From positions 1 through 50,817 of the IMG/VR virus record IMGVR_UViG_3300021092_002161: 50,817 bases of DNA; one strand, given 5' to 3'. The notes beneath the pieces are model-generated. The model had not been told where the DNA came from, did not search any database, and saw only the letters and a list, made by a program, of their open reading frames with translations. Shown here piece by piece: positions 1-50,817 of the stretch. This DNA is from a virus. How positions within the stretch are numbered: the stretch's first letter is position 1; each line of letters begins with the position of its first letter. A program made the translations under genes and the position numbers.

Positions 1-43
1 CTAATGATTTTCTAAAATCTGAATAAGGAAGAAATGTTTGCAT
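1..43 (-). CDS. Partial CDS (N-terminus only), possible DNA glycosylase-like protein
   Basis: The reverse strand opens with ATG at 43 and stays open to the window edge, giving 14 residues that begin MQTFLPYSDF. This start resembles a phage protein family often annotated as pyrimidine-dimer DNA glycosylase, recalled from memory. A consensus Bacteroidota promoter lies directly upstream (48-79), which supports a real gene start. The rest of the gene is outside the window, so the function is tentative. Confidence 0.5.
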   Translation of the reverse strand, partial: MQTFLPYSDFRKSL

Positions 44-47
44 AATA

Positions 48-79
48 CAAAGATATAGTTTTTTTTTCTTTTATACAAA
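48..79 (-). promoter_or_regulatory. Bacteroidota-type housekeeping promoter for the partial gene at 1-43
   Basis: On the minus strand TTTG (76-79) is followed after 20 nt by TATCTTTG (48-55). This matches the Bacteroidota sigma-70 consensus TTTG, 19-21 nt, TAnnTTTG. It points to early transcription by host polymerase. Confidence 0.65.
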
Positions 80-93
80 CTTTTTTATTTATT

Positions 94-106
94 GATATAT
101 TTATAT
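94..106 (+). promoter_or_regulatory. Putative late promoter element (TATATTTATA class)
   Basis: GATATATTTATAT lies about 20 nt upstream of the ATG at 126. The same element recurs before the capsid, scaffold, protease and other leader-tagged genes. Confidence 0.5.
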
Positions 107-125
107 GTAAAAGAAATAAAAAATT

Positions 126-194
126 ATGAAAAGAATTATTAGATTAACTGAATCGGATCTTACAAGAATTGTAAGAAGAGTAATTAGCGAATCA
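126..194 (+). repeat. Class A leader repeat, copy 1 (partner 10491-10559)
   Basis: These 69 nt encode the class A leader and differ from 10491-10559 at about 7 positions counted by eye, while the downstream coding regions are unrelated. A shorter related copy starts the gene at 4651. The leader therefore behaves as a module. Confidence 0.7.
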
Positions 195-581
195 GAAAAA
201 CCAGCAGCAAAGGATTATTTTGTTAACGAAAATTACACTTCAATGCCAGGAGGAACAAACTTTTATGCGGTAACAAGTGTTGGTGCAGCAACCCCAATTA
301 ATGATGCAAAAGGTAAAAGTTTCCAAGTAACAGTTTCAGGTGTTATGTATTATAGTAATAATGGTACATGGCAAAAAACCGGTACCTTCAGTGAAACACT
401 ACAACACAGATGTGGTGCCAAATCTAACTTTTGGGCGGCAGAGTGGAATGGTGGTCTTCCAGAAGTAGATACTGGATCTGCAGGATATGTATCAAAAATA
501 GGTGGAGGATTAGAAACAGCGTCAAATACCTACTGTAATTCAAAAGGAGTTAAAAACCAATCAAGTATGGGAATTATATAA
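126..581 (+). CDS. Leader-tagged putative internal virion (cargo) protein
   Basis: The protein has 151 residues. The first 23 form a class A leader (MKRIIRLTESDL...RRVISE) nearly identical to those at 4651 and 10491. It is rich in Lys, Arg and Ile and ends in I-S-E, which fits the (I/L)-x-E cleavage rule of T4-type prohead proteases. The remainder is Gly/Ser/Thr-rich with two Cys, and I recognise no domain. A late-type element precedes it and a hairpin terminator follows. By analogy with the T4 internal proteins, the leader would direct packaging into the prohead. That role is inferred. Confidence 0.75.
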   Translation: MKRIIRLTESDLTRIVRRVISESEKPAAKDYFVNENYTSMPGGTNFYAVTSVGAATPINDAKGKSFQVTVSGVMYYSNNGTWQKTGTFSETLQHRCGAKSNFWAAEWNGGLPEVDTGSAGYVSKIGGGLETASNTYCNSKGVKNQSSMGII

Positions 582-600
582 TAAAAAATTCGATAAAATA

Positions 601-626
601 AAAAAACCCTCTATGGAGGGTTTTTT
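601..626. terminator. Bidirectional intrinsic terminator
   Basis: ACCCTC (606-611), a TATG loop and GAGGGT (616-621) form a hairpin flanked by A and T runs. It lies between the convergent genes ending at 581 and 649 and can serve both strands. Confidence 0.8.
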
Positions 627-648
627 ATTTTATTAATAGAGTTCTTAA

Positions 649-1200
649 TTATTTGTCAAAGATACTTGTATTATTATCGTTGAACATTTCATTGAAGTCT
701 CTTGTATCTACAGAGTATACCCCTTTGTATTCGTCACCATCCTTCCAAATAATTTGTAATTTAGGGTAGTTAGGGTTATCATTCAAGTTGATGATCATTA
801 CTTTTTCTGTGATATCATTGTAGTACCCTGTTTTATCTGTTACTGAAAACATTGCAAAATCAGTGTTAGATTTGATCATTTTAATATCTAAAATGTATGT
901 TTTATCAACTACAGAATCATTTTCATCGTAGTCATAAAAATGATGACTTAATATGTTCTTATCAAAATCAAAAGTATACATTTGGAATCCCTCGGTAATA
1001 GAATCACTAACTTTGTTTTTGAACGACCCAACAGACGTTGGAGATTCGGTATGATCAATTTGTTTAGTTGAATTAACAAAAATTTGTTTAGTTCCTGCCA
1101 AAGGTTGTGATTTTGGTCCTGTGAATACTCCTTTACTAACAAAAGATGAGAAAAGTACTACAGAAAAAAGTACGAAGATGGATTTGATGATTGTTTTCAT
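649..1200 (-). CDS. Exported protein of unknown function (signal peptide)
   Basis: The protein has 183 residues. A hydrophobic stretch at about residues 7-22 after a short basic start reads as a signal peptide. The mature part carries a TFDFDKNIL motif followed by beta-rich sequence. Similar F-x-(F/I)-D-(F/L)-D arrangements occur in the signal-peptide proteins at 6758 and 10802, so the three may be distant paralogs. A consensus host-type promoter at 1237-1267 suggests early expression. I recognise no function. A role at the host envelope is a guess from the signal peptide. Confidence 0.7.
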   Translation of the reverse strand: MKTIIKSIFVLFSVVLFSSFVSKGVFTGPKSQPLAGTKQIFVNSTKQIDHTESPTSVGSFKNKVSDSITEGFQMYTFDFDKNILSHHFYDYDENDSVVDKTYILDIKMIKSNTDFAMFSVTDKTGYYNDITEKVMIINLNDNPNYPKLQIIWKDGDEYKGVYSVDTRDFNEMFNDNNTSIFDK

Positions 1201-1236
1201 AGGTCTTTATTTTTTAGTTATTAATTATTTACAATA

Positions 1237-1267
1237 CAAATATATAGCTTTTATTTTAATTTACAAA
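1237..1267 (-). promoter_or_regulatory. Bacteroidota-type promoter for the gene at 649-1200
   Basis: The minus strand has TTTG (1264-1267), 19 nt, then TATATTTG (1237-1244), an exact match to TTTG/TAnnTTTG. The ATG follows 36 nt downstream of the -7 box. Confidence 0.65.
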
Positions 1268-1296
1268 AACAAAATTTATTTTTTTTTCTTTTTTTT

Positions 1297-1319
1297 ATCC
1301 CCACCATATAGATGGGGAT
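1297..1319. other. Perfect hairpin 3' of the tmRNA gene
   Basis: ATCCCCA (1297-1303) pairs with TGGGGAT (1313-1319) across a 9-nt loop. Only 6 nt separate it from the tmRNA 3' end at 1326. The T-run lies on the plus-strand side, so it is a weak canonical terminator for the minus-strand tmRNA transcript. It may act as a terminator or as a 3' processing structure. Confidence 0.5.
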
Positions 1320-1325
1320 TTTAAT

Positions 1326-1733
1326 TGGTGGACCTAGAGGGCTCCGACTCCCTCGTCCGGATCATCTTGTTTAAAAGACGACTACATGTTTAGGTTGGCA
1401 TTTTCTAATACCCCAAAATATTTGATTTTATCTTGATCAAAAACAAGTATGGTTTGTTCTTCACTATCGTAAACCAAAAACCAATAGACCACTCAATTTC
1501 GGGTTTAGTGGTAATCTACCTTAGTCACTCCTGTTCCTGAGCGTATGTGATCCGGCTCGCGTATCCGTAAACTTCTTAAGCTACAGTTACTTCTTGAGTT
1601 GAGATTAGACCCAAAGTCTCAAGGTTGTTTAGCACATTGCCATTTAAAATGTGAATCAGTTTTTAACGAGATTAATTCAGTCCCGACATGCTTCTTTTAT
1701 TCAACCAATGCCCGTCAAATCCAATATAGGCCC
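1326..1733 (-). ncRNA. ssrA: tmRNA (transfer-messenger RNA)
   Basis: The 408-nt RNA starts GGGCCTA (1733-1727) and ends TAGGTCC-A-CCA (1336-1326). The seven acceptor pairs include a G3-U70 wobble (1731 with 1332), the alanine-charging signal of all tmRNAs, and CCA is encoded. The 5' domain carries the tmRNA signature GGATTTGACGGG followed by GCATGTCGG. The 3' domain carries AAACATGTAG and GGACGAGGG...CCCTC. An internal short reading frame ends GTAGCTTAA. It is locally richer in G+C than its surroundings. It rescues stalled ribosomes by adding a degradation tag. The T-loop is unusual (see findings). Confidence 0.92.
1576..1602 (-). other. Predicted tmRNA tag reading frame (STQEVTVA)
   Basis: Within the tmRNA, TAATC (1607-1603) matches the TAGTC element that precedes the E. 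coli resume codon. Reading from the next codon, TCA, gives S-T-Q-E-V-T-V-A and then TAA. The tag ends in VTVA, not the common ALAA. The resume codon is inferred by analogy; the stop and frame are seen directly. Confidence 0.6.
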
Positions 1734-1766
1734 CTATATCGTAATTTTATTTTCAAAGAACTTATA

Positions 1767-1798
1767 CAAAGATAATATATTTGTTTTGATTATCCAAT
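1767..1798 (-). promoter_or_regulatory. Bacteroidota-type promoter for the tmRNA
   Basis: The minus strand has a TTG box (1795-1797), about 20 nt, then TATCTTTG (1767-1774). Transcription would start near 1760, leaving a short 5' leader to be removed by RNase P ahead of the mature end at 1733. Confidence 0.5.
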
Positions 1799-1806
1799 AT
1801 ATTTAT
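1776..1806 (+). promoter_or_regulatory. Possible promoter region for the gene at 1813
   Basis: TATATTTG (1776-1783) fits the host -7 box, though the -33 position reads TTTC. The late-type element ATATATTTATAT follows at 1796-1806. The early box overlaps the divergent tmRNA promoter, so the two may compete. Confidence 0.35.
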
Positions 1807-1812
1807 ATAAAT

Positions 1813-2991
1813 ATGTTGAGAAAAAAATTTATCTTTGAAACTGACGAAGAAAAAGATGTTGATGAAATGTCTGACTATGAAAAAATCATACGTTTAGCAA
1901 AAGGTAGACTTAGTCCTCGTGAAGTTTATTTTGAAGATTCAAACGGTAAAGATTATGGTGACATTATTGAAGTCACTTATGATGGTATTATTTTTACTTT
2001 TGATGGTTTATCTGATTATTTACAATTCTTTTTTCCTGAAGAATATGAAGAAGGTAGTGATGGTGAATATGATGCAAGAAATTATGAAGCGATGTATTCA
2101 GGAAATTGGTCTTGGTATGAAGAGTTTTACGATAGGGATAGTCAAGATTGGGTAGAAGGGTATGTTACAGAAAGATTTAGAAAAAACCATTTAGAATTAG
2201 TTAGAGATATTGCAAGATTTTTATCACCAACGATTTATACAAAACTTTCAAAAGTTTTAGAAGGAAAGGCGGAGTTTGATTCAGAATTAAATATTGAAAT
2301 AAGAGATTTTTTAGATACAATAAATATTGGTGATGAAATAACAGAGGCTTATACAGATGCAAATCATGCGGCAATTGTAGACGAAGTACCAAAAGGAATT
2401 GAAGATACATATTGTGATTGTTTAAGAAATGTTGGTGTTGAAAGATATAGTCAAAAATATTGTTTTTGGAAATATGAAATGGATTGGGCTTCTTGTGTAA
2501 TGTTATTTGCTCGTTTTGGTACCGACGAAGATAATTTTTTAGATCTACTATTTAATGCAATTAAAAAAGAAAATATTTCACATTTACCTGAGTATTATGA
2601 AATGCAGTATCAATTTTGGGACGCCGAAAAATTTGAAAGTACTTGGAATAGTGGTGTTGAAGAAGTATTAGAAAGAAAATTAGAGGATATACAAACTAAT
2701 ACTGAAAATTATAATGAAAAATATAAAGAAATTATAGATAAAGTATCTCAAATTGGAGGAATTAATAATTGGATCTCAACAAAAGATAAAAAATACCAAA
2801 TTCTTATAGATGTTATAGATCCATCTACAGGTCAAATTACATATAAAATTAAAAAACCAAATGATTGGAGTACTAAGGTAGGAAAAACTGATATTGATGG
2901 AATAATTAATATAATTTATAACGAAAAATTATTTAATATGATGGAGCACCTTGATAGATTTTCAATACTTAGAAATAAGACGTTCCTTTAG
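1813..2991 (+). CDS. Hypothetical acidic protein
   Basis: The protein has 392 residues from ATG 1813 (MLRKKFIFETDEEKDVDE). The frame is open further upstream, but that extension would run through the tmRNA 5' end, so I reject it. The protein is strongly acidic and aromatic, with a Cys-containing central segment near YCDCLRNVGVERY. I recognise no domain. Its 3' end overlaps the convergent peptidase gene by 30 nt. It may be structural or regulatory; the sequence does not decide this. Confidence 0.65.
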   Translation: MLRKKFIFETDEEKDVDEMSDYEKIIRLAKGRLSPREVYFEDSNGKDYGDIIEVTYDGIIFTFDGLSDYLQFFFPEEYEEGSDGEYDARNYEAMYSGNWSWYEEFYDRDSQDWVEGYVTERFRKNHLELVRDIARFLSPTIYTKLSKVLEGKAEFDSELNIEIRDFLDTINIGDEITEAYTDANHAAIVDEVPKGIEDTYCDCLRNVGVERYSQKYCFWKYEMDWASCVMLFARFGTDEDNFLDLLFNAIKKENISHLPEYYEMQYQFWDAEKFESTWNSGVEEVLERKLEDIQTNTENYNEKYKEIIDKVSQIGGINNWISTKDKKYQILIDVIDPSTGQITYKIKKPNDWSTKVGKTDIDGIINIIYNEKLFNMMEHLDRFSILRNKTFL

Positions 2992-4008
2992 TATCTCATA
3001 TAAATACACCAAATCATCATCATTTATAAAAAGTGAATTACCATAAAAAATATCTGATATTGTAATACCATCTTTTTCTTCAATAACATCGATGCTTTCT
3101 AATTGATGAACAGGGTAATCCTCAATTTCTTCATCGTCTTCAAATTGAAGTAATGAGTTCATAACTGTTTGTGGTGTATATACAATTGGTTTATATTCAT
3201 ACTTATATTTTTTCAAACCCAATTCTTTAACCATATTTAATCCTGCTGTAATTGCATTTTCAACATCTTCTATTGAAACAAATTCTTGATTTGAATGCAT
3301 GTTATAATAACCACATGACATGTTGATACAACAAACATCAATTTTCTTTTTTAACTGTGATATGTCTGTATAAGGGTGAGATTGAACAAGCATTTCATTT
3401 TTAAATGCATTTTCAATAGCGTCAATTGATTTAATAAAAAATTCACTATCACGTTCAAATAAACGAACTCCCGAGCATATCTCGGAGATTAAGTGATTAC
3501 CAGGTGCGTCGTATTGTGTGATATACCCGACATCTTGTAAAAAGTTTTCATCACATTTTGAAGAACCGTGACAACCTGTTTCTTCTGAAACAAAAAGACC
3601 AATTTTTACTTTATCTAATGTTTTTAATAACTCTAAACAAATAAAAATACCACATTTATCATCACCACCAATACCTGTTGGATTACCGTCTTCGGTGTAA
3701 GCTTTTAAACATGGAACCTCATCGTTACCAAACGATTTACCAAATGTATTTGGTCTAATTAGGTTTTCTTCTTTTACTATGATTTTATCTACTTTATGAT
3801 GAACGGTGTCCGTGTGTGAAATAAACATTGGATAAAATTCACCTTCGTTTAATTCACCTTTAGTTGCATATATATTCATCATACCATCTCGGTAGTAGGA
3901 GACGCCTGGAATTGTGTCTAATTCATTACAAAGATATTCTACCATATCTTCTTCTTGATATGTTTTAGAAGGGACAGATAATATTTCTTTGAATTTATTT
4001 ATGTTCAT
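2962..4008 (-). CDS. M20/M42-like zinc aminopeptidase or tripeptidase
   Basis: The protein has 348 residues. Motifs of di-zinc exopeptidases appear in order: HTDTVHH near residue 65 (first metal His and Asp), GGDDKCG near 115 (bridging Asp), VSEETGCHG near 140 (catalytic Glu and metal Glu) and a late NMHSNQEF His. Length and order resemble peptidase T and related M20 enzymes, although the dimerisation domain looks short. It would cleave short peptides in the cytoplasm. A weak host-like box (TATCTTTA) lies upstream at 4021-4028. Its role in infection is unknown; peptide recycling after Clp-type proteolysis is an inference. Confidence 0.75.
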   Translation of the reverse strand: MNINKFKEILSVPSKTYQEEDMVEYLCNELDTIPGVSYYRDGMMNIYATKGELNEGEFYPMFISHTDTVHHKVDKIIVKEENLIRPNTFGKSFGNDEVPCLKAYTEDGNPTGIGGDDKCGIFICLELLKTLDKVKIGLFVSEETGCHGSSKCDENFLQDVGYITQYDAPGNHLISEICSGVRLFERDSEFFIKSIDAIENAFKNEMLVQSHPYTDISQLKKKIDVCCINMSCGYYNMHSNQEFVSIEDVENAITAGLNMVKELGLKKYKYEYKPIVYTPQTVMNSLLQFEDDEEIEDYPVHQLESIDVIEEKDGITISDIFYGNSLFINDDDLVYLYEILKERLISKY

Positions 4009-4028
4009 TTAATTTTTTTATAAAGATA

Positions 4029-4040
4029 GTATATTTATAT
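4029..4040 (+). promoter_or_regulatory. Putative late promoter element
   Basis: GTATATTTATAT lies 16 nt upstream of the ATG at 4057 and belongs to the TATATTTATA class. Confidence 0.5.
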
Positions 4041-4056
4041 AATAAAAACAAAAAAT

Positions 4057-4116
4057 ATGAAAAATATTTTATCAAGTTTAAATGAATATAAAAAAAGAAG
4101 GATTTTAGAGATGCAT
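4057..4116 (+). repeat. Class B leader repeat, copy 1 (partner 5931-5990)
   Basis: The first 60 nt are nearly identical to 5931-5990 and encode the same 20-residue leader with changes at two or three residues. Sequence similarity falls away directly afterwards. Confidence 0.7.
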
Positions 4117-4641
4117 ACAAATAAAAAATCATTTTTATTTGAGGCTGTTGAAAATAAAACAGTTCAATTGGATTGTGTCGCAAAAACGGTTAATGGTATT
4201 GTTGTTAGTCAGGCCGATTTATTGGCTAATTTATGTCCAGCAGCTAAAAATACAACAACCACACAAGCAGGTGCAGGTACAACACCTTTAGATACCTACG
4301 TTAGTAACATGGTTGATTGGAGAAGTAGTGTTATTAATGATAAACTTGCTTCTTTTGGGGGATCTAAAGTTAATGTTAGTGGGTCTGACAGTAATAAAAT
4401 TGTTAGTTCGGTTTATATTGAAATGAAAAACCCGAAAGAGGACCCAAAAATGCAAAATTTAATAGCAACACCTACATATAATTGTGTAGCTCAGGGTACT
4501 AATTTAGCGGGAAGCGCACAATATTACGACCTATATTTCAAAAAAGGTAGTCCTGAATATAATGAATTTATGGCCGCTTGTAAATTACAATGTCAGGCAT
4601 CACAGAAAAAAATACAACAAGTTAAATATACAAAACAATAA
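4057..4641 (+). CDS. Leader-tagged putative internal virion protein (class B leader)
   Basis: The protein has 194 residues. It opens with a class B leader, MKNILSSLNEYKKRRILEMH, followed within 10 residues by FLFE-A, so both ILE and LFE fit the (I/L)-x-E prohead protease rule. The body begins VQLDCVAKTVNG and contains paired Cys and a Thr-rich linker. It is a paralog of the next gene, sharing DC-x-AKT, a second Cys, a Thr run and a D-S-x-K-(I/V)-(V/S) segment before MK and NP, yet that gene carries the other leader class. The body has no recognised function. Confidence 0.75.
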   Translation: MKNILSSLNEYKKRRILEMHTNKKSFLFEAVENKTVQLDCVAKTVNGIVVSQADLLANLCPAAKNTTTTQAGAGTTPLDTYVSNMVDWRSSVINDKLASFGGSKVNVSGSDSNKIVSSVYIEMKNPKEDPKMQNLIATPTYNCVAQGTNLAGSAQYYDLYFKKGSPEYNEFMAACKLQCQASQKKIQQVKYTKQ

Positions 4642-4650
4642 ATAAATAAT

Positions 4651-5181
4651 ATGAAAAGAAAAATTAGATTAACGGAATCAGAACTTTATAGATTAATAAG
4701 AAGGGTTATATCTGAACAAACAACAAAACAAGTAACAGTAACTGTTGATTGTACTGCAAAAACATTAGACACAATGGCAATGACAGCACCAATGATTACT
4801 AAATACTGTACAGAGACGAAGGGTACAACAACTCAAACATTAGCTCAAGAATATAAAATGACTAGAAAGGATCAAATTATTTTAACAAGAGCCGAATTAG
4901 ATTCAATTGGCGCCTTTAGTGCTGAGGTTATAATAGATAGTTCTGATAAAGTTTCAGGTGTTTCTTTTAAAATGAAAAAAGAATTAACTAACCCGTCAAG
5001 TATGGGTGGTGGTATTGCACAACCTTTTTATTCTACCGCCGATGGTGCAGGACAAGGAACAGGTAGAGTTGCGGGTGGAGTAACACAAATTAAACCGTAT
5101 GTTGATGCGGGAGTAACGACTGCAGAAGCGGTAAGAAAATTAGGTGAAAAACAAGCTAAGGCTTCCCAAAGCTTTAAATAA
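4651..5181 (+). CDS. Leader-tagged putative internal virion protein (class A leader)
   Basis: The protein has 176 residues. It starts with MKRKIRLTESEL...RRVISEQ, a class A leader ending I-S-E. The body (VTVDCTAKTLD...) is a paralog of the preceding protein, from which it is separated by 9 nt, so the two are probably co-transcribed. The C-terminal third is Gly/Ala-rich (GGGIAQPF, GAGQGTGR). A bidirectional terminator follows. Packaging and injection are inferred from the leader; I have no function for the body. Confidence 0.75.
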   Translation: MKRKIRLTESELYRLIRRVISEQTTKQVTVTVDCTAKTLDTMAMTAPMITKYCTETKGTTTQTLAQEYKMTRKDQIILTRAELDSIGAFSAEVIIDSSDKVSGVSFKMKKELTNPSSMGGGIAQPFYSTADGAGQGTGRVAGGVTQIKPYVDAGVTTAEAVRKLGEKQAKASQSFK

Positions 5182-5200
5182 AAAAACAATAATAAAAAAA

Positions 5201-5226
5201 AAGGAACCAATTTGGTTCCTTTTTTT
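5201..5226. terminator. Bidirectional intrinsic terminator
   Basis: AAGGAACC (5201-5208) pairs with GGTTCCTT (5214-5221) across AATTT, with A and T runs on both sides. It lies between genes converging at 5181 and 5225. Confidence 0.8.
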
Positions 5227-5827
5227 ATTTATATAACATTCTAATAACTTCTTTATCTATTTTAGATAATTGTTGTGTTGTGGTGTAACCTTCGTAAAAG
5301 ATACTATCTTCGTAAGTCCAAGAGTCGTTTGCTAAACCTAACGATTGTGTAATTTCTTCAATTATTGCATGTTTTTTATCTAAAGATGAAACATCATTTC
5401 TAATAAAAATTTTTACATTATCGATAATAATAGTACCACTATAACTATAAATTAAACAATACCCATTACAACTAACGTATTGTAACTGATTATAAACATA
5501 TTTAGAGTTAAAATTATTAAAATCACCAAAATAAACAATTGAATTTGCTTCCGATTTATTTTTTACAATTGTAATTTTTATACTACCAATTAATGTATTT
5601 AATTCTGTTATTAGACTTTTTACATTGATTAAATCTTGGTTAGTGTAGTAACCATCCAAATACATTTTAATATCTTTATCCCACTTTGTTATTTTATTAG
5701 TATTATCACCTTTCATTTGATCACTACCATAAGCAACCTCATTGAAATAAGATTTAATTTGTTCTTGTGTTTGACAAACAGAAAATAAAGTCATAAATAA
5801 AAATAAAGAAAGAATAAAAATTTTCAT
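5225..5827 (-). CDS. Exported DUF2927-like protein
   Basis: The protein has 200 residues with a clear signal peptide (MKIFILSLFLFMTLFSVCQT). The C-terminal part reads EEITQSLGLANDS, then DSIFYEG, then LSKIDKEVIRMLYK. This is the pattern I remember for DUF2927 (EE-x-x-Q-x-LGL-x-ND, SIF, D-x-x-x-x-x-x-LY), a family of secreted bacterial proteins of unknown role. The central part has NSIVYFGDF and a Cys pair (SCNGYC). A consensus host promoter at 5854-5884 drives it, so early expression and export to the periplasm or surface are likely. Confidence 0.65.
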   Translation of the reverse strand: MKIFILSLFLFMTLFSVCQTQEQIKSYFNEVAYGSDQMKGDNTNKITKWDKDIKMYLDGYYTNQDLINVKSLITELNTLIGSIKITIVKNKSEANSIVYFGDFNNFNSKYVYNQLQYVSCNGYCLIYSYSGTIIIDNVKIFIRNDVSSLDKKHAIIEEITQSLGLANDSWTYEDSIFYEGYTTTQQLSKIDKEVIRMLYK

Positions 5828-5853
5828 ATGAGTTATATTAAATAATTATAATA

Positions 5854-5884
5854 CAAACTTACGAAAACTTTTTATATCTACAAA
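5854..5884 (-). promoter_or_regulatory. Bacteroidota-type promoter for the gene at 5225-5827
   Basis: The minus strand has TTTG (5881-5884), 19 nt, then TAAGTTTG (5854-5861), which matches TTTG/TAnnTTTG. Confidence 0.65.
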
Positions 5885-5901
5885 ACTATTTTTTAAAAAA
5901 A

Positions 5902-5915
5902 GATATATTTATTAA
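5902..5915 (+). promoter_or_regulatory. Putative late promoter element
   Basis: GATATATTTATTAA lies 15 nt before the ATG at 5931. The intergenic region holds this late element and the divergent host-type promoter side by side. Confidence 0.5.
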
Positions 5916-5930
5916 TAAAATACAAATTTT

Positions 5931-6710
5931 ATGAAAAATATTTTATCAAGTTTAAACGAATCTGAAAAAAGAAGGATTCTTGAGATGCATTATAGGACAT
6001 CGGGTAGACATTATTTGAATGAACAAACACCAGACACAACACCAGCATTCCCAACATCCGGTGTTGAAAAGGATCTTAATTTTCCTGTGGATCAAAACAT
6101 AATAACAAGCCTCAAGGTTAATACTAATGAATTTACAACAAAGGTACGAGTTACTTTTAATCACGATACAGGGGCATCTACCGCAATGTTAGTTGGAACA
6201 CCTAAAACAGGACCGTCAACGACATGGAAATCGTCATTTGATTGTAAATGTCCTACATCAACTAGTCCAGACGCAGATATAAGTTCAACTTACGGATTTA
6301 TAGAAAAAACATCTGGTTTTAATGGAACTAAAGAAAATCTTAATGCCAATACTACAGTTTCAGGTCCAATGATTCAAAAATGGATTAAGGAGAGATGTGT
6401 TGCGTATTTAAAAGATAAAAAAAAATGTGGACCAGTTCTTGCAACAAGAGGTGAACTGAACGCTCTTTACACAAGGACAACACCAACGGATATTCAACCG
6501 GGTGACAGAAAAACAATTTGTACATTTGTTAGGGCAAAACAAGGATTTATTGGAATGGATTACCTTTACGATCAAAGAAAAATAATGGATAATTTTCTAA
6601 GTAATATTGCATTTTATGCTCCTGGAACAGATCAAGAAACTTTTGATAACACTAGCTCTCAAGATTTAAGTGATAAAGGAGAACTATTTTGTAAAGGTTG
6701 GGGATTATAA
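5931..6710 (+). CDS. Leader-tagged putative internal virion protein (class B leader)
   Basis: The protein has 259 residues with a class B leader (MKNILSSLNESEKRRILEMH). A second candidate cleavage site, YLNE-Q, lies about 11 residues after the first, mirroring FLFE-A in the gene at 4057. The body is Thr-rich early on (TPDTTPAFPTSG). It has several Cys (DCKCPTST, ERCVAYLKDKKKCG) and ends FCKGWGL. I recognise no domain. A strong terminator follows. Confidence 0.75.
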   Translation: MKNILSSLNESEKRRILEMHYRTSGRHYLNEQTPDTTPAFPTSGVEKDLNFPVDQNIITSLKVNTNEFTTKVRVTFNHDTGASTAMLVGTPKTGPSTTWKSSFDCKCPTSTSPDADISSTYGFIEKTSGFNGTKENLNANTTVSGPMIQKWIKERCVAYLKDKKKCGPVLATRGELNALYTRTTPTDIQPGDRKTICTFVRAKQGFIGMDYLYDQRKIMDNFLSNIAFYAPGTDQETFDNTSSQDLSDKGELFCKGWGL

Positions 6711-6731
6711 ACCCAATAAAATAATAAAATT

Positions 6732-6758
6732 AACCCACCCCAATAAGGGTGGGTTTTC
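6732..6758. terminator. Intrinsic terminator between convergent genes
   Basis: AACCCACCC (6732-6740) pairs with GGGTGGGTT (6747-6755) and is followed by a short T run. It serves the plus-strand gene ending at 6710. Confidence 0.8.
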
Positions 6759-7207
6759 TATTTACGTAAATTAAAATGATTTACAATTAACAATGTTGAT
6801 TCATTATTTACAATATCATAAAATAAAAGATGAATGTATGAATCGTTATCATCTATATTAAATTTTGCGATAAAACTATAGGATATTTCTTTTTTATTTA
6901 ATTTTATTTTTGATTCCACTGTAATACTATCATTATTTTTGATAACACTATCAATCTTGAATGTTCTTATTTCTGTTTCAGTATTAGGGTAAGAACTTAT
7001 TTTAAGTAAAGACGAATCTAAATCAAATATAAAAATTTCTTTTAGTTTTATGTCTTTTTCTGTTTCTGTGTAATCACAAATTGGTGTTTGAAACGAGGAC
7101 CGACCTAATTTACCATATAAATCAACTCTATATATTTCAAATATGATTTTTTGTGAAAATGAAAAAAAGGATGTGAATACTAATAAAAATAAAAAAAAAG
7201 TTTTCAT
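6758..7207 (-). CDS. Small exported protein of unknown function
   Basis: The protein has 149 residues with a signal peptide (MKTFFLFLLVFTSFFSFSQ) that ends in the S-Q typical of flavobacterial export signals. The mature part contains IFIFDLDSSLLKISSY and alternating beta-like segments, similar in layout to the proteins at 649 and 10802. It has a consensus host promoter at 7234-7264. Function unknown; the location is probably periplasmic. Confidence 0.65.
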   Translation of the reverse strand: MKTFFLFLLVFTSFFSFSQKIIFEIYRVDLYGKLGRSSFQTPICDYTETEKDIKLKEIFIFDLDSSLLKISSYPNTETEIRTFKIDSVIKNNDSITVESKIKLNKKEISYSFIAKFNIDDNDSYIHLLFYDIVNNESTLLIVNHFNLRK

Positions 7208-7233
7208 AAATAGTTTATTAAATGATTATAATA

Positions 7234-7264
7234 CAAATATATAAAAACTTTTAATATTTACAAA
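7234..7264 (-). promoter_or_regulatory. Bacteroidota-type promoter for the gene at 6758-7207
   Basis: The minus strand has TTTG (7261-7264), 19 nt, then TATATTTG (7234-7241). The -33 box lies just past the stop region of the upstream ClpC-like gene. Confidence 0.65.
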
Positions 7265-7265
7265 A

Positions 7266-9482
7266 CTATTTTTTACGTTTTGTTGGTTTTTTTATTTTAA
7301 CTTCAGTTTTTTTATCTTTTTCGTTATATGATAAAATGAATTTTGAACCTTTTTCAGGGTTGTCACTAATTACTTTATCAGTAACCGCATCATCGACCCA
7401 CTTTTGAATGGTTCTTTTCAATATACGAGCACCGAATCTAGTGTCAGTACCAACACCTATAATGTGTTTTTTTAATGTCTCATCGACCTCCAATTCAAAA
7501 TCAATTAAAGAAACTCTTTCATACACTTTTTCAAGTTCCAAATCAACAATTTTTAATAGGTCGGTCTCATTAAGATCTTTAAAATAAATAATTTCATCAA
7601 ACCTATTTATAAATTCAGGTGCAAACTTTTTAAATAATTCTTTTTCTAATAGAGATTTTATCTCCTCTTCCTTTTTCTCAACTTTTGAATTTGTTGCAAA
7701 TCCAACACCTGTACCAAAATCTTGAACTATCTTTGTTCCAACATTAGATGTCATTAAAATAATACAGTTTTTGAAATTGATTTTTCTTCCGTGACCATCA
7801 GTTAAAAATCCTTCATCTAACATTTGTAAAAATACGTTAAATATTTCAGGATGTGCCTTTTCAATCTCATCTAACAAAATAACAGAATATGGTTTGTTTT
7901 TAATTTTATTTAAAAATGGTGATCCATCTTCATACCCAACATAGCCTGGTGATGTTCCTGTGAGTTTTGATGTTGCAATCTTATCTGAAAATTCACTCAT
8001 ATCTAATCTAATAAGTGCGTCTTCAGTATTAAACATATGTTTCGCTAATTGCTTAGCCAACTCAGTTTTACCAACACCTGAATTACCAATTAATAATCCA
8101 CTAAATATTGGTTTTTTAGGGTCATTTAATCCGACCTTATTTCTTTGTATTGCTTTTGATATTTTTGCAACTGCATCATCTTGACCAATAACTTTTGTTG
8201 ATAGCGTATCTTTGAGTGTTTTTAATTGTTCTGTCTCATCTGTTGATATTTTTGATATTGGTATTTTTGTAATAAGTGACGCGACATCATATACAATATC
8301 TTCTGTAACTTCTCTTTTGAATAAATTTCTATTTTTTTCAAATTCCGCCTTTTCTCTTTCTAAATCATTCAAAACTTTTCTTTCCTTATCTCTAAGATTT
8401 GCCGCTTCCTCGTATCTTTGACTGTTTATTACTATAACCTTTTCTTCTTTGATTTCTTGAGCCTGTCTTTTTAAATCTTCAATAATTTCAGGTAATTTTA
8501 TTTCAACTTGTGATCTAGCTCCAACCTCATCAATAATATCAAACGCCTTATCAGGAAACTCTCTATCTGTGATGTAACGGTCCGCTAACTCAACACATAG
8601 TTTTAATATATCATCACTATAAGTTACTTTATGGTGATCTTCATATCTATCTTTTGAATTTTGAAGTATCTGTAAGGTCTCTTCTTTTGTTGAAGGGTCC
8701 ACCATTACTTTTTGGAATCTCCTTTCAAGTGCACCATCTTTTTCAATATTTTTTCTATATTCTTCTAAAGTAGTTGCACCAATACATTGTAGTTCTCCTC
8801 TTGAAAGTGCAGGTTTAAATATATTTGAAGCATCCATCGATCCTGAGGCATTTCCCGCACCAATCATTGTATGGATTTCATCAATAAAAATTATAATATC
8901 GGGGTTATTGTATAATTCTTCCATAATCACTTTCATTCTTTCTTCAAATTGTCCTCTATATTTTGTTCCAGCAACAATTGATGTCATATCTAATGAAACA
9001 ATCCTTTTACCTGATAAATTTTGAGGACAATCACCCTCAAATATTTTCTTTGCTAAACCTTCAACAATTGCCGTTTTACCACAGTTATGTGAAACCACAC
9101 CATTTGATATGTATTTTCTTTCATTATCTAACACCTCAAGATCAAAAGTATTATGAACACCAATCTCTTCTTTCTCAATAACCTCATGTAGGTTATTATC
9201 TTCAAAATAAATTGAGTTTCCAACATTTAAATTTTTTAATCTTAACCAATATGAATCATTCATAAATTCAACAAAATCATTATCACTTGTTTGCCCAACT
9301 TCAACTAAATGGTCTTCAGATCCTGAAAGTTCAGACCCGTTTGATAGTTTTATTTTAAAACAATTTTTATTTTGTTTTTTATATAAATTACCAACAAGTT
9401 TATAACCCGACGGACTTTTAATTTTGTATGTCCCACCTTCGTTTTTTACAAGGTTAAAAAATTCTTCAATTTTAATTTTCAT
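7266..9482 (-). CDS. Split-intein C-precursor: IntC fused to the main part of a ClpC-like AAA+ unfoldase
   Basis: The protein has 738 residues. Residues 1-133 are an intein C-part: block B-like SGSEDHLV, block F-like VHNTFDLEV, block G NGVVSHN, then Cys134. From Cys134 the sequence is ClpC-like: GKTAIVEGLAKKI (rest of the D1 Walker A), YRGQFEER, FIDEIH Walker B near 200, a short middle domain with a UVR-type segment (YEEAANLRDKERKV) near 357, D2 Walker A GNSGVGKTE near 465, a VGF loop near 592 of the kind that docks ClpP, and a D2 C-terminal domain. It cannot act as a D1 ATPase alone because the P-loop Gly-Glu-Pro-Gly is on the other polypeptide. The Clp N-domain is absent. Confidence 0.9.
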   Translation of the reverse strand: MKIKIEEFFNLVKNEGGTYKIKSPSGYKLVGNLYKKQNKNCFKIKLSNGSELSGSEDHLVEVGQTSDNDFVEFMNDSYWLRLKNLNVGNSIYFEDNNLHEVIEKEEIGVHNTFDLEVLDNERKYISNGVVSHNCGKTAIVEGLAKKIFEGDCPQNLSGKRIVSLDMTSIVAGTKYRGQFEERMKVIMEELYNNPDIIIFIDEIHTMIGAGNASGSMDASNIFKPALSRGELQCIGATTLEEYRKNIEKDGALERRFQKVMVDPSTKEETLQILQNSKDRYEDHHKVTYSDDILKLCVELADRYITDREFPDKAFDIIDEVGARSQVEIKLPEIIEDLKRQAQEIKEEKVIVINSQRYEEAANLRDKERKVLNDLEREKAEFEKNRNLFKREVTEDIVYDVASLITKIPISKISTDETEQLKTLKDTLSTKVIGQDDAVAKISKAIQRNKVGLNDPKKPIFSGLLIGNSGVGKTELAKQLAKHMFNTEDALIRLDMSEFSDKIATSKLTGTSPGYVGYEDGSPFLNKIKNKPYSVILLDEIEKAHPEIFNVFLQMLDEGFLTDGHGRKINFKNCIILMTSNVGTKIVQDFGTGVGFATNSKVEKKEEEIKSLLEKELFKKFAPEFINRFDEIIYFKDLNETDLLKIVDLELEKVYERVSLIDFELEVDETLKKHIIGVGTDTRFGARILKRTIQKWVDDAVTDKVISDNPEKGSKFILSYNEKDKKTEVKIKKPTKRKK
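9084..9482 (-). other. Intein C-fragment (IntC, 133 residues)
   Basis: It runs from the initiator Met to the terminal Asn codon AAC at 9086-9084, preceded by His and followed by the Cys +1 codon TGT (9083-9081). The terminal His-Asn and Cys +1 are the standard splice-junction residues. There is no room for a homing endonuclease, so the intein is a mini-intein of about 157 residues in total. Confidence 0.88.
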
Positions 9483-9506
9483 ATTTTTTATTTAATTTTT
9501 TTTATT

Positions 9507-9800
9507 TCACATAGTTTCAATATTGTGACTATCTGCGTCAGAAACTTTTTCAATTTCAATCCAAGTATCGCCTAAAACACAACCTGGTTCACCTAATATA
9601 ATAGGGTTATTTTTCTTTCTTCTTGAAAGGATTTGTGCAATTCTATTAATCTCATTTTCTCTACCTACAACAGGATCTAATTTTCCTTCTTCAGCTAGTT
9701 TTATAAGGTCTCTTGAAAAGTTATCTAAAACAGGGGTTTTAGTTTTTGTTTCTGTTTGTTTATTTTTTGATTTTTCCATATCGTCAAATGATTCAATCAT
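9507..9800 (-). CDS. Split-intein N-precursor: ClpC-like N-terminal segment fused to a short IntN
   Basis: The protein has 97 residues. Residues 1-73 match the start of a Clp D1 domain ([45 protein letters not shown]) and stop within Walker A. Residues 74-97 begin Cys-Val-Leu-Gly-Asp-Thr, a canonical intein block A, and end at a TGA stop 24 nt before the start of the C-precursor. Splicing with the downstream product would restore GEPGCGKT and give a protein of about 678 residues. The N-terminal 17 residues are Lys/Thr-rich. The two genes are adjacent and same-strand, so they are probably co-transcribed. Confidence 0.9.
9510..9581 (-). other. Intein N-fragment (IntN, 24 residues)
   Basis: It starts with the Cys1 codon TGT (9581-9579), directly after the Gly codon of GEPG, and contains [13 protein letters not shown], the block A beta strand. 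At 24 residues it is far shorter than the roughly 100-residue IntN of classical split inteins. It resembles the atypical class known from phage metagenomes (AceL-TerL type). Confidence 0.88.
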
Positions 9801-9881
9801 AATAATCTTTTTAATTTTTTATTTGTTTAAAAGTTAATTAAATAAAGACCAATAATCAATATTTTTTATTTTTTTGTCATC

Positions 9882-9900
9882 ATGTCAGATATACTGACAT
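9882..9900. promoter_or_regulatory. Perfect inverted repeat, candidate operator
   Basis: ATGTCAG, ATATA, CTGACAT forms a perfect 7-5-7 palindrome. Further TGTCAT copies flank it at 9875-9880 and 9903-9908. It lies in the 197-nt divergent region between the ClpC-like N-precursor and the UVR protein, so a repressor bound there could control both. There is no T-run, so it is unlikely to be a terminator. Confidence 0.5.
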
Positions 9901-9997
9901 TTTGTCATGTTATAATTTGAAAACATTAAAATTTACTTATTTGGCATTTATTTGGTGTAAAATCTTACCAAAATAAACTTATAAATAAAATAAAATT

Positions 9998-10363
9998 ATG
10001 TTTAGTAGAAATTTTGAAAAATTATTTAATGAACTATGGTCATCAGATCCATTTTTTAATGGTGATAATTGGGAAAGAAAAAACTATAAGTCCGAAGATG
10101 GTAGTATTTCATTTACTTACATTACAAACAAACGAGGAGGACTGAATAAACAAGATGAAATATCATTATTAAAACAAAAACTTGATATTGCAGTTGATGA
10201 ACAAAATTTTGAGGAGGCGGTAGAACTCAGAGACAAAATTAAAAATTTAGAGAAAAATAAAGAAGAATTTACAAAACTTAATAAAGAACTAGATGAATGT
10301 TTAAAAAAACAAGATTTTGAAAATGCAATCAAATTAAGAGATAAAATTAGAAGTTTAAAATAA
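9998..10363 (+). CDS. Twin-UVR-motif protein, candidate modulator of the ClpC-like unfoldase
   Basis: The protein has 121 residues. Two copies of a UVR-type helical hairpin lie at residues 65-85 (VDEQNFEEAVELRDKIKNLE) and 101-121 (LKKQDFENAIKLRDKIRSLK). Such motifs occur in UvrB/UvrC and in McsA, which binds ClpC. The Cys4 zinc sites of McsA are absent. The first 50 residues are aromatic and unlike any domain I know. It sits divergently beside the ClpC-like genes with a shared upstream region, which favours a Clp-linked role over DNA repair. TATAAATA occurs at 9980-9987. Confidence 0.7.
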   Translation: MFSRNFEKLFNELWSSDPFFNGDNWERKNYKSEDGSISFTYITNKRGGLNKQDEISLLKQKLDIAVDEQNFEEAVELRDKIKNLEKNKEEFTKLNKELDECLKKQDFENAIKLRDKIRSLK

Positions 10364-10385
10364 AAATGTTCTTATTTTAGTTTTG

Positions 10386-10415
10386 AACCTGTCCGTGAGG
10401 ATGGGTTTTTTTTTG
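10386..10415 (+). terminator. Intrinsic terminator after the UVR protein
   Basis: AACCTGTCC (10386-10394) pairs with GGATGGGTT (10399-10407) through nine pairs including two G-T. The loop is GTGA and a long T run follows. Confidence 0.75.
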
Positions 10416-10440
10416 ATTTATGGTTTTTTTTATTAATCGT

Positions 10441-10452
10441 TATATTTATTAT
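10441..10452 (+). promoter_or_regulatory. Putative late promoter element
   Basis: TATATTTATTAT lies 38 nt upstream of the leader-tagged gene at 10491. Confidence 0.45.
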
Positions 10453-10490
10453 AAAAAGATAATAAAAAAATAAAAATAACAAAAAAAATT

Positions 10491-10805
10491 ATGAAAAGAG
10501 TTATTAGATTAACAGAATCAGATCTTACAAGAATTGTAAGACGAGTTATTAAAGAATCAAAAGGGGTTATAAATGAGGCGTATGAGCCTGGTGCCACATT
10601 CGAAGTGGGCGAAATAACATACACTATTGAAGGTAGAGGCACTTTAGGACCTAATGGAGAACAATGTTTTTTCACAATGCAATTCAATGGTGGCGGTAAA
10701 AGATATGACGTAAGTGAAAAAACAATCAATAATATTCAAGATGCGAATTTAAAAGCGACTCTTCAAACTATTATGAGAACAGTAAAGAGAGAAATAGGTT
10801 GTTAA
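10491..10805 (+). CDS. Small leader-tagged putative internal virion protein
   Basis: The protein has 104 residues. The class A leader (MKRVIRLTESDL...RRVIKE) ends I-K-E, and a second I-N-E-A site follows seven residues later (GVINEAYE). The mature part, about 75 residues, is Gly-rich and beta-like (TIEGRGTLGPNGEQCFFTMQ) with two Cys, one at the C-terminus. Its stop overlaps the end of the convergent exported-protein gene by 4 nt. No function is recognised. Confidence 0.75.
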   Translation: MKRVIRLTESDLTRIVRRVIKESKGVINEAYEPGATFEVGEITYTIEGRGTLGPNGEQCFFTMQFNGGGKRYDVSEKTINNIQDANLKATLQTIMRTVKREIGC

Positions 10806-11239
10806 TTTAAGATAAGTAAATTATTTTTATTTGCAAATTTTAAAGTCGTTGAGTTATAATCTTTTTCAAAATAAAATTGTTTTACACTTTTTTCATTCTT
10901 ATTAAGATTAATAGTTAAACTAATATATATTTTTGATGAGGGGTCTGAAGATCCCTCATTGTATTTTATATTAAATACGTTATAACTAATCGTATCAATT
11001 GATAATATTTTATCAACACTTTTGAATTTACCTAGTTTAGTTGTAATTATTTTTTTATCAAAATCAATCATAAAAGTTTGATTTATATCAATATTAAATC
11101 CATTACCTAATAAATTTTTTTCACCGACATTACCAAAAGATGATGAAAAATTAAAACTGGAAACAATCACAAAAATTGATTGGGACATTAAATTAAGTGA
11201 TGCGATTGTAAATAATAAAGTTAAAATCAAATTTTTCAT
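10802..11239 (-). CDS. Small exported protein of unknown function
   Basis: The protein has 145 residues with a signal peptide (MKNLILTLLFTIASLNLMSQ). The mature part contains FMIDFDKKIITTKLGK and repeated short beta-like segments, resembling the exported proteins at 649 and 6758. Upstream on the minus strand TATATTTG (11273-11280) fits the host -7 box, but I see no good -33 box. It is probably periplasmic, function unknown. Confidence 0.65.
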   Translation of the reverse strand: MKNLILTLLFTIASLNLMSQSIFVIVSSFNFSSSFGNVGEKNLLGNGFNIDINQTFMIDFDKKIITTKLGKFKSVDKILSIDTISYNVFNIKYNEGSSDPSSKIYISLTINLNKNEKSVKQFYFEKDYNSTTLKFANKNNLLILN

Positions 11240-11332
11240 GAGGTTTAATTTTTTAGGTGAATAATTATACTACAAATATAATCATTTTTCTTGATTTAAA
11301 AAACTTTTCTAATATTTTTAGAATAAAAAATT

Positions 11333-11581
11333 ATGGCAATTAAAAGAACTGATATTAACGGAACCAAAATTACTTGTGAAATAGAATCAAGTAACCTTAA
11401 AACAACTATATACGACACCGAATCTAATAAATTAATAGTGGAGTTCAAAAACGGATTTAAATACGAATACGATGAGGTCCCCCATAATATCTACGCACAG
11501 TTTAGATTATCGGATTCCCAAGGTAAATTTTTCAATACCCAAATTGCAAAAACATTCAAATACAAAAAATTAGATAAATAA
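11333..11581 (+). CDS. KTSC-domain protein
   Basis: The protein has 82 residues. Residues 20-80 follow the KTSC pattern: YDTESNKLIVEFKNGFKYEY, then VPHNIYAQF, then S-x-GKFFN and a final KYKKL. KTSC is a small domain also found at the C-terminus of some lysyl-tRNA synthetases. It is frequent as a stand-alone protein in phages, where its role is unknown. It lies just ahead of the nucleotidyltransferase and packaging genes. Confidence 0.75.
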   Translation: MAIKRTDINGTKITCEIESSNLKTTIYDTESNKLIVEFKNGFKYEYDEVPHNIYAQFRLSDSQGKFFNTQIAKTFKYKKLDK

Positions 11582-11591
11582 TTTTCACGCC

Positions 11592-11602
11592 ATATTTATA
11601 TA
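11592..11602 (+). promoter_or_regulatory. Putative late promoter element abutting a start codon
   Basis: ATATTTATATA ends one base before the ATG at 11604. If this is the -10 region, the transcript would be leaderless or would start inside the gene. Confidence 0.4.
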
Positions 11603-11603
11603 C

Positions 11604-12356
11604 ATGGCAAGTTCTGAAAAAATAATAAATAGTTTTTATCTTCAAGACGAATTTAACCCAAATGTGTGGGATAATTCCGACAATCCAAAAACGGTAAAAC
11701 TAAAACCTGAAATTAGAGAAAGACTTTTAAGAGTTGCAAATCTTTTTATTGAATTTTTAGATACGGATCTTTTTATTCAAGATGTCATTTTTGTAGGTTC
11801 ACTTGTTGGTTACAATTGGAGTGAATTTTCCGATTTTGACATCCATATATTAATCGATCTTGATGAATCAGAAAATAGAGAAATGACAGAAGAGTTGTTC
11901 AGACTTAAAAAAACAGTGTTTAACGCAGCTCACGACATTTTTATAAAGGGTTCTGAAACGGAATTATATGTACAAGACGCAAATGAAAAAAATGAAAGTC
12001 AAGGGGTTTATTCTTTATTAAATGACGAGTGGTTAAAAATACCAAAAAAAGAAAATTTCAAAGTAGATAAGAAAAAATTAATGACCAAAGTTGACCAATG
12101 GATGGATATTATTGATGGTGTTTTGGAAAATGCCGAAGATGAAGATATTGAAGATGCTGTTAAACTTGTAAAAAAATATAGAGAAAAATTAAGAAAATAT
12201 AGAACTTGTGGATTACAAAAAGAGGGTGAATATTCTTATGAAAATTTGGTCTTTAAATTTTTAAGAAGAAACGGTTATATAGGAAAATTAGAAAACTTTA
12301 AAAACGAGTTTATAGATAAAAAACTATCTTTAGAACAAGAAAATAAAGAATACTAA
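11604..12356 (+). CDS. Predicted nucleotidyltransferase-fold protein
   Basis: The protein has 250 residues. FVGSLVGYNWSEFSDFDIHI near residue 70 matches the Pol-beta-type nucleotidyltransferase signature (GS...S-D-x-D), with further acidic residues in ELYVQD as a possible third metal ligand. A charged helical C-terminal half follows. Similar proteins occur beside packaging genes in T4-like phages. The substrate is unknown: NMP transfer to RNA or protein and an MNT-type role are both possible. Confidence 0.65.
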   Translation: MASSEKIINSFYLQDEFNPNVWDNSDNPKTVKLKPEIRERLLRVANLFIEFLDTDLFIQDVIFVGSLVGYNWSEFSDFDIHILIDLDESENREMTEELFRLKKTVFNAAHDIFIKGSETELYVQDANEKNESQGVYSLLNDEWLKIPKKENFKVDKKKLMTKVDQWMDIIDGVLENAEDEDIEDAVKLVKKYREKLRKYRTCGLQKEGEYSYENLVFKFLRRNGYIGKLENFKNEFIDKKLSLEQENKEY

Positions 12357-12373
12357 ATAAATTACTATTTATT

Positions 12374-12389
12374 GATATATTTATATATA
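12374..12389 (+). promoter_or_regulatory. Putative late promoter element
   Basis: GATATATTTATATATA lies 7 nt before the ATG at 12397. It probably drives the run of head genes that follows. Confidence 0.5.
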
Positions 12390-12396
12390 AAAAACT

Positions 12397-12588
12397 ATGC
12401 CGACAACTGCTTGTACAGATAATTATTATAACACCGTAGTAGTAGGGTATGTCCCTGGAACAGGTGATACGGTAGGTCAAGTAGTAACATTTACTACACC
12501 TAAACCTGAATGGACAGACGCAAATAACCAACAGGCAAAACAGTGTAATGCAGTTGCTCTTGGCGGATTTAATGGACTAAACAATTAA
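12397..12588 (+). CDS. Small hypothetical protein
   Basis: The protein has 63 residues (MPTTACTDNYYNTVVVGYVP...), Thr/Asn/Gly-rich with two Cys. A late-type element sits immediately upstream and only 12 nt separate it from the next structural gene. It is probably a small virion or assembly protein, but I recognise nothing in it. Confidence 0.55.
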   Translation: MPTTACTDNYYNTVVVGYVPGTGDTVGQVVTFTTPKPEWTDANNQQAKQCNAVALGGFNGLNN

Positions 12589-12600
12589 AAAAACAAAAAA

Positions 12601-13929
12601 ATGGCAGATTTAAAACCTTTAGGTAGTGAAAAATTACAAGGTATGGAAAAAATTAACCGTATCATGGAGATTGCTAGATATAAAGAAACACCTAAAAATT
12701 TAGTCAACGAAGTTTCATCAGTTGATTATACTATAACTTTGGCTGACGGTAAGACTTATGGTATAGTTAAAGAAAAATTAGGTTATATAATTAAAAGTGG
12801 ATTGAATGAATCAACAATGGATTATGTTGATATTATGAGACACAGAAAACACTACAGGTCATATTCTGAAGCTATGAAAAAACTAAACTTGATGGCATCT
12901 GAAATCAATAGAGTTACAGGTTATGATGAAAATATTTCGTTAATTGGTGAGCAAACTGACTTAAAAAAAAAATTCGTATTAAAACTTCCTAAACCAAAAG
13001 CAGATAAACCCGCTGGAGAAACCACACCACCAGCACCTCCTACTGGTGATATGGGAGCACCACCTGCGTCTTCTGAACCCCCTGCACCTCCTGCCGGTGA
13101 TATGGATATGGGTGCACCACCTGCACCTCCTGCCGGTGATATGGATATGGGTGCACCACCTACTGGTGATACAGGAACACCACCAACAGACGATATGGGA
13201 TCACCCAATGATGATAACATGGGAATGCCACCAACAGATGATATGGGAATGGCTGAAACACCTCCACCCCCTATGGATGATATAGGAATGGAAGACGAAG
13301 GTGAAGAAGAGCCACAAGGACCAACTGGTTTAAAATCAATTCAAAAATTAACAGGTAGATTAAGTCAAAAAATTCGTGCCTTTGAAAAAGAAAAGGGTAT
13401 GGATTCTCAAGACATTAAATATGTTTTAAATTCAATAATTTCAGCATTAGAACTTGAAAACTTAGACGAAGACGATAAAGATGATATAATCTCTAAATTT
13501 GACGAGTCTGATGAGTATGGTGAAGAAGGTGCAGGAGAATTGGATTTAGGAGATGAAGATACAGGTATAGAAGATAATATGGATATGGGTAATGATATGG
13601 GAGGTACTCCACCCCCACCACCAGCAAATAATATGATGGAATCAAAAGTAGATAAATTATTAAAATCATACTTCAAAATTTCTGAAAAAGAAAAACCAAT
13701 TTTAGAAGAAAAGAAAAAGAAAGACTTCTTAAAACAAAAACTACAAAGACTTGATGTAAAAAAAGAATTTGTAAAATTAAGTGAAAGTTTATCACAATTA
13801 GAAGCGGCAAACGAATTTCACAAAAAATATAAAAACGCTAAATTTATTGGTAAAACAAATAAAGAAAATTTAGTTTTTGTTGTTGAAGGAAAACAATATA
13901 GAATAACACCAAGAGGGAGGGTTATATGA
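12601..13929 (+). CDS. Putative virion structural protein with a Pro/Met/Asp repeat region
   Basis: The protein has 442 residues. An N-terminal folded part (about 1-130, with MDYVDIMRHRKHYRSYSEAM) is followed by a Lys/Pro hinge, a low-complexity zone of APPAGDMDMGAPP-type repeats (about 140-230), an acidic second half and a basic C-terminus (YRITPRGRVI). It lies just upstream of the terminase, and similar proteins stand in this position in T4-like phages of marine bacteria. A prohead core or head-associated role is plausible but unproven. Its stop overlaps the next start (ATGA). Confidence 0.6.
   Translation: MADLKPLGSEKLQGMEKINRIMEIARYKETPKNLVNEVSSVDYTITLADGKTYGIVKEKLGYIIKSGLNESTMDYVDIMRHRKHYRSYSEAMKKLNLMASEINRVTGYDENISLIGEQTDLKKKFVLKLPKPKADKPAGETTPPAPPTGDMGAPPASSEPPAPPAGDMDMGAPPAPPAGDMDMGAPPTGDTGTPPTDDMGSPNDDNMGMPPTDDMGMAETPPPPMDDIGMEDEGEEEPQGPTGLKSIQKLTGRLSQKIRAFEKEKGMDSQDIKYVLNSIISALELENLDEDDKDDIISKFDESDEYGEEGAGELDLGDEDTGIEDNMDMGNDMGGTPPPPPANNMMESKVDKLLKSYFKISEKEKPILEEKKKKDFLKQKLQRLDVKKEFVKLSESLSQLEAANEFHKKYKNAKFIGKTNKENLVFVVEGKQYRITPRGRVI
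13084..13161 (+). repeat. Perfect 39-nt tandem repeat (two copies)
   Basis: Two identical 39-nt units (13084-13122 and 13123-13161) encode APPAGDMDMGAPP in the structural protein. Degenerate copies lie on either side. Confidence 0.85.
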
Positions 13930-14345
13930 ATTTAGTTTATGTTAATGAATTAGGTCCTAACTATAAAGGTGATAATATATATGAGTTTATATTTTCTGAT
14001 TTAGATGACGTGTGGGGAGATGATTGGGATGCAGAACCGGCATCAGGAAAACCATCACCTCCTGATATTAACTATATAAAAAGAGTTGGGGCATTAAAAA
14101 ATTCAGAAATTGAGTTAGAATTAATTCAAAACTCGGATTATTTTGGTGTTTACGACGCAATTGACGGTGTTATATCTTTAGCGTGGGAAAAGAGTGATAG
14201 TGATGAGATATTAATTAATAAAAGAAAAAGACTTGTTTTTCAATACGGAGAAAGTGTTGAAAGTGTTGAAAACAAATTATATGAACGAGACATCGTATTA
14301 AAATGGGAAAAAAACTTAGTACAAGATGAAACATATGAATCCTAA
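13926..14345 (+). CDS. Hypothetical protein in the head operon
   Basis: The protein has 139 residues. It begins MNLVYVNELGPNYKGDNIYE and contains DVWGDDWDAEPASGKPSPPD, an acidic Pro-rich loop. It overlaps its neighbours at both ends, which implies translational coupling in the head operon. I do not recognise the family. Confidence 0.65.
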   Translation: MNLVYVNELGPNYKGDNIYEFIFSDLDDVWGDDWDAEPASGKPSPPDINYIKRVGALKNSEIELELIQNSDYFGVYDAIDGVISLAWEKSDSDEILINKRKRLVFQYGESVESVENKLYERDIVLKWEKNLVQDETYES

Positions 14346-15099
14346 AATGGTTAGACTACTACATGAAGGGTTTTCTATCTCAACTTTAGAAAACTTAACT
14401 GAAGGTCAGTTAAATTTGTTGTATGAAAAGACTAAAAAGGTAAAAAAGGAACCTAAAGAGGCCGAACAAGTAACAAAAACTATTACCGCAACAAAATATA
14501 AACCCGAAGAAATAGCACAGTTTAAAAATCCTGATGGTTCCTATAGCATACCCCAATCTGAAGGGGAAGTAACGGAAAGAGCAAAATCAAAAAAACAACA
14601 ACAGTTTTTTGGTATTGTAAGAGGTATGCAAAAAGGAGAAATACCTAAAAAAGGTGAAGCAGGAAAAAAAGCCAAAGAGATGGATCCTAAAGATGTTAAA
14701 GATTTTGCGTCAACAAAACACAAAGGTTTACCAAAAAAAGTTGAATCAAAAGAAGGTTCAGAAAAATTTATTCAAAAAGCAACTAAAAAAATAGAAAAAA
14801 AAGGAACTGAAGGCAAATTCGGTAGATGGTGTAAAAAAGAAGGTTTGGATTCTGACGGTGAAGTTACTAAAAAATGTATTTCAGCAGCAATGAAATCAGA
14901 TGATCCTGCGGTTGTTAAAATGGCAAATTTTGCAAAAAACATCGGTGGTTTTAAAGGTTCAGAACACAAGAAAAAAACAGAGTCAAAAGAAAATGTAAAA
15001 AAACTTGAAGAAAACATTTTAAGACTTATTGAAGATTATTTACCTCCACATACAACAAAAGGTGAATTATTAAGAACAATTAAAAGTATTAAAAGATAA
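14326..15099 (+). CDS. Lys-rich hypothetical protein upstream of the terminase
   Basis: The protein has 257 residues if started at 14326; ATG 14335 (MNPKMVRLLHEG) is an equally good start. The N-terminal part reads LHEGFSISTLENLTEGQLNL. A long Lys/Glu-rich middle follows, then a two-Cys motif (FGRWCKKEGLDSDGEVTKKC) and an acidic helical tail. The two-Cys motif recalls small basic domains common in T4-like phages. It may bind DNA or scaffold, but this is not shown. Confidence 0.6.
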   Translation: MKHMNPKMVRLLHEGFSISTLENLTEGQLNLLYEKTKKVKKEPKEAEQVTKTITATKYKPEEIAQFKNPDGSYSIPQSEGEVTERAKSKKQQQFFGIVRGMQKGEIPKKGEAGKKAKEMDPKDVKDFASTKHKGLPKKVESKEGSEKFIQKATKKIEKKGTEGKFGRWCKKEGLDSDGEVTKKCISAAMKSDDPAVVKMANFAKNIGGFKGSEHKKKTESKENVKKLEENILRLIEDYLPPHTTKGELLRTIKSIKR

Positions 15100-15102
15100 T
15101 GA

Positions 15103-16878
15103 ATGTCTTTATCAAGGGAACAAGCCTTATTGGAATACGCCAAATGTGTAAATGATACTCCTTACGCACTTAAAACATATTTACAAACTTACGACAATAC
15201 ACAATCAAAATATGTCCCGTTAGAATTATTTATCGACCAAGTTACGTTAGTAAAGGATTATGATAGTTACGAAGAGAACATCGCATTAAAATACCGTCAG
15301 GCTGGTGTTTCTACAGTAACATCAGCATGGGCATCAAAGAGGTTGGTATTTGCTAAAAAAGAAAAACCTGAAAAAATCCTGATAATTGCAAACAAAATGG
15401 ACACTGCCGTTGAGATGGCAAATAAAGTAAGAGCGTTTGTAGATCAATGGCCGAAATGGATGGGTGTTGGTTTTTCTGTTGAAAAAAACTCACAAAGACA
15501 TTTTAAACTAACAAACGGTTGTGAAGTGAAGGCGGTTGCAACATCAAAAGACGCTTTACGTGGTTATACACCAACTATATTGATATTTGATGAGGCGGCA
15601 TATATTAATGCCGACGAAGACTTTTGGTCTGCATGTATGGCGTCTCTTTCAACCGGAGGTAAAGTTATAGTAATATCAACACCAAATGGATTCGACCCAA
15701 TTTATTATTCTATATATAGTCAGTCTGTTAAAGGTATGAATGACTTTAGAATTACTGAAATGTATTGGTTTAGGGATCCTAGATATTCTAAAGATTTAAA
15801 ACTCATTAAATGTCGTGATATTGTGCATTATATGTTAAATAGGGCCGACTATAAAGATGAAGAAATAACCATTGATTATGGTAACATTAAAGTTAATGAA
15901 AGAAACTTTGAAGAAATTAAACAAAAAATAGAAAATGGTGGGTATAAGGCTTATAGTTCATGGTTTGAGGCCATGGCTAAAAAGTTAAAATTTGATAGAA
16001 GGAAAATATCACAAGAACTTGAATGTAACTTCTTAGGTTCAGGAGATAATGTAATTCCTGCAGAAACTATGAAAAAAATTAAAGATAAACATATTAAAGA
16101 ACCTGAAAATAAATTTATGGGTGGAGTTCTATGGCAATGGAAAGAACCTGTTGCCGATCACCGATATATAATGGGTATGGACGTTTCACGAGGCGATAGT
16201 GAAGATTTTACAACATTTACTATTATTGATTTTGATGAAAGAGAACAGGTTTTGGAATATTTAGGAAAGGTTCCACCTGATGTTGTGGCAGAAATTGCAT
16301 ATAAATGGGCAACCATGTATAATGCATTTATTGTGACCGATATTACAGGAGGTATGGGTGTTGCAACATCAAGAAAACTACAAGAACTAGGATATAAAAA
16401 TTTATATGTCGATGGAGTGAATCCCACAGATAAATGGAAATGGGACCCTAAAGCAAACGAAAAGATACCAGGAATTAATTTTAATTCCAAAAGAGTTCAA
16501 ATTGTTGCGGCATTTGAAGAAGCGTTAAGACACGATTTTGGTGTTAGGTCTCAAAGATTATATAATGAATTAAACACATTTGTTTATGTAAACGGTAGGC
16601 CTGATCACCAAAAAGGGCAACACGATGATTTGATTATGTCATTAGCAATGGCTTTATATGTTGCAGAAACATCTTTTTCAAAATTAGAAAAAGCAACGGA
16701 ACACGCAAAGGCAATGATTGATTCGTGGACAACGGATAAAAATGAATATAAAGATTCCTCGGCCAATTTTAATCCCGGTTTACCTGTTATGACAGGATTA
16801 CACGAATACTCTAGTGGTCAGGTTAGTAAAAGTGATTATGAAAAGTATTTATGGTTATTCGGAGGAAAAAGAGTTTAG
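15103..16878 (+). CDS. terL: Terminase large subunit (gp17-like)
   Basis: The protein has 591 residues. An ATPase domain with a P-loop-like YRQAGVST (residues 64-71), Walker B LIFDEAA (160-166) and motif III ISTPNG precedes an RNase H-fold nuclease with acidic sites at MGMDVSRGD (Asp360), VTDITGG (Asp413) and HDDLIMSLAMAL near the end. It cuts and pumps DNA into the prohead through the portal encoded next. The P-loop lacks the usual Lys before Ser/Thr and has Arg at its start, a known deviant form in terminases. Confidence 0.95.
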   Translation: MSLSREQALLEYAKCVNDTPYALKTYLQTYDNTQSKYVPLELFIDQVTLVKDYDSYEENIALKYRQAGVSTVTSAWASKRLVFAKKEKPEKILIIANKMDTAVEMANKVRAFVDQWPKWMGVGFSVEKNSQRHFKLTNGCEVKAVATSKDALRGYTPTILIFDEAAYINADEDFWSACMASLSTGGKVIVISTPNGFDPIYYSIYSQSVKGMNDFRITEMYWFRDPRYSKDLKLIKCRDIVHYMLNRADYKDEEITIDYGNIKVNERNFEEIKQKIENGGYKAYSSWFEAMAKKLKFDRRKISQELECNFLGSGDNVIPAETMKKIKDKHIKEPENKFMGGVLWQWKEPVADHRYIMGMDVSRGDSEDFTTFTIIDFDEREQVLEYLGKVPPDVVAEIAYKWATMYNAFIVTDITGGMGVATSRKLQELGYKNLYVDGVNPTDKWKWDPKANEKIPGINFNSKRVQIVAAFEEALRHDFGVRSQRLYNELNTFVYVNGRPDHQKGQHDDLIMSLAMALYVAETSFSKLEKATEHAKAMIDSWTTDKNEYKDSSANFNPGLPVMTGLHEYSSGQVSKSDYEKYLWLFGGKRV

Positions 16879-16916
16879 TTTAATTTTTATCTGACTATTT
16901 TTAAAATAAAAAAAAT

Positions 16917-18710
16917 ATGGCACAAGAAAAATATACGGTTTGGCAAAGGTTAGGTAGAGTGTTCGGTCCTAATTCAACAATGGACCAACAACCACCTGTT
17001 TTTAAATTCGATAAAAAAGAATTATTAAAAACAACAAACAAGCAAGAATATGAAACTGAAAAATTACAGTCTCAACAAACAATGTACATTGGTAAGCAAT
17101 GGCAAAAAGTAGAAAGTAATTTATATCAACAAGCGGTTTATTATGAACCAACAAGAATGGCGTCATATTATGATTATGAATCTATGGAGTATACTCCTGA
17201 GATTTCTGCCGCTTTGGATGTATATGCTGAAGAATCGACTACACCTGACCAAGATGGTTATATTTTAAGAGTCTATTCAGAATCGAAAAGAATCAAACAA
17301 GTGTTAACAGATCTTTTTACAAATAAGTTAGATATAAACACTAATTTACCTATGTGGATAAGAAACACATGTAAATTCGGTGATAATTTTATTTATTTAA
17401 AATTGGACCCTGAAAATGGTGTTGTAGGTTGTCAACAATTACCAAATATCCAAATAGAAAGATTGGAAAAGGGTATGAGATTCCAGCCCGACAAGTATTC
17501 ACAAGAAATGGAAAATGATGCGTTAAAATTTGTTTGGAAAGAAAAAAACATGGAATTCAACACATGGGAAATTGGCCATTTTAGAATTTTAGGTGACGAT
17601 AGAAAATTACCATACGGAACTTCAATGTTAGAAAAAGCGAGACGTATTTGGAAACAATTACTTCTATGTGAAGATGCCATGTTAATATATCGTTTATCGA
17701 GAGCACCTGAAAGAAGAGTTTTTAAAGTATTTGTTGGTAATATGGATGACAAAGATGTTGATGCATACGTACAAAAAGTTGCAAGTAAATTTAAAAGAGA
17801 CCAAATATTAGATTCAAAGACAGGTAATGTGGATATGAGATATAATCAAATGGCGGTTGACCAAGATTATTTTATTCCTGTTAGAGATCCAGCAGCATCA
17901 AATCCTATAGAAACATTGGCAGGTGCTGCAAACATGGCAGAAATTGCAGATATCGAATATATTCAAAAGAAATTAGTTACAGCATTAAGAATACCTAAGG
18001 CTTATTTAGGTTTTGAAGAAGCGGTTGGTGATGGTAAAAATTTATCATTATTAGATATTAGATTTGCAAGAACAATTAATAGAATACAAAAATCTATGAT
18101 TGCAGAATTAAATAAAATTGCAATTATACATTTATTTTTATTAGGATTTGAAGATGAATTAACAAACTTTACATTATCATTAAATAACCCATCCAAACAA
18201 GGTGAATTATTGTCATTAGAGATTTGGAAAGAAAAAATAACACTATATAAAGATGCGACCGCAGAGATTGCAAAATCATTATCACCTGTTTCAGCATCTT
18301 GGGCTAAAAAACATATATTAGGATTTTCGGATGAAGAAATCAGATTAGATGTTCAACAACAAAGAGTCGAGCGAGCAGTTTATGCTGAGTTAGAAAAAAC
18401 TGCAGAAGTTATTACAAAAACAGGTTTATTTGATAATATCGACAAACTTTATGGTAAAAAAGAGGGTGAACCTGCGGGAGATGCCGCCGCAGCAGGTGCA
18501 CCACCTGAAGGAGGGGCACCACCACCACCTGAATCAGGAGAAGAAGCACCACCACCACCTGCAATGCCAACAGAAAGATTAGTTAGAAAAGATTTAGATT
18601 TATTATTAGAAGAAACCTTAATTAGTGGTTCTGACTACATGGATTTATCTAAAGGAAGACTATCTTTGGACTTAATTGATAAAAAATTGAAAGATTTAAT
18701 CGATAAGTAA
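16917..18710 (+). CDS. Portal protein (gp20-like)
   Basis: The protein has 597 residues. The T4-type portal signature is visible in the order YYDYESMEYTPEISAALDVY, then the stem/clip region (FGDNFIYLKLDPENG), then SRAPERRVFKVFVGNMDDKD, and IPKAYLGFEEAVGDGKNLS. The last 80 residues include a Pro/Ala/Gly-rich linker. It forms the dodecameric vertex for packaging and neck attachment. It lies directly after the terminase, as in other T4-like head modules. Confidence 0.93.
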   Translation: MAQEKYTVWQRLGRVFGPNSTMDQQPPVFKFDKKELLKTTNKQEYETEKLQSQQTMYIGKQWQKVESNLYQQAVYYEPTRMASYYDYESMEYTPEISAALDVYAEESTTPDQDGYILRVYSESKRIKQVLTDLFTNKLDINTNLPMWIRNTCKFGDNFIYLKLDPENGVVGCQQLPNIQIERLEKGMRFQPDKYSQEMENDALKFVWKEKNMEFNTWEIGHFRILGDDRKLPYGTSMLEKARRIWKQLLLCEDAMLIYRLSRAPERRVFKVFVGNMDDKDVDAYVQKVASKFKRDQILDSKTGNVDMRYNQMAVDQDYFIPVRDPAASNPIETLAGAANMAEIADIEYIQKKLVTALRIPKAYLGFEEAVGDGKNLSLLDIRFARTINRIQKSMIAELNKIAIIHLFLLGFEDELTNFTLSLNNPSKQGELLSLEIWKEKITLYKDATAEIAKSLSPVSASWAKKHILGFSDEEIRLDVQQQRVERAVYAELEKTAEVITKTGLFDNIDKLYGKKEGEPAGDAAAAGAPPEGGAPPPPESGEEAPPPPAMPTERLVRKDLDLLLEETLISGSDYMDLSKGRLSLDLIDKKLKDLIDK

Positions 18711-18722
18711 TATTTATATATA
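18709..18722 (+). promoter_or_regulatory. Putative late promoter element
   Basis: AATATTTATATATA overlaps the stop of the portal gene and lies 9 nt before the ATG at 18732. Confidence 0.4.
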
Positions 18723-18731
18723 AAAAATATT

Positions 18732-19463
18732 ATGAGTACTTTTGGGAACATCAAAACAAACATAGAAAATACTGCGGTAGAATTGGCTAAAAAATCAAGT
18801 TTTAAAAGATTTATTAGTGAATTCAATTGGTTAGTTTTAAAAAATAAAGACCTTTCTGAGTTATACTACATTTATGATGATTTATCATCTAAAAACGGAA
18901 TATCGGAAGACATTGCAAATGAATACATCAATGAATCTATAGAATATTCACAAATATTAATAGAAAATCAAACAAGAAACATTAACCAATTAAATCTTTG
19001 GATTAACTCTTGGAATGAATCAATAGAAAATAATTACTCAGACATAGACAATGCAATTTATAAAAATGGGATAAAAAATTTAGAGTCAATTTTAGAATCC
19101 AAAAAAAATATTAAAAATATTATAACAAAAGAAGAAAAAATAAAAAACATTACTAAAAGTGTAAAAATACCAATTTCTTCTATGGTGAAAATTGCTAACC
19201 AAAATTTAAAAAAGGAAGTTGAAAATTTAAATGAAAACGATAAAAAAGAATTACAAGAAGTTTTAAATTTAACTAACGAGGATTTAAAAGAAAATTTCAA
19301 TAACTTGAAAAAAGTGGTGTTGGAAAATTTGAAAGGGTCTATTAACGAATCAACTGATAGTGATTTACAAAACACCATAAATGAAACAATTAATAAGATT
19401 AAGGAATCTAAATGTAGTCATTATGATTATTATAAATTAAAAAAATTAAATTCAGGATTATGA
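18732..19463 (+). CDS. Hypothetical helical protein, possible prohead core component
   Basis: The protein has 243 residues, almost entirely helical and charged. Coiled-coil-like Lys/Glu/Asn-rich sequence occupies the second half (NLKKEVENLNENDKKELQEV). It lies between the portal and protease genes, where T4 keeps its small core proteins gp67 and gp68. Function by position only; no domain is recognised. It overlaps the next start by 4 nt. Confidence 0.5.
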   Translation: MSTFGNIKTNIENTAVELAKKSSFKRFISEFNWLVLKNKDLSELYYIYDDLSSKNGISEDIANEYINESIEYSQILIENQTRNINQLNLWINSWNESIENNYSDIDNAIYKNGIKNLESILESKKNIKNIITKEEKIKNITKSVKIPISSMVKIANQNLKKEVENLNENDKKELQEVLNLTNEDLKENFNNLKKVVLENLKGSINESTDSDLQNTINETINKIKESKCSHYDYYKLKKLNSGL

Positions 19464-19714
19464 TAAAATTTTTCAAATCATTACTCGGTTCGGGCACCCA
19501 AACACTTTCTTCAAAAAGATTTACAGGAATTATTTGTGTTATTTCGTTAGTTATTGCACTATTTGTTTCTATGTTTTCTGGAGGTAAATATTGTGCTAAC
19601 GACGGATTGGTTGAGGTAGTTGGTTTATTAGCATTCGGGTCTTTGGGATTAACCTCAACAGAGTCTATTTTTGGAAAAAAATACGACAGTGATAAAAATC
19701 AAGAATCCAATTGA
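19460..19714 (+). CDS. Small two-helix membrane protein, holin-like
   Basis: The protein has 84 residues. Hydrophobic segments lie at about residues 22-41 (FTGIICVISLVIALFVSMF) and 50-66 (LVEVVGLLAFGSLGLTS), with a short basic start and a charged tail. The size and two membrane spans fit a holin or a small membrane protein of Bacteroidota phages. No endolysin lies next to it, so the holin call is tentative. Confidence 0.5.
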   Translation: MIKFFKSLLGSGTQTLSSKRFTGIICVISLVIALFVSMFSGGKYCANDGLVEVVGLLAFGSLGLTSTESIFGKKYDSDKNQESN

Positions 19715-19887
19715 TTCTTTTGTTTATATTTTGCTTTTTTAATCTGAGCCCTTCTTTTTACGGAGGGTTTTTTATATTCTTGTCTTTCTTGTAGTTTTTG
19801 AATTTGTTTAGTTTTATATATTTTAAATTTATATAACTTTAAGGCCTGCTCAATCGACTTTTCATTTTTTACTTCAACTATAATCAT
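19699..19887 (-). CDS. rpsU: Ribosomal protein bS21 homolog
   Basis: The protein has 62 residues from ATG 19887: MIIVEVKNEKSIEQALKLYK..., ending with KPSVKRRAQIKKAKYKQ. This matches Bacteroidota bS21 closely from memory (KPSVKRRAQ, then K-A-x-Y). The open frame runs 46 codons further upstream with unlikely hydrophobic sequence, so I start at the bS21 Met. bS21 binds near the 3' end of 16S rRNA and affects mRNA choice at initiation. The gene is alone on the minus strand within the head operon, overlaps the preceding gene tail-to-tail by 16 nt, and has TATATTTATA upstream. Confidence 0.85.
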   Translation of the reverse strand: MIIVEVKNEKSIEQALKLYKFKIYKTKQIQKLQERQEYKKPSVKRRAQIKKAKYKQKNQLDS

Positions 19888-19906
19888 AAATTTTTTTGGT
19901 TTGAAA

Positions 19907-19916
19907 TATAAATATA
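19907..19916 (-). promoter_or_regulatory. Putative late promoter element for bS21
   Basis: TATATTTATA reads on the minus strand 19 nt before the bS21 start, in the same orientation relative to the gene as at the capsid genes. No SD-like purine run lies in between. Confidence 0.5.
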
Positions 19917-19993
19917 AGTAATTTTTCAAATTTTGACAACATATAAAAATTTTATTATAATTGTAAAAAACATAAACTTGTAAGGTATGAAAA

Positions 19994-20443
19994 ATGAAAA
20001 AAGGAAAAACATCAAAATTAAACATTTTTGATGATGCAAAATGTCACTACGGAACAGTGGACTCAAAAGAATTAAGATCACTGTATATAGTATTACAAAC
20101 ATGGGTAGAACCAATAGTCGATGGGGAAAATTGGACAAAAATAACAGGATTAATTAAAAGACAAATTTTACACACATTATTGGAAGTCGTTGATTTTACA
20201 ACTTTTGAAAAAAAACAAATAGTTGATTTAGATTTAAGAACAAGCGGAATCCAAAGAAACAAAAAAAGTTTTTTAAACTTAGAAATTACATTATTTGTTC
20301 ATAATAATAAAACAGATTTTAAATCACTAATTTTACGTTCAAAATTAAAAAAAATCATATCATCAGTATATCATGATGATTTAAAAAAATCAAAGTATTT
20401 TACTTTAAGCCTTACAAAAAATAAAGAAACACAATTAATATAA
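19994..20443 (+). CDS. Hypothetical protein in the head module
   Basis: The protein has 149 residues (MKKGKTSKLNIFDDAKCHYG...). A helical middle (LYIVLQTWVEPIVDGENW) is followed by a beta-like C-terminal half rich in Lys and Ser. It sits between the bS21 gene and the prohead protease. I recognise no family; a small assembly or neck factor is possible by position. Confidence 0.6.
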   Translation: MKKGKTSKLNIFDDAKCHYGTVDSKELRSLYIVLQTWVEPIVDGENWTKITGLIKRQILHTLLEVVDFTTFEKKQIVDLDLRTSGIQRNKKSFLNLEITLFVHNNKTDFKSLILRSKLKKIISSVYHDDLKKSKYFTLSLTKNKETQLI

Positions 20444-20454
20444 TATTTATCATA
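20441..20454 (+). promoter_or_regulatory. Putative late promoter element
   Basis: TAATATTTATCATA overlaps the preceding stop codon and lies 9 nt before the prohead protease start at 20464. Confidence 0.4.
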
Positions 20455-20463
20455 AAAAACATT

Positions 20464-21174
20464 ATGAAAATATTAGGACCAAATGATACAGGTAAGGGCA
20501 TCCTTGTCGAATGGGATGCCGGAGTTATTAACCCACATGAATATAGAAACAGGCAAGTAATAAAAGAATCTTACGGTCAGTTAGACTATTCTAAACCCTT
20601 TGTTTTTTATGCAACTTTACAAAAATACGGTGTTCCAAATAGAAACGGGAGAATATACCCAAAAAAAATTCTTGAAAGGGAAGCAGAAAAATATAAGGAA
20701 ATGATTAATCGCGGTATGTCGATATCCGAACTTAACCACCCTGAATCTTCACTTATTGATTTAGATAGGGTTGCACATCTCATAACCGACGTATGGTGGG
20801 AAGATAATATATTAATGGGTAAAATTAAATTATTAACTTCACCAGGCTTTCATGAAAGAGGTATTATTTCATCTAAAGGCGATGTTGCGGCAAATATGAT
20901 GAGACAAGGTGTAACTATGGGGGTCTCTTCTCGTGGTGTCGGATCACTAGTCAAAAAAGGGGAACAAAATGAAGTTCAGGATGACTTTGAATTGATTTGT
21001 TTTGACTTAGTTTCTTCTCCGTCAACACCTGGAGCATATCTTTATTTAAATAAAGAAGATAGACCAAAATATGAAGAAAAACTTACTGAGCACGAAAATA
21101 TAGAAATTTCATCAAATCCTTTAGGTAAATCTGTTGACTTAATGAGAAGATTATCCGATTATTTGGATAAATAA
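20464..21174 (+). CDS. Prohead core protease (gp21-like)
   Basis: The protein has 236 residues. A His in SELNHPESSL (His92) and a Ser in MGVSSRGVG (Ser155 or 156) correspond to the catalytic His and Ser of T4 gp21-type serine proteases. GRIYPKKIL near residue 62 is also typical. It cleaves scaffold, capsid and core proteins after (I/L)-x-E during head maturation. The same rule is met at the ends of the leaders on the cargo-like proteins elsewhere in this window. Confidence 0.92.
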   Translation: MKILGPNDTGKGILVEWDAGVINPHEYRNRQVIKESYGQLDYSKPFVFYATLQKYGVPNRNGRIYPKKILEREAEKYKEMINRGMSISELNHPESSLIDLDRVAHLITDVWWEDNILMGKIKLLTSPGFHERGIISSKGDVAANMMRQGVTMGVSSRGVGSLVKKGEQNEVQDDFELICFDLVSSPSTPGAYLYLNKEDRPKYEEKLTEHENIEISSNPLGKSVDLMRRLSDYLDK

Positions 21175-21186
21175 AAAAATTGAATT

Positions 21187-21396
21187 ATGGATGAAAAATA
21201 TTTTGTAGCAAGAGTAACAACCGATATGGTCGATGAAAACACAGGAAAAGTCAAAAAAATTAAAGAAGAAAAATTGGTTAGAGCCTTTTCACCAACAGAC
21301 GTTGAAGCAAAAATCACAAAGGCTTATGAAACTTACAAAATGGATTGGAGAATTACTGCGGTTGTAGAAAGTAAAATTGATGAAGTAATCGAATAA
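21187..21396 (+). CDS. Small hypothetical protein
   Basis: The protein has 69 residues (MDEKYFVARVTTDMVDENTG...). The layout, with beta strands, a Lys-rich turn, a helix (SPTDVEAKITKAYETY) and a final strand, resembles the small DUF4494-like proteins of Bacteroidota and their phages. That resemblance is from memory and weak. It lies 12 nt after the prohead protease and before a strong terminator. Confidence 0.6.
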   Translation: MDEKYFVARVTTDMVDENTGKVKKIKEEKLVRAFSPTDVEAKITKAYETYKMDWRITAVVESKIDEVIE

Positions 21397-21427
21397 AAAA
21401 ACTAAAAAAAATATAAATTGTTTTTCG

Positions 21428-21453
21428 AGGTGACCTTACAGTCACCTTTTTTA
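21428..21453 (+). terminator. Intrinsic terminator
   Basis: AGGTGAC (21428-21434) pairs with GTCACCT (21441-21447) across CTTACA, followed by a T run. It separates the protease unit from the scaffold and capsid unit. Confidence 0.85.
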
Positions 21454-21495
21454 TTTTATTCTATTTTTTCTAAACCCCTAACTTTTTACAACATT

Positions 21496-21509
21496 GATAT
21501 ATTTATTGA
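21496..21509 (+). promoter_or_regulatory. Putative late promoter element for scaffold/capsid
   Basis: GATATATTTATTGA lies 39 nt before the scaffold ATG, downstream of a terminator, so a new promoter is expected here. Confidence 0.55.
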
Positions 21510-21548
21510 TAAATAAACGATTAGCGTAATGCAAATTTATTGAAGAAC

Positions 21549-23075
21549 ATGGAAAATAGTAAATCGATAGTTGAAAACACTTTATTACAAATTAAAGCGG
21601 TTGAAGATGCTATCAGCGAAAACGCAAAAGGAATACTTGCTTCAACAATGAAGGAAGAAATCAGCGAACTTGTAAGAGAATCATTAGGTTCTAAAAAAAG
21701 AAAAATTCGCGAACAAGAAGAAAACGAACCTGAAGCAGAAGTAGATGCTGAGGTTGAAACTGAAGAGGATCCGGAAGGAACAGAAGAACCTGAAGTTGAT
21801 GTCGATGTCGATGTTGATGATGAGGGTGAAGAGCCTATGATGGGTCAAGAACCTGTGATGGGTGATAATGAGATGCCTCCGTTAGATATGACATCTGCAC
21901 CTATGAGTGACGTACTTAAAGTATTTAAAGCGATGGGTGATCAAGATGGTATTATTGTTGCCAAAGATGAAGACGATTTTTATCTTAAAGATGGTGAAAA
22001 TGAATATATTATAAGAACGGGAGCCGATGAAACAAATACTCAAACACAAATGGGACAAACGATGGCAGAGAGTGTTTTGTATGAATTAGTTTTGAATGAA
22101 GATTCAGTACCTCAAGCAGATTTTAATGAAGATTTAGATACGTTTGGAAGTGATTTTGAAAATTTAGAAACTCACATAGAAGAAGACGATTCAATTTATG
22201 AATTAAATTTTAATGAGGGTGAAACTTACGAAGAAGTAGATGGCGTTTCTTGGTACGAGGATTTAGGCGAAGAAGAATACAACGAACAAAAACGAGATTC
22301 TATGATGTCTGAACAACCTAATGTTCCACCTACATACGAAGTCGATATGGACGAATTAGCAAATGTAATGGAATCGTTCAAGGATAAAGGAATTGGGGTG
22401 GGTAAAGCTAAATTTTCTTACGAAAAACAAAAGGGAGGTTTTAAAGAAGACAAAAAATATGCTGGAAAAACATCATCTAAAGGTCCTAAATTTAATTACC
22501 CTAAAATCAAACATGGAGTTACTGAAACTGAAATGGATGAGGAGGAATTCGAAGGATGGGACAGAGAAGAAAACGAGGGTATGATGATGGAACCTAAAGA
22601 AGCATCAAGAACTATGACATATAGAAGGAGAGCTGAAAGAGGTAGAGTGACCGCACCTAAACAAGTAAGAAAAGAGTCAGTAGATGTTGAATTAAATTTA
22701 TTGAGAGAGAAAAATGAAGAATATAAAAAGGCTTTAGATTTCTTTAGAACTAAATTAAATGAAGTTGCGGTCTTTAATTCAAACTTAGCATATTCCACAA
22801 GATTGTTCACAGAACATTCAACTACAAAACAAGAAAAAATAAATATTTTAAGAAGATTTGACGGAGTTGAGTCTTTGAAAGAATCAAAAAACCTTTACCA
22901 ATCAATTAAAAAAGAATTAGATGGAAATACTAATGTTGGTGTTGTGACTGAATCTATACAGAGAAAAGTTGTTAAAACACCACAAACAGGTTCCGCAGCT
23001 AATTTAATTGAAAGTAAAACTTATGAGAATCCACAATTCTTGAGAATGAAGGATTTGATGACAAAAATTAAATAA
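21549..23075 (+). CDS. Prohead scaffold / core protein (gp22-like)
   Basis: The protein has 508 residues from ATG 21549; a TTG start nine bases earlier is less likely. It is highly acidic, with a run of Asp/Glu/Val (EPEVDVDVDVDDEGEE) near residue 80. The C-terminal helical region (EEYKKALDFFRTKLNEVAVF...STRLF) is typical of T4-type scaffolds. Many (I/L)-x-E sites suggest it is degraded by the prohead protease. It lies between the protease and capsid genes, as in T4. Confidence 0.85.
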   Translation: MENSKSIVENTLLQIKAVEDAISENAKGILASTMKEEISELVRESLGSKKRKIREQEENEPEAEVDAEVETEEDPEGTEEPEVDVDVDVDDEGEEPMMGQEPVMGDNEMPPLDMTSAPMSDVLKVFKAMGDQDGIIVAKDEDDFYLKDGENEYIIRTGADETNTQTQMGQTMAESVLYELVLNEDSVPQADFNEDLDTFGSDFENLETHIEEDDSIYELNFNEGETYEEVDGVSWYEDLGEEEYNEQKRDSMMSEQPNVPPTYEVDMDELANVMESFKDKGIGVGKAKFSYEKQKGGFKEDKKYAGKTSSKGPKFNYPKIKHGVTETEMDEEEFEGWDREENEGMMMEPKEASRTMTYRRRAERGRVTAPKQVRKESVDVELNLLREKNEEYKKALDFFRTKLNEVAVFNSNLAYSTRLFTEHSTTKQEKINILRRFDGVESLKESKNLYQSIKKELDGNTNVGVVTESIQRKVVKTPQTGSAANLIESKTYENPQFLRMKDLMTKIK

Positions 23076-23097
23076 AAATAAACTTTTTTAAAAAACT

Positions 23098-23110
23098 GTA
23101 TATTTATATA
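23098..23110 (+). promoter_or_regulatory. Putative late promoter element for the major capsid gene
   Basis: GTATATTTATATA lies 40 nt upstream of the capsid ATG at 23151. The leader is A-rich and has no SD sequence. Confidence 0.55.
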
Positions 23111-23150
23111 CATAAAATAAAAAAAATAAACTCTAATTAAAAATAAAAAA

Positions 23151-24947
23151 ATGGGAGCATTATTAGAATCAGGTCTTGTTGGTAACATAGGTTTGAAACA
23201 CCTTAAAGTTATCAAAGAAGATACAATTAACAAATGGGATAGATTAGGATTCCTAGACGGTCTTAAAGGACACGTTAAAGAGAACATGGCACAATTATAT
23301 GAAAATCAAGCATCTCACCTAATTAACGAAGCGGCTGCGACTGATAGCTCAGGTTCATTTGAAACTGTAGTTTTCCCAATCGTAAGACGCGTATTTTCTA
23401 AATTATTGGCTAATGATTTAGTATCAGTACAAGCAATGAACTTACCTATCGGTAAATTGTTCTACTTCGTACCTAAAATTCAAAGTTATCAAGCGGCAGG
23501 ATCAAACTCTATTGATCATTATCCACCAATCGGCGGACCAACTTCTCCAAATTCAGATCCTACTCAAGGGTACACTGACGGAAGTAAAAACCTTTATGAT
23601 AGATTTTACGAAGGAAATGAAGCCGGATTAGATCCTGCAGGTCTTTTCGATTATTCAAAAGGTTCTTATACTGCTATTACTTCAACCGCAGTACAAACAG
23701 TTGCATGGTCTAACGGTTCTTTAGTACAATCAGGATACACAACAGGTGAATATAGAAAAGTTCTTTTAGCACTTTCAGGATTTTCTTCAGCAGGTGCTGG
23801 AAAACTTATCGGACCTGATGGTCAAGAAATGGATAACGAAGCGTTCCTTTCAGACTTAACTATCAACGCTGTAAGTTCTGGGGCGTTCTCAGGAGCTGGT
23901 TCAGGTAACCTATTATTTAGAGTAGTAACTCAAAAATATGGTAAAGGTATCGTACAATATGGTTCTCAAGCAACTACAACATGGTCTTCAACAGGTAATG
24001 GAGGATCTTATGATGATATTTGTGACCAAGCAGGTATTATCTACTTAGAAGTTGATTTACAAGTTCCTTGTTCAATCGGAGCAAACTCTTTAGATGGTTA
24101 CTCAGGTTTAACTACAACTGTCGCTGGTACAACAACTGCAGGTTCTCAATTTGAAGCAACTTATAGAAGATACAAAGAATTGGAATTTGAAGACAAAATT
24201 GGTGAAGTTTCTTTTGACCTTGAGTCAGTTACTGTTTCTGTTACAGAAAGAAAACTAAGAGCGCAATGGTCACCTGAATTGGCACAAGACGTTTCTGCAT
24301 TCCATAACATCGACGCTGAGGCTGAATTAACAGCTTTATTGTCTGAACAAGTGGCAGCAGAAATCGATAGAGAAATCTTGAGAGACCTTAGAAAAGGAGC
24401 AGCTTGGAACCTAAGATGGGATTACAACGGATGGAAAAGAGGTACTGCTTCTAACCCATTAACTCAATACACACAAAAAGATTGGAATCAAACTTTGATT
24501 ACAGCAATCAACCAAATTTCAGCACAAATCCACAAGTCTACATTAAGAGGTGGAGCTAACTGGATTGTTGTTTCTTCTGAGATTTCTGCAATCTTTGATG
24601 ATTTAGAATACTTCCACGTATCTAACGCGTCTCCTGAGCAAGATCAATACAATATGGGTATTGAAAGAGTTGGTACATTGGCAGGAAGATACCAAGTGTA
24701 TAGAGACCCTTACTTCCCACCAAATACAGTATTGTTGGGTCACAAAGGTTCTTCATTGTTAGACACAGGGTACGTTTACGCACCGTATGTTCCTCTACAA
24801 TTGACACCTACTATGTATAACCCATTCAACTTCACGCCTATCAAAGGTATTATGACCAGATACGCTAAGAAGATGGTAAATAATCGCTTCTACGGACGAA
24901 TTACCGTTGATGGTGTTAGAACGTTTGATTTAAGAGAATTGAGATAA
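23151..24947 (+). CDS. Major capsid protein (gp23-like)
   Basis: The protein has 598 residues. The N-terminal part, including KWDRLGFLDGLKGHVKENMA, ends with HLINE-AAATDSSG, giving a predicted maturation cut after Glu60 by the (I/L)-x-E rule. T4-type features follow: FPIVRRVFSKLLANDLVSVQ, MNLPIGKLFY, and a C-terminal RYAKKMVNNRFYGRITV segment. An inserted Gly/Ser-rich region (about 90-330) is likely surface-exposed. Codons are less A+T-biased than in neighbouring genes, as expected for the most abundant protein. Confidence 0.95.
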   Translation: MGALLESGLVGNIGLKHLKVIKEDTINKWDRLGFLDGLKGHVKENMAQLYENQASHLINEAAATDSSGSFETVVFPIVRRVFSKLLANDLVSVQAMNLPIGKLFYFVPKIQSYQAAGSNSIDHYPPIGGPTSPNSDPTQGYTDGSKNLYDRFYEGNEAGLDPAGLFDYSKGSYTAITSTAVQTVAWSNGSLVQSGYTTGEYRKVLLALSGFSSAGAGKLIGPDGQEMDNEAFLSDLTINAVSSGAFSGAGSGNLLFRVVTQKYGKGIVQYGSQATTTWSSTGNGGSYDDICDQAGIIYLEVDLQVPCSIGANSLDGYSGLTTTVAGTTTAGSQFEATYRRYKELEFEDKIGEVSFDLESVTVSVTERKLRAQWSPELAQDVSAFHNIDAEAELTALLSEQVAAEIDREILRDLRKGAAWNLRWDYNGWKRGTASNPLTQYTQKDWNQTLITAINQISAQIHKSTLRGGANWIVVSSEISAIFDDLEYFHVSNASPEQDQYNMGIERVGTLAGRYQVYRDPYFPPNTVLLGHKGSSLLDTGYVYAPYVPLQLTPTMYNPFNFTPIKGIMTRYAKKMVNNRFYGRITVDGVRTFDLRELR

Positions 24948-24970
24948 TCAAAATCTTAAAATAACCTACA

Positions 24971-24999
24971 AAGGAGACAAGATATTGTCTCCTTTTTTA
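24971..24999 (+). terminator. Intrinsic terminator after the capsid gene
   Basis: AAGGAGACAA (24971-24980) and TTGTCTCCTT (24985-24994) form a perfect 10-bp stem with a GATA loop and a T run. Confidence 0.9.
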
Positions 25000-25036
25000 T
25001 TTTTTTATATTTACTATATGTTTTTTGGTAAAATGT

Positions 25037-25051
25037 ATTATATTTATAATT
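25037..25051 (+). promoter_or_regulatory. TATATTTATA-type element abutting the HNH gene
   Basis: ATTATATTTATAATT ends directly at the ATG at 25052. Any transcript starting at this element would be nearly leaderless. Confidence 0.35.
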
Positions 25052-25729
25052 ATGAAGAAAATAGAACTAATTAAAGAAGAAATAGATAAAATTTTAAAAA
25101 TGTATAATGAAGAATTATTTGGTTCTCACACTATTTCACAAAAAACGGGCATTAGTAAGCCAACAATCTTAAAGATTTTAAAAGAAAATGGTGTTATTAT
25201 GGGCCCATCAGGTAGAAGAAATATTGGGGGTAAAAAAGTTGCAGATAAAAAATGGAGGGACAAAAATAAAGATTATATGTGTAATAAATCCAAAAATTGG
25301 TACGAACAAAACAAAGAACACAGAAAACAATATTTAAAAGAATACCGTGAAAAAAACATAGACAAAATTCGTGAAACAAAAAAAAACTACGAAAAAATAC
25401 GTAAAGCGACTGATCCAATTTATAAACTAATATCCAACTTCAGAACGGCAATCTATCAAGTATTAAAAGAAAACAAAGTCCAAAAAAAAGGACACTATTT
25501 TGACATACTTAAATATTCGCCAGAAAACTTAGTAGGACATTTAGAAAGTAAATTTAAAGATAATATGACTTGGGACAATTATGGTGAATGGCACGTAGAC
25601 CATATAAAACCAATATCATCGTTTCAAATAACAGAAATTGGTGATAAAGAATTTATGTCTTGTTGGTCGTTAGACAACCTTCAACCATTGTGGAATAATG
25701 ATAATATCCGAAAATCAAATAAATTATAA
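25052..25729 (+). CDS. HNH endonuclease (homing-type)
   Basis: The protein has 225 residues from ATG 25052; a start nine codons upstream is possible. A helix-turn-helix-like segment (GSHTISQKTGISKPTILKIL) is followed by a Lys-rich linker and a C-terminal HNH domain: WHVDHIKPISSF, then CWSLDNLQPLW and NDNIRKSNK. The second and third motifs fit His/Asn metal binding. It is free-standing and sits right behind the capsid terminator, a typical landing place for phage homing endonucleases. Confidence 0.88.
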   Translation: MKKIELIKEEIDKILKMYNEELFGSHTISQKTGISKPTILKILKENGVIMGPSGRRNIGGKKVADKKWRDKNKDYMCNKSKNWYEQNKEHRKQYLKEYREKNIDKIRETKKNYEKIRKATDPIYKLISNFRTAIYQVLKENKVQKKGHYFDILKYSPENLVGHLESKFKDNMTWDNYGEWHVDHIKPISSFQITEIGDKEFMSCWSLDNLQPLWNNDNIRKSNKL

Positions 25730-25743
25730 TAAAATTAATGTGA

Positions 25744-26202
25744 ATGAATAGATGGGATATGTTTGAAAGGTTGTTTACATCGGTAATTGCGGTAGCTCAA
25801 CCTTTCATCATTTATTTCCTATACGGTGACAATCAAGCAATATCTAGAGTATGGGACACACCATTACAACCTTTATTTATTATCACAAACGCACTTGTTA
25901 GTTTTTTCTTTTTCAAATTACCAAAATGGAGAATACCCGCAACACTACTACTTCTTTTAACTTCTTTTTCTGTTACTGACCATTTTATATTACATAATAT
26001 TTTTGCAATACTATTTTTTATTTTCTCTGCAGTTTCTTTATGGAGTATAAAAAAGTTTAGATATTATTTTTTTATATTTTTAATGTCTGCAATTTTTTTA
26101 TTTGACGGATTATTTTGGGCTGAGACTTGTGGTATAATATCATTAGTATTTTATCATACACATTTGACCATATATAGATATTTATTAGAAAAAAAAAGAT
26201 GA
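25744..26202 (+). CDS. Multi-pass membrane protein of unknown function
   Basis: The protein has 152 residues with about five hydrophobic segments (VIAVAQPFIIYFLYG, LFIITNALVSFFFF, IPATLLLLLTSFSV, IFAILFFIFSAVSLW, IFLMSAIFLFDGLFW) and a basic C-terminus. It overlaps the following gene by 4 nt. It could act in the host inner membrane during infection, for example in lysis control or superinfection exclusion, but nothing identifies a family. Confidence 0.6.
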   Translation: MNRWDMFERLFTSVIAVAQPFIIYFLYGDNQAISRVWDTPLQPLFIITNALVSFFFFKLPKWRIPATLLLLLTSFSVTDHFILHNIFAILFFIFSAVSLWSIKKFRYYFFIFLMSAIFLFDGLFWAETCGIISLVFYHTHLTIYRYLLEKKR

Positions 26203-26909
26203 ACGTCAATAGAATAGTTAAAGGTATAATAAATGAATTAACCTCATCAAGGTATGGTGGTTATTATAATGGACCACTAACTATGGGTGAAGTTTATTGG
26301 GACAAAGAAGAGTTGGGTCCATTTACTAAAAAAGTTTCAGATTTTTTTAATTCGGATTTAGAGTATGATAGTTATGACGGTGCAATGGATTCACATAAAA
26401 AAAACTCTAAAAAATTAGAGTCAAAATCACGTAAAATTTCAAAATACAATAAAACACACAAACAACTTAGTGACGAAGAAGGCGGAATAGTCAATCAAAC
26501 ACCGGGTAAGGGTAAAAGAATTGTTCCGGTTAACGAATGGGTTAATTTAAACAACATACCATTAAATGAAGATTTGGCCGTTTGGTTTGGTAAAAAGAAA
26601 AAACCCAAAGGTTCAAAACAACCAAAAGGACCTTGGGTTGATATTTGTAGAAAAGTTGACGGTAAACATCCACCTTGTGGTAGGTCTGACGCGAGTACTG
26701 GATCATATCCTAAATGTAGAGCGGCAGGAGTTGCCAGTAAAATGTCTGATTCACAAAAAAGATCGGCTTGTCAACAAAAAAGAAGAGCGGAAAAAAAAGA
26801 TACACAATCAGGAAAAGGACAAAAACCTGTGATGACATCTTACAAACCGAAAAAGACCCAAAAAGAATCCATAGATATTATTGTAAGAAATATTTTATCA
26901 AGTCTTTAA
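26199..26909 (+). CDS. Basic Cys-motif protein with a short packaging-type leader
   Basis: The protein has 236 residues. The start MNVNRIVKGIINEL matches the last part of the class A leader (R-I-V-(R/K)-x-(V/I)-I-x-E). The core (PWVDICRKVDGKHPPCGRSD, SYPKCRAAGVASKMS, SACQQKRRAEKK) is a Cys-containing basic domain I recall as common in T4-like phages, function unknown. The C-terminus is strongly basic and ends NILSSL, echoing the class B leader. Its gene ends tail-to-tail with a second Cys-motif gene. DNA association inside the head is plausible. Confidence 0.6.
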   Translation: MNVNRIVKGIINELTSSRYGGYYNGPLTMGEVYWDKEELGPFTKKVSDFFNSDLEYDSYDGAMDSHKKNSKKLESKSRKISKYNKTHKQLSDEEGGIVNQTPGKGKRIVPVNEWVNLNNIPLNEDLAVWFGKKKKPKGSKQPKGPWVDICRKVDGKHPPCGRSDASTGSYPKCRAAGVASKMSDSQKRSACQQKRRAEKKDTQSGKGQKPVMTSYKPKKTQKESIDIIVRNILSSL

Positions 26910-27361
26910 CAATAAGCCCCTGAACAATGTTTTTTACCATCTAAACCTTTAATTTTTCCTTTACATACTTGAACGGCATAACCATTTGCATAGGCGCTCG
27001 GGTACACATCAAATTTTGCTTTAGCTGCCGATTTACCTCTAGCACAAAGTTTAGTTCCTGTTTTTTTACGACCTTCTTCAATCATGTCCTCATCTTCCTC
27101 TTCTTCGTATTCATTTTCACCTTCTATTTCGTTTTTTAAAAAATCGAAAACTTGATCCATATTATTTTTTGCTTCAGCAATATGGTCTTGCGCCCAATCA
27201 TGACCATCATCTAAAATAGATTCAATTTCATCTTGATCCATGTCCAATAACATCTCACACTGCCTTTTAATTTGTTCTAAATTTGAAAAGAACATGTATC
27301 TACTTGAGTGTTTTTTTTCTTCTTCTCTTAGCACTTTTCTAATAATTTGATTTATATTCAT
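26906..27361 (-). CDS. Acidic protein with a C-terminal Cys motif and leader-like start
   Basis: The protein has 151 residues. It starts MNINQIIRKVLREEEKK, similar to the leader end in the convergent gene (N-x-I-x-x-x-(I/L)-x-E). A helical acidic middle (DDGHDWAQDHIAEAKNNMD) leads to a Glu-rich stretch. The C-terminal domain (KLCARGKSAAKAKFDVYPSA, then YAVQVCKGKIKG) is a pattern I recall from many T4-like phage proteins of unknown role. It overlaps the convergent gene by 4 nt. Confidence 0.6.
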   Translation of the reverse strand: MNINQIIRKVLREEEKKHSSRYMFFSNLEQIKRQCEMLLDMDQDEIESILDDGHDWAQDHIAEAKNNMDQVFDFLKNEIEGENEYEEEEDEDMIEEGRKKTGTKLCARGKSAAKAKFDVYPSAYANGYAVQVCKGKIKGLDGKKHCSGAYC

Positions 27362-27362
27362 A

Positions 27363-28844
27363 TCACATTTTATTTACTATTTGGAACTGAAGTTCCCTTT
27401 TATATGTATCCACATTTTTATCTGTGTTAACTTTAATATCCACATAATACTCGTTTGGTATTTTATCTCTCGTGTCAAATACAAAATAATACCCGTCAGG
27501 TGTTTTATTAACCTTTGTCCATTCTTGAACTTGTACTTCGGTATTTGCGCCTTCTTTGACGTATATACGATAATAAACGTCAACACTTTCTAAAACTTGA
27601 GATGAGGTGTAGGCCTGTTTAATAGTCAAATTAACTTTTCTAATATCGGTATTTAATACTTTTTCATTTTGTTTAATCCCACCTACATTGAACCCGAATA
27701 TTTTAGGTTTACTCGTTGTAGTCCCTATCTGGTAATTACCGTTTGTTTTCAAAACTGCAAATTCATTTTCTACATCATCCAATGATGTACCGTTAATTGA
27801 TAACCCTCCCCAAACGTCATTAAACAAACAAGGAATACTATCTGAAGTTAAATTATTAACATTAACTTTGTATACTCCTTTTGTGACTAAACATGTGGTA
27901 AGTGCGGTAAATCCACTAATCTCATCACCATTAGAATCTAATATATCTACTGTGGGTAATGAGTCCAAATTTATTGGATTTCCGTTTTCATAAACGTATA
28001 AATATAAATTATTATTTGAATTGGCGTAAAAACTATTTCTATCATCATTTATATAATCATCATATGTTGTTTCTAAAAAGGGTTCATAAAATGTTTGGGT
28101 GTGAGGAGAGAAAAAACCAACAGAGTAATTTTCTGTTAGACCTGAAATATTTTCAACTTCAGGATAAAATGCAATACCCCATCCTGTAACCCCCGTAGTA
28201 CCACCACTTAATATTGAATTTATTTCATTTGTCATATCGAACTCAATATCTTCATCACCAAATTCAAAATGTTGTGTATCTACAATTGTAAGTGCCGAGT
28301 AATTAACACCACTCCCTGTTACGGAATTTTCATTATTATAAATACCGTTAGTTGACCACCCACTTATTGTTGTTCTTTCAAACCAGTTTGAAGGTCTTTG
28401 GGAAAAAGATCTATCATTCAAGTTAGTTACACCGAAATCATAATAATCGTAACCAACACCCGAATCCCAATTTTGTGGATTTCCTGTCGATCCTGAAGTT
28501 TTAGGTATTCTAAATAAAATTAAATCAAATGAAGTTGCTCTTCTTCTTCCTTGTGAAGTTTTATCATTGAATAACTCTTTATCAAAAAAAGAAGTATTTT
28601 TCATTTTTAAAGAGTGAGTTAAACCACTATAACCATTACAACTAAGGGATATTGTATTGTCTGTTATTTTTTCATTCAAAATTGTTAAATCAATATTGAA
28701 AATATAACGACTATACCCCAAAGGAACTGCAACGTTATCAACCCTACCATAAAATAATTCAACAATGGGATTTCTTCCCGTGTTAGTGTAGGAATTGTCT
28801 ATTAATGTGTTAGATTTATTAAAATAGGATCTATGTATTGACAT
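27363..28844 (-). CDS. Putative virion structural protein (tail or baseplate)
   Basis: The protein has 493 residues, Asn/Ser/Thr/Gly-rich and beta-sheet-like throughout (NENSVTGSGVNYSALTIVDT; FDTRDKIPNEYYVDIKVNTD). This is the composition of tail or baseplate periphery proteins. It is the last gene of the baseplate run, one base upstream of the acidic Cys protein, and a late-type element precedes it. No specific family is recognised. Confidence 0.6.
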   Translation of the reverse strand: MSIHRSYFNKSNTLIDNSYTNTGRNPIVELFYGRVDNVAVPLGYSRYIFNIDLTILNEKITDNTISLSCNGYSGLTHSLKMKNTSFFDKELFNDKTSQGRRRATSFDLILFRIPKTSGSTGNPQNWDSGVGYDYYDFGVTNLNDRSFSQRPSNWFERTTISGWSTNGIYNNENSVTGSGVNYSALTIVDTQHFEFGDEDIEFDMTNEINSILSGGTTGVTGWGIAFYPEVENISGLTENYSVGFFSPHTQTFYEPFLETTYDDYINDDRNSFYANSNNNLYLYVYENGNPINLDSLPTVDILDSNGDEISGFTALTTCLVTKGVYKVNVNNLTSDSIPCLFNDVWGGLSINGTSLDDVENEFAVLKTNGNYQIGTTTSKPKIFGFNVGGIKQNEKVLNTDIRKVNLTIKQAYTSSQVLESVDVYYRIYVKEGANTEVQVQEWTKVNKTPDGYYFVFDTRDKIPNEYYVDIKVNTDKNVDTYKRELQFQIVNKM

Positions 28845-28855
28845 TCAAGTATTTT

Positions 28856-28866
28856 TATTATAAATA
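28856..28866 (-). promoter_or_regulatory. Putative late promoter element (minus strand)
   Basis: TATTTATAATA reads on the minus strand 11 nt before the start at 28844, the same class and orientation as the plus-strand elements. Confidence 0.4.
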
Positions 28867-28867
28867 C

Positions 28868-30445
28868 TTAGTTAATCCGAATATTACTATTTAAAACTTT
28901 TTGATATGCTTCTTGCATTTTTTTTAATACATCATCTGTTGAAATACTTGAAGACCTACATATAGGACTTGGTGGTAACATCGGATATGGGTGATCGTGA
29001 GTTATTAAAAAGTTTACAATTAATTGTAATAGTTCCATCAATTCCTCACCCCTAACTGTTGATGATGTATTTGGTGAAATTATATCATTAAAAGTATTAC
29101 CCGTTATTCCATAAATCGTACCATTCAAATTTATCGGGTCTTTACCTGGTATTGTACTTTTATGACTCAATAAAAATAATTGGTCTGCACCTAAAGTAGC
29201 TACCGTATTATCTCCTTTTACCACCGTGGCGGGTACTACAATTTCTTGTACTTTATTAAAAGGCTCAGGTTGTTTGAAATTTTTATAAACATCACCATAA
29301 CCGGGTGTTAAATCTGTTGCTGTTACAATTGTTGAGTTTATTAATCTCGACATATTATCAACAGATATTAAATCAATATTACCCGATAGATTTGATAATA
29401 CATTTCTTATTTGTTCACCAGGTCTATAATAAAAAGGAAATTGTTGATCTTTTTGTATATTACAAAAAGTAGGATCATCGTGAAACTTTCTTACTGTACC
29501 AACTATTAATTGAACAAATTCTTCAAATGTTTTTGCTTGTATGTTCAAATTATATACAATACCATATGTGCTTTGTCCCGATAATTTGGTGTCATAATCG
29601 AAAAAACCAACTTGAGTCTCAAAAGAGTTGTTTGAGGGTAATTGAATTATTCTAACTCCTCCACTGAAAACATCTACTTGGGTGTTCATGGTTGTACAAT
29701 AATATTCTATTAAAAATTTTAATTGATCTTTTCTATCTACCAATTTAGTAAAAGATTGTGGTTCTCCGTATTTTACTGTGTCGGTTAATTTAGAAAGTTG
29801 TAAAAACGCTCTGTTATTATTAATTACAGGTATTTCACCCCTCTGATAATCAAAATGTTTACCAGACCTTAATAATACATCATTTTGTTTGATTATTAAA
29901 TCAGAATTACCCCTACCATTTATTGATATATCTATTGGTTCAGAAAATACACCAGACTTAGATGGGTCTTTATAAGTTCCGTCAATGTTTTTAATATTTG
30001 GGACACTTATTGGTGAATTTTCATATCCGTCATCTAAATGTATTTTTGATGATCTAAAATCTTCACCTCCGATATACAAAGGGGAAGAGAAAGGTGCAGA
30101 CATGTAAAACTTATTTCTACCCGTTGTTCTTTTTCTATCAAAGTAAAAAATCATCACCCTATCTCCTGGTTTTGGTACTTGATTGATAAAATAAGGTAAA
30201 AACGGTAAATGAACCCAAGGATCTTTAGGTGACCAATTCCCAATTGTTTCCTTATCGGAATCAGGTTCCCATCCACTTTTTTTTGCAGACTTTTCTATTT
30301 GTTCAATATTTTTTAGATTGATTGGTTTTATCCTTGCTCTACCTAACATTAAAGGGTCTTCATTATTAACACAAACCCCCCAGTAGAAGTTTTGTGTCAT
30401 ATCTTGTGAAAACGAATCTGTGGTTTGTATTTCTCCTTTAGACAT
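28868..30445 (-). CDS. Baseplate hub/spike protein with gp5-like OB domain
   Basis: The protein has 525 residues. The N-terminal region (WGVCVNNEDPLMLGRARIKP..., then DPWVHLPFLP, PKPGDRVMIFY) has the layout of a gp5/VgrG OB fold. A late HDHPYPMLPPSP motif and a short helical tail close it. No lysozyme domain is visible, unlike T4 gp5. It would form or support the membrane-piercing hub. It overlaps the next small gene by 8 nt. Confidence 0.7.
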   Translation of the reverse strand: MSKGEIQTTDSFSQDMTQNFYWGVCVNNEDPLMLGRARIKPINLKNIEQIEKSAKKSGWEPDSDKETIGNWSPKDPWVHLPFLPYFINQVPKPGDRVMIFYFDRKRTTGRNKFYMSAPFSSPLYIGGEDFRSSKIHLDDGYENSPISVPNIKNIDGTYKDPSKSGVFSEPIDISINGRGNSDLIIKQNDVLLRSGKHFDYQRGEIPVINNNRAFLQLSKLTDTVKYGEPQSFTKLVDRKDQLKFLIEYYCTTMNTQVDVFSGGVRIIQLPSNNSFETQVGFFDYDTKLSGQSTYGIVYNLNIQAKTFEEFVQLIVGTVRKFHDDPTFCNIQKDQQFPFYYRPGEQIRNVLSNLSGNIDLISVDNMSRLINSTIVTATDLTPGYGDVYKNFKQPEPFNKVQEIVVPATVVKGDNTVATLGADQLFLLSHKSTIPGKDPINLNGTIYGITGNTFNDIISPNTSSTVRGEELMELLQLIVNFLITHDHPYPMLPPSPICRSSSISTDDVLKKMQEAYQKVLNSNIRIN

Positions 30446-30641
30446 TTTTTGTTCTATTATTTATTTCATCCAATAATTTATTATAACTACTTTCTGTCGA
30501 ATCTAAATGGTGTGTTAATTTCATAATTAAAGATTTAGTCTTTTCGAAGTCTTCAGATAGAAATTTTAAAGCACTCGTTAAATCTTTATTAGATTTATTT
30601 TTATAATTTTTTATAATCTCAATTAGTTCTTTCGTTTTCAT
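30438..30641 (-). CDS. Small helical protein in the baseplate operon
   Basis: The protein has 67 residues from ATG 30641 (MKTKELIEIIKNYKNKSNKD); a longer open frame into the upstream gene is less likely. It is entirely charged helix with coiled-coil character. The position between two baseplate genes suggests an assembly chaperone or small structural part. Function unknown. Confidence 0.55.
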   Translation of the reverse strand: MKTKELIEIIKNYKNKSNKDLTSALKFLSEDFEKTKSLIMKLTHHLDSTESSYNKLLDEINNRTKNV

Positions 30642-30642
30642 A

Positions 30643-32673
30643 TTAATAAGATTTTCCCCATCCTTTTGTTGGTTGGGTAGTCCCCGGTCCGGCACCAAAT
30701 GGTGGTACAATTACTTTCAATGGCGGTATTAGAATTTCAGTTCTACCATTTTGTTTATTTTCTTTACTTTGTCCCTTTATTTTAGATTTAGTAAACAAAT
30801 TCATTAAATTTGGTGTTCCGTCAGGATTATCGTCTGTTGGTAATCCTGCGTTTTGTAAATTCTCTATTACATTAGCATAACTTCTTGTGTCAGACGCTCC
30901 ACCCAAAAATTGTGCACCAGCTAGTGCAAATAACGGTAACCCTAAATTAAACTGACTGAGACCCAAATTTAGTAATTTTAATAATTCATCTAAAACACTT
31001 TTACAGTTTCTGTAATCAATCACTGCCTGACCAACAACAAAAAGAATGTAAACTATATTTGCATACATTGAAAGTTGTGTATCTTTTGCTTCTTTTGCAA
31101 TATCTAAAAGGATACTCTCAACTAAAAGTTTAATATTTTTCTTAACTAAAGAAAAAATTTGTTCTATGAAAATGGCAATAACTCTTCTTATAAAACATAG
31201 AAGAAATTTTTTAAATTTTTTAAAAAAATCAGTTACGTCCTCAAATAATTCGTTTAAAAATGCAGAACCATTAGAAATTATCGCCTTTATCATTATTATA
31301 AACCCTAACATTACTTTTGGTGTTAAAATTGCTTTAACTAAATTTGCCGGTAAGTTCAAAAGAAATTCTAATAATAATGATTCGTTAATATCTATATTTG
31401 GTCCTAAAAGTTGTTGCCATTTTGGATCTTCAGAGATGGAATCAATACCTTCAAAGAATTTATTTATTTTTTCTTGTGCCTTATTTTCTTTAATTACGTC
31501 GTCTAAAATTTGTGTGGTTGCCTGTACATTGACAGGTAAATTAACCTCATCGCAATCTTTAAATGTTACTAAACCATTAACTTTTAGTTCTGTTTTAAAA
31601 TCAATTTCTAATAAATCTTGTGGCGAAAGCTCAAAAAAAGAATCATCGATTAAATCCAAATCACTTAATTTACCACTACCAGATATATCTATTTTTTTTG
31701 ACGGATCAGAACAAATACCCATTAATCTTTTAACAAATTTTATAAATTTTTCAAGATCACTTAATTCATCTGCTGGTGTGTTTAACCCTATTTGTATTGC
31801 TCCCATAAGTTGGGACATAATGGATTGTATTAATCCGTTTAAATCAAATATTTCAATACTACCAAAATAATCTCTTAAAAAATCACTAATTTTTGTTCGA
31901 TTTAATGATTGATTTAATAATGTTATTTTAAAATAATCATCATATTCTGTTAAGTTAGTAGTCGGGTTTGTATATTGGTTTACATATTGTATGTCAAAAA
32001 GTTGAGCCCCTGATGATCCAATATATGATTGTCCATACTGTTGTTGAAATGATTGTGGAGAAATTAATCTATTATAAAGTTCTCTATTCATTGAATAAGG
32101 AACTTGACCATTTTGAGTGGTTTCAAACTCATACATATATTTACCATATTGATCATCAGGAGAAATCTTTAAAATTTTAAACAAGTCTAAATGTTTTAAT
32201 TTTATATAGATGGGTATATTTACCATATCTTGGTACGATTGTTCTTCAGAACAACCAATAGTGTCAGTAATACATTCTATAAAAATATCAGTGAATTTTG
32301 CTTTAGTATTTTCTACCGCCAATAAAAAAATATTACCTAAAATTTTACTTGTCTTTAGGTTTCCTATTCTTCCTGATTTATTTTTGGATTTTTTTCTTGA
32401 ATTTTCTCCTGACTTTTCTCCATAACCTATAGTTGTTTTATATAAATCAATTAATGATTCATAAAGACCTGGTTCTTCAGAACTTCTTTTTTTATTTTTA
32501 TTTTTTTGTAAATCTTTTAATTTTTTCTTAACGTCTTTACTGGTCAATGTATTTTTTTCTTTTGTTTGATCCTTCTTTCTTTTTTTTTCTGATTGATTAT
32601 TTTGCACAACGGTTTTGTAAGCGGAAACCTTACTTTTTATGTTATCTAAATCATTTTTATTATCCAATCCCAT
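30643..32673 (-). CDS. Large putative baseplate protein
   Basis: The protein has 676 residues. A Lys/Ser-rich N-terminus (about 1-110) leads to a folded region with ILGNIFLLAVENTKAKFTDI and IKLKHLDLFKILKISPDDQY. Hydrophobic helical stretches lie near residues 430-600 (MLGFIIMIKAIISNGSAFLN; SMYANIVYILFVVGQAVIDY). It has a Gly/Pro-rich end (VPPFGAGPGTTQPTKGWG). It sits among hub genes and is probably a structural or hub-associated protein. The hydrophobic stretches could instead be membrane-active. No exact T4 counterpart is recognised. Confidence 0.55.
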   Translation of the reverse strand: MGLDNKNDLDNIKSKVSAYKTVVQNNQSEKKRKKDQTKEKNTLTSKDVKKKLKDLQKNKNKKRSSEEPGLYESLIDLYKTTIGYGEKSGENSRKKSKNKSGRIGNLKTSKILGNIFLLAVENTKAKFTDIFIECITDTIGCSEEQSYQDMVNIPIYIKLKHLDLFKILKISPDDQYGKYMYEFETTQNGQVPYSMNRELYNRLISPQSFQQQYGQSYIGSSGAQLFDIQYVNQYTNPTTNLTEYDDYFKITLLNQSLNRTKISDFLRDYFGSIEIFDLNGLIQSIMSQLMGAIQIGLNTPADELSDLEKFIKFVKRLMGICSDPSKKIDISGSGKLSDLDLIDDSFFELSPQDLLEIDFKTELKVNGLVTFKDCDEVNLPVNVQATTQILDDVIKENKAQEKINKFFEGIDSISEDPKWQQLLGPNIDINESLLLEFLLNLPANLVKAILTPKVMLGFIIMIKAIISNGSAFLNELFEDVTDFFKKFKKFLLCFIRRVIAIFIEQIFSLVKKNIKLLVESILLDIAKEAKDTQLSMYANIVYILFVVGQAVIDYRNCKSVLDELLKLLNLGLSQFNLGLPLFALAGAQFLGGASDTRSYANVIENLQNAGLPTDDNPDGTPNLMNLFTKSKIKGQSKENKQNGRTEILIPPLKVIVPPFGAGPGTTQPTKGWGKSY

Positions 32674-32675
32674 AA

Positions 32676-33050
32676 TTAAATTTTGTAACCATCGCTAAAC
32701 GAATCTTTATTTAAATCTTTTTGTATCAAAGTCTGTAATAAACTATCATCAACATCAGATAAAGAAAAATCAGAATCTTTATCACTGTTTTGAGATTTTT
32801 CCCAAATTGAGGATTGTAGTTTTGATAAACTCAACTTTTTTTCTATTGTGTCGTTAATTATTTTTTGTTGTTCCTTTATAACGGGACCAATTAATGTCAT
32901 GTCTTCGGCCTCTTTAAGCATTGACAACATTTTGTTTTGAATTCGTAATGCGGTAGATCTTTGCTCAACCAACTCATTATAAATTTCTTGCATTAAAGAA
33001 AGTACAGAATCTTTATTTAACGATATCTCTTTTTTTCTATTTCTATTCAT
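32676..33050 (-). CDS. Small helical protein, possible assembly factor
   Basis: The protein has 124 residues, helical and Ser/Lys/Asp-rich (VLSLMQEIYNELVEQRSTAL). It has a DSDFSLSDVDD acidic end. A late-type element lies directly upstream and the large baseplate gene follows after 2 nt. It may be a chaperone for that protein; no family is recognised. Confidence 0.55.
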   Translation of the reverse strand: MNRNRKKEISLNKDSVLSLMQEIYNELVEQRSTALRIQNKMLSMLKEAEDMTLIGPVIKEQQKIINDTIEKKLSLSKLQSSIWEKSQNSDKDSDFSLSDVDDSLLQTLIQKDLNKDSFSDGYKI

Positions 33051-33053
33051 AAT

Positions 33054-33064
33054 TAATAAATATT
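33054..33064 (-). promoter_or_regulatory. Putative late promoter element (minus strand)
   Basis: AATATTTATTA reads on the minus strand 3 nt before the ATG at 33050, in the short gap after the sigma factor gene. Confidence 0.4.
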
Positions 33065-33802
33065 TTAATACTGATTATTTATTTTTCTGACAGTTTCAAT
33101 ATATAATGTTTTGTATTTTTTTAAATAAATTCTTATTTCTTTTGTGTTAAGATTTGTCATTTCTCTCAAAGTTAAAAGAACAACATTCTTGTTGAACTTA
33201 TTATTATCATTACCAATAAAAATATTTCCATAGTTGTCAAATAAATCAATAAGTGCAACCCCTAATTTTGATTCGTTTTCATTTAGTCTTGAATCTTCTA
33301 CATAATTTTTTAAATCAATCAAAAACAATTCAATTATTTTTTCTGCGCCTATTTTTTCGAATTCCATATAATATACCATATCAGGTCTATTTTCTAAACT
33401 GGCTGAAATATCCTCATATGAAATTTTTCTGTTCATATCTTTTTGGTCTTTTTGGATTTGCCCCATTAAATAATTTTTGCAAATGGTACCAAAATATGAA
33501 TATGCTTTTTTGTTTTTTGCCGGTCTAAATTTATCCACTTTAGTCATAAGAAAAGAATGTGTGTCTGTGTGGATGTCTTTATAATCCATATCTTTTCTAT
33601 ATAACTTATACCTTCTGATTATAGATTCTATCATCTTATCTAAAGGGTCTCTAAGAAATTCATTATATATTTCTTCTTTTTCTTCACGAGATTCGGCGGT
33701 GATGTATTTTTTCACCGCCTCTTCTTCACGGACATCAAAATAATTTGTTTTTTTTACCGTCTTTTGCTTTTCGATGCTGTTTTCATCATGGTTTAACTGC
33801 AT
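33065..33802 (-). CDS. Late-transcription sigma factor (gp55-like)
   Basis: The protein has 245 residues. The segment DMDYKDIHTDTHSFLMTKVD, then KFRPAKNKKAYSYFGTICKN and YLMGQIQKDQKDMNRK, matches sigma region 2 as seen in T4 gp55-type factors (KF-x-P-x-x-x-x-A-(Y/F)-x-YF). The C-terminal part (TLREMTNLNTKEIRIYLKKY) could be a reduced DNA-binding region. It would direct host RNA polymerase to late promoters, for which the TATATTTATA element in this window is the natural candidate. It overlaps the upstream gene by one base. Confidence 0.8.
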   Translation of the reverse strand: MQLNHDENSIEKQKTVKKTNYFDVREEEAVKKYITAESREEKEEIYNEFLRDPLDKMIESIIRRYKLYRKDMDYKDIHTDTHSFLMTKVDKFRPAKNKKAYSYFGTICKNYLMGQIQKDQKDMNRKISYEDISASLENRPDMVYYMEFEKIGAEKIIELFLIDLKNYVEDSRLNENESKLGVALIDLFDNYGNIFIGNDNNKFNKNVVLLTLREMTNLNTKEIRIYLKKYKTLYIETVRKINNQY

Positions 33803-34614
33803 TAAACATCTTGTGGTTCATATTTTATGTTTCTATCAGATGTAAAAAAATGTTCTTTTTTTGCTACATCTAACCAAAAGGTTATTTCATTATCAGAAAT
33901 CTTTTCTTGACCAAATTTATAATTCCAAAAAATAGAACCTTCTCTCATGTTTGTATGTTTATAACCAATTCTAGGAATTGTCATAATTTTAATAGAATTG
34001 TAAGTTAATCTCAATAAAAACTCATACACAAAAGTAAGTTTTATTGATGGTTTGAATCCTCCATTATTTTCGAAAATTGATTTTTTTAAAACCATACCTG
34101 ATGATTGAAAATTTTGGTATGTTAATAACACATCATTTGTTAAATAACCCATTTCGGTATTTAAACTTACTGCAAATGTGGCTTCATTAGTAAACCCCGC
34201 AAAAAGCCCTTTTTCATCAGTGTCTACAACTAAGGGTAAAAAGGCTTCGACTTCAGGGTATGACTCTGTAAATCTTTTTACATTTTTGAACCATATTGAT
34301 GAGTACTCATCATCAAACTCTAAAATAGATACCCATTTACTCTTTGCGTTTTTAACTCCCATATTAACTTGGGTTGCGAAATCTTTTGATCCACTATTTT
34401 CAACTAAACTAACACTTAGGTTACCAAAATCATAGTTTTTTAAAATATTAACAAGACTTTCTTCTTGTGTGTGTACAATTACCAACTCATTAATGTCTAC
34501 CGTTTGGTTTTGTAACGATTTGATTGATCTTTCTAACAGTTCTTCAAATGATCTGTGTTTTGAAGACTCAATAGGTAAAATTACCGATACGTCTAATTTT
34601 TGTTTTTCTTCCAT
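33802..34614 (-). CDS. GT-A glycosyltransferase (GT2-like)
   Basis: The protein has 270 residues. It starts with a GT2-type fold (VSVILPIESSKHRSFEELLE, SIKSLQNQTVD, ELVIVHTQEE), and the acidic D-x-D position reads EFDDEYSS near residue 100. A second half with GGFKPSIKLTFVYEFLLRLT is typical of acceptor-side GT2 segments. It probably adds a sugar to phage glycans; donor and acceptor are unknown. It sits beside a GT4-like gene. Confidence 0.75.
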   Translation of the reverse strand: MEEKQKLDVSVILPIESSKHRSFEELLERSIKSLQNQTVDINELVIVHTQEESLVNILKNYDFGNLSVSLVENSGSKDFATQVNMGVKNAKSKWVSILEFDDEYSSIWFKNVKRFTESYPEVEAFLPLVVDTDEKGLFAGFTNEATFAVSLNTEMGYLTNDVLLTYQNFQSSGMVLKKSIFENNGGFKPSIKLTFVYEFLLRLTYNSIKIMTIPRIGYKHTNMREGSIFWNYKFGQEKISDNEITFWLDVAKKEHFFTSDRNIKYEPQDV

Positions 34615-34615
34615 G

Positions 34616-35680
34616 TTATTTTTCTTCTGATATTTTAAGTTTATCTAATTGTTCTGTGAACAAATCATGTCTAGTTTCAAAGTAATCGTTAAATGTATTT
34701 ATAACCTGATCTTCAAAAACTTCTTTTTTATTATAATTGGATGATGTTTTTTGCATTTCAATATATAGTTCATCATTAATATTATCTTCTAACCAGTTTT
34801 GTGTGAAATTTGCAGCAACATCAACAATGTCATTAAATTCTTGTGTCCACACACCATTCATATCACTCATCCATTCTGGTTTTAGTGCTGGTATTTTACC
34901 AATTACAGGTGTATTAGATGACATAGACTCTAATGGGTATGTACCAAAACCTGACTCATAATCTACCCAAATCGATAAATAAGATTCTTTTAAAAATTTA
35001 GCAAAATCCTCCTGTTTAATACCTCTCATGTCCCTAAAAGTAATCCATCTATATTGTGGGTATTTTAAATAAAAAGTTTTGATTATTTTTGCAGTATCCC
35101 TTTGTTCTCTCGTGTGTATTGCGATAATTGGTTTGGAAGGTTTTTCTTTTTTTGTAAAGAATTCGCTGATGTATGGCTCAATAATGTCATAACTAACTCC
35201 TCTCATTATTTCTGACAAATGTTTTTTTTGTGTTTCGTTTGTTGTAATACATTTAATAAATCCATATTGAGACCAAGAAACGCCAGGAGGTAATGTTTCT
35301 AACATGTGGTCATACGCTTGACATAAAACAATTTTTCCACAAGGAAAACTTTTTAATTGGTCCATAACATGTCCATAAATTTCAGGAATAACAATGAAAT
35401 CTTCGGGTGAAATAGCCAAATTCTGACCTTCAATTGGTTGGTGAGGTAACTCCATGTACTTAGGATCTAACCATTCTGAAACACCTTTGTAGTCGTTGGC
35501 TTCATGAATAATAATAGAATTATATCCATTATTTTTCAAAGTTAATGCTATGTCATAGATATATTTAATAGACGCCTTGGGATTACCTTTAGTGTCTTGA
35601 ACTAAAAAATATAATCTTGCATTTTTGTTTTTTAAGTTTTCAATTGATTTCTCAATTTTTTCTAATTTTTCTAATTCCAT
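34616..35680 (-). CDS. GT-B glycosyltransferase (GT4-like)
   Basis: The protein has 354 residues. An N-terminal Rossmann domain (ARLYFLVQDTKGNPKASIKY) precedes a C-terminal donor domain with IWVDYESGFGTYPLESMSSN, where the two Glu in E-S-G-F-G-x-x-P-L-E correspond to the E-x7-E nucleotide-sugar motif of GT4. A helical Lys/Glu start (about 1-20) looks like a coiled coil. It is likely a retaining transferase acting with the adjacent GT2. Confidence 0.72.
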   Translation of the reverse strand: MELEKLEKIEKSIENLKNKNARLYFLVQDTKGNPKASIKYIYDIALTLKNNGYNSIIIHEANDYKGVSEWLDPKYMELPHQPIEGQNLAISPEDFIVIPEIYGHVMDQLKSFPCGKIVLCQAYDHMLETLPPGVSWSQYGFIKCITTNETQKKHLSEIMRGVSYDIIEPYISEFFTKKEKPSKPIIAIHTREQRDTAKIIKTFYLKYPQYRWITFRDMRGIKQEDFAKFLKESYLSIWVDYESGFGTYPLESMSSNTPVIGKIPALKPEWMSDMNGVWTQEFNDIVDVAANFTQNWLEDNINDELYIEMQKTSSNYNKKEVFEDQVINTFNDYFETRHDLFTEQLDKLKISEEK

Positions 35681-35683
35681 TTT

Positions 35684-35971
35684 TTAAAACTTTTTAAGTA
35701 TTTTATTTATTAATAGAGTATTGAATGATATCTTGAAAGGTATGGTTAAGTTTTTTGATCCATGTAACCCCAAACTTTCATCCAAGTCTTCTCTTTCTGT
35801 TAATATTACCTCGATCAAACTTTTAAAAGTTTCAAATCTTGTAACGCTTATTTGTTGTTCAGGTGTTTCTGTTTCTCCTGAGACAACGGGTAATACTGAT
35901 TTTTCATAACTAACTTGCTTTTCTAATTCATCAATATCAATGTAATAATTTTCTCCTAAAAATTCTAACAT
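35684..35971 (-). CDS. Hypothetical protein
   Basis: The protein has 95 residues (MLEFLGENYYIDIDELEKQV...), with a Pro/Glu/Thr linker and a C-terminal helix (RFETFKSLIEVILTEREDLD). It lies between a GT gene and the HAD-like gene with gaps of 2-3 nt, so it is in the operon. I recognise no family. Confidence 0.6.
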   Translation of the reverse strand: MLEFLGENYYIDIDELEKQVSYEKSVLPVVSGETETPEQQISVTRFETFKSLIEVILTEREDLDESLGLHGSKNLTIPFKISFNTLLINKILKKF

Positions 35972-35973
35972 AT

Positions 35974-36615
35974 TTATAATTTTTTTAACACTTCGTCAAA
36001 TTCTTTCAATGTATTTATTTCATATTCACAATCGACACTTTTATTGTAATTCGTATTATATTTGATAACAATTTTACCTTTCGGTTTTTCTAATAATAAG
36101 ATAGGATTTGCCGTAAGTAAAATATCAATTTCATCCCACATTGAATTTATTGTTGAATTTGAGTAAAATTTAACCTTTTCCAATAGGCATCCGAACTTAG
36201 ATAAGAAAAATAAAGATGCTGGTTTTGATTTACCCATCTCGTCAGAAACAATCAATAATTCATTATTATCTCTATATTTTAAATAAATTTCATTAAGATC
36301 ATTAAAAGTAAAAGTTTCAGTAGAACCCGCATGACCAAAAATTTGCATAGCAAAATCTTCATACATAAATTCGTATAATTCATTTTCATCAATAAATTTG
36401 AAGTGATCTATTAAATTTAATGTTGTAACATCACTTAAAATTTTATATTCAAACTCTTCAGGTGTTGATATCTCTTCGGTATTTCCCGATATGTCTAACT
36501 CAAAAGTTTTACTATCGTCATTTTTTTCTTCAATCATATGTTTTTCATATAATTGAGTAAACTTACCAATAGTGTCCCTTAACACTCCATTAATTTCAAT
36601 CCCTATTCTCTTCAT
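35974..36615 (-). CDS. Degenerate HAD-fold protein
   Basis: The protein has 213 residues. The N-terminal MKRIGIEINGVLRDTIGKF has the shape of a deoxyribonucleotidase-type HAD motif I (D-x-D-G-V-L-x-D), but the two catalytic Asp positions read Glu and Asn. Later LLIVSDEMGKSKPASLFFLS resembles motif II/III spacing, and DEIDILLTANP resembles motif IV. It may be a non-catalytic or altered-function member. It overlaps the PhoH gene by 20 nt. Confidence 0.55.
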   Translation of the reverse strand: MKRIGIEINGVLRDTIGKFTQLYEKHMIEEKNDDSKTFELDISGNTEEISTPEEFEYKILSDVTTLNLIDHFKFIDENELYEFMYEDFAMQIFGHAGSTETFTFNDLNEIYLKYRDNNELLIVSDEMGKSKPASLFFLSKFGCLLEKVKFYSNSTINSMWDEIDILLTANPILLLEKPKGKIVIKYNTNYNKSVDCEYEINTLKEFDEVLKKL

Positions 36616-37330
36616 ATTTTTTTAATATTCTACTAATTAGTGGATTCCTTACCACATCCTCATCCCTAAACTCAAATACCCCTACATCATTTACATCATT
36701 AAACTTTCTAATTGCGTCATAAAGACCTGATTGTTTTTTGTCTTTATAACGGTCAGTTTGTTCAATGTCTCCTGATATAAAGAATTTACTATTGAAACCT
36801 ATTCTTGTCAATAGTAATTTCATCTGATTTGGGCTTGAGTTTTGCGCTTCCTCAAATATTAAAATTGTATTATCTATATTCATTCCTCTCATATATGCTA
36901 AAGCAAATACCTCAATAATTTCAGCGTCCTTTAATTTTTCTCTTGCATCTTTACCTATAATTTTGTTTAATAGATAATAAGATGGGAAAATGTATGGATC
37001 TAATTTTTCTTCTAAATTACCGGGTAATGAACCAAGTTTTTCTTCTGCCTCAACTGCTGGTCTAACAATAACAAGTTTTTCATAATGATTGGTTGGGTCC
37101 ATTAATAAATCTACGGCAGCTTTCATTGCTATATATGATTTACCAACACCAGCAGGTCCTGAACAAATAGTTATTTGATTATTTTTTAAAAGGTTATAAT
37201 AATGTTCTTGATTCTCTGTAAGAAATTTATTTTTTACTTTTTTTTTGATAACTGAATTTATAAAATCTTTTCTTGAAAAGGGTTTGGATTCTTGTTCTTC
37301 AGATTGTTGTTGTGGTTTTTTTCTTGTCAT
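36596..37330 (-). CDS. PhoH-like ATPase
   Basis: The protein has 244 residues. Walker A GPAGVGKS (58-65), the PhoH signature VIVRPAVEAEEKLGSLPG, Walker B ILIFEEAQN and the GDIEQTDR motif are all present in order. The length suits phage PhoH (about 240). It is an RNA-linked ATPase family common in phages, with an unsettled role. A short basic, Gln-rich N-terminus precedes the domain. Confidence 0.93.
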   Translation of the reverse strand: MTRKKPQQQSEEQESKPFSRKDFINSVIKKKVKNKFLTENQEHYYNLLKNNQITICSGPAGVGKSYIAMKAAVDLLMDPTNHYEKLVIVRPAVEAEEKLGSLPGNLEEKLDPYIFPSYYLLNKIIGKDAREKLKDAEIIEVFALAYMRGMNIDNTILIFEEAQNSSPNQMKLLLTRIGFNSKFFISGDIEQTDRYKDKKQSGLYDAIRKFNDVNDVGVFEFRDEDVVRNPLISRILKKYEENRD

Positions 37331-37331
37331 A

Positions 37332-38246
37332 TTATTTTCTTATAATATTATAGTTGTTTTCAAAATATTCAATAGTTTCTTTTAAACCTTCATAAAGCGG
37401 TGTGAATTTAAAATCAGGTAAATATTTTTTTATTTTTGAATTGTCACTTGGTTTTCTAAATTGCCCCTCTGGTTTTTCTTTATCCCAAATAATATTACCC
37501 TTGTAATTCATAATTTCTATTATAACATCAACAACATCTTTTATTGATATTTCATCAGATGTTGAAAGTATTATAGGTTCACTTTCTTCGTAGTTGTCTA
37601 AAACCCATTCTGTTAGTTTTGCAACATCACGGCTAAATATAAACTCCCTTAATGGTTTACCTGAACCCCAAATAATAAAATCTGTTTTATTTTCTCTTGC
37701 TAAGTAACATTTATGAATTAATGAAGGAATTACGTGTCCATTTACAATATCGTAATTGTCGTTTGGTCCGTAAATGTTTGTTGGAATTACTGATTTGTAA
37801 TTTAATCCATATTGTTCTTTGTATGCTCTAATTTGTACATCTGCCATTCTTTTTGCATAAGCGTATGCATCATTTGAAAAATGTGGGGGACCTAAATGTA
37901 TTTTTGATTCAGTAAGGGGATATTCTACATTATTTGGAAAAATACAAGTAGATAAAAAAGCCACAAGATTTTTTATATTATGTTGTCTTGATGATTCAAT
38001 AACATTTGTATTAATCATAATATTATCATAGAAAAACTTACCCTTATGGTTCATATTTCCGCCAACACCACCAACTTTACCTGCACAATGTATGATACTA
38101 TCAAAATTATTTAACCCAACTAACGTGTTGACTTCTGAGGTTATTCTAATGTCAACCTCTTTAGATGTTGGTTTAAAGTATTTATCTCCAATAAATTCTG
38201 ATCCAACCAAACCATAACCACCGGTAACTAATATCTTATTTTGCAT
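37332..38246 (-). CDS. fcl: GDP-L-fucose synthase-like epimerase/reductase
   Basis: The protein has 304 residues. NAD(P)-binding GGYGLVGS is near the start. The fucose synthase pattern follows: HCAGKVGGVGGN, LSTCIFPNNVEYPLTE (Ser), AYAYAKRM (Tyr and Lys), IPTNIYGPNDNYD and FIFSRDVAKL. It would convert GDP-4-keto-6-deoxymannose to GDP-L-fucose, taking the product of the Gmd-like enzyme encoded directly upstream in the operon (overlap 11 nt). Confidence 0.85.
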   Translation of the reverse strand: MQNKILVTGGYGLVGSEFIGDKYFKPTSKEVDIRITSEVNTLVGLNNFDSIIHCAGKVGGVGGNMNHKGKFFYDNIMINTNVIESSRQHNIKNLVAFLSTCIFPNNVEYPLTESKIHLGPPHFSNDAYAYAKRMADVQIRAYKEQYGLNYKSVIPTNIYGPNDNYDIVNGHVIPSLIHKCYLARENKTDFIIWGSGKPLREFIFSRDVAKLTEWVLDNYEESEPIILSTSDEISIKDVVDVIIEIMNYKGNIIWDKEKPEGQFRKPSDNSKIKKYLPDFKFTPLYEGLKETIEYFENNYNIIRK

Positions 38247-39213
38247 AGTAATCTAACCAATATTCAATCATTTCATCTAACATAGTTTCAAATGTGTATT
38301 TAGGTTCCCATCCCAATTTGTTTTTTAACTTTGAGGAATCTCCTTTTAAATCATGTAATTCTTCGGGTCTGAAATGTTTTTCATCAATAACCACATAGTC
38401 TTCATAATTTAAATTTAACTTTTTAAAAGTGTAATCACATAGTTCTTTAACTGAATGAGATACACCTGTGGAACAAACATAATCTTCAGGATTTTCAGAT
38501 TGTAACATTAACCACATCGCTTCGACATAATCCTTAGCGTGGCCCCAATCTCTTGATGCCGACAAATTACCTAAATGTAATTTATCTTGTAGTCCTAAAC
38601 TAATTCTAACCGCAGCCTTTACGACTTTATTTGTTACAAAATTAGTTCCCCGTCTTGGTGATTCGTGATTAAACAAAATCCCATTCCATATTTTCATACC
38701 ATAAGAATTTCTATAGTTTCTACAAATATTATATGAAAATACTTTAGCACAACCATAAGGTGATACTGGATTCATTGATGTCGTTTCTCTTTGATATCCG
38801 TCGTCATCAATAGTATTACCAAACATTTCTGAGGAAGATGCTTGATATATCTTTGAATGTGGTGAAACCATTCTTACCGCCTCTAATAAATTTAAAGTCC
38901 CTAAACCTGTTGCATTTGCGGTGTAAATTGGTTGGTCAAAACTAATTCTTACGTGTGATTGAGCTGCTAAATTATAAACTTCATATGGCTGTATTAGTGA
39001 AATTACTCTGACTAATGATGCCATATCTGTTAAATCAGCATACTCTAAATTTACTAAATTTTGCTCTCTTAAGTGTTCAATTCTACTTGATTGGGTTTCT
39101 GAAACTGAATTTCTCTTAACTATACCCCAAACCTCATAGTTTTTACTAATTAGTAATTCGGCCAAGTATGACCCATCCTGACCATTTATACCGGTTATTA
39201 ACGCTTTTTTCAT
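38236..39213 (-). CDS. gmd: GDP-mannose 4,6-dehydratase
   Basis: The protein has 325 residues from ATG 39213 (MKKALITGINGQDGSYLAEL). Thirteen extra upstream codons are open but unlikely. Gmd hallmarks include GINGQDGSYL (NADP site), NLAAQSHVRISFDQP, ASSSEMFG, SPYGCAKV (Tyr/Lys), FNHESPRRG and SRDWGHAKDYVEAMW. It makes GDP-4-keto-6-deoxy-D-mannose from host GDP-mannose and pairs with the next gene to give GDP-L-fucose. Confidence 0.92.
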   Translation of the reverse strand: MKKALITGINGQDGSYLAELLISKNYEVWGIVKRNSVSETQSSRIEHLREQNLVNLEYADLTDMASLVRVISLIQPYEVYNLAAQSHVRISFDQPIYTANATGLGTLNLLEAVRMVSPHSKIYQASSSEMFGNTIDDDGYQRETTSMNPVSPYGCAKVFSYNICRNYRNSYGMKIWNGILFNHESPRRGTNFVTNKVVKAAVRISLGLQDKLHLGNLSASRDWGHAKDYVEAMWLMLQSENPEDYVCSTGVSHSVKELCDYTFKKLNLNYEDYVVIDEKHFRPEELHDLKGDSSKLKNKLGWEPKYTFETMLDEMIEYWLDYYAK

Positions 39214-39253
39214 ATATTTTTTAAAAATACACGTAAAAACAATAAAGGTCAAG

Positions 39254-39562
39254 TTAATATTTTGAAAAAAAATCGGTGTCTGTTATACCTTTATCATCTA
39301 TATAGTAATCGGCAGATATTTTAACACCCACCCTTAATTTATGATATTTCACACCCCAATTACTAAGTTGCTTTTCAGTTTTTTTATACCAATCTATTTT
39401 CGACTCAGAACCTCTAGCTGTTTCAATGATTATTGTATGACCATTATCAAATAGTTCATTAACTAGCTCAATCCTACTTTGGTAGGGTTCTGAATTTTCA
39501 TAATTTAATCCATTAAGTTTACATAATGTACCATCTAAATCAAAACAATAAATTTTACTCAC
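39254..39562 (-). CDS. HAD-family phosphatase linked to sugar biosynthesis
   Basis: The protein has 102 residues. Motif I reads CFDLDGTLC; a late ADYYIDDKGI fits motif IV. It is small and uncapped, like the capsule-cluster HAD phosphatases. It overlaps the NeuB gene by 8 nt, so it may remove phosphate from a nonulosonate 9-phosphate. That is an inference from position. Confidence 0.75.
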   Translation of the reverse strand: MSKIYCFDLDGTLCKLNGLNYENSEPYQSRIELVNELFDNGHTIIIETARGSESKIDWYKKTEKQLSNWGVKYHKLRVGVKISADYYIDDKGITDTDFFSKY

Positions 39563-40403
39563 CTCTTAAAGTTTTTCTTTTTGATAATTCGCTTTTAATA
39601 ACTTCTCTTGGGCCATAACCATTACCACTAGCTATCTCAATATCTCTAATACCTTTTATTAGTTTTATTAACCCACTAGGTTCAACTGAAGCCATTTGGT
39701 CACTACCCCATATTGATCTATCTAATGTGATATGTCTTTCAATCCATGTCGCACCTAATGTTGTTGCTGCAAAAGTTGTTGTTAACCCAAATTCATGTCC
39801 ACTATAACCTATTTCTTTGTTAGGGTATTTTTCAGTTAACCATTTAATATAACCTAAATTTAATTCGTCTATTGGTGATGGGTAAGTTGAATTTGTATGA
39901 AAAATCAAATCTGGTTCACAAATATTTATACATTTAACAATTTCTTCTTCAGTACTCATGCCAGTTGAAATCATTAAATAATCAGATTTTTCTTTTGCGT
40001 ATTTAATCAATTCGTCATTAGTTATTAATGCAGATGGTATTTTCATCATTATTTTTTCTTCATCATTAAATTTAGTAGTATATTGACTCATAAAATCAAC
40101 TGAACCTAAATCCCACACAGATGCAAACCAACCTATTTTCTTTTCTCTACAATACCTATCAATTTCATCATATTCTTCTTTACCAAATTCTATTTTATGT
40201 TTATATTCTAAATAAGTCATTTCACCCCATGGTGTTGATTTAATTTTATTTTTTTCATCCTTTGGAACACAAACATCTGGATTTCTTTTTTGAAATTTGA
40301 CGTAATCACATTTTGCTATAACAGCAACGTCAATTAATTTTTTTGTCATTTCTAATGAACCATTGTGGTTTATACCTATTTCACCAATAATTTTTGTTTT
40401 CAT
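39555..40403 (-). CDS. neuB: Sialic-acid-type (nonulosonate) synthase lacking the antifreeze-like domain
   Basis: The protein has 282 residues. TIM-barrel synthase motifs appear in order: GEIGINHNGS, YVKFQKRNPD, MISTGMSTEEE, HTNSTYPSP, EIGYSGHE, WIERHITLDR and GSDQMASVEP. It condenses phosphoenolpyruvate with an N-acetylhexosamine or hexose. Usual NeuB is about 340 residues with a C-terminal SAF domain. This one stops at the linker (SKRKTLRGE), so the SAF domain is missing. It overlaps neuA by 4 nt. Confidence 0.88.
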   Translation of the reverse strand: MKTKIIGEIGINHNGSLEMTKKLIDVAVIAKCDYVKFQKRNPDVCVPKDEKNKIKSTPWGEMTYLEYKHKIEFGKEEYDEIDRYCREKKIGWFASVWDLGSVDFMSQYTTKFNDEEKIMMKIPSALITNDELIKYAKEKSDYLMISTGMSTEEEIVKCINICEPDLIFHTNSTYPSPIDELNLGYIKWLTEKYPNKEIGYSGHEFGLTTTFAATTLGATWIERHITLDRSIWGSDQMASVEPSGLIKLIKGIRDIEIASGNGYGPREVIKSELSKRKTLRGE

Positions 40404-41047
40404 AATAATTTTTCTATTAATTTTAAATCGTCTATAGTATCAACTTGAAAGCTTTTTGAATAAGGCATTTCAATTATACCAACGTTATTGTTATATCTTA
40501 ATTTATTTTTGATTAATGATTCTTTTTTTGTTATATAAAAAGCACCATTTTCAACAAATAATTCTTTAATTTCTTGTCTCATTGGTCTGTTATTAACATC
40601 CCAGTTATGTGGAGTTATTTTATTATCAATGTTTTCCCATCTTGGTAACCAATGTTCTTTATAGCCGCTAAATACTGAATCAAAATTATTATTTAAAATT
40701 AATTCAATACCTTCGTTTATATAATCATGAGTTAATAATGGAGAAGTAGCTTGTATAAAAACTAAAACATCAAAGTCAACATTGTCTGAAAAATATAATA
40801 ACGCTTCTTCACTTTTACTAAAGTCAGTTGATATTTCTTTTGGCCTAATAAGAATATTAGCACCATTCATTTTACTAACATTAGCTATTTCTTCATCATC
40901 AGTGCAAACCCATGTTTCATTAACTTTTGAGTTTATTGATGCGTCTATAGTGTAATTAATCATTGGTTTTCCTTTCAACGGATAAATGTTTTTCCTAGGA
41001 ATACCTTTCGATCCACCTCTAGCCAAAATTACTGAAACTATTTTCAT
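40400..41047 (-). CDS. neuA: CMP-nonulosonate (acylneuraminate) cytidylyltransferase
   Basis: The protein has 215 residues. The CTP-binding LARGGSKGIPRKN loop is near the start, followed by FIQATSPLL, a VFSGYKEHWLPRW segment and a final SFQVDTIDDL. It activates a 9-carbon sugar acid to the CMP form for transfer. With neuB directly downstream it forms a two-step nonulosonate module. It is the first gene after a 138-nt gap. Confidence 0.9.
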   Translation of the reverse strand: MKIVSVILARGGSKGIPRKNIYPLKGKPMINYTIDASINSKVNETWVCTDDEEIANVSKMNGANILIRPKEISTDFSKSEEALLYFSDNVDFDVLVFIQATSPLLTHDYINEGIELILNNNFDSVFSGYKEHWLPRWENIDNKITPHNWDVNNRPMRQEIKELFVENGAFYITKKESLIKNKLRYNNNVGIIEMPYSKSFQVDTIDDLKLIEKLL

Positions 41048-41185
41048 TAATTTAATGGTTTATAAATTACATTATATTCAAAACTTAAAAAACTAATCAT
41101 TTTTTCTTCAATATAACCATTTTTATATAATTTTTAATATAAGTCAAAATAAGATATTTTATCCATAATTGTTTTTTAACTTTTG

Positions 41186-41584
41186 TTATTTATTATTATT
41201 TTTAATTTTTAAAAATTCGTTATAATCAAAAATATAATCATTTATGTCATATTCTGTTGAGCAAACTACAATGATTTCTGAATTAATATCCATAAATTCT
41301 TGACTGTCCCATATTAATTCTGGGATTAGTATGGCCTCACCTTGTGTTAACGTTATTTTTTCTTTTTTAGTTCCATCATCTAAAAAAACATCCACAATTC
41401 CTTTACTACAAATTAAAAATTGTTTTGTAGTAAAATGAGAATGGCAGCCTCTAATTAATCCGGTTGGAACATCTTTAACTATGAAAAATCTTTTCGGTTC
41501 AAATTCTAATTCATTAAATTCGAATGGTAATAATAAACCTCTCTCATCTAAAAAATTTTTTAATTTTATTTTTTTATTTTCCAT
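41186..41584 (-). CDS. WxcM/FdtA-like sugar 3,4-ketoisomerase (cupin)
   Basis: The protein has 132 residues. RGCHSHFTTKQFLICSKG and VDVFLDDGTK follow the RmlC-like cupin pattern of FdtA/QdtA ketoisomerases (RG-x-H-x-H, QFLIC). ILIPELIWDSQEF and YDINDYIFDYNEF complete the family signature. It would convert dTDP-4-keto-6-deoxyglucose to a 3-keto isomer. It overlaps the aminotransferase gene by 11 nt, consistent with consecutive steps. Confidence 0.82.
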   Translation of the reverse strand: MENKKIKLKNFLDERGLLLPFEFNELEFEPKRFFIVKDVPTGLIRGCHSHFTTKQFLICSKGIVDVFLDDGTKKEKITLTQGEAILIPELIWDSQEFMDINSEIIVVCSTEYDINDYIFDYNEFLKIKNNNK

Positions 41585-42503
41585 TTTTGTATTCGTTTAC
41601 TTTATCAAAAATATAATAAATTTCAGAATTAGTTAATAGTTCATGGAATGGAATTGAAACCGTTAATTTTGATTTTTCTTCTGAGTTAGGGCAATTTGCG
41701 TCATGTTTTAAATAAACTGGATGTAAATGCATTGATTCATAATGAATACCGCAAGAAATATCACTATTTTTCATAAAGTTAATAAATTTATCTCGTTTAT
41801 TAACTTCTATCCTATATAAGTGGTTGCTGGTATTATCATACCCAAGTTCTTTATTGTATAATTCTCTAATTGTTTTTAATTTTTCTAACTTATCAGAATA
41901 TAAATTAAAATTTTTAAGTGCTATATCACATTGCATTGAATTCATATACATTTTATAACCGACAAAATTAATTTTTCTTTCCCAGTTATTTGGTGAATAT
42001 GACATACCATTTAAAGCTAATTCTTTTAATTTTTTAATTTTTTCAAAATCATCTGATACAATCATTCCGCCATCACAACTACCAACTGGTTTGGTTGGGT
42101 AAAAACTAAAAATCATTAAATCATTTGAATTACATTCTTTTTTAAATTGGTCTTTTTCTAGTTTTTGAGCTGAGTCGATAACTTTATAATCACCAAAATC
42201 ATGTAACAAATAAGAATCACCAACCCAATTAACATCGTCATAAAATTCATAATCATTTCCAGAGGTTATAATAGCATTTAAAACAACTGGTGGTATCATA
42301 CTAGGTACTTTAATTGAAAGTCCTTTATACTCCGTTAATAATAAGAAAATAGCACTAGTTGCACTATTAAACGTTGCAGCGTATTTAGCACCAACATAAT
42401 TAGCAATAGTTTCTTCAAATTCGTTTACAATTTTATCATGTAATAAATTTGAATACTTACTAGTATCTATAATATGATTATTTAAATTAAATAAGTTAAT
42501 CAT
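41574..42503 (-). CDS. DegT/DnrJ/EryC1-family sugar aminotransferase (FdtB-like)
   Basis: The protein has 309 residues. FSFYPTKPVGSCDGGMIVS carries the PLP-binding Lys (Lys138), with FNSATSAI and DSAQKL upstream as cofactor contacts. It is shorter than typical members (about 370), mainly in the C-terminal half. Next to the FdtA-like gene it would give dTDP-3-amino-3,6-dideoxyhexose. No acetyltransferase is seen nearby, so N-acetylation, if any, must come from elsewhere. Confidence 0.82.
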   Translation of the reverse strand: MINLFNLNNHIIDTSKYSNLLHDKIVNEFEETIANYVGAKYAATFNSATSAIFLLLTEYKGLSIKVPSMIPPVVLNAIITSGNDYEFYDDVNWVGDSYLLHDFGDYKVIDSAQKLEKDQFKKECNSNDLMIFSFYPTKPVGSCDGGMIVSDDFEKIKKLKELALNGMSYSPNNWERKINFVGYKMYMNSMQCDIALKNFNLYSDKLEKLKTIRELYNKELGYDNTSNHLYRIEVNKRDKFINFMKNSDISCGIHYESMHLHPVYLKHDANCPNSEEKSKLTVSIPFHELLTNSEIYYIFDKVNEYKNGK

Positions 42504-42504
42504 A

Positions 42505-43200
42505 TTATATTATAATAAATTCTAAACTTGTTATTAAACTGTTAGGTGTCCCATTGTATAAGTCGATACCACCATTTTTAAATAAATTTCTATAAGAAGC
42601 ATATGTGTTATCTAAATTTGCTAGGTTTTGTCTTTCCATCTGTTCACCTTGTTCTTTGTTATAAACATTAAACCATTCGTTATAACCCATTCTAACTAAA
42701 ACACTTTCTGATTCTTCATAAAAATGTTTTGATTGATTAACATGGTTAACCCAACTATGGTCAATACCCATAATAATAACTTCATTTATATTTTCTTCTT
42801 TAGCGACAAGATAACCAATTTGTAACCCTATTTGTGAAACACTTATATACGAATCAACGTTATTTGGTAATGTTTCTGGGAAATGACCATTTTCAGACCA
42901 AAAAATAACTTCATTATTTTTAAACAGTCCGTTATCTTCAACCAAAGGTTTTTGGTCTATATGAACCATTATTTTTGTTGAACTATTTAATTTTTCTTCG
43001 CATTCTTTAAACCAAGCTACTCCCATATCATAACTAATAGGATGATGTAAATTTCCAAAAATATGATATTTAATATTCATATTCTGAAATTCTGGATGAA
43101 CAAAAAAATTACTAATTGTAACACAAGGACTATCTTTTATTTTTTTTAAATCTTGGTCCTTAATAGATGGGCCGCAAGCAAATACATAGCAAGTTTTCAT
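42505..43200 (-). CDS. GT42/DUF115-like protein, candidate nonulosonate transferase
   Basis: The protein has 231 residues. The N-terminal CYVFACGPSIKDQDLKKI and ISNFFVHPEF, and later EVIIMGIDHSW, resemble both GT42 sialyltransferases (GNGPSL..., GID) and DUF115 proteins used in flagellin glycosylation. Closeness to neuA/neuB favours a CMP-sugar transferase. The fold assignment is from memory and the two alternatives cannot be separated by eye. Confidence 0.5.
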   Translation of the reverse strand: MKTCYVFACGPSIKDQDLKKIKDSPCVTISNFFVHPEFQNMNIKYHIFGNLHHPISYDMGVAWFKECEEKLNSSTKIMVHIDQKPLVEDNGLFKNNEVIFWSENGHFPETLPNNVDSYISVSQIGLQIGYLVAKEENINEVIIMGIDHSWVNHVNQSKHFYEESESVLVRMGYNEWFNVYNKEQGEQMERQNLANLDNTYASYRNLFKNGGIDLYNGTPNSLITSLEFIII

Positions 43201-44066
43201 ATATAATATTTTTTATAAGTTTCTATTGTTTCGTTAAAGTAATCATCATATAATGATTTAATTTGTTGGTATTTCATAAATTCTTGATTATTAGGTTCAT
43301 TAGTTGCCTCATAATTGTTTTTATCAAAATTTGGTTTGAATTTCATAAAATGAACAAATATTAATTTTTGTGGTTTACCGTTATAGATAATTTCTTTATT
43401 TTCATCAGTAAAATTAGAATAATCATATAAATGAAAATTAAATGGTGCACCGTGACCTAATTTTTTGTCAATTACACATAATTCTTTTTCATACTTAGGT
43501 AAAAATAATTCTAAATATTTTTGGTCGCCACATCTACCATGACTTCTGTGATATTCATGATTTTTAGTTTTATTAAGTGACCACCAATAATTAATTGATT
43601 CATTACCTATATTATCATTTTTAAAATAAACAATCCCAACATTGAAATCACCAACTCTGCTACCATAAAAAGTATGTCTATGTCTTATTAAACCAATTGA
43701 TTTATCACCTATTTCATCATATATTGTATCTAAATCATTGTAAAAATATAAATCAGAATCACAGTATAAAACAGAATCTAAATTGTTTAATAATTTCATT
43801 GTAAAGTATGATGCTAAACTCCAACAAAATTCATCATATTTTAACTCATTTTTAGTGTTTAACAATTCATTATCGGTTGTTAAATAATTGTTTAAATTAT
43901 AAATTACTAAATTTTCTAAATTTAAATTTTTTAATTTTTGATAAGCTAAATCATCTAAACAAAGATAATGTAAAGTAAAATCACCAGCATTCTTAATTAG
44001 TGATTCATATAAAACTAAACCTTTTAATAGATAGTTGTTATCTGAAAGTGTGCATAAATGTCTCAT
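43197..44066 (-). CDS. GT8-like glycosyltransferase, paralog of the gene at 44841
   Basis: The protein has 289 residues. It opens HLCTLSDNNYLLKGLVLYES and has a D-x-D motif in LYCDSDLYFYND near residue 100. GDFNVGIVYFKN and GHGAPFNFHLYDY follow, then FVHFMKFKPNF. It shares all of these with the gene at 44841, so the two arose by duplication. It probably transfers a hexose from a nucleotide sugar. The start overlaps the methyltransferase stop by 4 nt. Confidence 0.7.
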   Translation of the reverse strand: MRHLCTLSDNNYLLKGLVLYESLIKNAGDFTLHYLCLDDLAYQKLKNLNLENLVIYNLNNYLTTDNELLNTKNELKYDEFCWSLASYFTMKLLNNLDSVLYCDSDLYFYNDLDTIYDEIGDKSIGLIRHRHTFYGSRVGDFNVGIVYFKNDNIGNESINYWWSLNKTKNHEYHRSHGRCGDQKYLELFLPKYEKELCVIDKKLGHGAPFNFHLYDYSNFTDENKEIIYNGKPQKLIFVHFMKFKPNFDKNNYEATNEPNNQEFMKYQQIKSLYDDYFNETIETYKKYYI

Positions 44067-44839
44067 AATTTTTTAAAAATATATCCTTTGTATGCTGACG
44101 TATTAATTCTTGGAGCAAAACCTCTACCACCTAAAGCGTCAAAACTTTTTAAATGCTCATATCCATTATCGACAACATAATTTATAAATTTATATTCACC
44201 AAAAAACCAGCATGGGTATATTGCTTTATAAATGTCTGGTGGTACTATTTGTATTGACAATCTATCTTTGTCACCGTCAATCATTGACATTCTATCTAAT
44301 AGAATCCAATCAAACTTATAATCAAAAACAGATGTTAATATTTCTTCTGTGTTTTTAATGTACGGAAAAACACCCGAACTAATAAAACAATTTGGTTTAG
44401 TTTCGGCTAAACACTCATCAATAGTATAATAAAATTTAATATTATCATCCTCAAAAATTTCTTTACCAGTAGTAACAAAATTTCCTTGTTCGATAATGTT
44501 CCATCTAACTTTATAATCTTTTAAATATTTTTTTAATTGAAAAAAGGTTGTACCTAATGACCCACCAAAATCGATTAAATTAATTTCATTGTTTATCGCA
44601 GTTTTTTTAATCCATTCCAACAATTCAAAAGCATATTCTGGTTCACCAACTATGATGCAGCCATCCCTTTCGTAAATATCTTCTCTATCTTTGGTTGTTA
44701 ATAATATATTCTTAACTTGTTCTAAAATGCATTCGTCTGAATAACCAGTACATTCTTTTTCAGCGTCATCCCATGTAGGGTAATCACCACTCCACCAATA
44801 ACCATGTTTATTGATTTGTTCGTTATAAAATTCACTCAT
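44063..44839 (-). CDS. Putative methyltransferase (TIGR04325-like)
   Basis: The protein has 258 residues from ATG 44839 (MSEFYNEQINKHGYWWSGDY); a longer start overlapping the previous gene is possible. NLIDFGGSLGTTFFQLKKYL is a SAM-binding motif I, with EQGNFVTTGKEIF next. The layout resembles the TIGR04325 methyltransferases of O-antigen clusters. It lies between two GT8-like paralogs, so it may methylate the sugar they add. Confidence 0.65.
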   Translation of the reverse strand: MSEFYNEQINKHGYWWSGDYPTWDDAEKECTGYSDECILEQVKNILLTTKDREDIYERDGCIIVGEPEYAFELLEWIKKTAINNEINLIDFGGSLGTTFFQLKKYLKDYKVRWNIIEQGNFVTTGKEIFEDDNIKFYYTIDECLAETKPNCFISSGVFPYIKNTEEILTSVFDYKFDWILLDRMSMIDGDKDRLSIQIVPPDIYKAIYPCWFFGEYKFINYVVDNGYEHLKSFDALGGRGFAPRINTSAYKGYIFKKL

Positions 44840-44840
44840 G

Positions 44841-45725
44841 TTAAATTTTGTATTTATTTTTGGTTTCAATTAATTTATTAAAATAATCATTATAATATTC
44901 ATATATCCTAGGATGTCTTAAATGTGAGTTATTCCATTCACCTTCTCTGTCTACTTTAAATGTGTTGTTTTCATAGTTTGGTGTAAAGTGAGAAAAATGT
45001 ATAAATAACATTTTTTGTCTTTTACCACCCCAATCTATGTAATCACCATCATAACCATATAATGTAAAATTCCATGGTGCACCATGACCTATTTCACTGT
45101 CAATAACGCAAACATTATCTTCACCGAATATAGGTCCAAACCCTTCCAAATAAACTTGGTCGCCAACTCTGCCATATTCAGCAAACCATTCGTTTGTTGG
45201 GTCCATCACACAATCTCTCCACCATTTTAAGCATTTATAACCTATTTCGTTATTTTTAAAATAAACAACACCTACGTTATAACCACCGACATGATGTCCT
45301 ATTGGTACATGTCTATGTAACATTATACCTATACTTTTATCGCCAATTGTTTTAATAATAGAATTAGGGTCATCATAAAAAATAATGTCTGAATCAACAT
45401 ATAAAACATCCGCTAAATTATATTTTTTAATAACATATTCAGTGAAAAACGAGCCAAGTGCAAAACAATATGTACATTCATGTGAATTTGGTTTATAATC
45501 TGTATTCTTTTTTAAAGTTTCAAAATCTTCATCGTTTTCAAATTCTTTTATGCTTATTGGAATTACATTTTTATTGTTAATTTCATTTAATTTATTTAAA
45601 CTATCATCATCCATACAAAAATAATATATGTTTATATCGGTTGCTGAGAATTTAGTTAGTGAGTCAATTAATAATAAACCATTTATTAAAAAGTTTTTGT
45701 CAGATAAAGTACATATGTTAATCAT
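44841..45725 (-). CDS. GT8-like glycosyltransferase, paralog of the gene at 43197
   Basis: The protein has 294 residues. NICTLSDKNFLINGLLLIDS, LYVDSDIIFYDD (D-x-D), GGYNVGVVYFKN, GHGAPWNFTLYGY and FIHFSHFTPNYE match the paralog segment by segment. It has an extra EEGR-type acceptor-side region (EWFAEYGRVGDQVY). It overlaps the upstream GT10-like gene by 8 nt. Confidence 0.7.
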   Translation of the reverse strand: MINICTLSDKNFLINGLLLIDSLTKFSATDINIYYFCMDDDSLNKLNEINNKNVIPISIKEFENDEDFETLKKNTDYKPNSHECTYCFALGSFFTEYVIKKYNLADVLYVDSDIIFYDDPNSIIKTIGDKSIGIMLHRHVPIGHHVGGYNVGVVYFKNNEIGYKCLKWWRDCVMDPTNEWFAEYGRVGDQVYLEGFGPIFGEDNVCVIDSEIGHGAPWNFTLYGYDGDYIDWGGKRQKMLFIHFSHFTPNYENNTFKVDREGEWNNSHLRHPRIYEYYNDYFNKLIETKNKYKI

Positions 45726-46527
45726 TATTATTTATTTTTTTATAGATTAAATCATCGGCTATTAAATATTTTTTAGCTAATTCATAATTAGTTTTTATTA
45801 CTTCTAATTTACTGAAATAATTATTTAAAGTCAATGTATTTTTCATTTTTTTTAAATCGTTTATATCGTCAAAAATAATAAATCCATCCAAATCAAAAAA
45901 TTCACATATAGAAGGACAACCCCAGTATATTGGTATCGTACCAGTTATTAAACAATCTATTAATTTTTCAGTAAAATAATAATCTTTTTTAACATTTTCA
46001 ATTATGACGCTATATCTGTAATCTTTTAAACCTTCTGATTTATTTTCAATTTGGTTATTGAATCCGTACACATCTAAATTATCAATAACATCGCTAAATG
46101 CTATTTCATGTCTTAATCTATGGCCATATGTTGATTTTTTGGCTGATAAAATAATTGAAGTGTCTTTTGTCTTTTCGTGTATTATCCTATTTTCTTCTTC
46201 AATCCAACAACCACCAATTGGTACCAACACAAATTTTTCAGACAAGTTTAATAATTCTTTATCAAAAGTAAAAATTTTATCGAACTTTTCAAAATTGTCT
46301 TTTATGTATTCATATGCATGTGGTGTTATTGCTGGTGATTCTAATAACCATGCGAATTTTTTAACGCCATTTATATTATCAACAAATTTTAATGTTGTGT
46401 CAGTCATAACAATATGGTCACCTATTTTATCCCTTACCCATTTAAATTCTGTAGGTTTATTATACCAACTAGATGAATGAGCGTGAGAAAAAATATTATC
46501 TAAAATATATAATTCACTTTTTAACAT
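45718..46527 (-). CDS. GT10-like fucosyltransferase
   Basis: The protein has 269 residues from ATG 46527 (MLKSELYILDNIFSHAHSSS). The C-terminal half holds the GT10 signature: YRYSVIIENVKKDYYFTEKL, then CLITGTIPIYWGCP and a FIIFDDI end, which bind GDP-fucose in alpha-1,3/4-fucosyltransferases. GGCWIEEENR and KKSTYGHRLRHE are also family-like. A GDP-fucose supply is encoded 7 kb away. Its 5' end overlaps the FkbM gene by 14 nt. Confidence 0.72.
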   Translation of the reverse strand: MLKSELYILDNIFSHAHSSSWYNKPTEFKWVRDKIGDHIVMTDTTLKFVDNINGVKKFAWLLESPAITPHAYEYIKDNFEKFDKIFTFDKELLNLSEKFVLVPIGGCWIEEENRIIHEKTKDTSIILSAKKSTYGHRLRHEIAFSDVIDNLDVYGFNNQIENKSEGLKDYRYSVIIENVKKDYYFTEKLIDCLITGTIPIYWGCPSICEFFDLDGFIIFDDINDLKKMKNTLTLNNYFSKLEVIKTNYELAKKYLIADDLIYKKINNND

Positions 46528-47125
46528 ACAACGCATCTCCCCAAGTTCCACCATCCCAAGTCGTTTCAACTCTTTCAAATCCGTATTGACCTAAAAACAT
46601 ATCTAAATCTTCTATTCTGGCACAACCTTTATATAGTTCAGCCCTATTAACTTCAGTCATTATGTAGTCAATATTTTTAAGATATTCAGATCCCCCTTTA
46701 AAAACCTCTAGTTCATAACCTTGTACATCAACATTGATAAAATTATAGTTTTCTTTATCTTTTATGAAATTATCTAACTTTGTAATTTTAACTTTTTCTC
46801 TTCCATTAAATTGAATGTTGGGGTGTTGAATTAAATGGTATTCTGGTTCCAAGACCGAACTTGATTGTCCTTCATTTATTGTTTCAGTATACATCTCAAC
46901 TTCACCTTCAATGTTTCCGAGAGCGGTATTAATAATAATTGCCGACTCGCCAACATTTTGTTTAAGCCTGTTAAATGTTTTTTGTACAGGTTCAAAAAAC
47001 ATAACATTTGATATTCCTAATTTTTGATAGGTACCAAATTCTTGACCAACATGTGCCCCGATGTGTAAAACACCTTTTATTTTAAGGCCATACTTTAACT
47101 TTAAATTTTCTAAATTTAACAACAT
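46514..47125 (-). CDS. FkbM-family methyltransferase
   Basis: The protein has 203 residues. VLHIGAHVGQEF is the SAM motif, FFEPVQKTFNRL the acidic loop, and NFINVDVQGYELEVFKGG the FkbM hallmark. It is short but contains the whole domain. It probably O-methylates a sugar hydroxyl on the phage glycan, by context. Confidence 0.85.
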   Translation of the reverse strand: MLLNLENLKLKYGLKIKGVLHIGAHVGQEFGTYQKLGISNVMFFEPVQKTFNRLKQNVGESAIIINTALGNIEGEVEMYTETINEGQSSSVLEPEYHLIQHPNIQFNGREKVKITKLDNFIKDKENYNFINVDVQGYELEVFKGGSEYLKNIDYIMTEVNRAELYKGCARIEDLDMFLGQYGFERVETTWDGGTWGDALYVKK

Positions 47126-47129
47126 AATT

Positions 47130-47939
47130 TTAAATTATTAATTTATTGTTTTCATATTTGACTTTTATTTTTTTCCAATCATTCTCATATATTGAATGGT
47201 AGTCTTTTTCGCCTTTAGGTCCAAACCAAACTGACGGAACAAATACTTTTTTATCTTTATTTGTATTAAGATAAGAACCCCACCAAGAAAATGAAGAGTT
47301 ACACATAATATTATGATTACATAAACTCATCGCCCAAAGTTCTTCATAATCTTCTAACCCATCAACAACTATTGAGTTTTTATAGGTTAAGTTTTCCTTT
47401 ACCCATTCTTTATCATTTGAAAAAATAAAAACGTTTGAATGTTCAAGTTGACTTATACATTCATCAAAATAACTTTTGTCTAAAACCGGTAAAATTTCAG
47501 ATATCCCTAAATAGTCGCCTCTTCTTACATGAATTGAAACTGAATTTTTATTGAATATTTCAGGGTATAAATTTTTTATTTTGTTTTTAAATTCTTCGGT
47601 TGGTAAAAACATTTCTTGTATTTCTTTTTTAAAATTTAAAAAGTTTTCACTACTTTGAAAATAACCATAAAATTCAGTTGGTTCTGTGTAAGTATATTCA
47701 GTTTCATAGTGAGCCCAAGTAATCTCATTAATTCTTTTTGTTGGTATTTTAATATAATCAAAATTTATATTTCTAAATATGTTATTTTGATATTTTGTTG
47801 GTTGATTACCTTCCATTGGAATAAAAGCAACATTATTAAAAATAACTGATGTATTACTTTTTAATCCTTCTGCCGTGGCCTTTGCAATTTGAAACATTTG
47901 ATTACCGAGACCTCCCATCAAATAACTAGTCAAAAACAT
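47130..47939 (-). CDS. GT11 alpha-1,2-fucosyltransferase
   Basis: The protein has 269 residues. Three GT11 signatures are present: MGGLGNQMFQIAKA at the start, VSIHVRRGDYLG in the middle and CNSSFSWWGSYLN near the end. It transfers fucose from GDP-L-fucose to an acceptor sugar. Together with Gmd and Fcl it makes a complete fucosylation route within the phage. Confidence 0.9.
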   Translation of the reverse strand: MFLTSYLMGGLGNQMFQIAKATAEGLKSNTSVIFNNVAFIPMEGNQPTKYQNNIFRNINFDYIKIPTKRINEITWAHYETEYTYTEPTEFYGYFQSSENFLNFKKEIQEMFLPTEEFKNKIKNLYPEIFNKNSVSIHVRRGDYLGISEILPVLDKSYFDECISQLEHSNVFIFSNDKEWVKENLTYKNSIVVDGLEDYEELWAMSLCNHNIMCNSSFSWWGSYLNTNKDKKVFVPSVWFGPKGEKDYHSIYENDWKKIKVKYENNKLII

Positions 47940-47941
47940 TA

Positions 47942-48673
47942 CTATAATTTTTTATATTTTGGTGAATTTCTAATAATATTAGAACATCTGTATTGTTCGT
48001 GTGCAGATCCTGAAGAAGAACCGGGTTTGTGGTCGTTATACGGGTTTTGTTCATTATAAACGTATAAAATATTAGGTATATATTCATAATGATTTTCACC
48101 GGCCATCTCTACCATAGGAAAAGAATATGCCGCGTCTCCCGCAGATTTAAAATATTCACCATTTTCATCTAAAAATGATTTTTGTTCAATATTTCTCCAT
48201 AGATGAACTTTCCATGTTCTAAGGTGAGAAAATAAGAAAGTATCAGTTCTAACAGTTTCAGGATTAACTTTAGATGAAAACCCAAATCTACCGTCTGAAT
48301 AAACAAAACTACCGTTTGTTATCCAAAGGTTTTTATTATTTTCATATTTGTTATTAATTAATGATAATACTTTCGTGTTTTCTAACCAATCGTCGCCGTC
48401 TAACTCGATCATAATATCTTCATCATCAAAAAGACTTTCATCCATTAATAAGTCATCAATATTTTTTAACTTATATTTTTTTTCCGTATTTATTATAAGT
48501 TTGAACCTATTATCATCTTTAATTTTATTTTTTATAATATCTATAGTGTTGTCATTTGACATATCGTCAACTAAATACATTTCAAAATTTTTAAATTCTT
48601 GATTCATTACAGAATCAATACATTTTGTAATGTATTCCCCAACATTCCAAAAACAACTAACAATTTTAATCAT
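47942..48673 (-). CDS. GT2-family glycosyltransferase
   Basis: The protein has 243 residues. IKIVSCFWNVGEYITKCIDS, VMNQEFKNFEMYLVDDMSND and the D-x-D-like IELDGDDWLEN are standard GT2 (GT-A) motifs. A Tyr/Asn-rich end (LYVYNEQNPYNDHKPGSSSG) is unusual. Donor and acceptor are unknown. It overlaps the next upstream gene by 8 nt. Confidence 0.85.
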   Translation of the reverse strand: MIKIVSCFWNVGEYITKCIDSVMNQEFKNFEMYLVDDMSNDNTIDIIKNKIKDDNRFKLIINTEKKYKLKNIDDLLMDESLFDDEDIMIELDGDDWLENTKVLSLINNKYENNKNLWITNGSFVYSDGRFGFSSKVNPETVRTDTFLFSHLRTWKVHLWRNIEQKSFLDENGEYFKSAGDAAYSFPMVEMAGENHYEYIPNILYVYNEQNPYNDHKPGSSSGSAHEQYRCSNIIRNSPKYKKL

Positions 48674-50306
48674 TTAAAATTTTTATATATTCTTCTTTTA
48701 TTTTTTTTGCAACTTCAAGTCCATTGAACTTTGTAACATCGTTAGGTACTTCGTGTTTTTCTTTGTTTAAAATATAACCATTTTCATCCACATTGTAAAT
48801 CCATCCTGGTTTTCCACAAAGCCAACCTTCAATTGTTGTTCTACCTAAAAGTATCCCCGCAGTTTCAGAACAATTTTTAACAAACATCTCAACTTTACTT
48901 GTTGCATCAAAATGTTTTACGTGTGAATTTTTTAATAAATCATTTAAATAATTTGATTTATTTTCACCAACAATCCAAAATTCTTTACCTATTTCTTTTG
49001 TGTATTCAACAAGATCTTTAATTGCGTTTTCTCTTAAATAATCTAAGGTTCCTACAAATAAAACGTATCCATTGTCTTTTGTGTTTTTTGTGTTAAATCT
49101 TTCAGTATCAATTGGATTATAAATTACTTCAGTATTATTAACATCAATATTAAATTTTGTTGTTATATGTTTCTGTATTTCAGGTCTAATACAAATATAT
49201 TTTTTAATTGTTTCATTAATTACAGGATTTTCAAGTTCAATAACTTCAGAATGAATTGTTGAAATTTTATCAATGTTTGGGTACATCTGACATATCTGTT
49301 CTGTAATTGGTGTGTGTTGAGTATGTATTATATCATAATTTACTTCACCTATTTTATACATAACGTTTGGTTGTGATGGTTGCATACCTTGTGGCGTATT
49401 CAAACTCCACTTTCCGTCACCTAATTTAAAACCAGGAGGATTGCTAAAAGGTAAAACTTTAATACCTTGTTGTTGTGCTATTTTCGATAATGGACCATCA
49501 ATATCTGATAGTACTGTAACATCACAATTTAATTTTTTAAGACCCTTTGCTAGTTCATAAACATACATTTCTGATCCTGTGAATGTTTCAAAAAATAAAC
49601 AAGAAAGTAAAACTTTAATAGGTGAATTTATTGTGAGATTTCTTTTTACTTTAACGGGTAATATTTCCTCATATTTTTTTGCAAACACCTCTCTATTTTT
49701 TTCCCACTGTTCGTTAGTTTGACCTATTGATTTATGTGTGACTCTAACATCATACATAACACCAATTTTTACACCTTCAATAAAATTCCTAAAAGAAAAA
49801 TCAACATCATAAAAGTGAAATCCTTTTATTTCTTCATTAAATCTTTTTTTAATGTTATTCTTATTTACAACAATAAAAAGACCGTCAACTAAAACAACAT
49901 CATCCAATTGGTTACCTTTGCTTTGTGAATATTTTGATTCCCATTTTTTTCCACCATGTTCGTGATTTACAATACCTTTCATTTTTGAAAAGTCTTCCCA
50001 CCATCTACCTGATTTTGGCATGTTTGTGGTTCCTGCCAAACCTAAAATACCATAATCTTGACTTCTTTTAAAATGATTTAATATCTTTTGAGCCCAATTT
50101 TTTGAATCAAAATAAACGTCATCATGCATTAAAACAATAATATCATTTGATGATTGGTCTAATATTTTATTATATACCTCAGTTAAAGAGTATTCGCCGT
50201 TATTTTCAAAAGGGATAACTTCAGGTTTTGAAACTCCTGAAGTTTTTTTCAACATTTCAATAAATGTTGGATCTATTTTTTTTGTTGAGAACCCTATTGT
50301 TATCAT
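48666..50306 (-). CDS. Two-domain glycosyltransferase (GT-A plus GT-B GT4-like)
   Basis: The protein has 546 residues. Residues 1 to about 215 form a GT-A-like domain (VLMHDDVYFDSKNWAQKILN, GLAGTTNMPKSGRWWEDFS, FHFYDVDFSFR). Residues from about 228 form a GT4-type GT-B domain (LSCLFFETFTGSEMYVYELA; LFVGTLDYLRENAIKDLVEY; LLGRTTIEGWLCGKPGWIYN). The fusion could add two successive sugars. It is far longer than single-domain transferases in the cluster. Confidence 0.82.
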   Translation of the reverse strand: MITIGFSTKKIDPTFIEMLKKTSGVSKPEVIPFENNGEYSLTEVYNKILDQSSNDIIVLMHDDVYFDSKNWAQKILNHFKRSQDYGILGLAGTTNMPKSGRWWEDFSKMKGIVNHEHGGKKWESKYSQSKGNQLDDVVLVDGLFIVVNKNNIKKRFNEEIKGFHFYDVDFSFRNFIEGVKIGVMYDVRVTHKSIGQTNEQWEKNREVFAKKYEEILPVKVKRNLTINSPIKVLLSCLFFETFTGSEMYVYELAKGLKKLNCDVTVLSDIDGPLSKIAQQQGIKVLPFSNPPGFKLGDGKWSLNTPQGMQPSQPNVMYKIGEVNYDIIHTQHTPITEQICQMYPNIDKISTIHSEVIELENPVINETIKKYICIRPEIQKHITTKFNIDVNNTEVIYNPIDTERFNTKNTKDNGYVLFVGTLDYLRENAIKDLVEYTKEIGKEFWIVGENKSNYLNDLLKNSHVKHFDATSKVEMFVKNCSETAGILLGRTTIEGWLCGKPGWIYNVDENGYILNKEKHEVPNDVTKFNGLEVAKKIKEEYIKILND

Positions 50307-50794
50307 AAACCTGTACTACCAAATCCTTTATCGTTTCTATCTTTTTCTTTTATTTCTTCAACCTTAACTAAATTAACCCACTTTCCATTTACTACAGGAC
50401 AAAGAACTGCTTGTGCTATTTTTTGACCCTTTTCTATTTTAATTCTTTCATTAGTAGTATTAAATATGATAACTTTAATTTCTCCCTGATATCCGCTATC
50501 AACAGTACCTGGTGAGTTTAAAACCATAAGTCCTTGATTTAGTACCAATCCACTTTTACTTCTAACCTGTATTTCATAATTTTCAGGTATGTCAAATCTT
50601 AATCCTGTTGGTACTAATAACCTACTATTTGCCTGAACCCATAATTCTTCTGTCGATCTTAAATCAAAACCAGAGTCAGACTCATATGCGTATTCGGGCT
50701 CTTTATTATCCGTATCGTTCACATATTCAACAGATATTTTGTTAATAACATTTTGTGTCAAACTTTCATTGAAGTGTTTTTCAATTTCATCCAT
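50303..50794 (-). CDS. dut: dUTP diphosphatase
   Basis: The protein has 163 residues with all five trimeric dUTPase motifs in order: SDSGFDLRS, VRSKSGL, GTVDSGYQGEI, EKGQKIAQAVL and RNDKGFGSTGL. It hydrolyses dUTP to dUMP and limits uracil in phage DNA. The frame stays open upstream of ATG 50794 to the window edge (LDSLGID), so the true start may lie outside. It overlaps the next gene by 4 nt. Confidence 0.9.
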   Translation of the reverse strand: MDEIEKHFNESLTQNVINKISVEYVNDTDNKEPEYAYESDSGFDLRSTEELWVQANSRLLVPTGLRFDIPENYEIQVRSKSGLVLNQGLMVLNSPGTVDSGYQGEIKVIIFNTTNERIKIEKGQKIAQAVLCPVVNGKWVNLVKVEEIKEKDRNDKGFGSTGL

Positions 50795-50817
50795 ATCAAT
50801 TCCTAAAGAATCTAACA

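What the first reader, a model, noticed from the sequence alone, without database searches (positions are those of the whole stretch)
7266..9800. Atypically split intein (24-residue IntN) inside Walker A of a phage ClpC-like unfoldase
One polypeptide ends GEPG plus a 24-residue intein start (Cys-Val-Leu-Gly-Asp-Thr...). The next begins with a 133-residue intein end (NGVVSHN) followed by Cys-GKTAIVEG. Splicing rebuilds GEPGCGKT exactly, so D1 ATPase activity depends on trans-splicing. The very short IntN resembles the rare AceL-TerL/VidaL class known from phage metagenomes. A ClpC host gene is, as far as I recall, not a described site for this class. The split makes unfoldase activation depend on two products and could act as a timing control.
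Basis: partly seen in the sequence, partly recalled or inferred. Interest (0 to 1): 0.92.

Follow-up and report, generated by a model that had tools for sequence, protein, structure and literature searches.

The report
Split intein interrupts phage ClpC gene
A bacterial virus carries its protein-unfolding machine (a ClpC-like protein) as two separate pieces whose ends look like a self-splicing tag that should join them inside the ATP-binding motif, and its relatives suggest that this is a mobile genetic element that has recently lost its DNA-cutting gene.

Summary
On the minus strand a 97-aa ORF (9507-9800) ends GEPG plus a 24-aa IntN; 24 bases on, a 738-aa ORF (7266-9482) starts with a 133-aa IntC ending SHN, then CGKT. 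Splicing would give a 678-aa ClpC-like unfoldase with an intact D1 Walker A. Seven records of two phages have the split; 74 of the 80 homologous loci fetched are uninterrupted. The predicted intein fold is nearest to the atypically split VidaL intein (Z 22.4). I count 21 distinct alleles at this ClpC site: ten with an uninterrupted endonuclease-like ORF (about 390 aa) between IntN and IntC, five with a broken copy, five (window included) with only a short gap, one contiguous intein. The window's intein differs from an endonuclease-bearing sister by 4/369 bases, the adjoining N-extein by 22/219 (P = 5e-7), which suggests recent horizontal movement, then endonuclease loss. So this is best read as a mobile split intein derived from a "fractured gene" arrangement, in a host gene for which I found no report, rather than a timing device. 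Trans-splicing is inferred, not shown. New member of a known kind, with an unusually complete set of states at one site.

The parts
9507..9800 (-). ORF1, 97 aa: N-terminal part of the ClpC-like D1 domain plus IntN
   Evidence: phrog_4871 'ATP-dependent protease' E 1.4e-17 over residues 9-73
9582..9800 (-). N-extein, 73 aa, ends ...[10 protein letters not shown] (first half of Walker A)
9510..9581 (-). IntN, 24 aa, begins with Cys1; stop TGA at 9507-9509
   Evidence: 24 aa in 16 of 20 split alleles at this site
9483..9506 (-). 24-nt A/T-only gap; in endonuclease-bearing relatives about 1.2 kb with an endonuclease-like gene lies between the halves
7266..9482 (-). ORF2, 738 aa: IntC plus the rest of D1 and D2 of the ClpC-like unfoldase
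   Evidence: Pfam AAA, AAA_lid_9, AAA_2, ClpB_D2-small; phrog_4871 1.5e-199
9084..9482 (-). IntC, 133 aa, with block B His and C-terminal His-Asn (SHN)
   Evidence: fold model
7269..9083 (-). C-extein, 605 aa, begins CGKTAIVEG (second half of Walker A, +1 Cys)
   Evidence: 74 of the 80 homologous loci fetched are uninterrupted here

Best explanation
It is a natural split intein with an atypical (N-proximal, S1-like) split site, inserted between the fourth and fifth residues of the motif GEPG|CGKT, the D1 Walker A of a phage ClpC-like unfoldase. Shown from sequence: the two-ORF anatomy; Cys1, block-B His, penultimate His, terminal Asn and +1 Cys; an intein fold by prediction; empty, endonuclease-bearing, decayed, bare-gap and contiguous alleles at the same site. 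Inferred: IntN (24 aa) and IntC (133 aa) associate after translation, form one Hint domain, splice in trans by the standard class 1 pathway, and release a 678-aa ClpC-like protein with an intact D1 ATP site; before splicing neither fragment has a whole D1 P-loop. The element is best read as a selfish mobile unit: an endonuclease-like gene between the halves (kept in relatives, lost in the window) spread the intein between phages into intein-free ClpC genes, and the split persists because trans-splicing makes it nearly harmless.
For: Anatomy. Other records with the same split. Empty alleles at 74 of 80 loci fetched (the best 80 of 91 found), nearest empty relative 98% identical in the C-extein columns. 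Intein homology; contiguous relative L124 over both NCBIfam intein cut-offs. Fold model pLDDT 91, pTM 0.84; VidaL best in Foldseek (E 3.8e-11) and VIA (Z 22.4, rmsd 1.5, 139 aligned; next 19.4). H91, D147, H165 and N166 of alignment A5 invariant in its 17 rows (17 of the 21 alleles). The +1 residue is Cys (16) or Thr (4) in the 20 distinct intein-bearing C-exteins, never Val; Val in 10 of 54 distinct empty ones. Endonuclease-like ORF between the halves, uninterrupted in 10 of 21 alleles; the C-terminal domain of its model matches I-Bth0305I first. Intein 4/369 against N-extein 22/219 differences to L088, P = 5.4e-7. Intein presence needs at least 8 changes on the C-extein tree, 5 forced by well-supported branches. 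dN/dS 0.077 for the intein and 0.034 for the C-extein between window and L003, with dS above 1.
Against: No splicing was or could be tested. Pfam Intein_splicing is below its cut-off and the IntC alone just below the NCBIfam cut-offs. The nuclease assignment rests on a predicted fold: Foldseek E 0.14, VIA Z 8.7, which is tied with two mitoribosomal chains (8.3, 8.2) and Vsr (8.1); pTM of that model 0.46; no relevant Pfam or PDB sequence match. Block B of the window reads S-E-D-H where many inteins have T-x-x-H (from memory). Not all allele pairs show the homing pattern: L089-L091 are 57% identical in the intein and 72% in the C-extein. Homing is inferred, not observed.
Confidence: 0.9

Rival explanations
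1. The split is a regulatory device: unfoldase activation depends on two products and thus on timing or dose.
For: Unspliced halves cannot hold a whole D1 Walker A. In 9 of 11 endonuclease-bearing leaders examined a promoter-like ATATTTAT lies between the halves, with a predicted hairpin in the 9 that were folded, so the IntC half could be made at another time there.
Against: In the window the halves are 24 nt apart on one strand and the motif is absent. 74 of the 80 related loci fetched do without the intein. Patchy presence and the divergence pattern against L088 fit a mobile element.
Confidence: 0.07
2. Two dead gene fragments: a broken ClpC whose intein no longer splices.
For: No experimental proof of splicing; Pfam score below cut-off; the endonuclease gene is broken in five alleles.
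Against: Exteins and intein keep low dN/dS between window and L003 (0.034-0.077, dS above 1), the splice residues are invariant in the 17 rows aligned, and the frames are intact in the records of two diverged phages, except that L002 has a shorter C-extein frame (712 against 741 codons, one base change).
Confidence: 0.05
3. Assembly or sequencing artefact, or an in-frame read-through of a contiguous intein.
For: The window's gap is in frame with both ORFs, with one TGA and one TAA in between.
Against: Same break in 7 records; in L003-L005 the gap is 29 nt and out of frame; 15 other alleles have an endonuclease-like gene or a remnant of one between IntN and IntC.
Confidence: 0.01
4. A two-subunit ATPase working without ligation, the fragments assembling non-covalently.
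For: Genes-in-pieces that keep function unjoined exist (a ribonucleotide reductase case is cited in a passage of PMC10448857).
Against: The break carries a whole intein with the splice residues conserved in the alleles aligned and Cys or Thr at +1 wherever it was seen, which non-covalent assembly would not need.
Confidence: 0.02

Closest known systems
VidaL intein (PDB 6vgv), natural atypically split intein
   Same: Best match of the predicted intein fold (Z 22.4, rmsd 1.5 A over 139 residues) and of the IntC profile (1.3e-10); split after the first strands and before the first long helix (model; S1 position of VidaL from passages of PMC13014065).
   Different: About 22% identical; IntN 24 aa here, 16 aa in VidaL (PMC13014065 passages); host here is a ClpC-like unfoldase.
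AceL-TerL / GOS-TerL / Cat split inteins
   Same: Very short IntN (25, 37 and 30 aa; passages of PMC13014065 and PMC11766414); AceL-TerL and GOS-TerL are described there as cysteine-dependent.
   Different: Named for the terminase TerL; AceL-TerL and GOS-TerL are split after the first helix (S2); CatC matches the IntC profile weakly (7.5e-5).
Fractured genes with split inteins and Vsr-related endonucleases (Dassa et al. 2009; abstract recalled, paper not held)
   Same: Host gene broken by a split intein; in relatives a free-standing endonuclease-like gene between the halves whose predicted nuclease domain resembles I-Bth0305I and Vsr; possible control elements arriving with it.
   Different: The window has no endonuclease gene; the host is an unfoldase, whereas the hosts recalled from that abstract are DNA synthesis and repair enzymes.
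gp41-1 intein (PDB 6qaz, 6riz)
   Same: Sequence match of IntC (3.4e-6; 2.9e-10 with the profile); phage fractured-gene origin (recalled).
   Different: Canonical split near the C-terminal end (recalled), different host.

Membership tests
Inteins (Hint fold, class 1) | Hint/intein fold | tested here: met
   AF2 model pLDDT 91, pTM 0.84; top Foldseek and VIA matches are inteins
Inteins (Hint fold, class 1) | Cys1 or Ser1, block B His, penultimate His and terminal Asn, +1 Cys/Ser/Thr | tested here: met
   Cys1 in the 20 IntNs and L124; H91, H165, N166 invariant in the 17 rows of A5; +1 Cys in 16 and Thr in 4 of 20 distinct C-exteins. That these are the catalytic positions is knowledge of the family, not a call
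Inteins (Hint fold, class 1) | Score over a curated intein profile cut-off | tested here: inconclusive
   Window IntC below the cut-offs of Pfam (21.7 of 35.8 bits) and NCBIfam (22.9 of 24.5 and 14.9 of 15.6 bits); contiguous relative L124 over both NCBIfam cut-offs (29.4 and 25.7 bits) but below Pfam's (23.8)
Inteins (Hint fold, class 1) | Protein splicing activity | not testable with these tools
   needs expression of both halves
Atypically split inteins | IntN of 15-37 aa and IntC on separate ORFs | tested here: met
   IntN 24 aa; 18-26 aa across 20 split alleles; range from passages of PMC13014065
Fractured genes (split intein with free-standing endonuclease gene) | Endonuclease gene between the two halves | tested here: not met
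   Window gap is 24 nt. An uninterrupted endonuclease-like ORF is there in 10 of 21 alleles at the same site and a broken one in 5, so the window is a derivative, not itself a full example
EDxHD / Vsr-related homing endonucleases (relatives only) | Vsr-like nuclease fold | tested here: inconclusive
   I-Bth0305I 3r3p first (Foldseek prob 1.00 but E 0.14; VIA Z 8.7, 88 aligned), Vsr 1cw0 Z 8.1, but two mitoribosomal chains at 8.3 and 8.2; no relevant sequence match
EDxHD / Vsr-related homing endonucleases (relatives only) | EDxHD catalytic motif and site-specific cleavage | not tested
   motif not mapped residue by residue; cleavage needs an assay
ClpC/Hsp100 unfoldases | Two AAA modules with lid and D2-small domain | tested here: met
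   AAA 1.1e-19, AAA_lid_9 8.8e-27, AAA_2 1.9e-54, ClpB_D2-small 1.2e-15; phrog_4871
ClpC/Hsp100 unfoldases | N-terminal Clp_N domain | tested here: not met
   ORF1 has no Clp_N match and its N-extein is 73 aa; Clp_N is present in the distant allele L094. 'ClpC-like' is used here for the AAA core only

The most novel reading that the evidence does not exclude
An endonuclease gene that lodged in the first loop of an intein created a naturally split protein, and deletion of that gene has both left the split behind (more than once) and once re-fused the intein into a contiguous one: reversible fission and fusion of a protein driven by a selfish gene, caught in all its states at one site of one gene. 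A further, weaker reading: the Cys in the Walker A of most intein-free relatives (64 of the 74 empty loci fetched) is itself the footprint of earlier intein visits.
Probability: 0.45. Interest if true: 0.72.

Novelty: new member of a known kind. Interest (0 to 1): 0.62.

Why it matters
It adds an AAA+ protein-unfolding machine to the hosts of naturally split, very-short-IntN inteins, and gives some twenty natural variants (Cys+1 and Thr+1, split and contiguous) that could be tested as ligation tools. The allele series lets the origin and loss of split inteins be traced at one site, which bears on how proteins become split genes. Splice-dead mutants would test directly whether such phages need this ClpC.

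Tried and rejected
Pfam Intein_splicing over the window's own record: 0 of 1. For the endonuclease-like protein, Pfam and the PDB gave no relevant sequence match, PHROGs nothing for L088, a weak 'Holliday junction resolvase' match for L091 and L094 (phrog_9019, 5e-5 and 4e-5), and families of unknown function for L097. GTDB genome contigs: 107 candidate stretches, 0 relatives of IntC, from one degenerate pattern, so no proof of absence. Named phage records: IntC matched 277 records, every one under 60% identity, most of the 20 listed being terminase genes or unannotated; the best is an uncultured phage, 33.6%, in a PhoH-like gene judged by eye. The two best ClpC matches there have an intact GEPGVGKS site. 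No tRNA genes in the window.

Considered and rejected: sequencing error or read-through; a purely regulatory split; dead fragments. I first took TATTTATA for a T4 late promoter read backwards; counting showed ATATTTAT enriched upstream of ORFs on the sense strand (12 of 61 ORFs of 100 aa or more on both strands, spurious ones included; 0.8 expected from its overall frequency without allowing for AT-rich upstream DNA; its reverse complement 1 of 61). I call it promoter-like only. L132 and L133, which keep the endonuclease ORF, lack the exact motif, and the remnant allele L112 has a near match. Of the 9 hairpins folded, 4 have z between -1.3 and -2.0, the rest between -3.3 and -5.5, against mononucleotide shuffles. 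The C-extein tree was a quick one with 22 of 71 inner branches weak and long branches at L132 and L133; L088 and L118 are not in it. The intein tree puts the contiguous L124 beside endonuclease-bearing alleles with moderate support (89/91); 10 of 17 inner branches are weak and L088 was left out because its contig ends inside IntC. Re-fusion is therefore a suggestion. L122 and L123 count as two alleles but have nearly the same IntC. L086's break looks like a single frameshift and could be a sequencing error. Parts of the outputs were cut; the counts rest. Dassa et al. 2009 could not be read; what I say of it is recalled. 'No report of ClpC' rests on listings (12 of 80 listed; 11 of 12 listed) in an open-licence library; of papers I saw passages only, no whole text. 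ClpP inteins are in print (PMC5784728 passages).
Full report
WHAT IS THERE. The window is a 50,817-base virus record with T4-type Gp23 capsid, portal and terminase families. On the minus strand ORF1 (9507-9800, 97 aa) ends ...[10 protein letters not shown] followed by [24 protein letters not shown] and TGA. After 24 A/T-only bases, ORF2 (7266-9482, 738 aa) starts with 133 aa ending NGVVSHN, then CGKTAIVEG. Removing 24 + 133 aa leaves 73 + 605 = 678 aa of a protein with two AAA modules, best described by phrog_4871, ATP-dependent protease (1.5e-199). The junction falls inside the D1 Walker A.

NOT AN ARTEFACT. A scan of IMG/VR with ORF2 found 91 relatives and kept the best 80. Six carry the same split: L001, L002 and L048 (1, 2 and 1 differences over 2532 bases compared; L002 has a shorter C-extein frame) and the diverged L003-L005 (IntC 81% identical, gap 29 nt, out of frame). 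The other 74 are uninterrupted at the site: 64 have Cys and 10 have Val in the fifth position of the motif. The nearest empty relative is 98% identical to the window over the 416 columns of the tree.

AN INTEIN BY SEQUENCE AND FOLD. IntC, or joined IntN+IntC, matches gp41-1 (3e-6 to 7e-5) and VidaL (0.005-0.007) in the PDB. A profile of 8 IntCs gives VidaL 1.3e-10, gp41-1 2.9e-10, CatC 7.5e-5. Pfam Intein_splicing is hit below its cut-off. The contiguous relative L124 passes both NCBIfam intein cut-offs; the window's IntC alone just misses them. An AlphaFold2 model of the window's intein, read through the gap and aligned with 16 other rows, has pLDDT 91 with a low-confidence stretch at the split. 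VidaL is first by Foldseek (E 3.8e-11) and by VIA (Z 22.4; next 19.4). The split lies after the first strands and before the first long helix, the S1 position as described for VidaL in passages of PMC13014065. H91, D147, H165 and N166 of that alignment are invariant in its 17 rows.

A MOBILE ELEMENT WITH A HISTORY. Two scans with IntC profiles gave 17 and 53 loci, overlapping. Reading them I count 21 distinct alleles at the same ClpC site, the window's included. Ten have an uninterrupted ORF of 389-408 codons, stop to stop, between IntN and IntC (L088, L089, L091, L094, L108, L116, L117, L125, L132, L133). Five have a frameshifted or shortened copy (L086, L112, L122, L123, L128). Five have only 6-29 bases (window, L084, L113, L115, L118). 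One, L124, is a contiguous 151-aa intein. IntN is 24 aa in 16 of the 20 split alleles, 26 in three, 18 in one (L128). The +1 residue is Cys or, in L094, L128, L132 and L133, Thr; L088's contig ends before it. The endonuclease-like protein has no relevant Pfam or PDB sequence match. In its predicted model (pLDDT 82, pTM 0.46) the C-terminal domain matches the homing endonuclease I-Bth0305I first (prob 1.00 but E 0.14; Z 8.7), with two mitoribosomal chains (8.3, 8.2) and Vsr (8.1) close behind. The 9 leaders folded (8 alleles with the whole ORF, and the frameshifted L086) have ATATTTAT right after the IntN stop and a predicted hairpin before the endonuclease start, z from -1.3 to -5.5; L132 and L133 lack the exact motif. 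ATATTTAT lies within 60 bases upstream of 12 of 61 window ORFs of 100 aa or more, against 0.8 expected from its overall frequency, the major capsid gene among them.

EVIDENCE FOR HOMING. L088, a sister with the endonuclease ORF, has an IntN identical to the window's in 72 of 72 bases and 293 of 297 IntC bases (its contig ends there), yet 22 of 219 N-extein bases differ; Fisher P = 5.4e-7. L086 and L089 share 80% of the intein but 61% of the C-extein, which suggests movement between diverged ClpC genes; other pairs do not show this (L089-L091: 57% and 72%). On a tree of 74 distinct C-exteins intein presence needs at least 8 changes, 5 of them forced by well-supported branches. Sampling was by similarity to the window, so these are not population frequencies. 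dN/dS between window and L003 is 0.077 (intein), 0.034 (C-extein), 0.039 (N-extein), with dS above 1, so rough.

MECHANISM. Most likely the fragments meet after translation, IntN docks on IntC, and standard splicing joins the exteins. This is inference. The selfish reading explains the place (a conserved P-loop, a known preference of inteins: passages of PMC5050341), the patchy presence, and the gene between the halves. Control of timing is not excluded for endonuclease-bearing alleles but has no support in the window.

RELATION TO WHAT IS KNOWN. It works like, and by fold and anatomy belongs with, the atypically split inteins (VidaL, AceL-TerL: passages). The arrangement in its relatives is that of the fractured genes of Dassa et al. 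2009 (recalled; not held); the window itself lacks the endonuclease and is a derivative. I found no paper reporting a ClpC intein (listings). Related inteins with an endonuclease-like ORF also break other P-loop genes, by eye an SbcC/gp46-like gene (L097 and kin) and a PhoH-like gene (L151). The verdict is a new member of a known kind, of good interest because one site shows every state from empty to endonuclease-bearing to bare split to contiguous.

Noticed in passing
window, upstream of ORFs at e.g. 126, 4057, 11604, 18732, 20464, 23151: The octamer ATATTTAT lies within 60 nt upstream of 12 of 61 ORFs of 100 aa or more (0.8 expected from its overall frequency; reverse complement 1 of 61): a candidate promoter of this phage, also present before the endonuclease-like genes in relatives.
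   Followed up: partly
window 126-581, 4651-5181, 10491-10805 (+): Three otherwise different small proteins share an N-terminal leader MKR.IRLTES.L; two others (4057, 5931) share MKNILSSLNE..KRRILEMH. Perhaps capsid-targeting leaders cut by a head protease (a guess from T4, recalled).
   Followed up: no
window 9998-10363 (+): A 121-aa protein with UVR motifs (PF02151, 2.9e-16) is divergently placed next to the split ClpC; possibly an adaptor like McsA (guess).
   Followed up: no
L097, L140, L141, L142, L146, L148: Related IntC-bearing ORFs in an SbcC/gp46-like ATPase, split next to GGK|T of its P-loop; several have an endonuclease-like ORF between the halves (host named by eye).
   Followed up: partly
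L151 (LR756500.1): A huge uncultured phage has a related split intein with an endonuclease-like ORF in a PhoH-like gene at GKAG|TGKT (host named by eye).
   Followed up: partly
L088:2690-3421: A further ORF, GIY-YIG-like by eye, lies between the UVR gene and ORF1 in the endonuclease-bearing sister and is absent from the window.
   Followed up: no
window 25025-25729 (+): An ORF that looks HNH-like by eye follows the major capsid gene.
   Followed up: no
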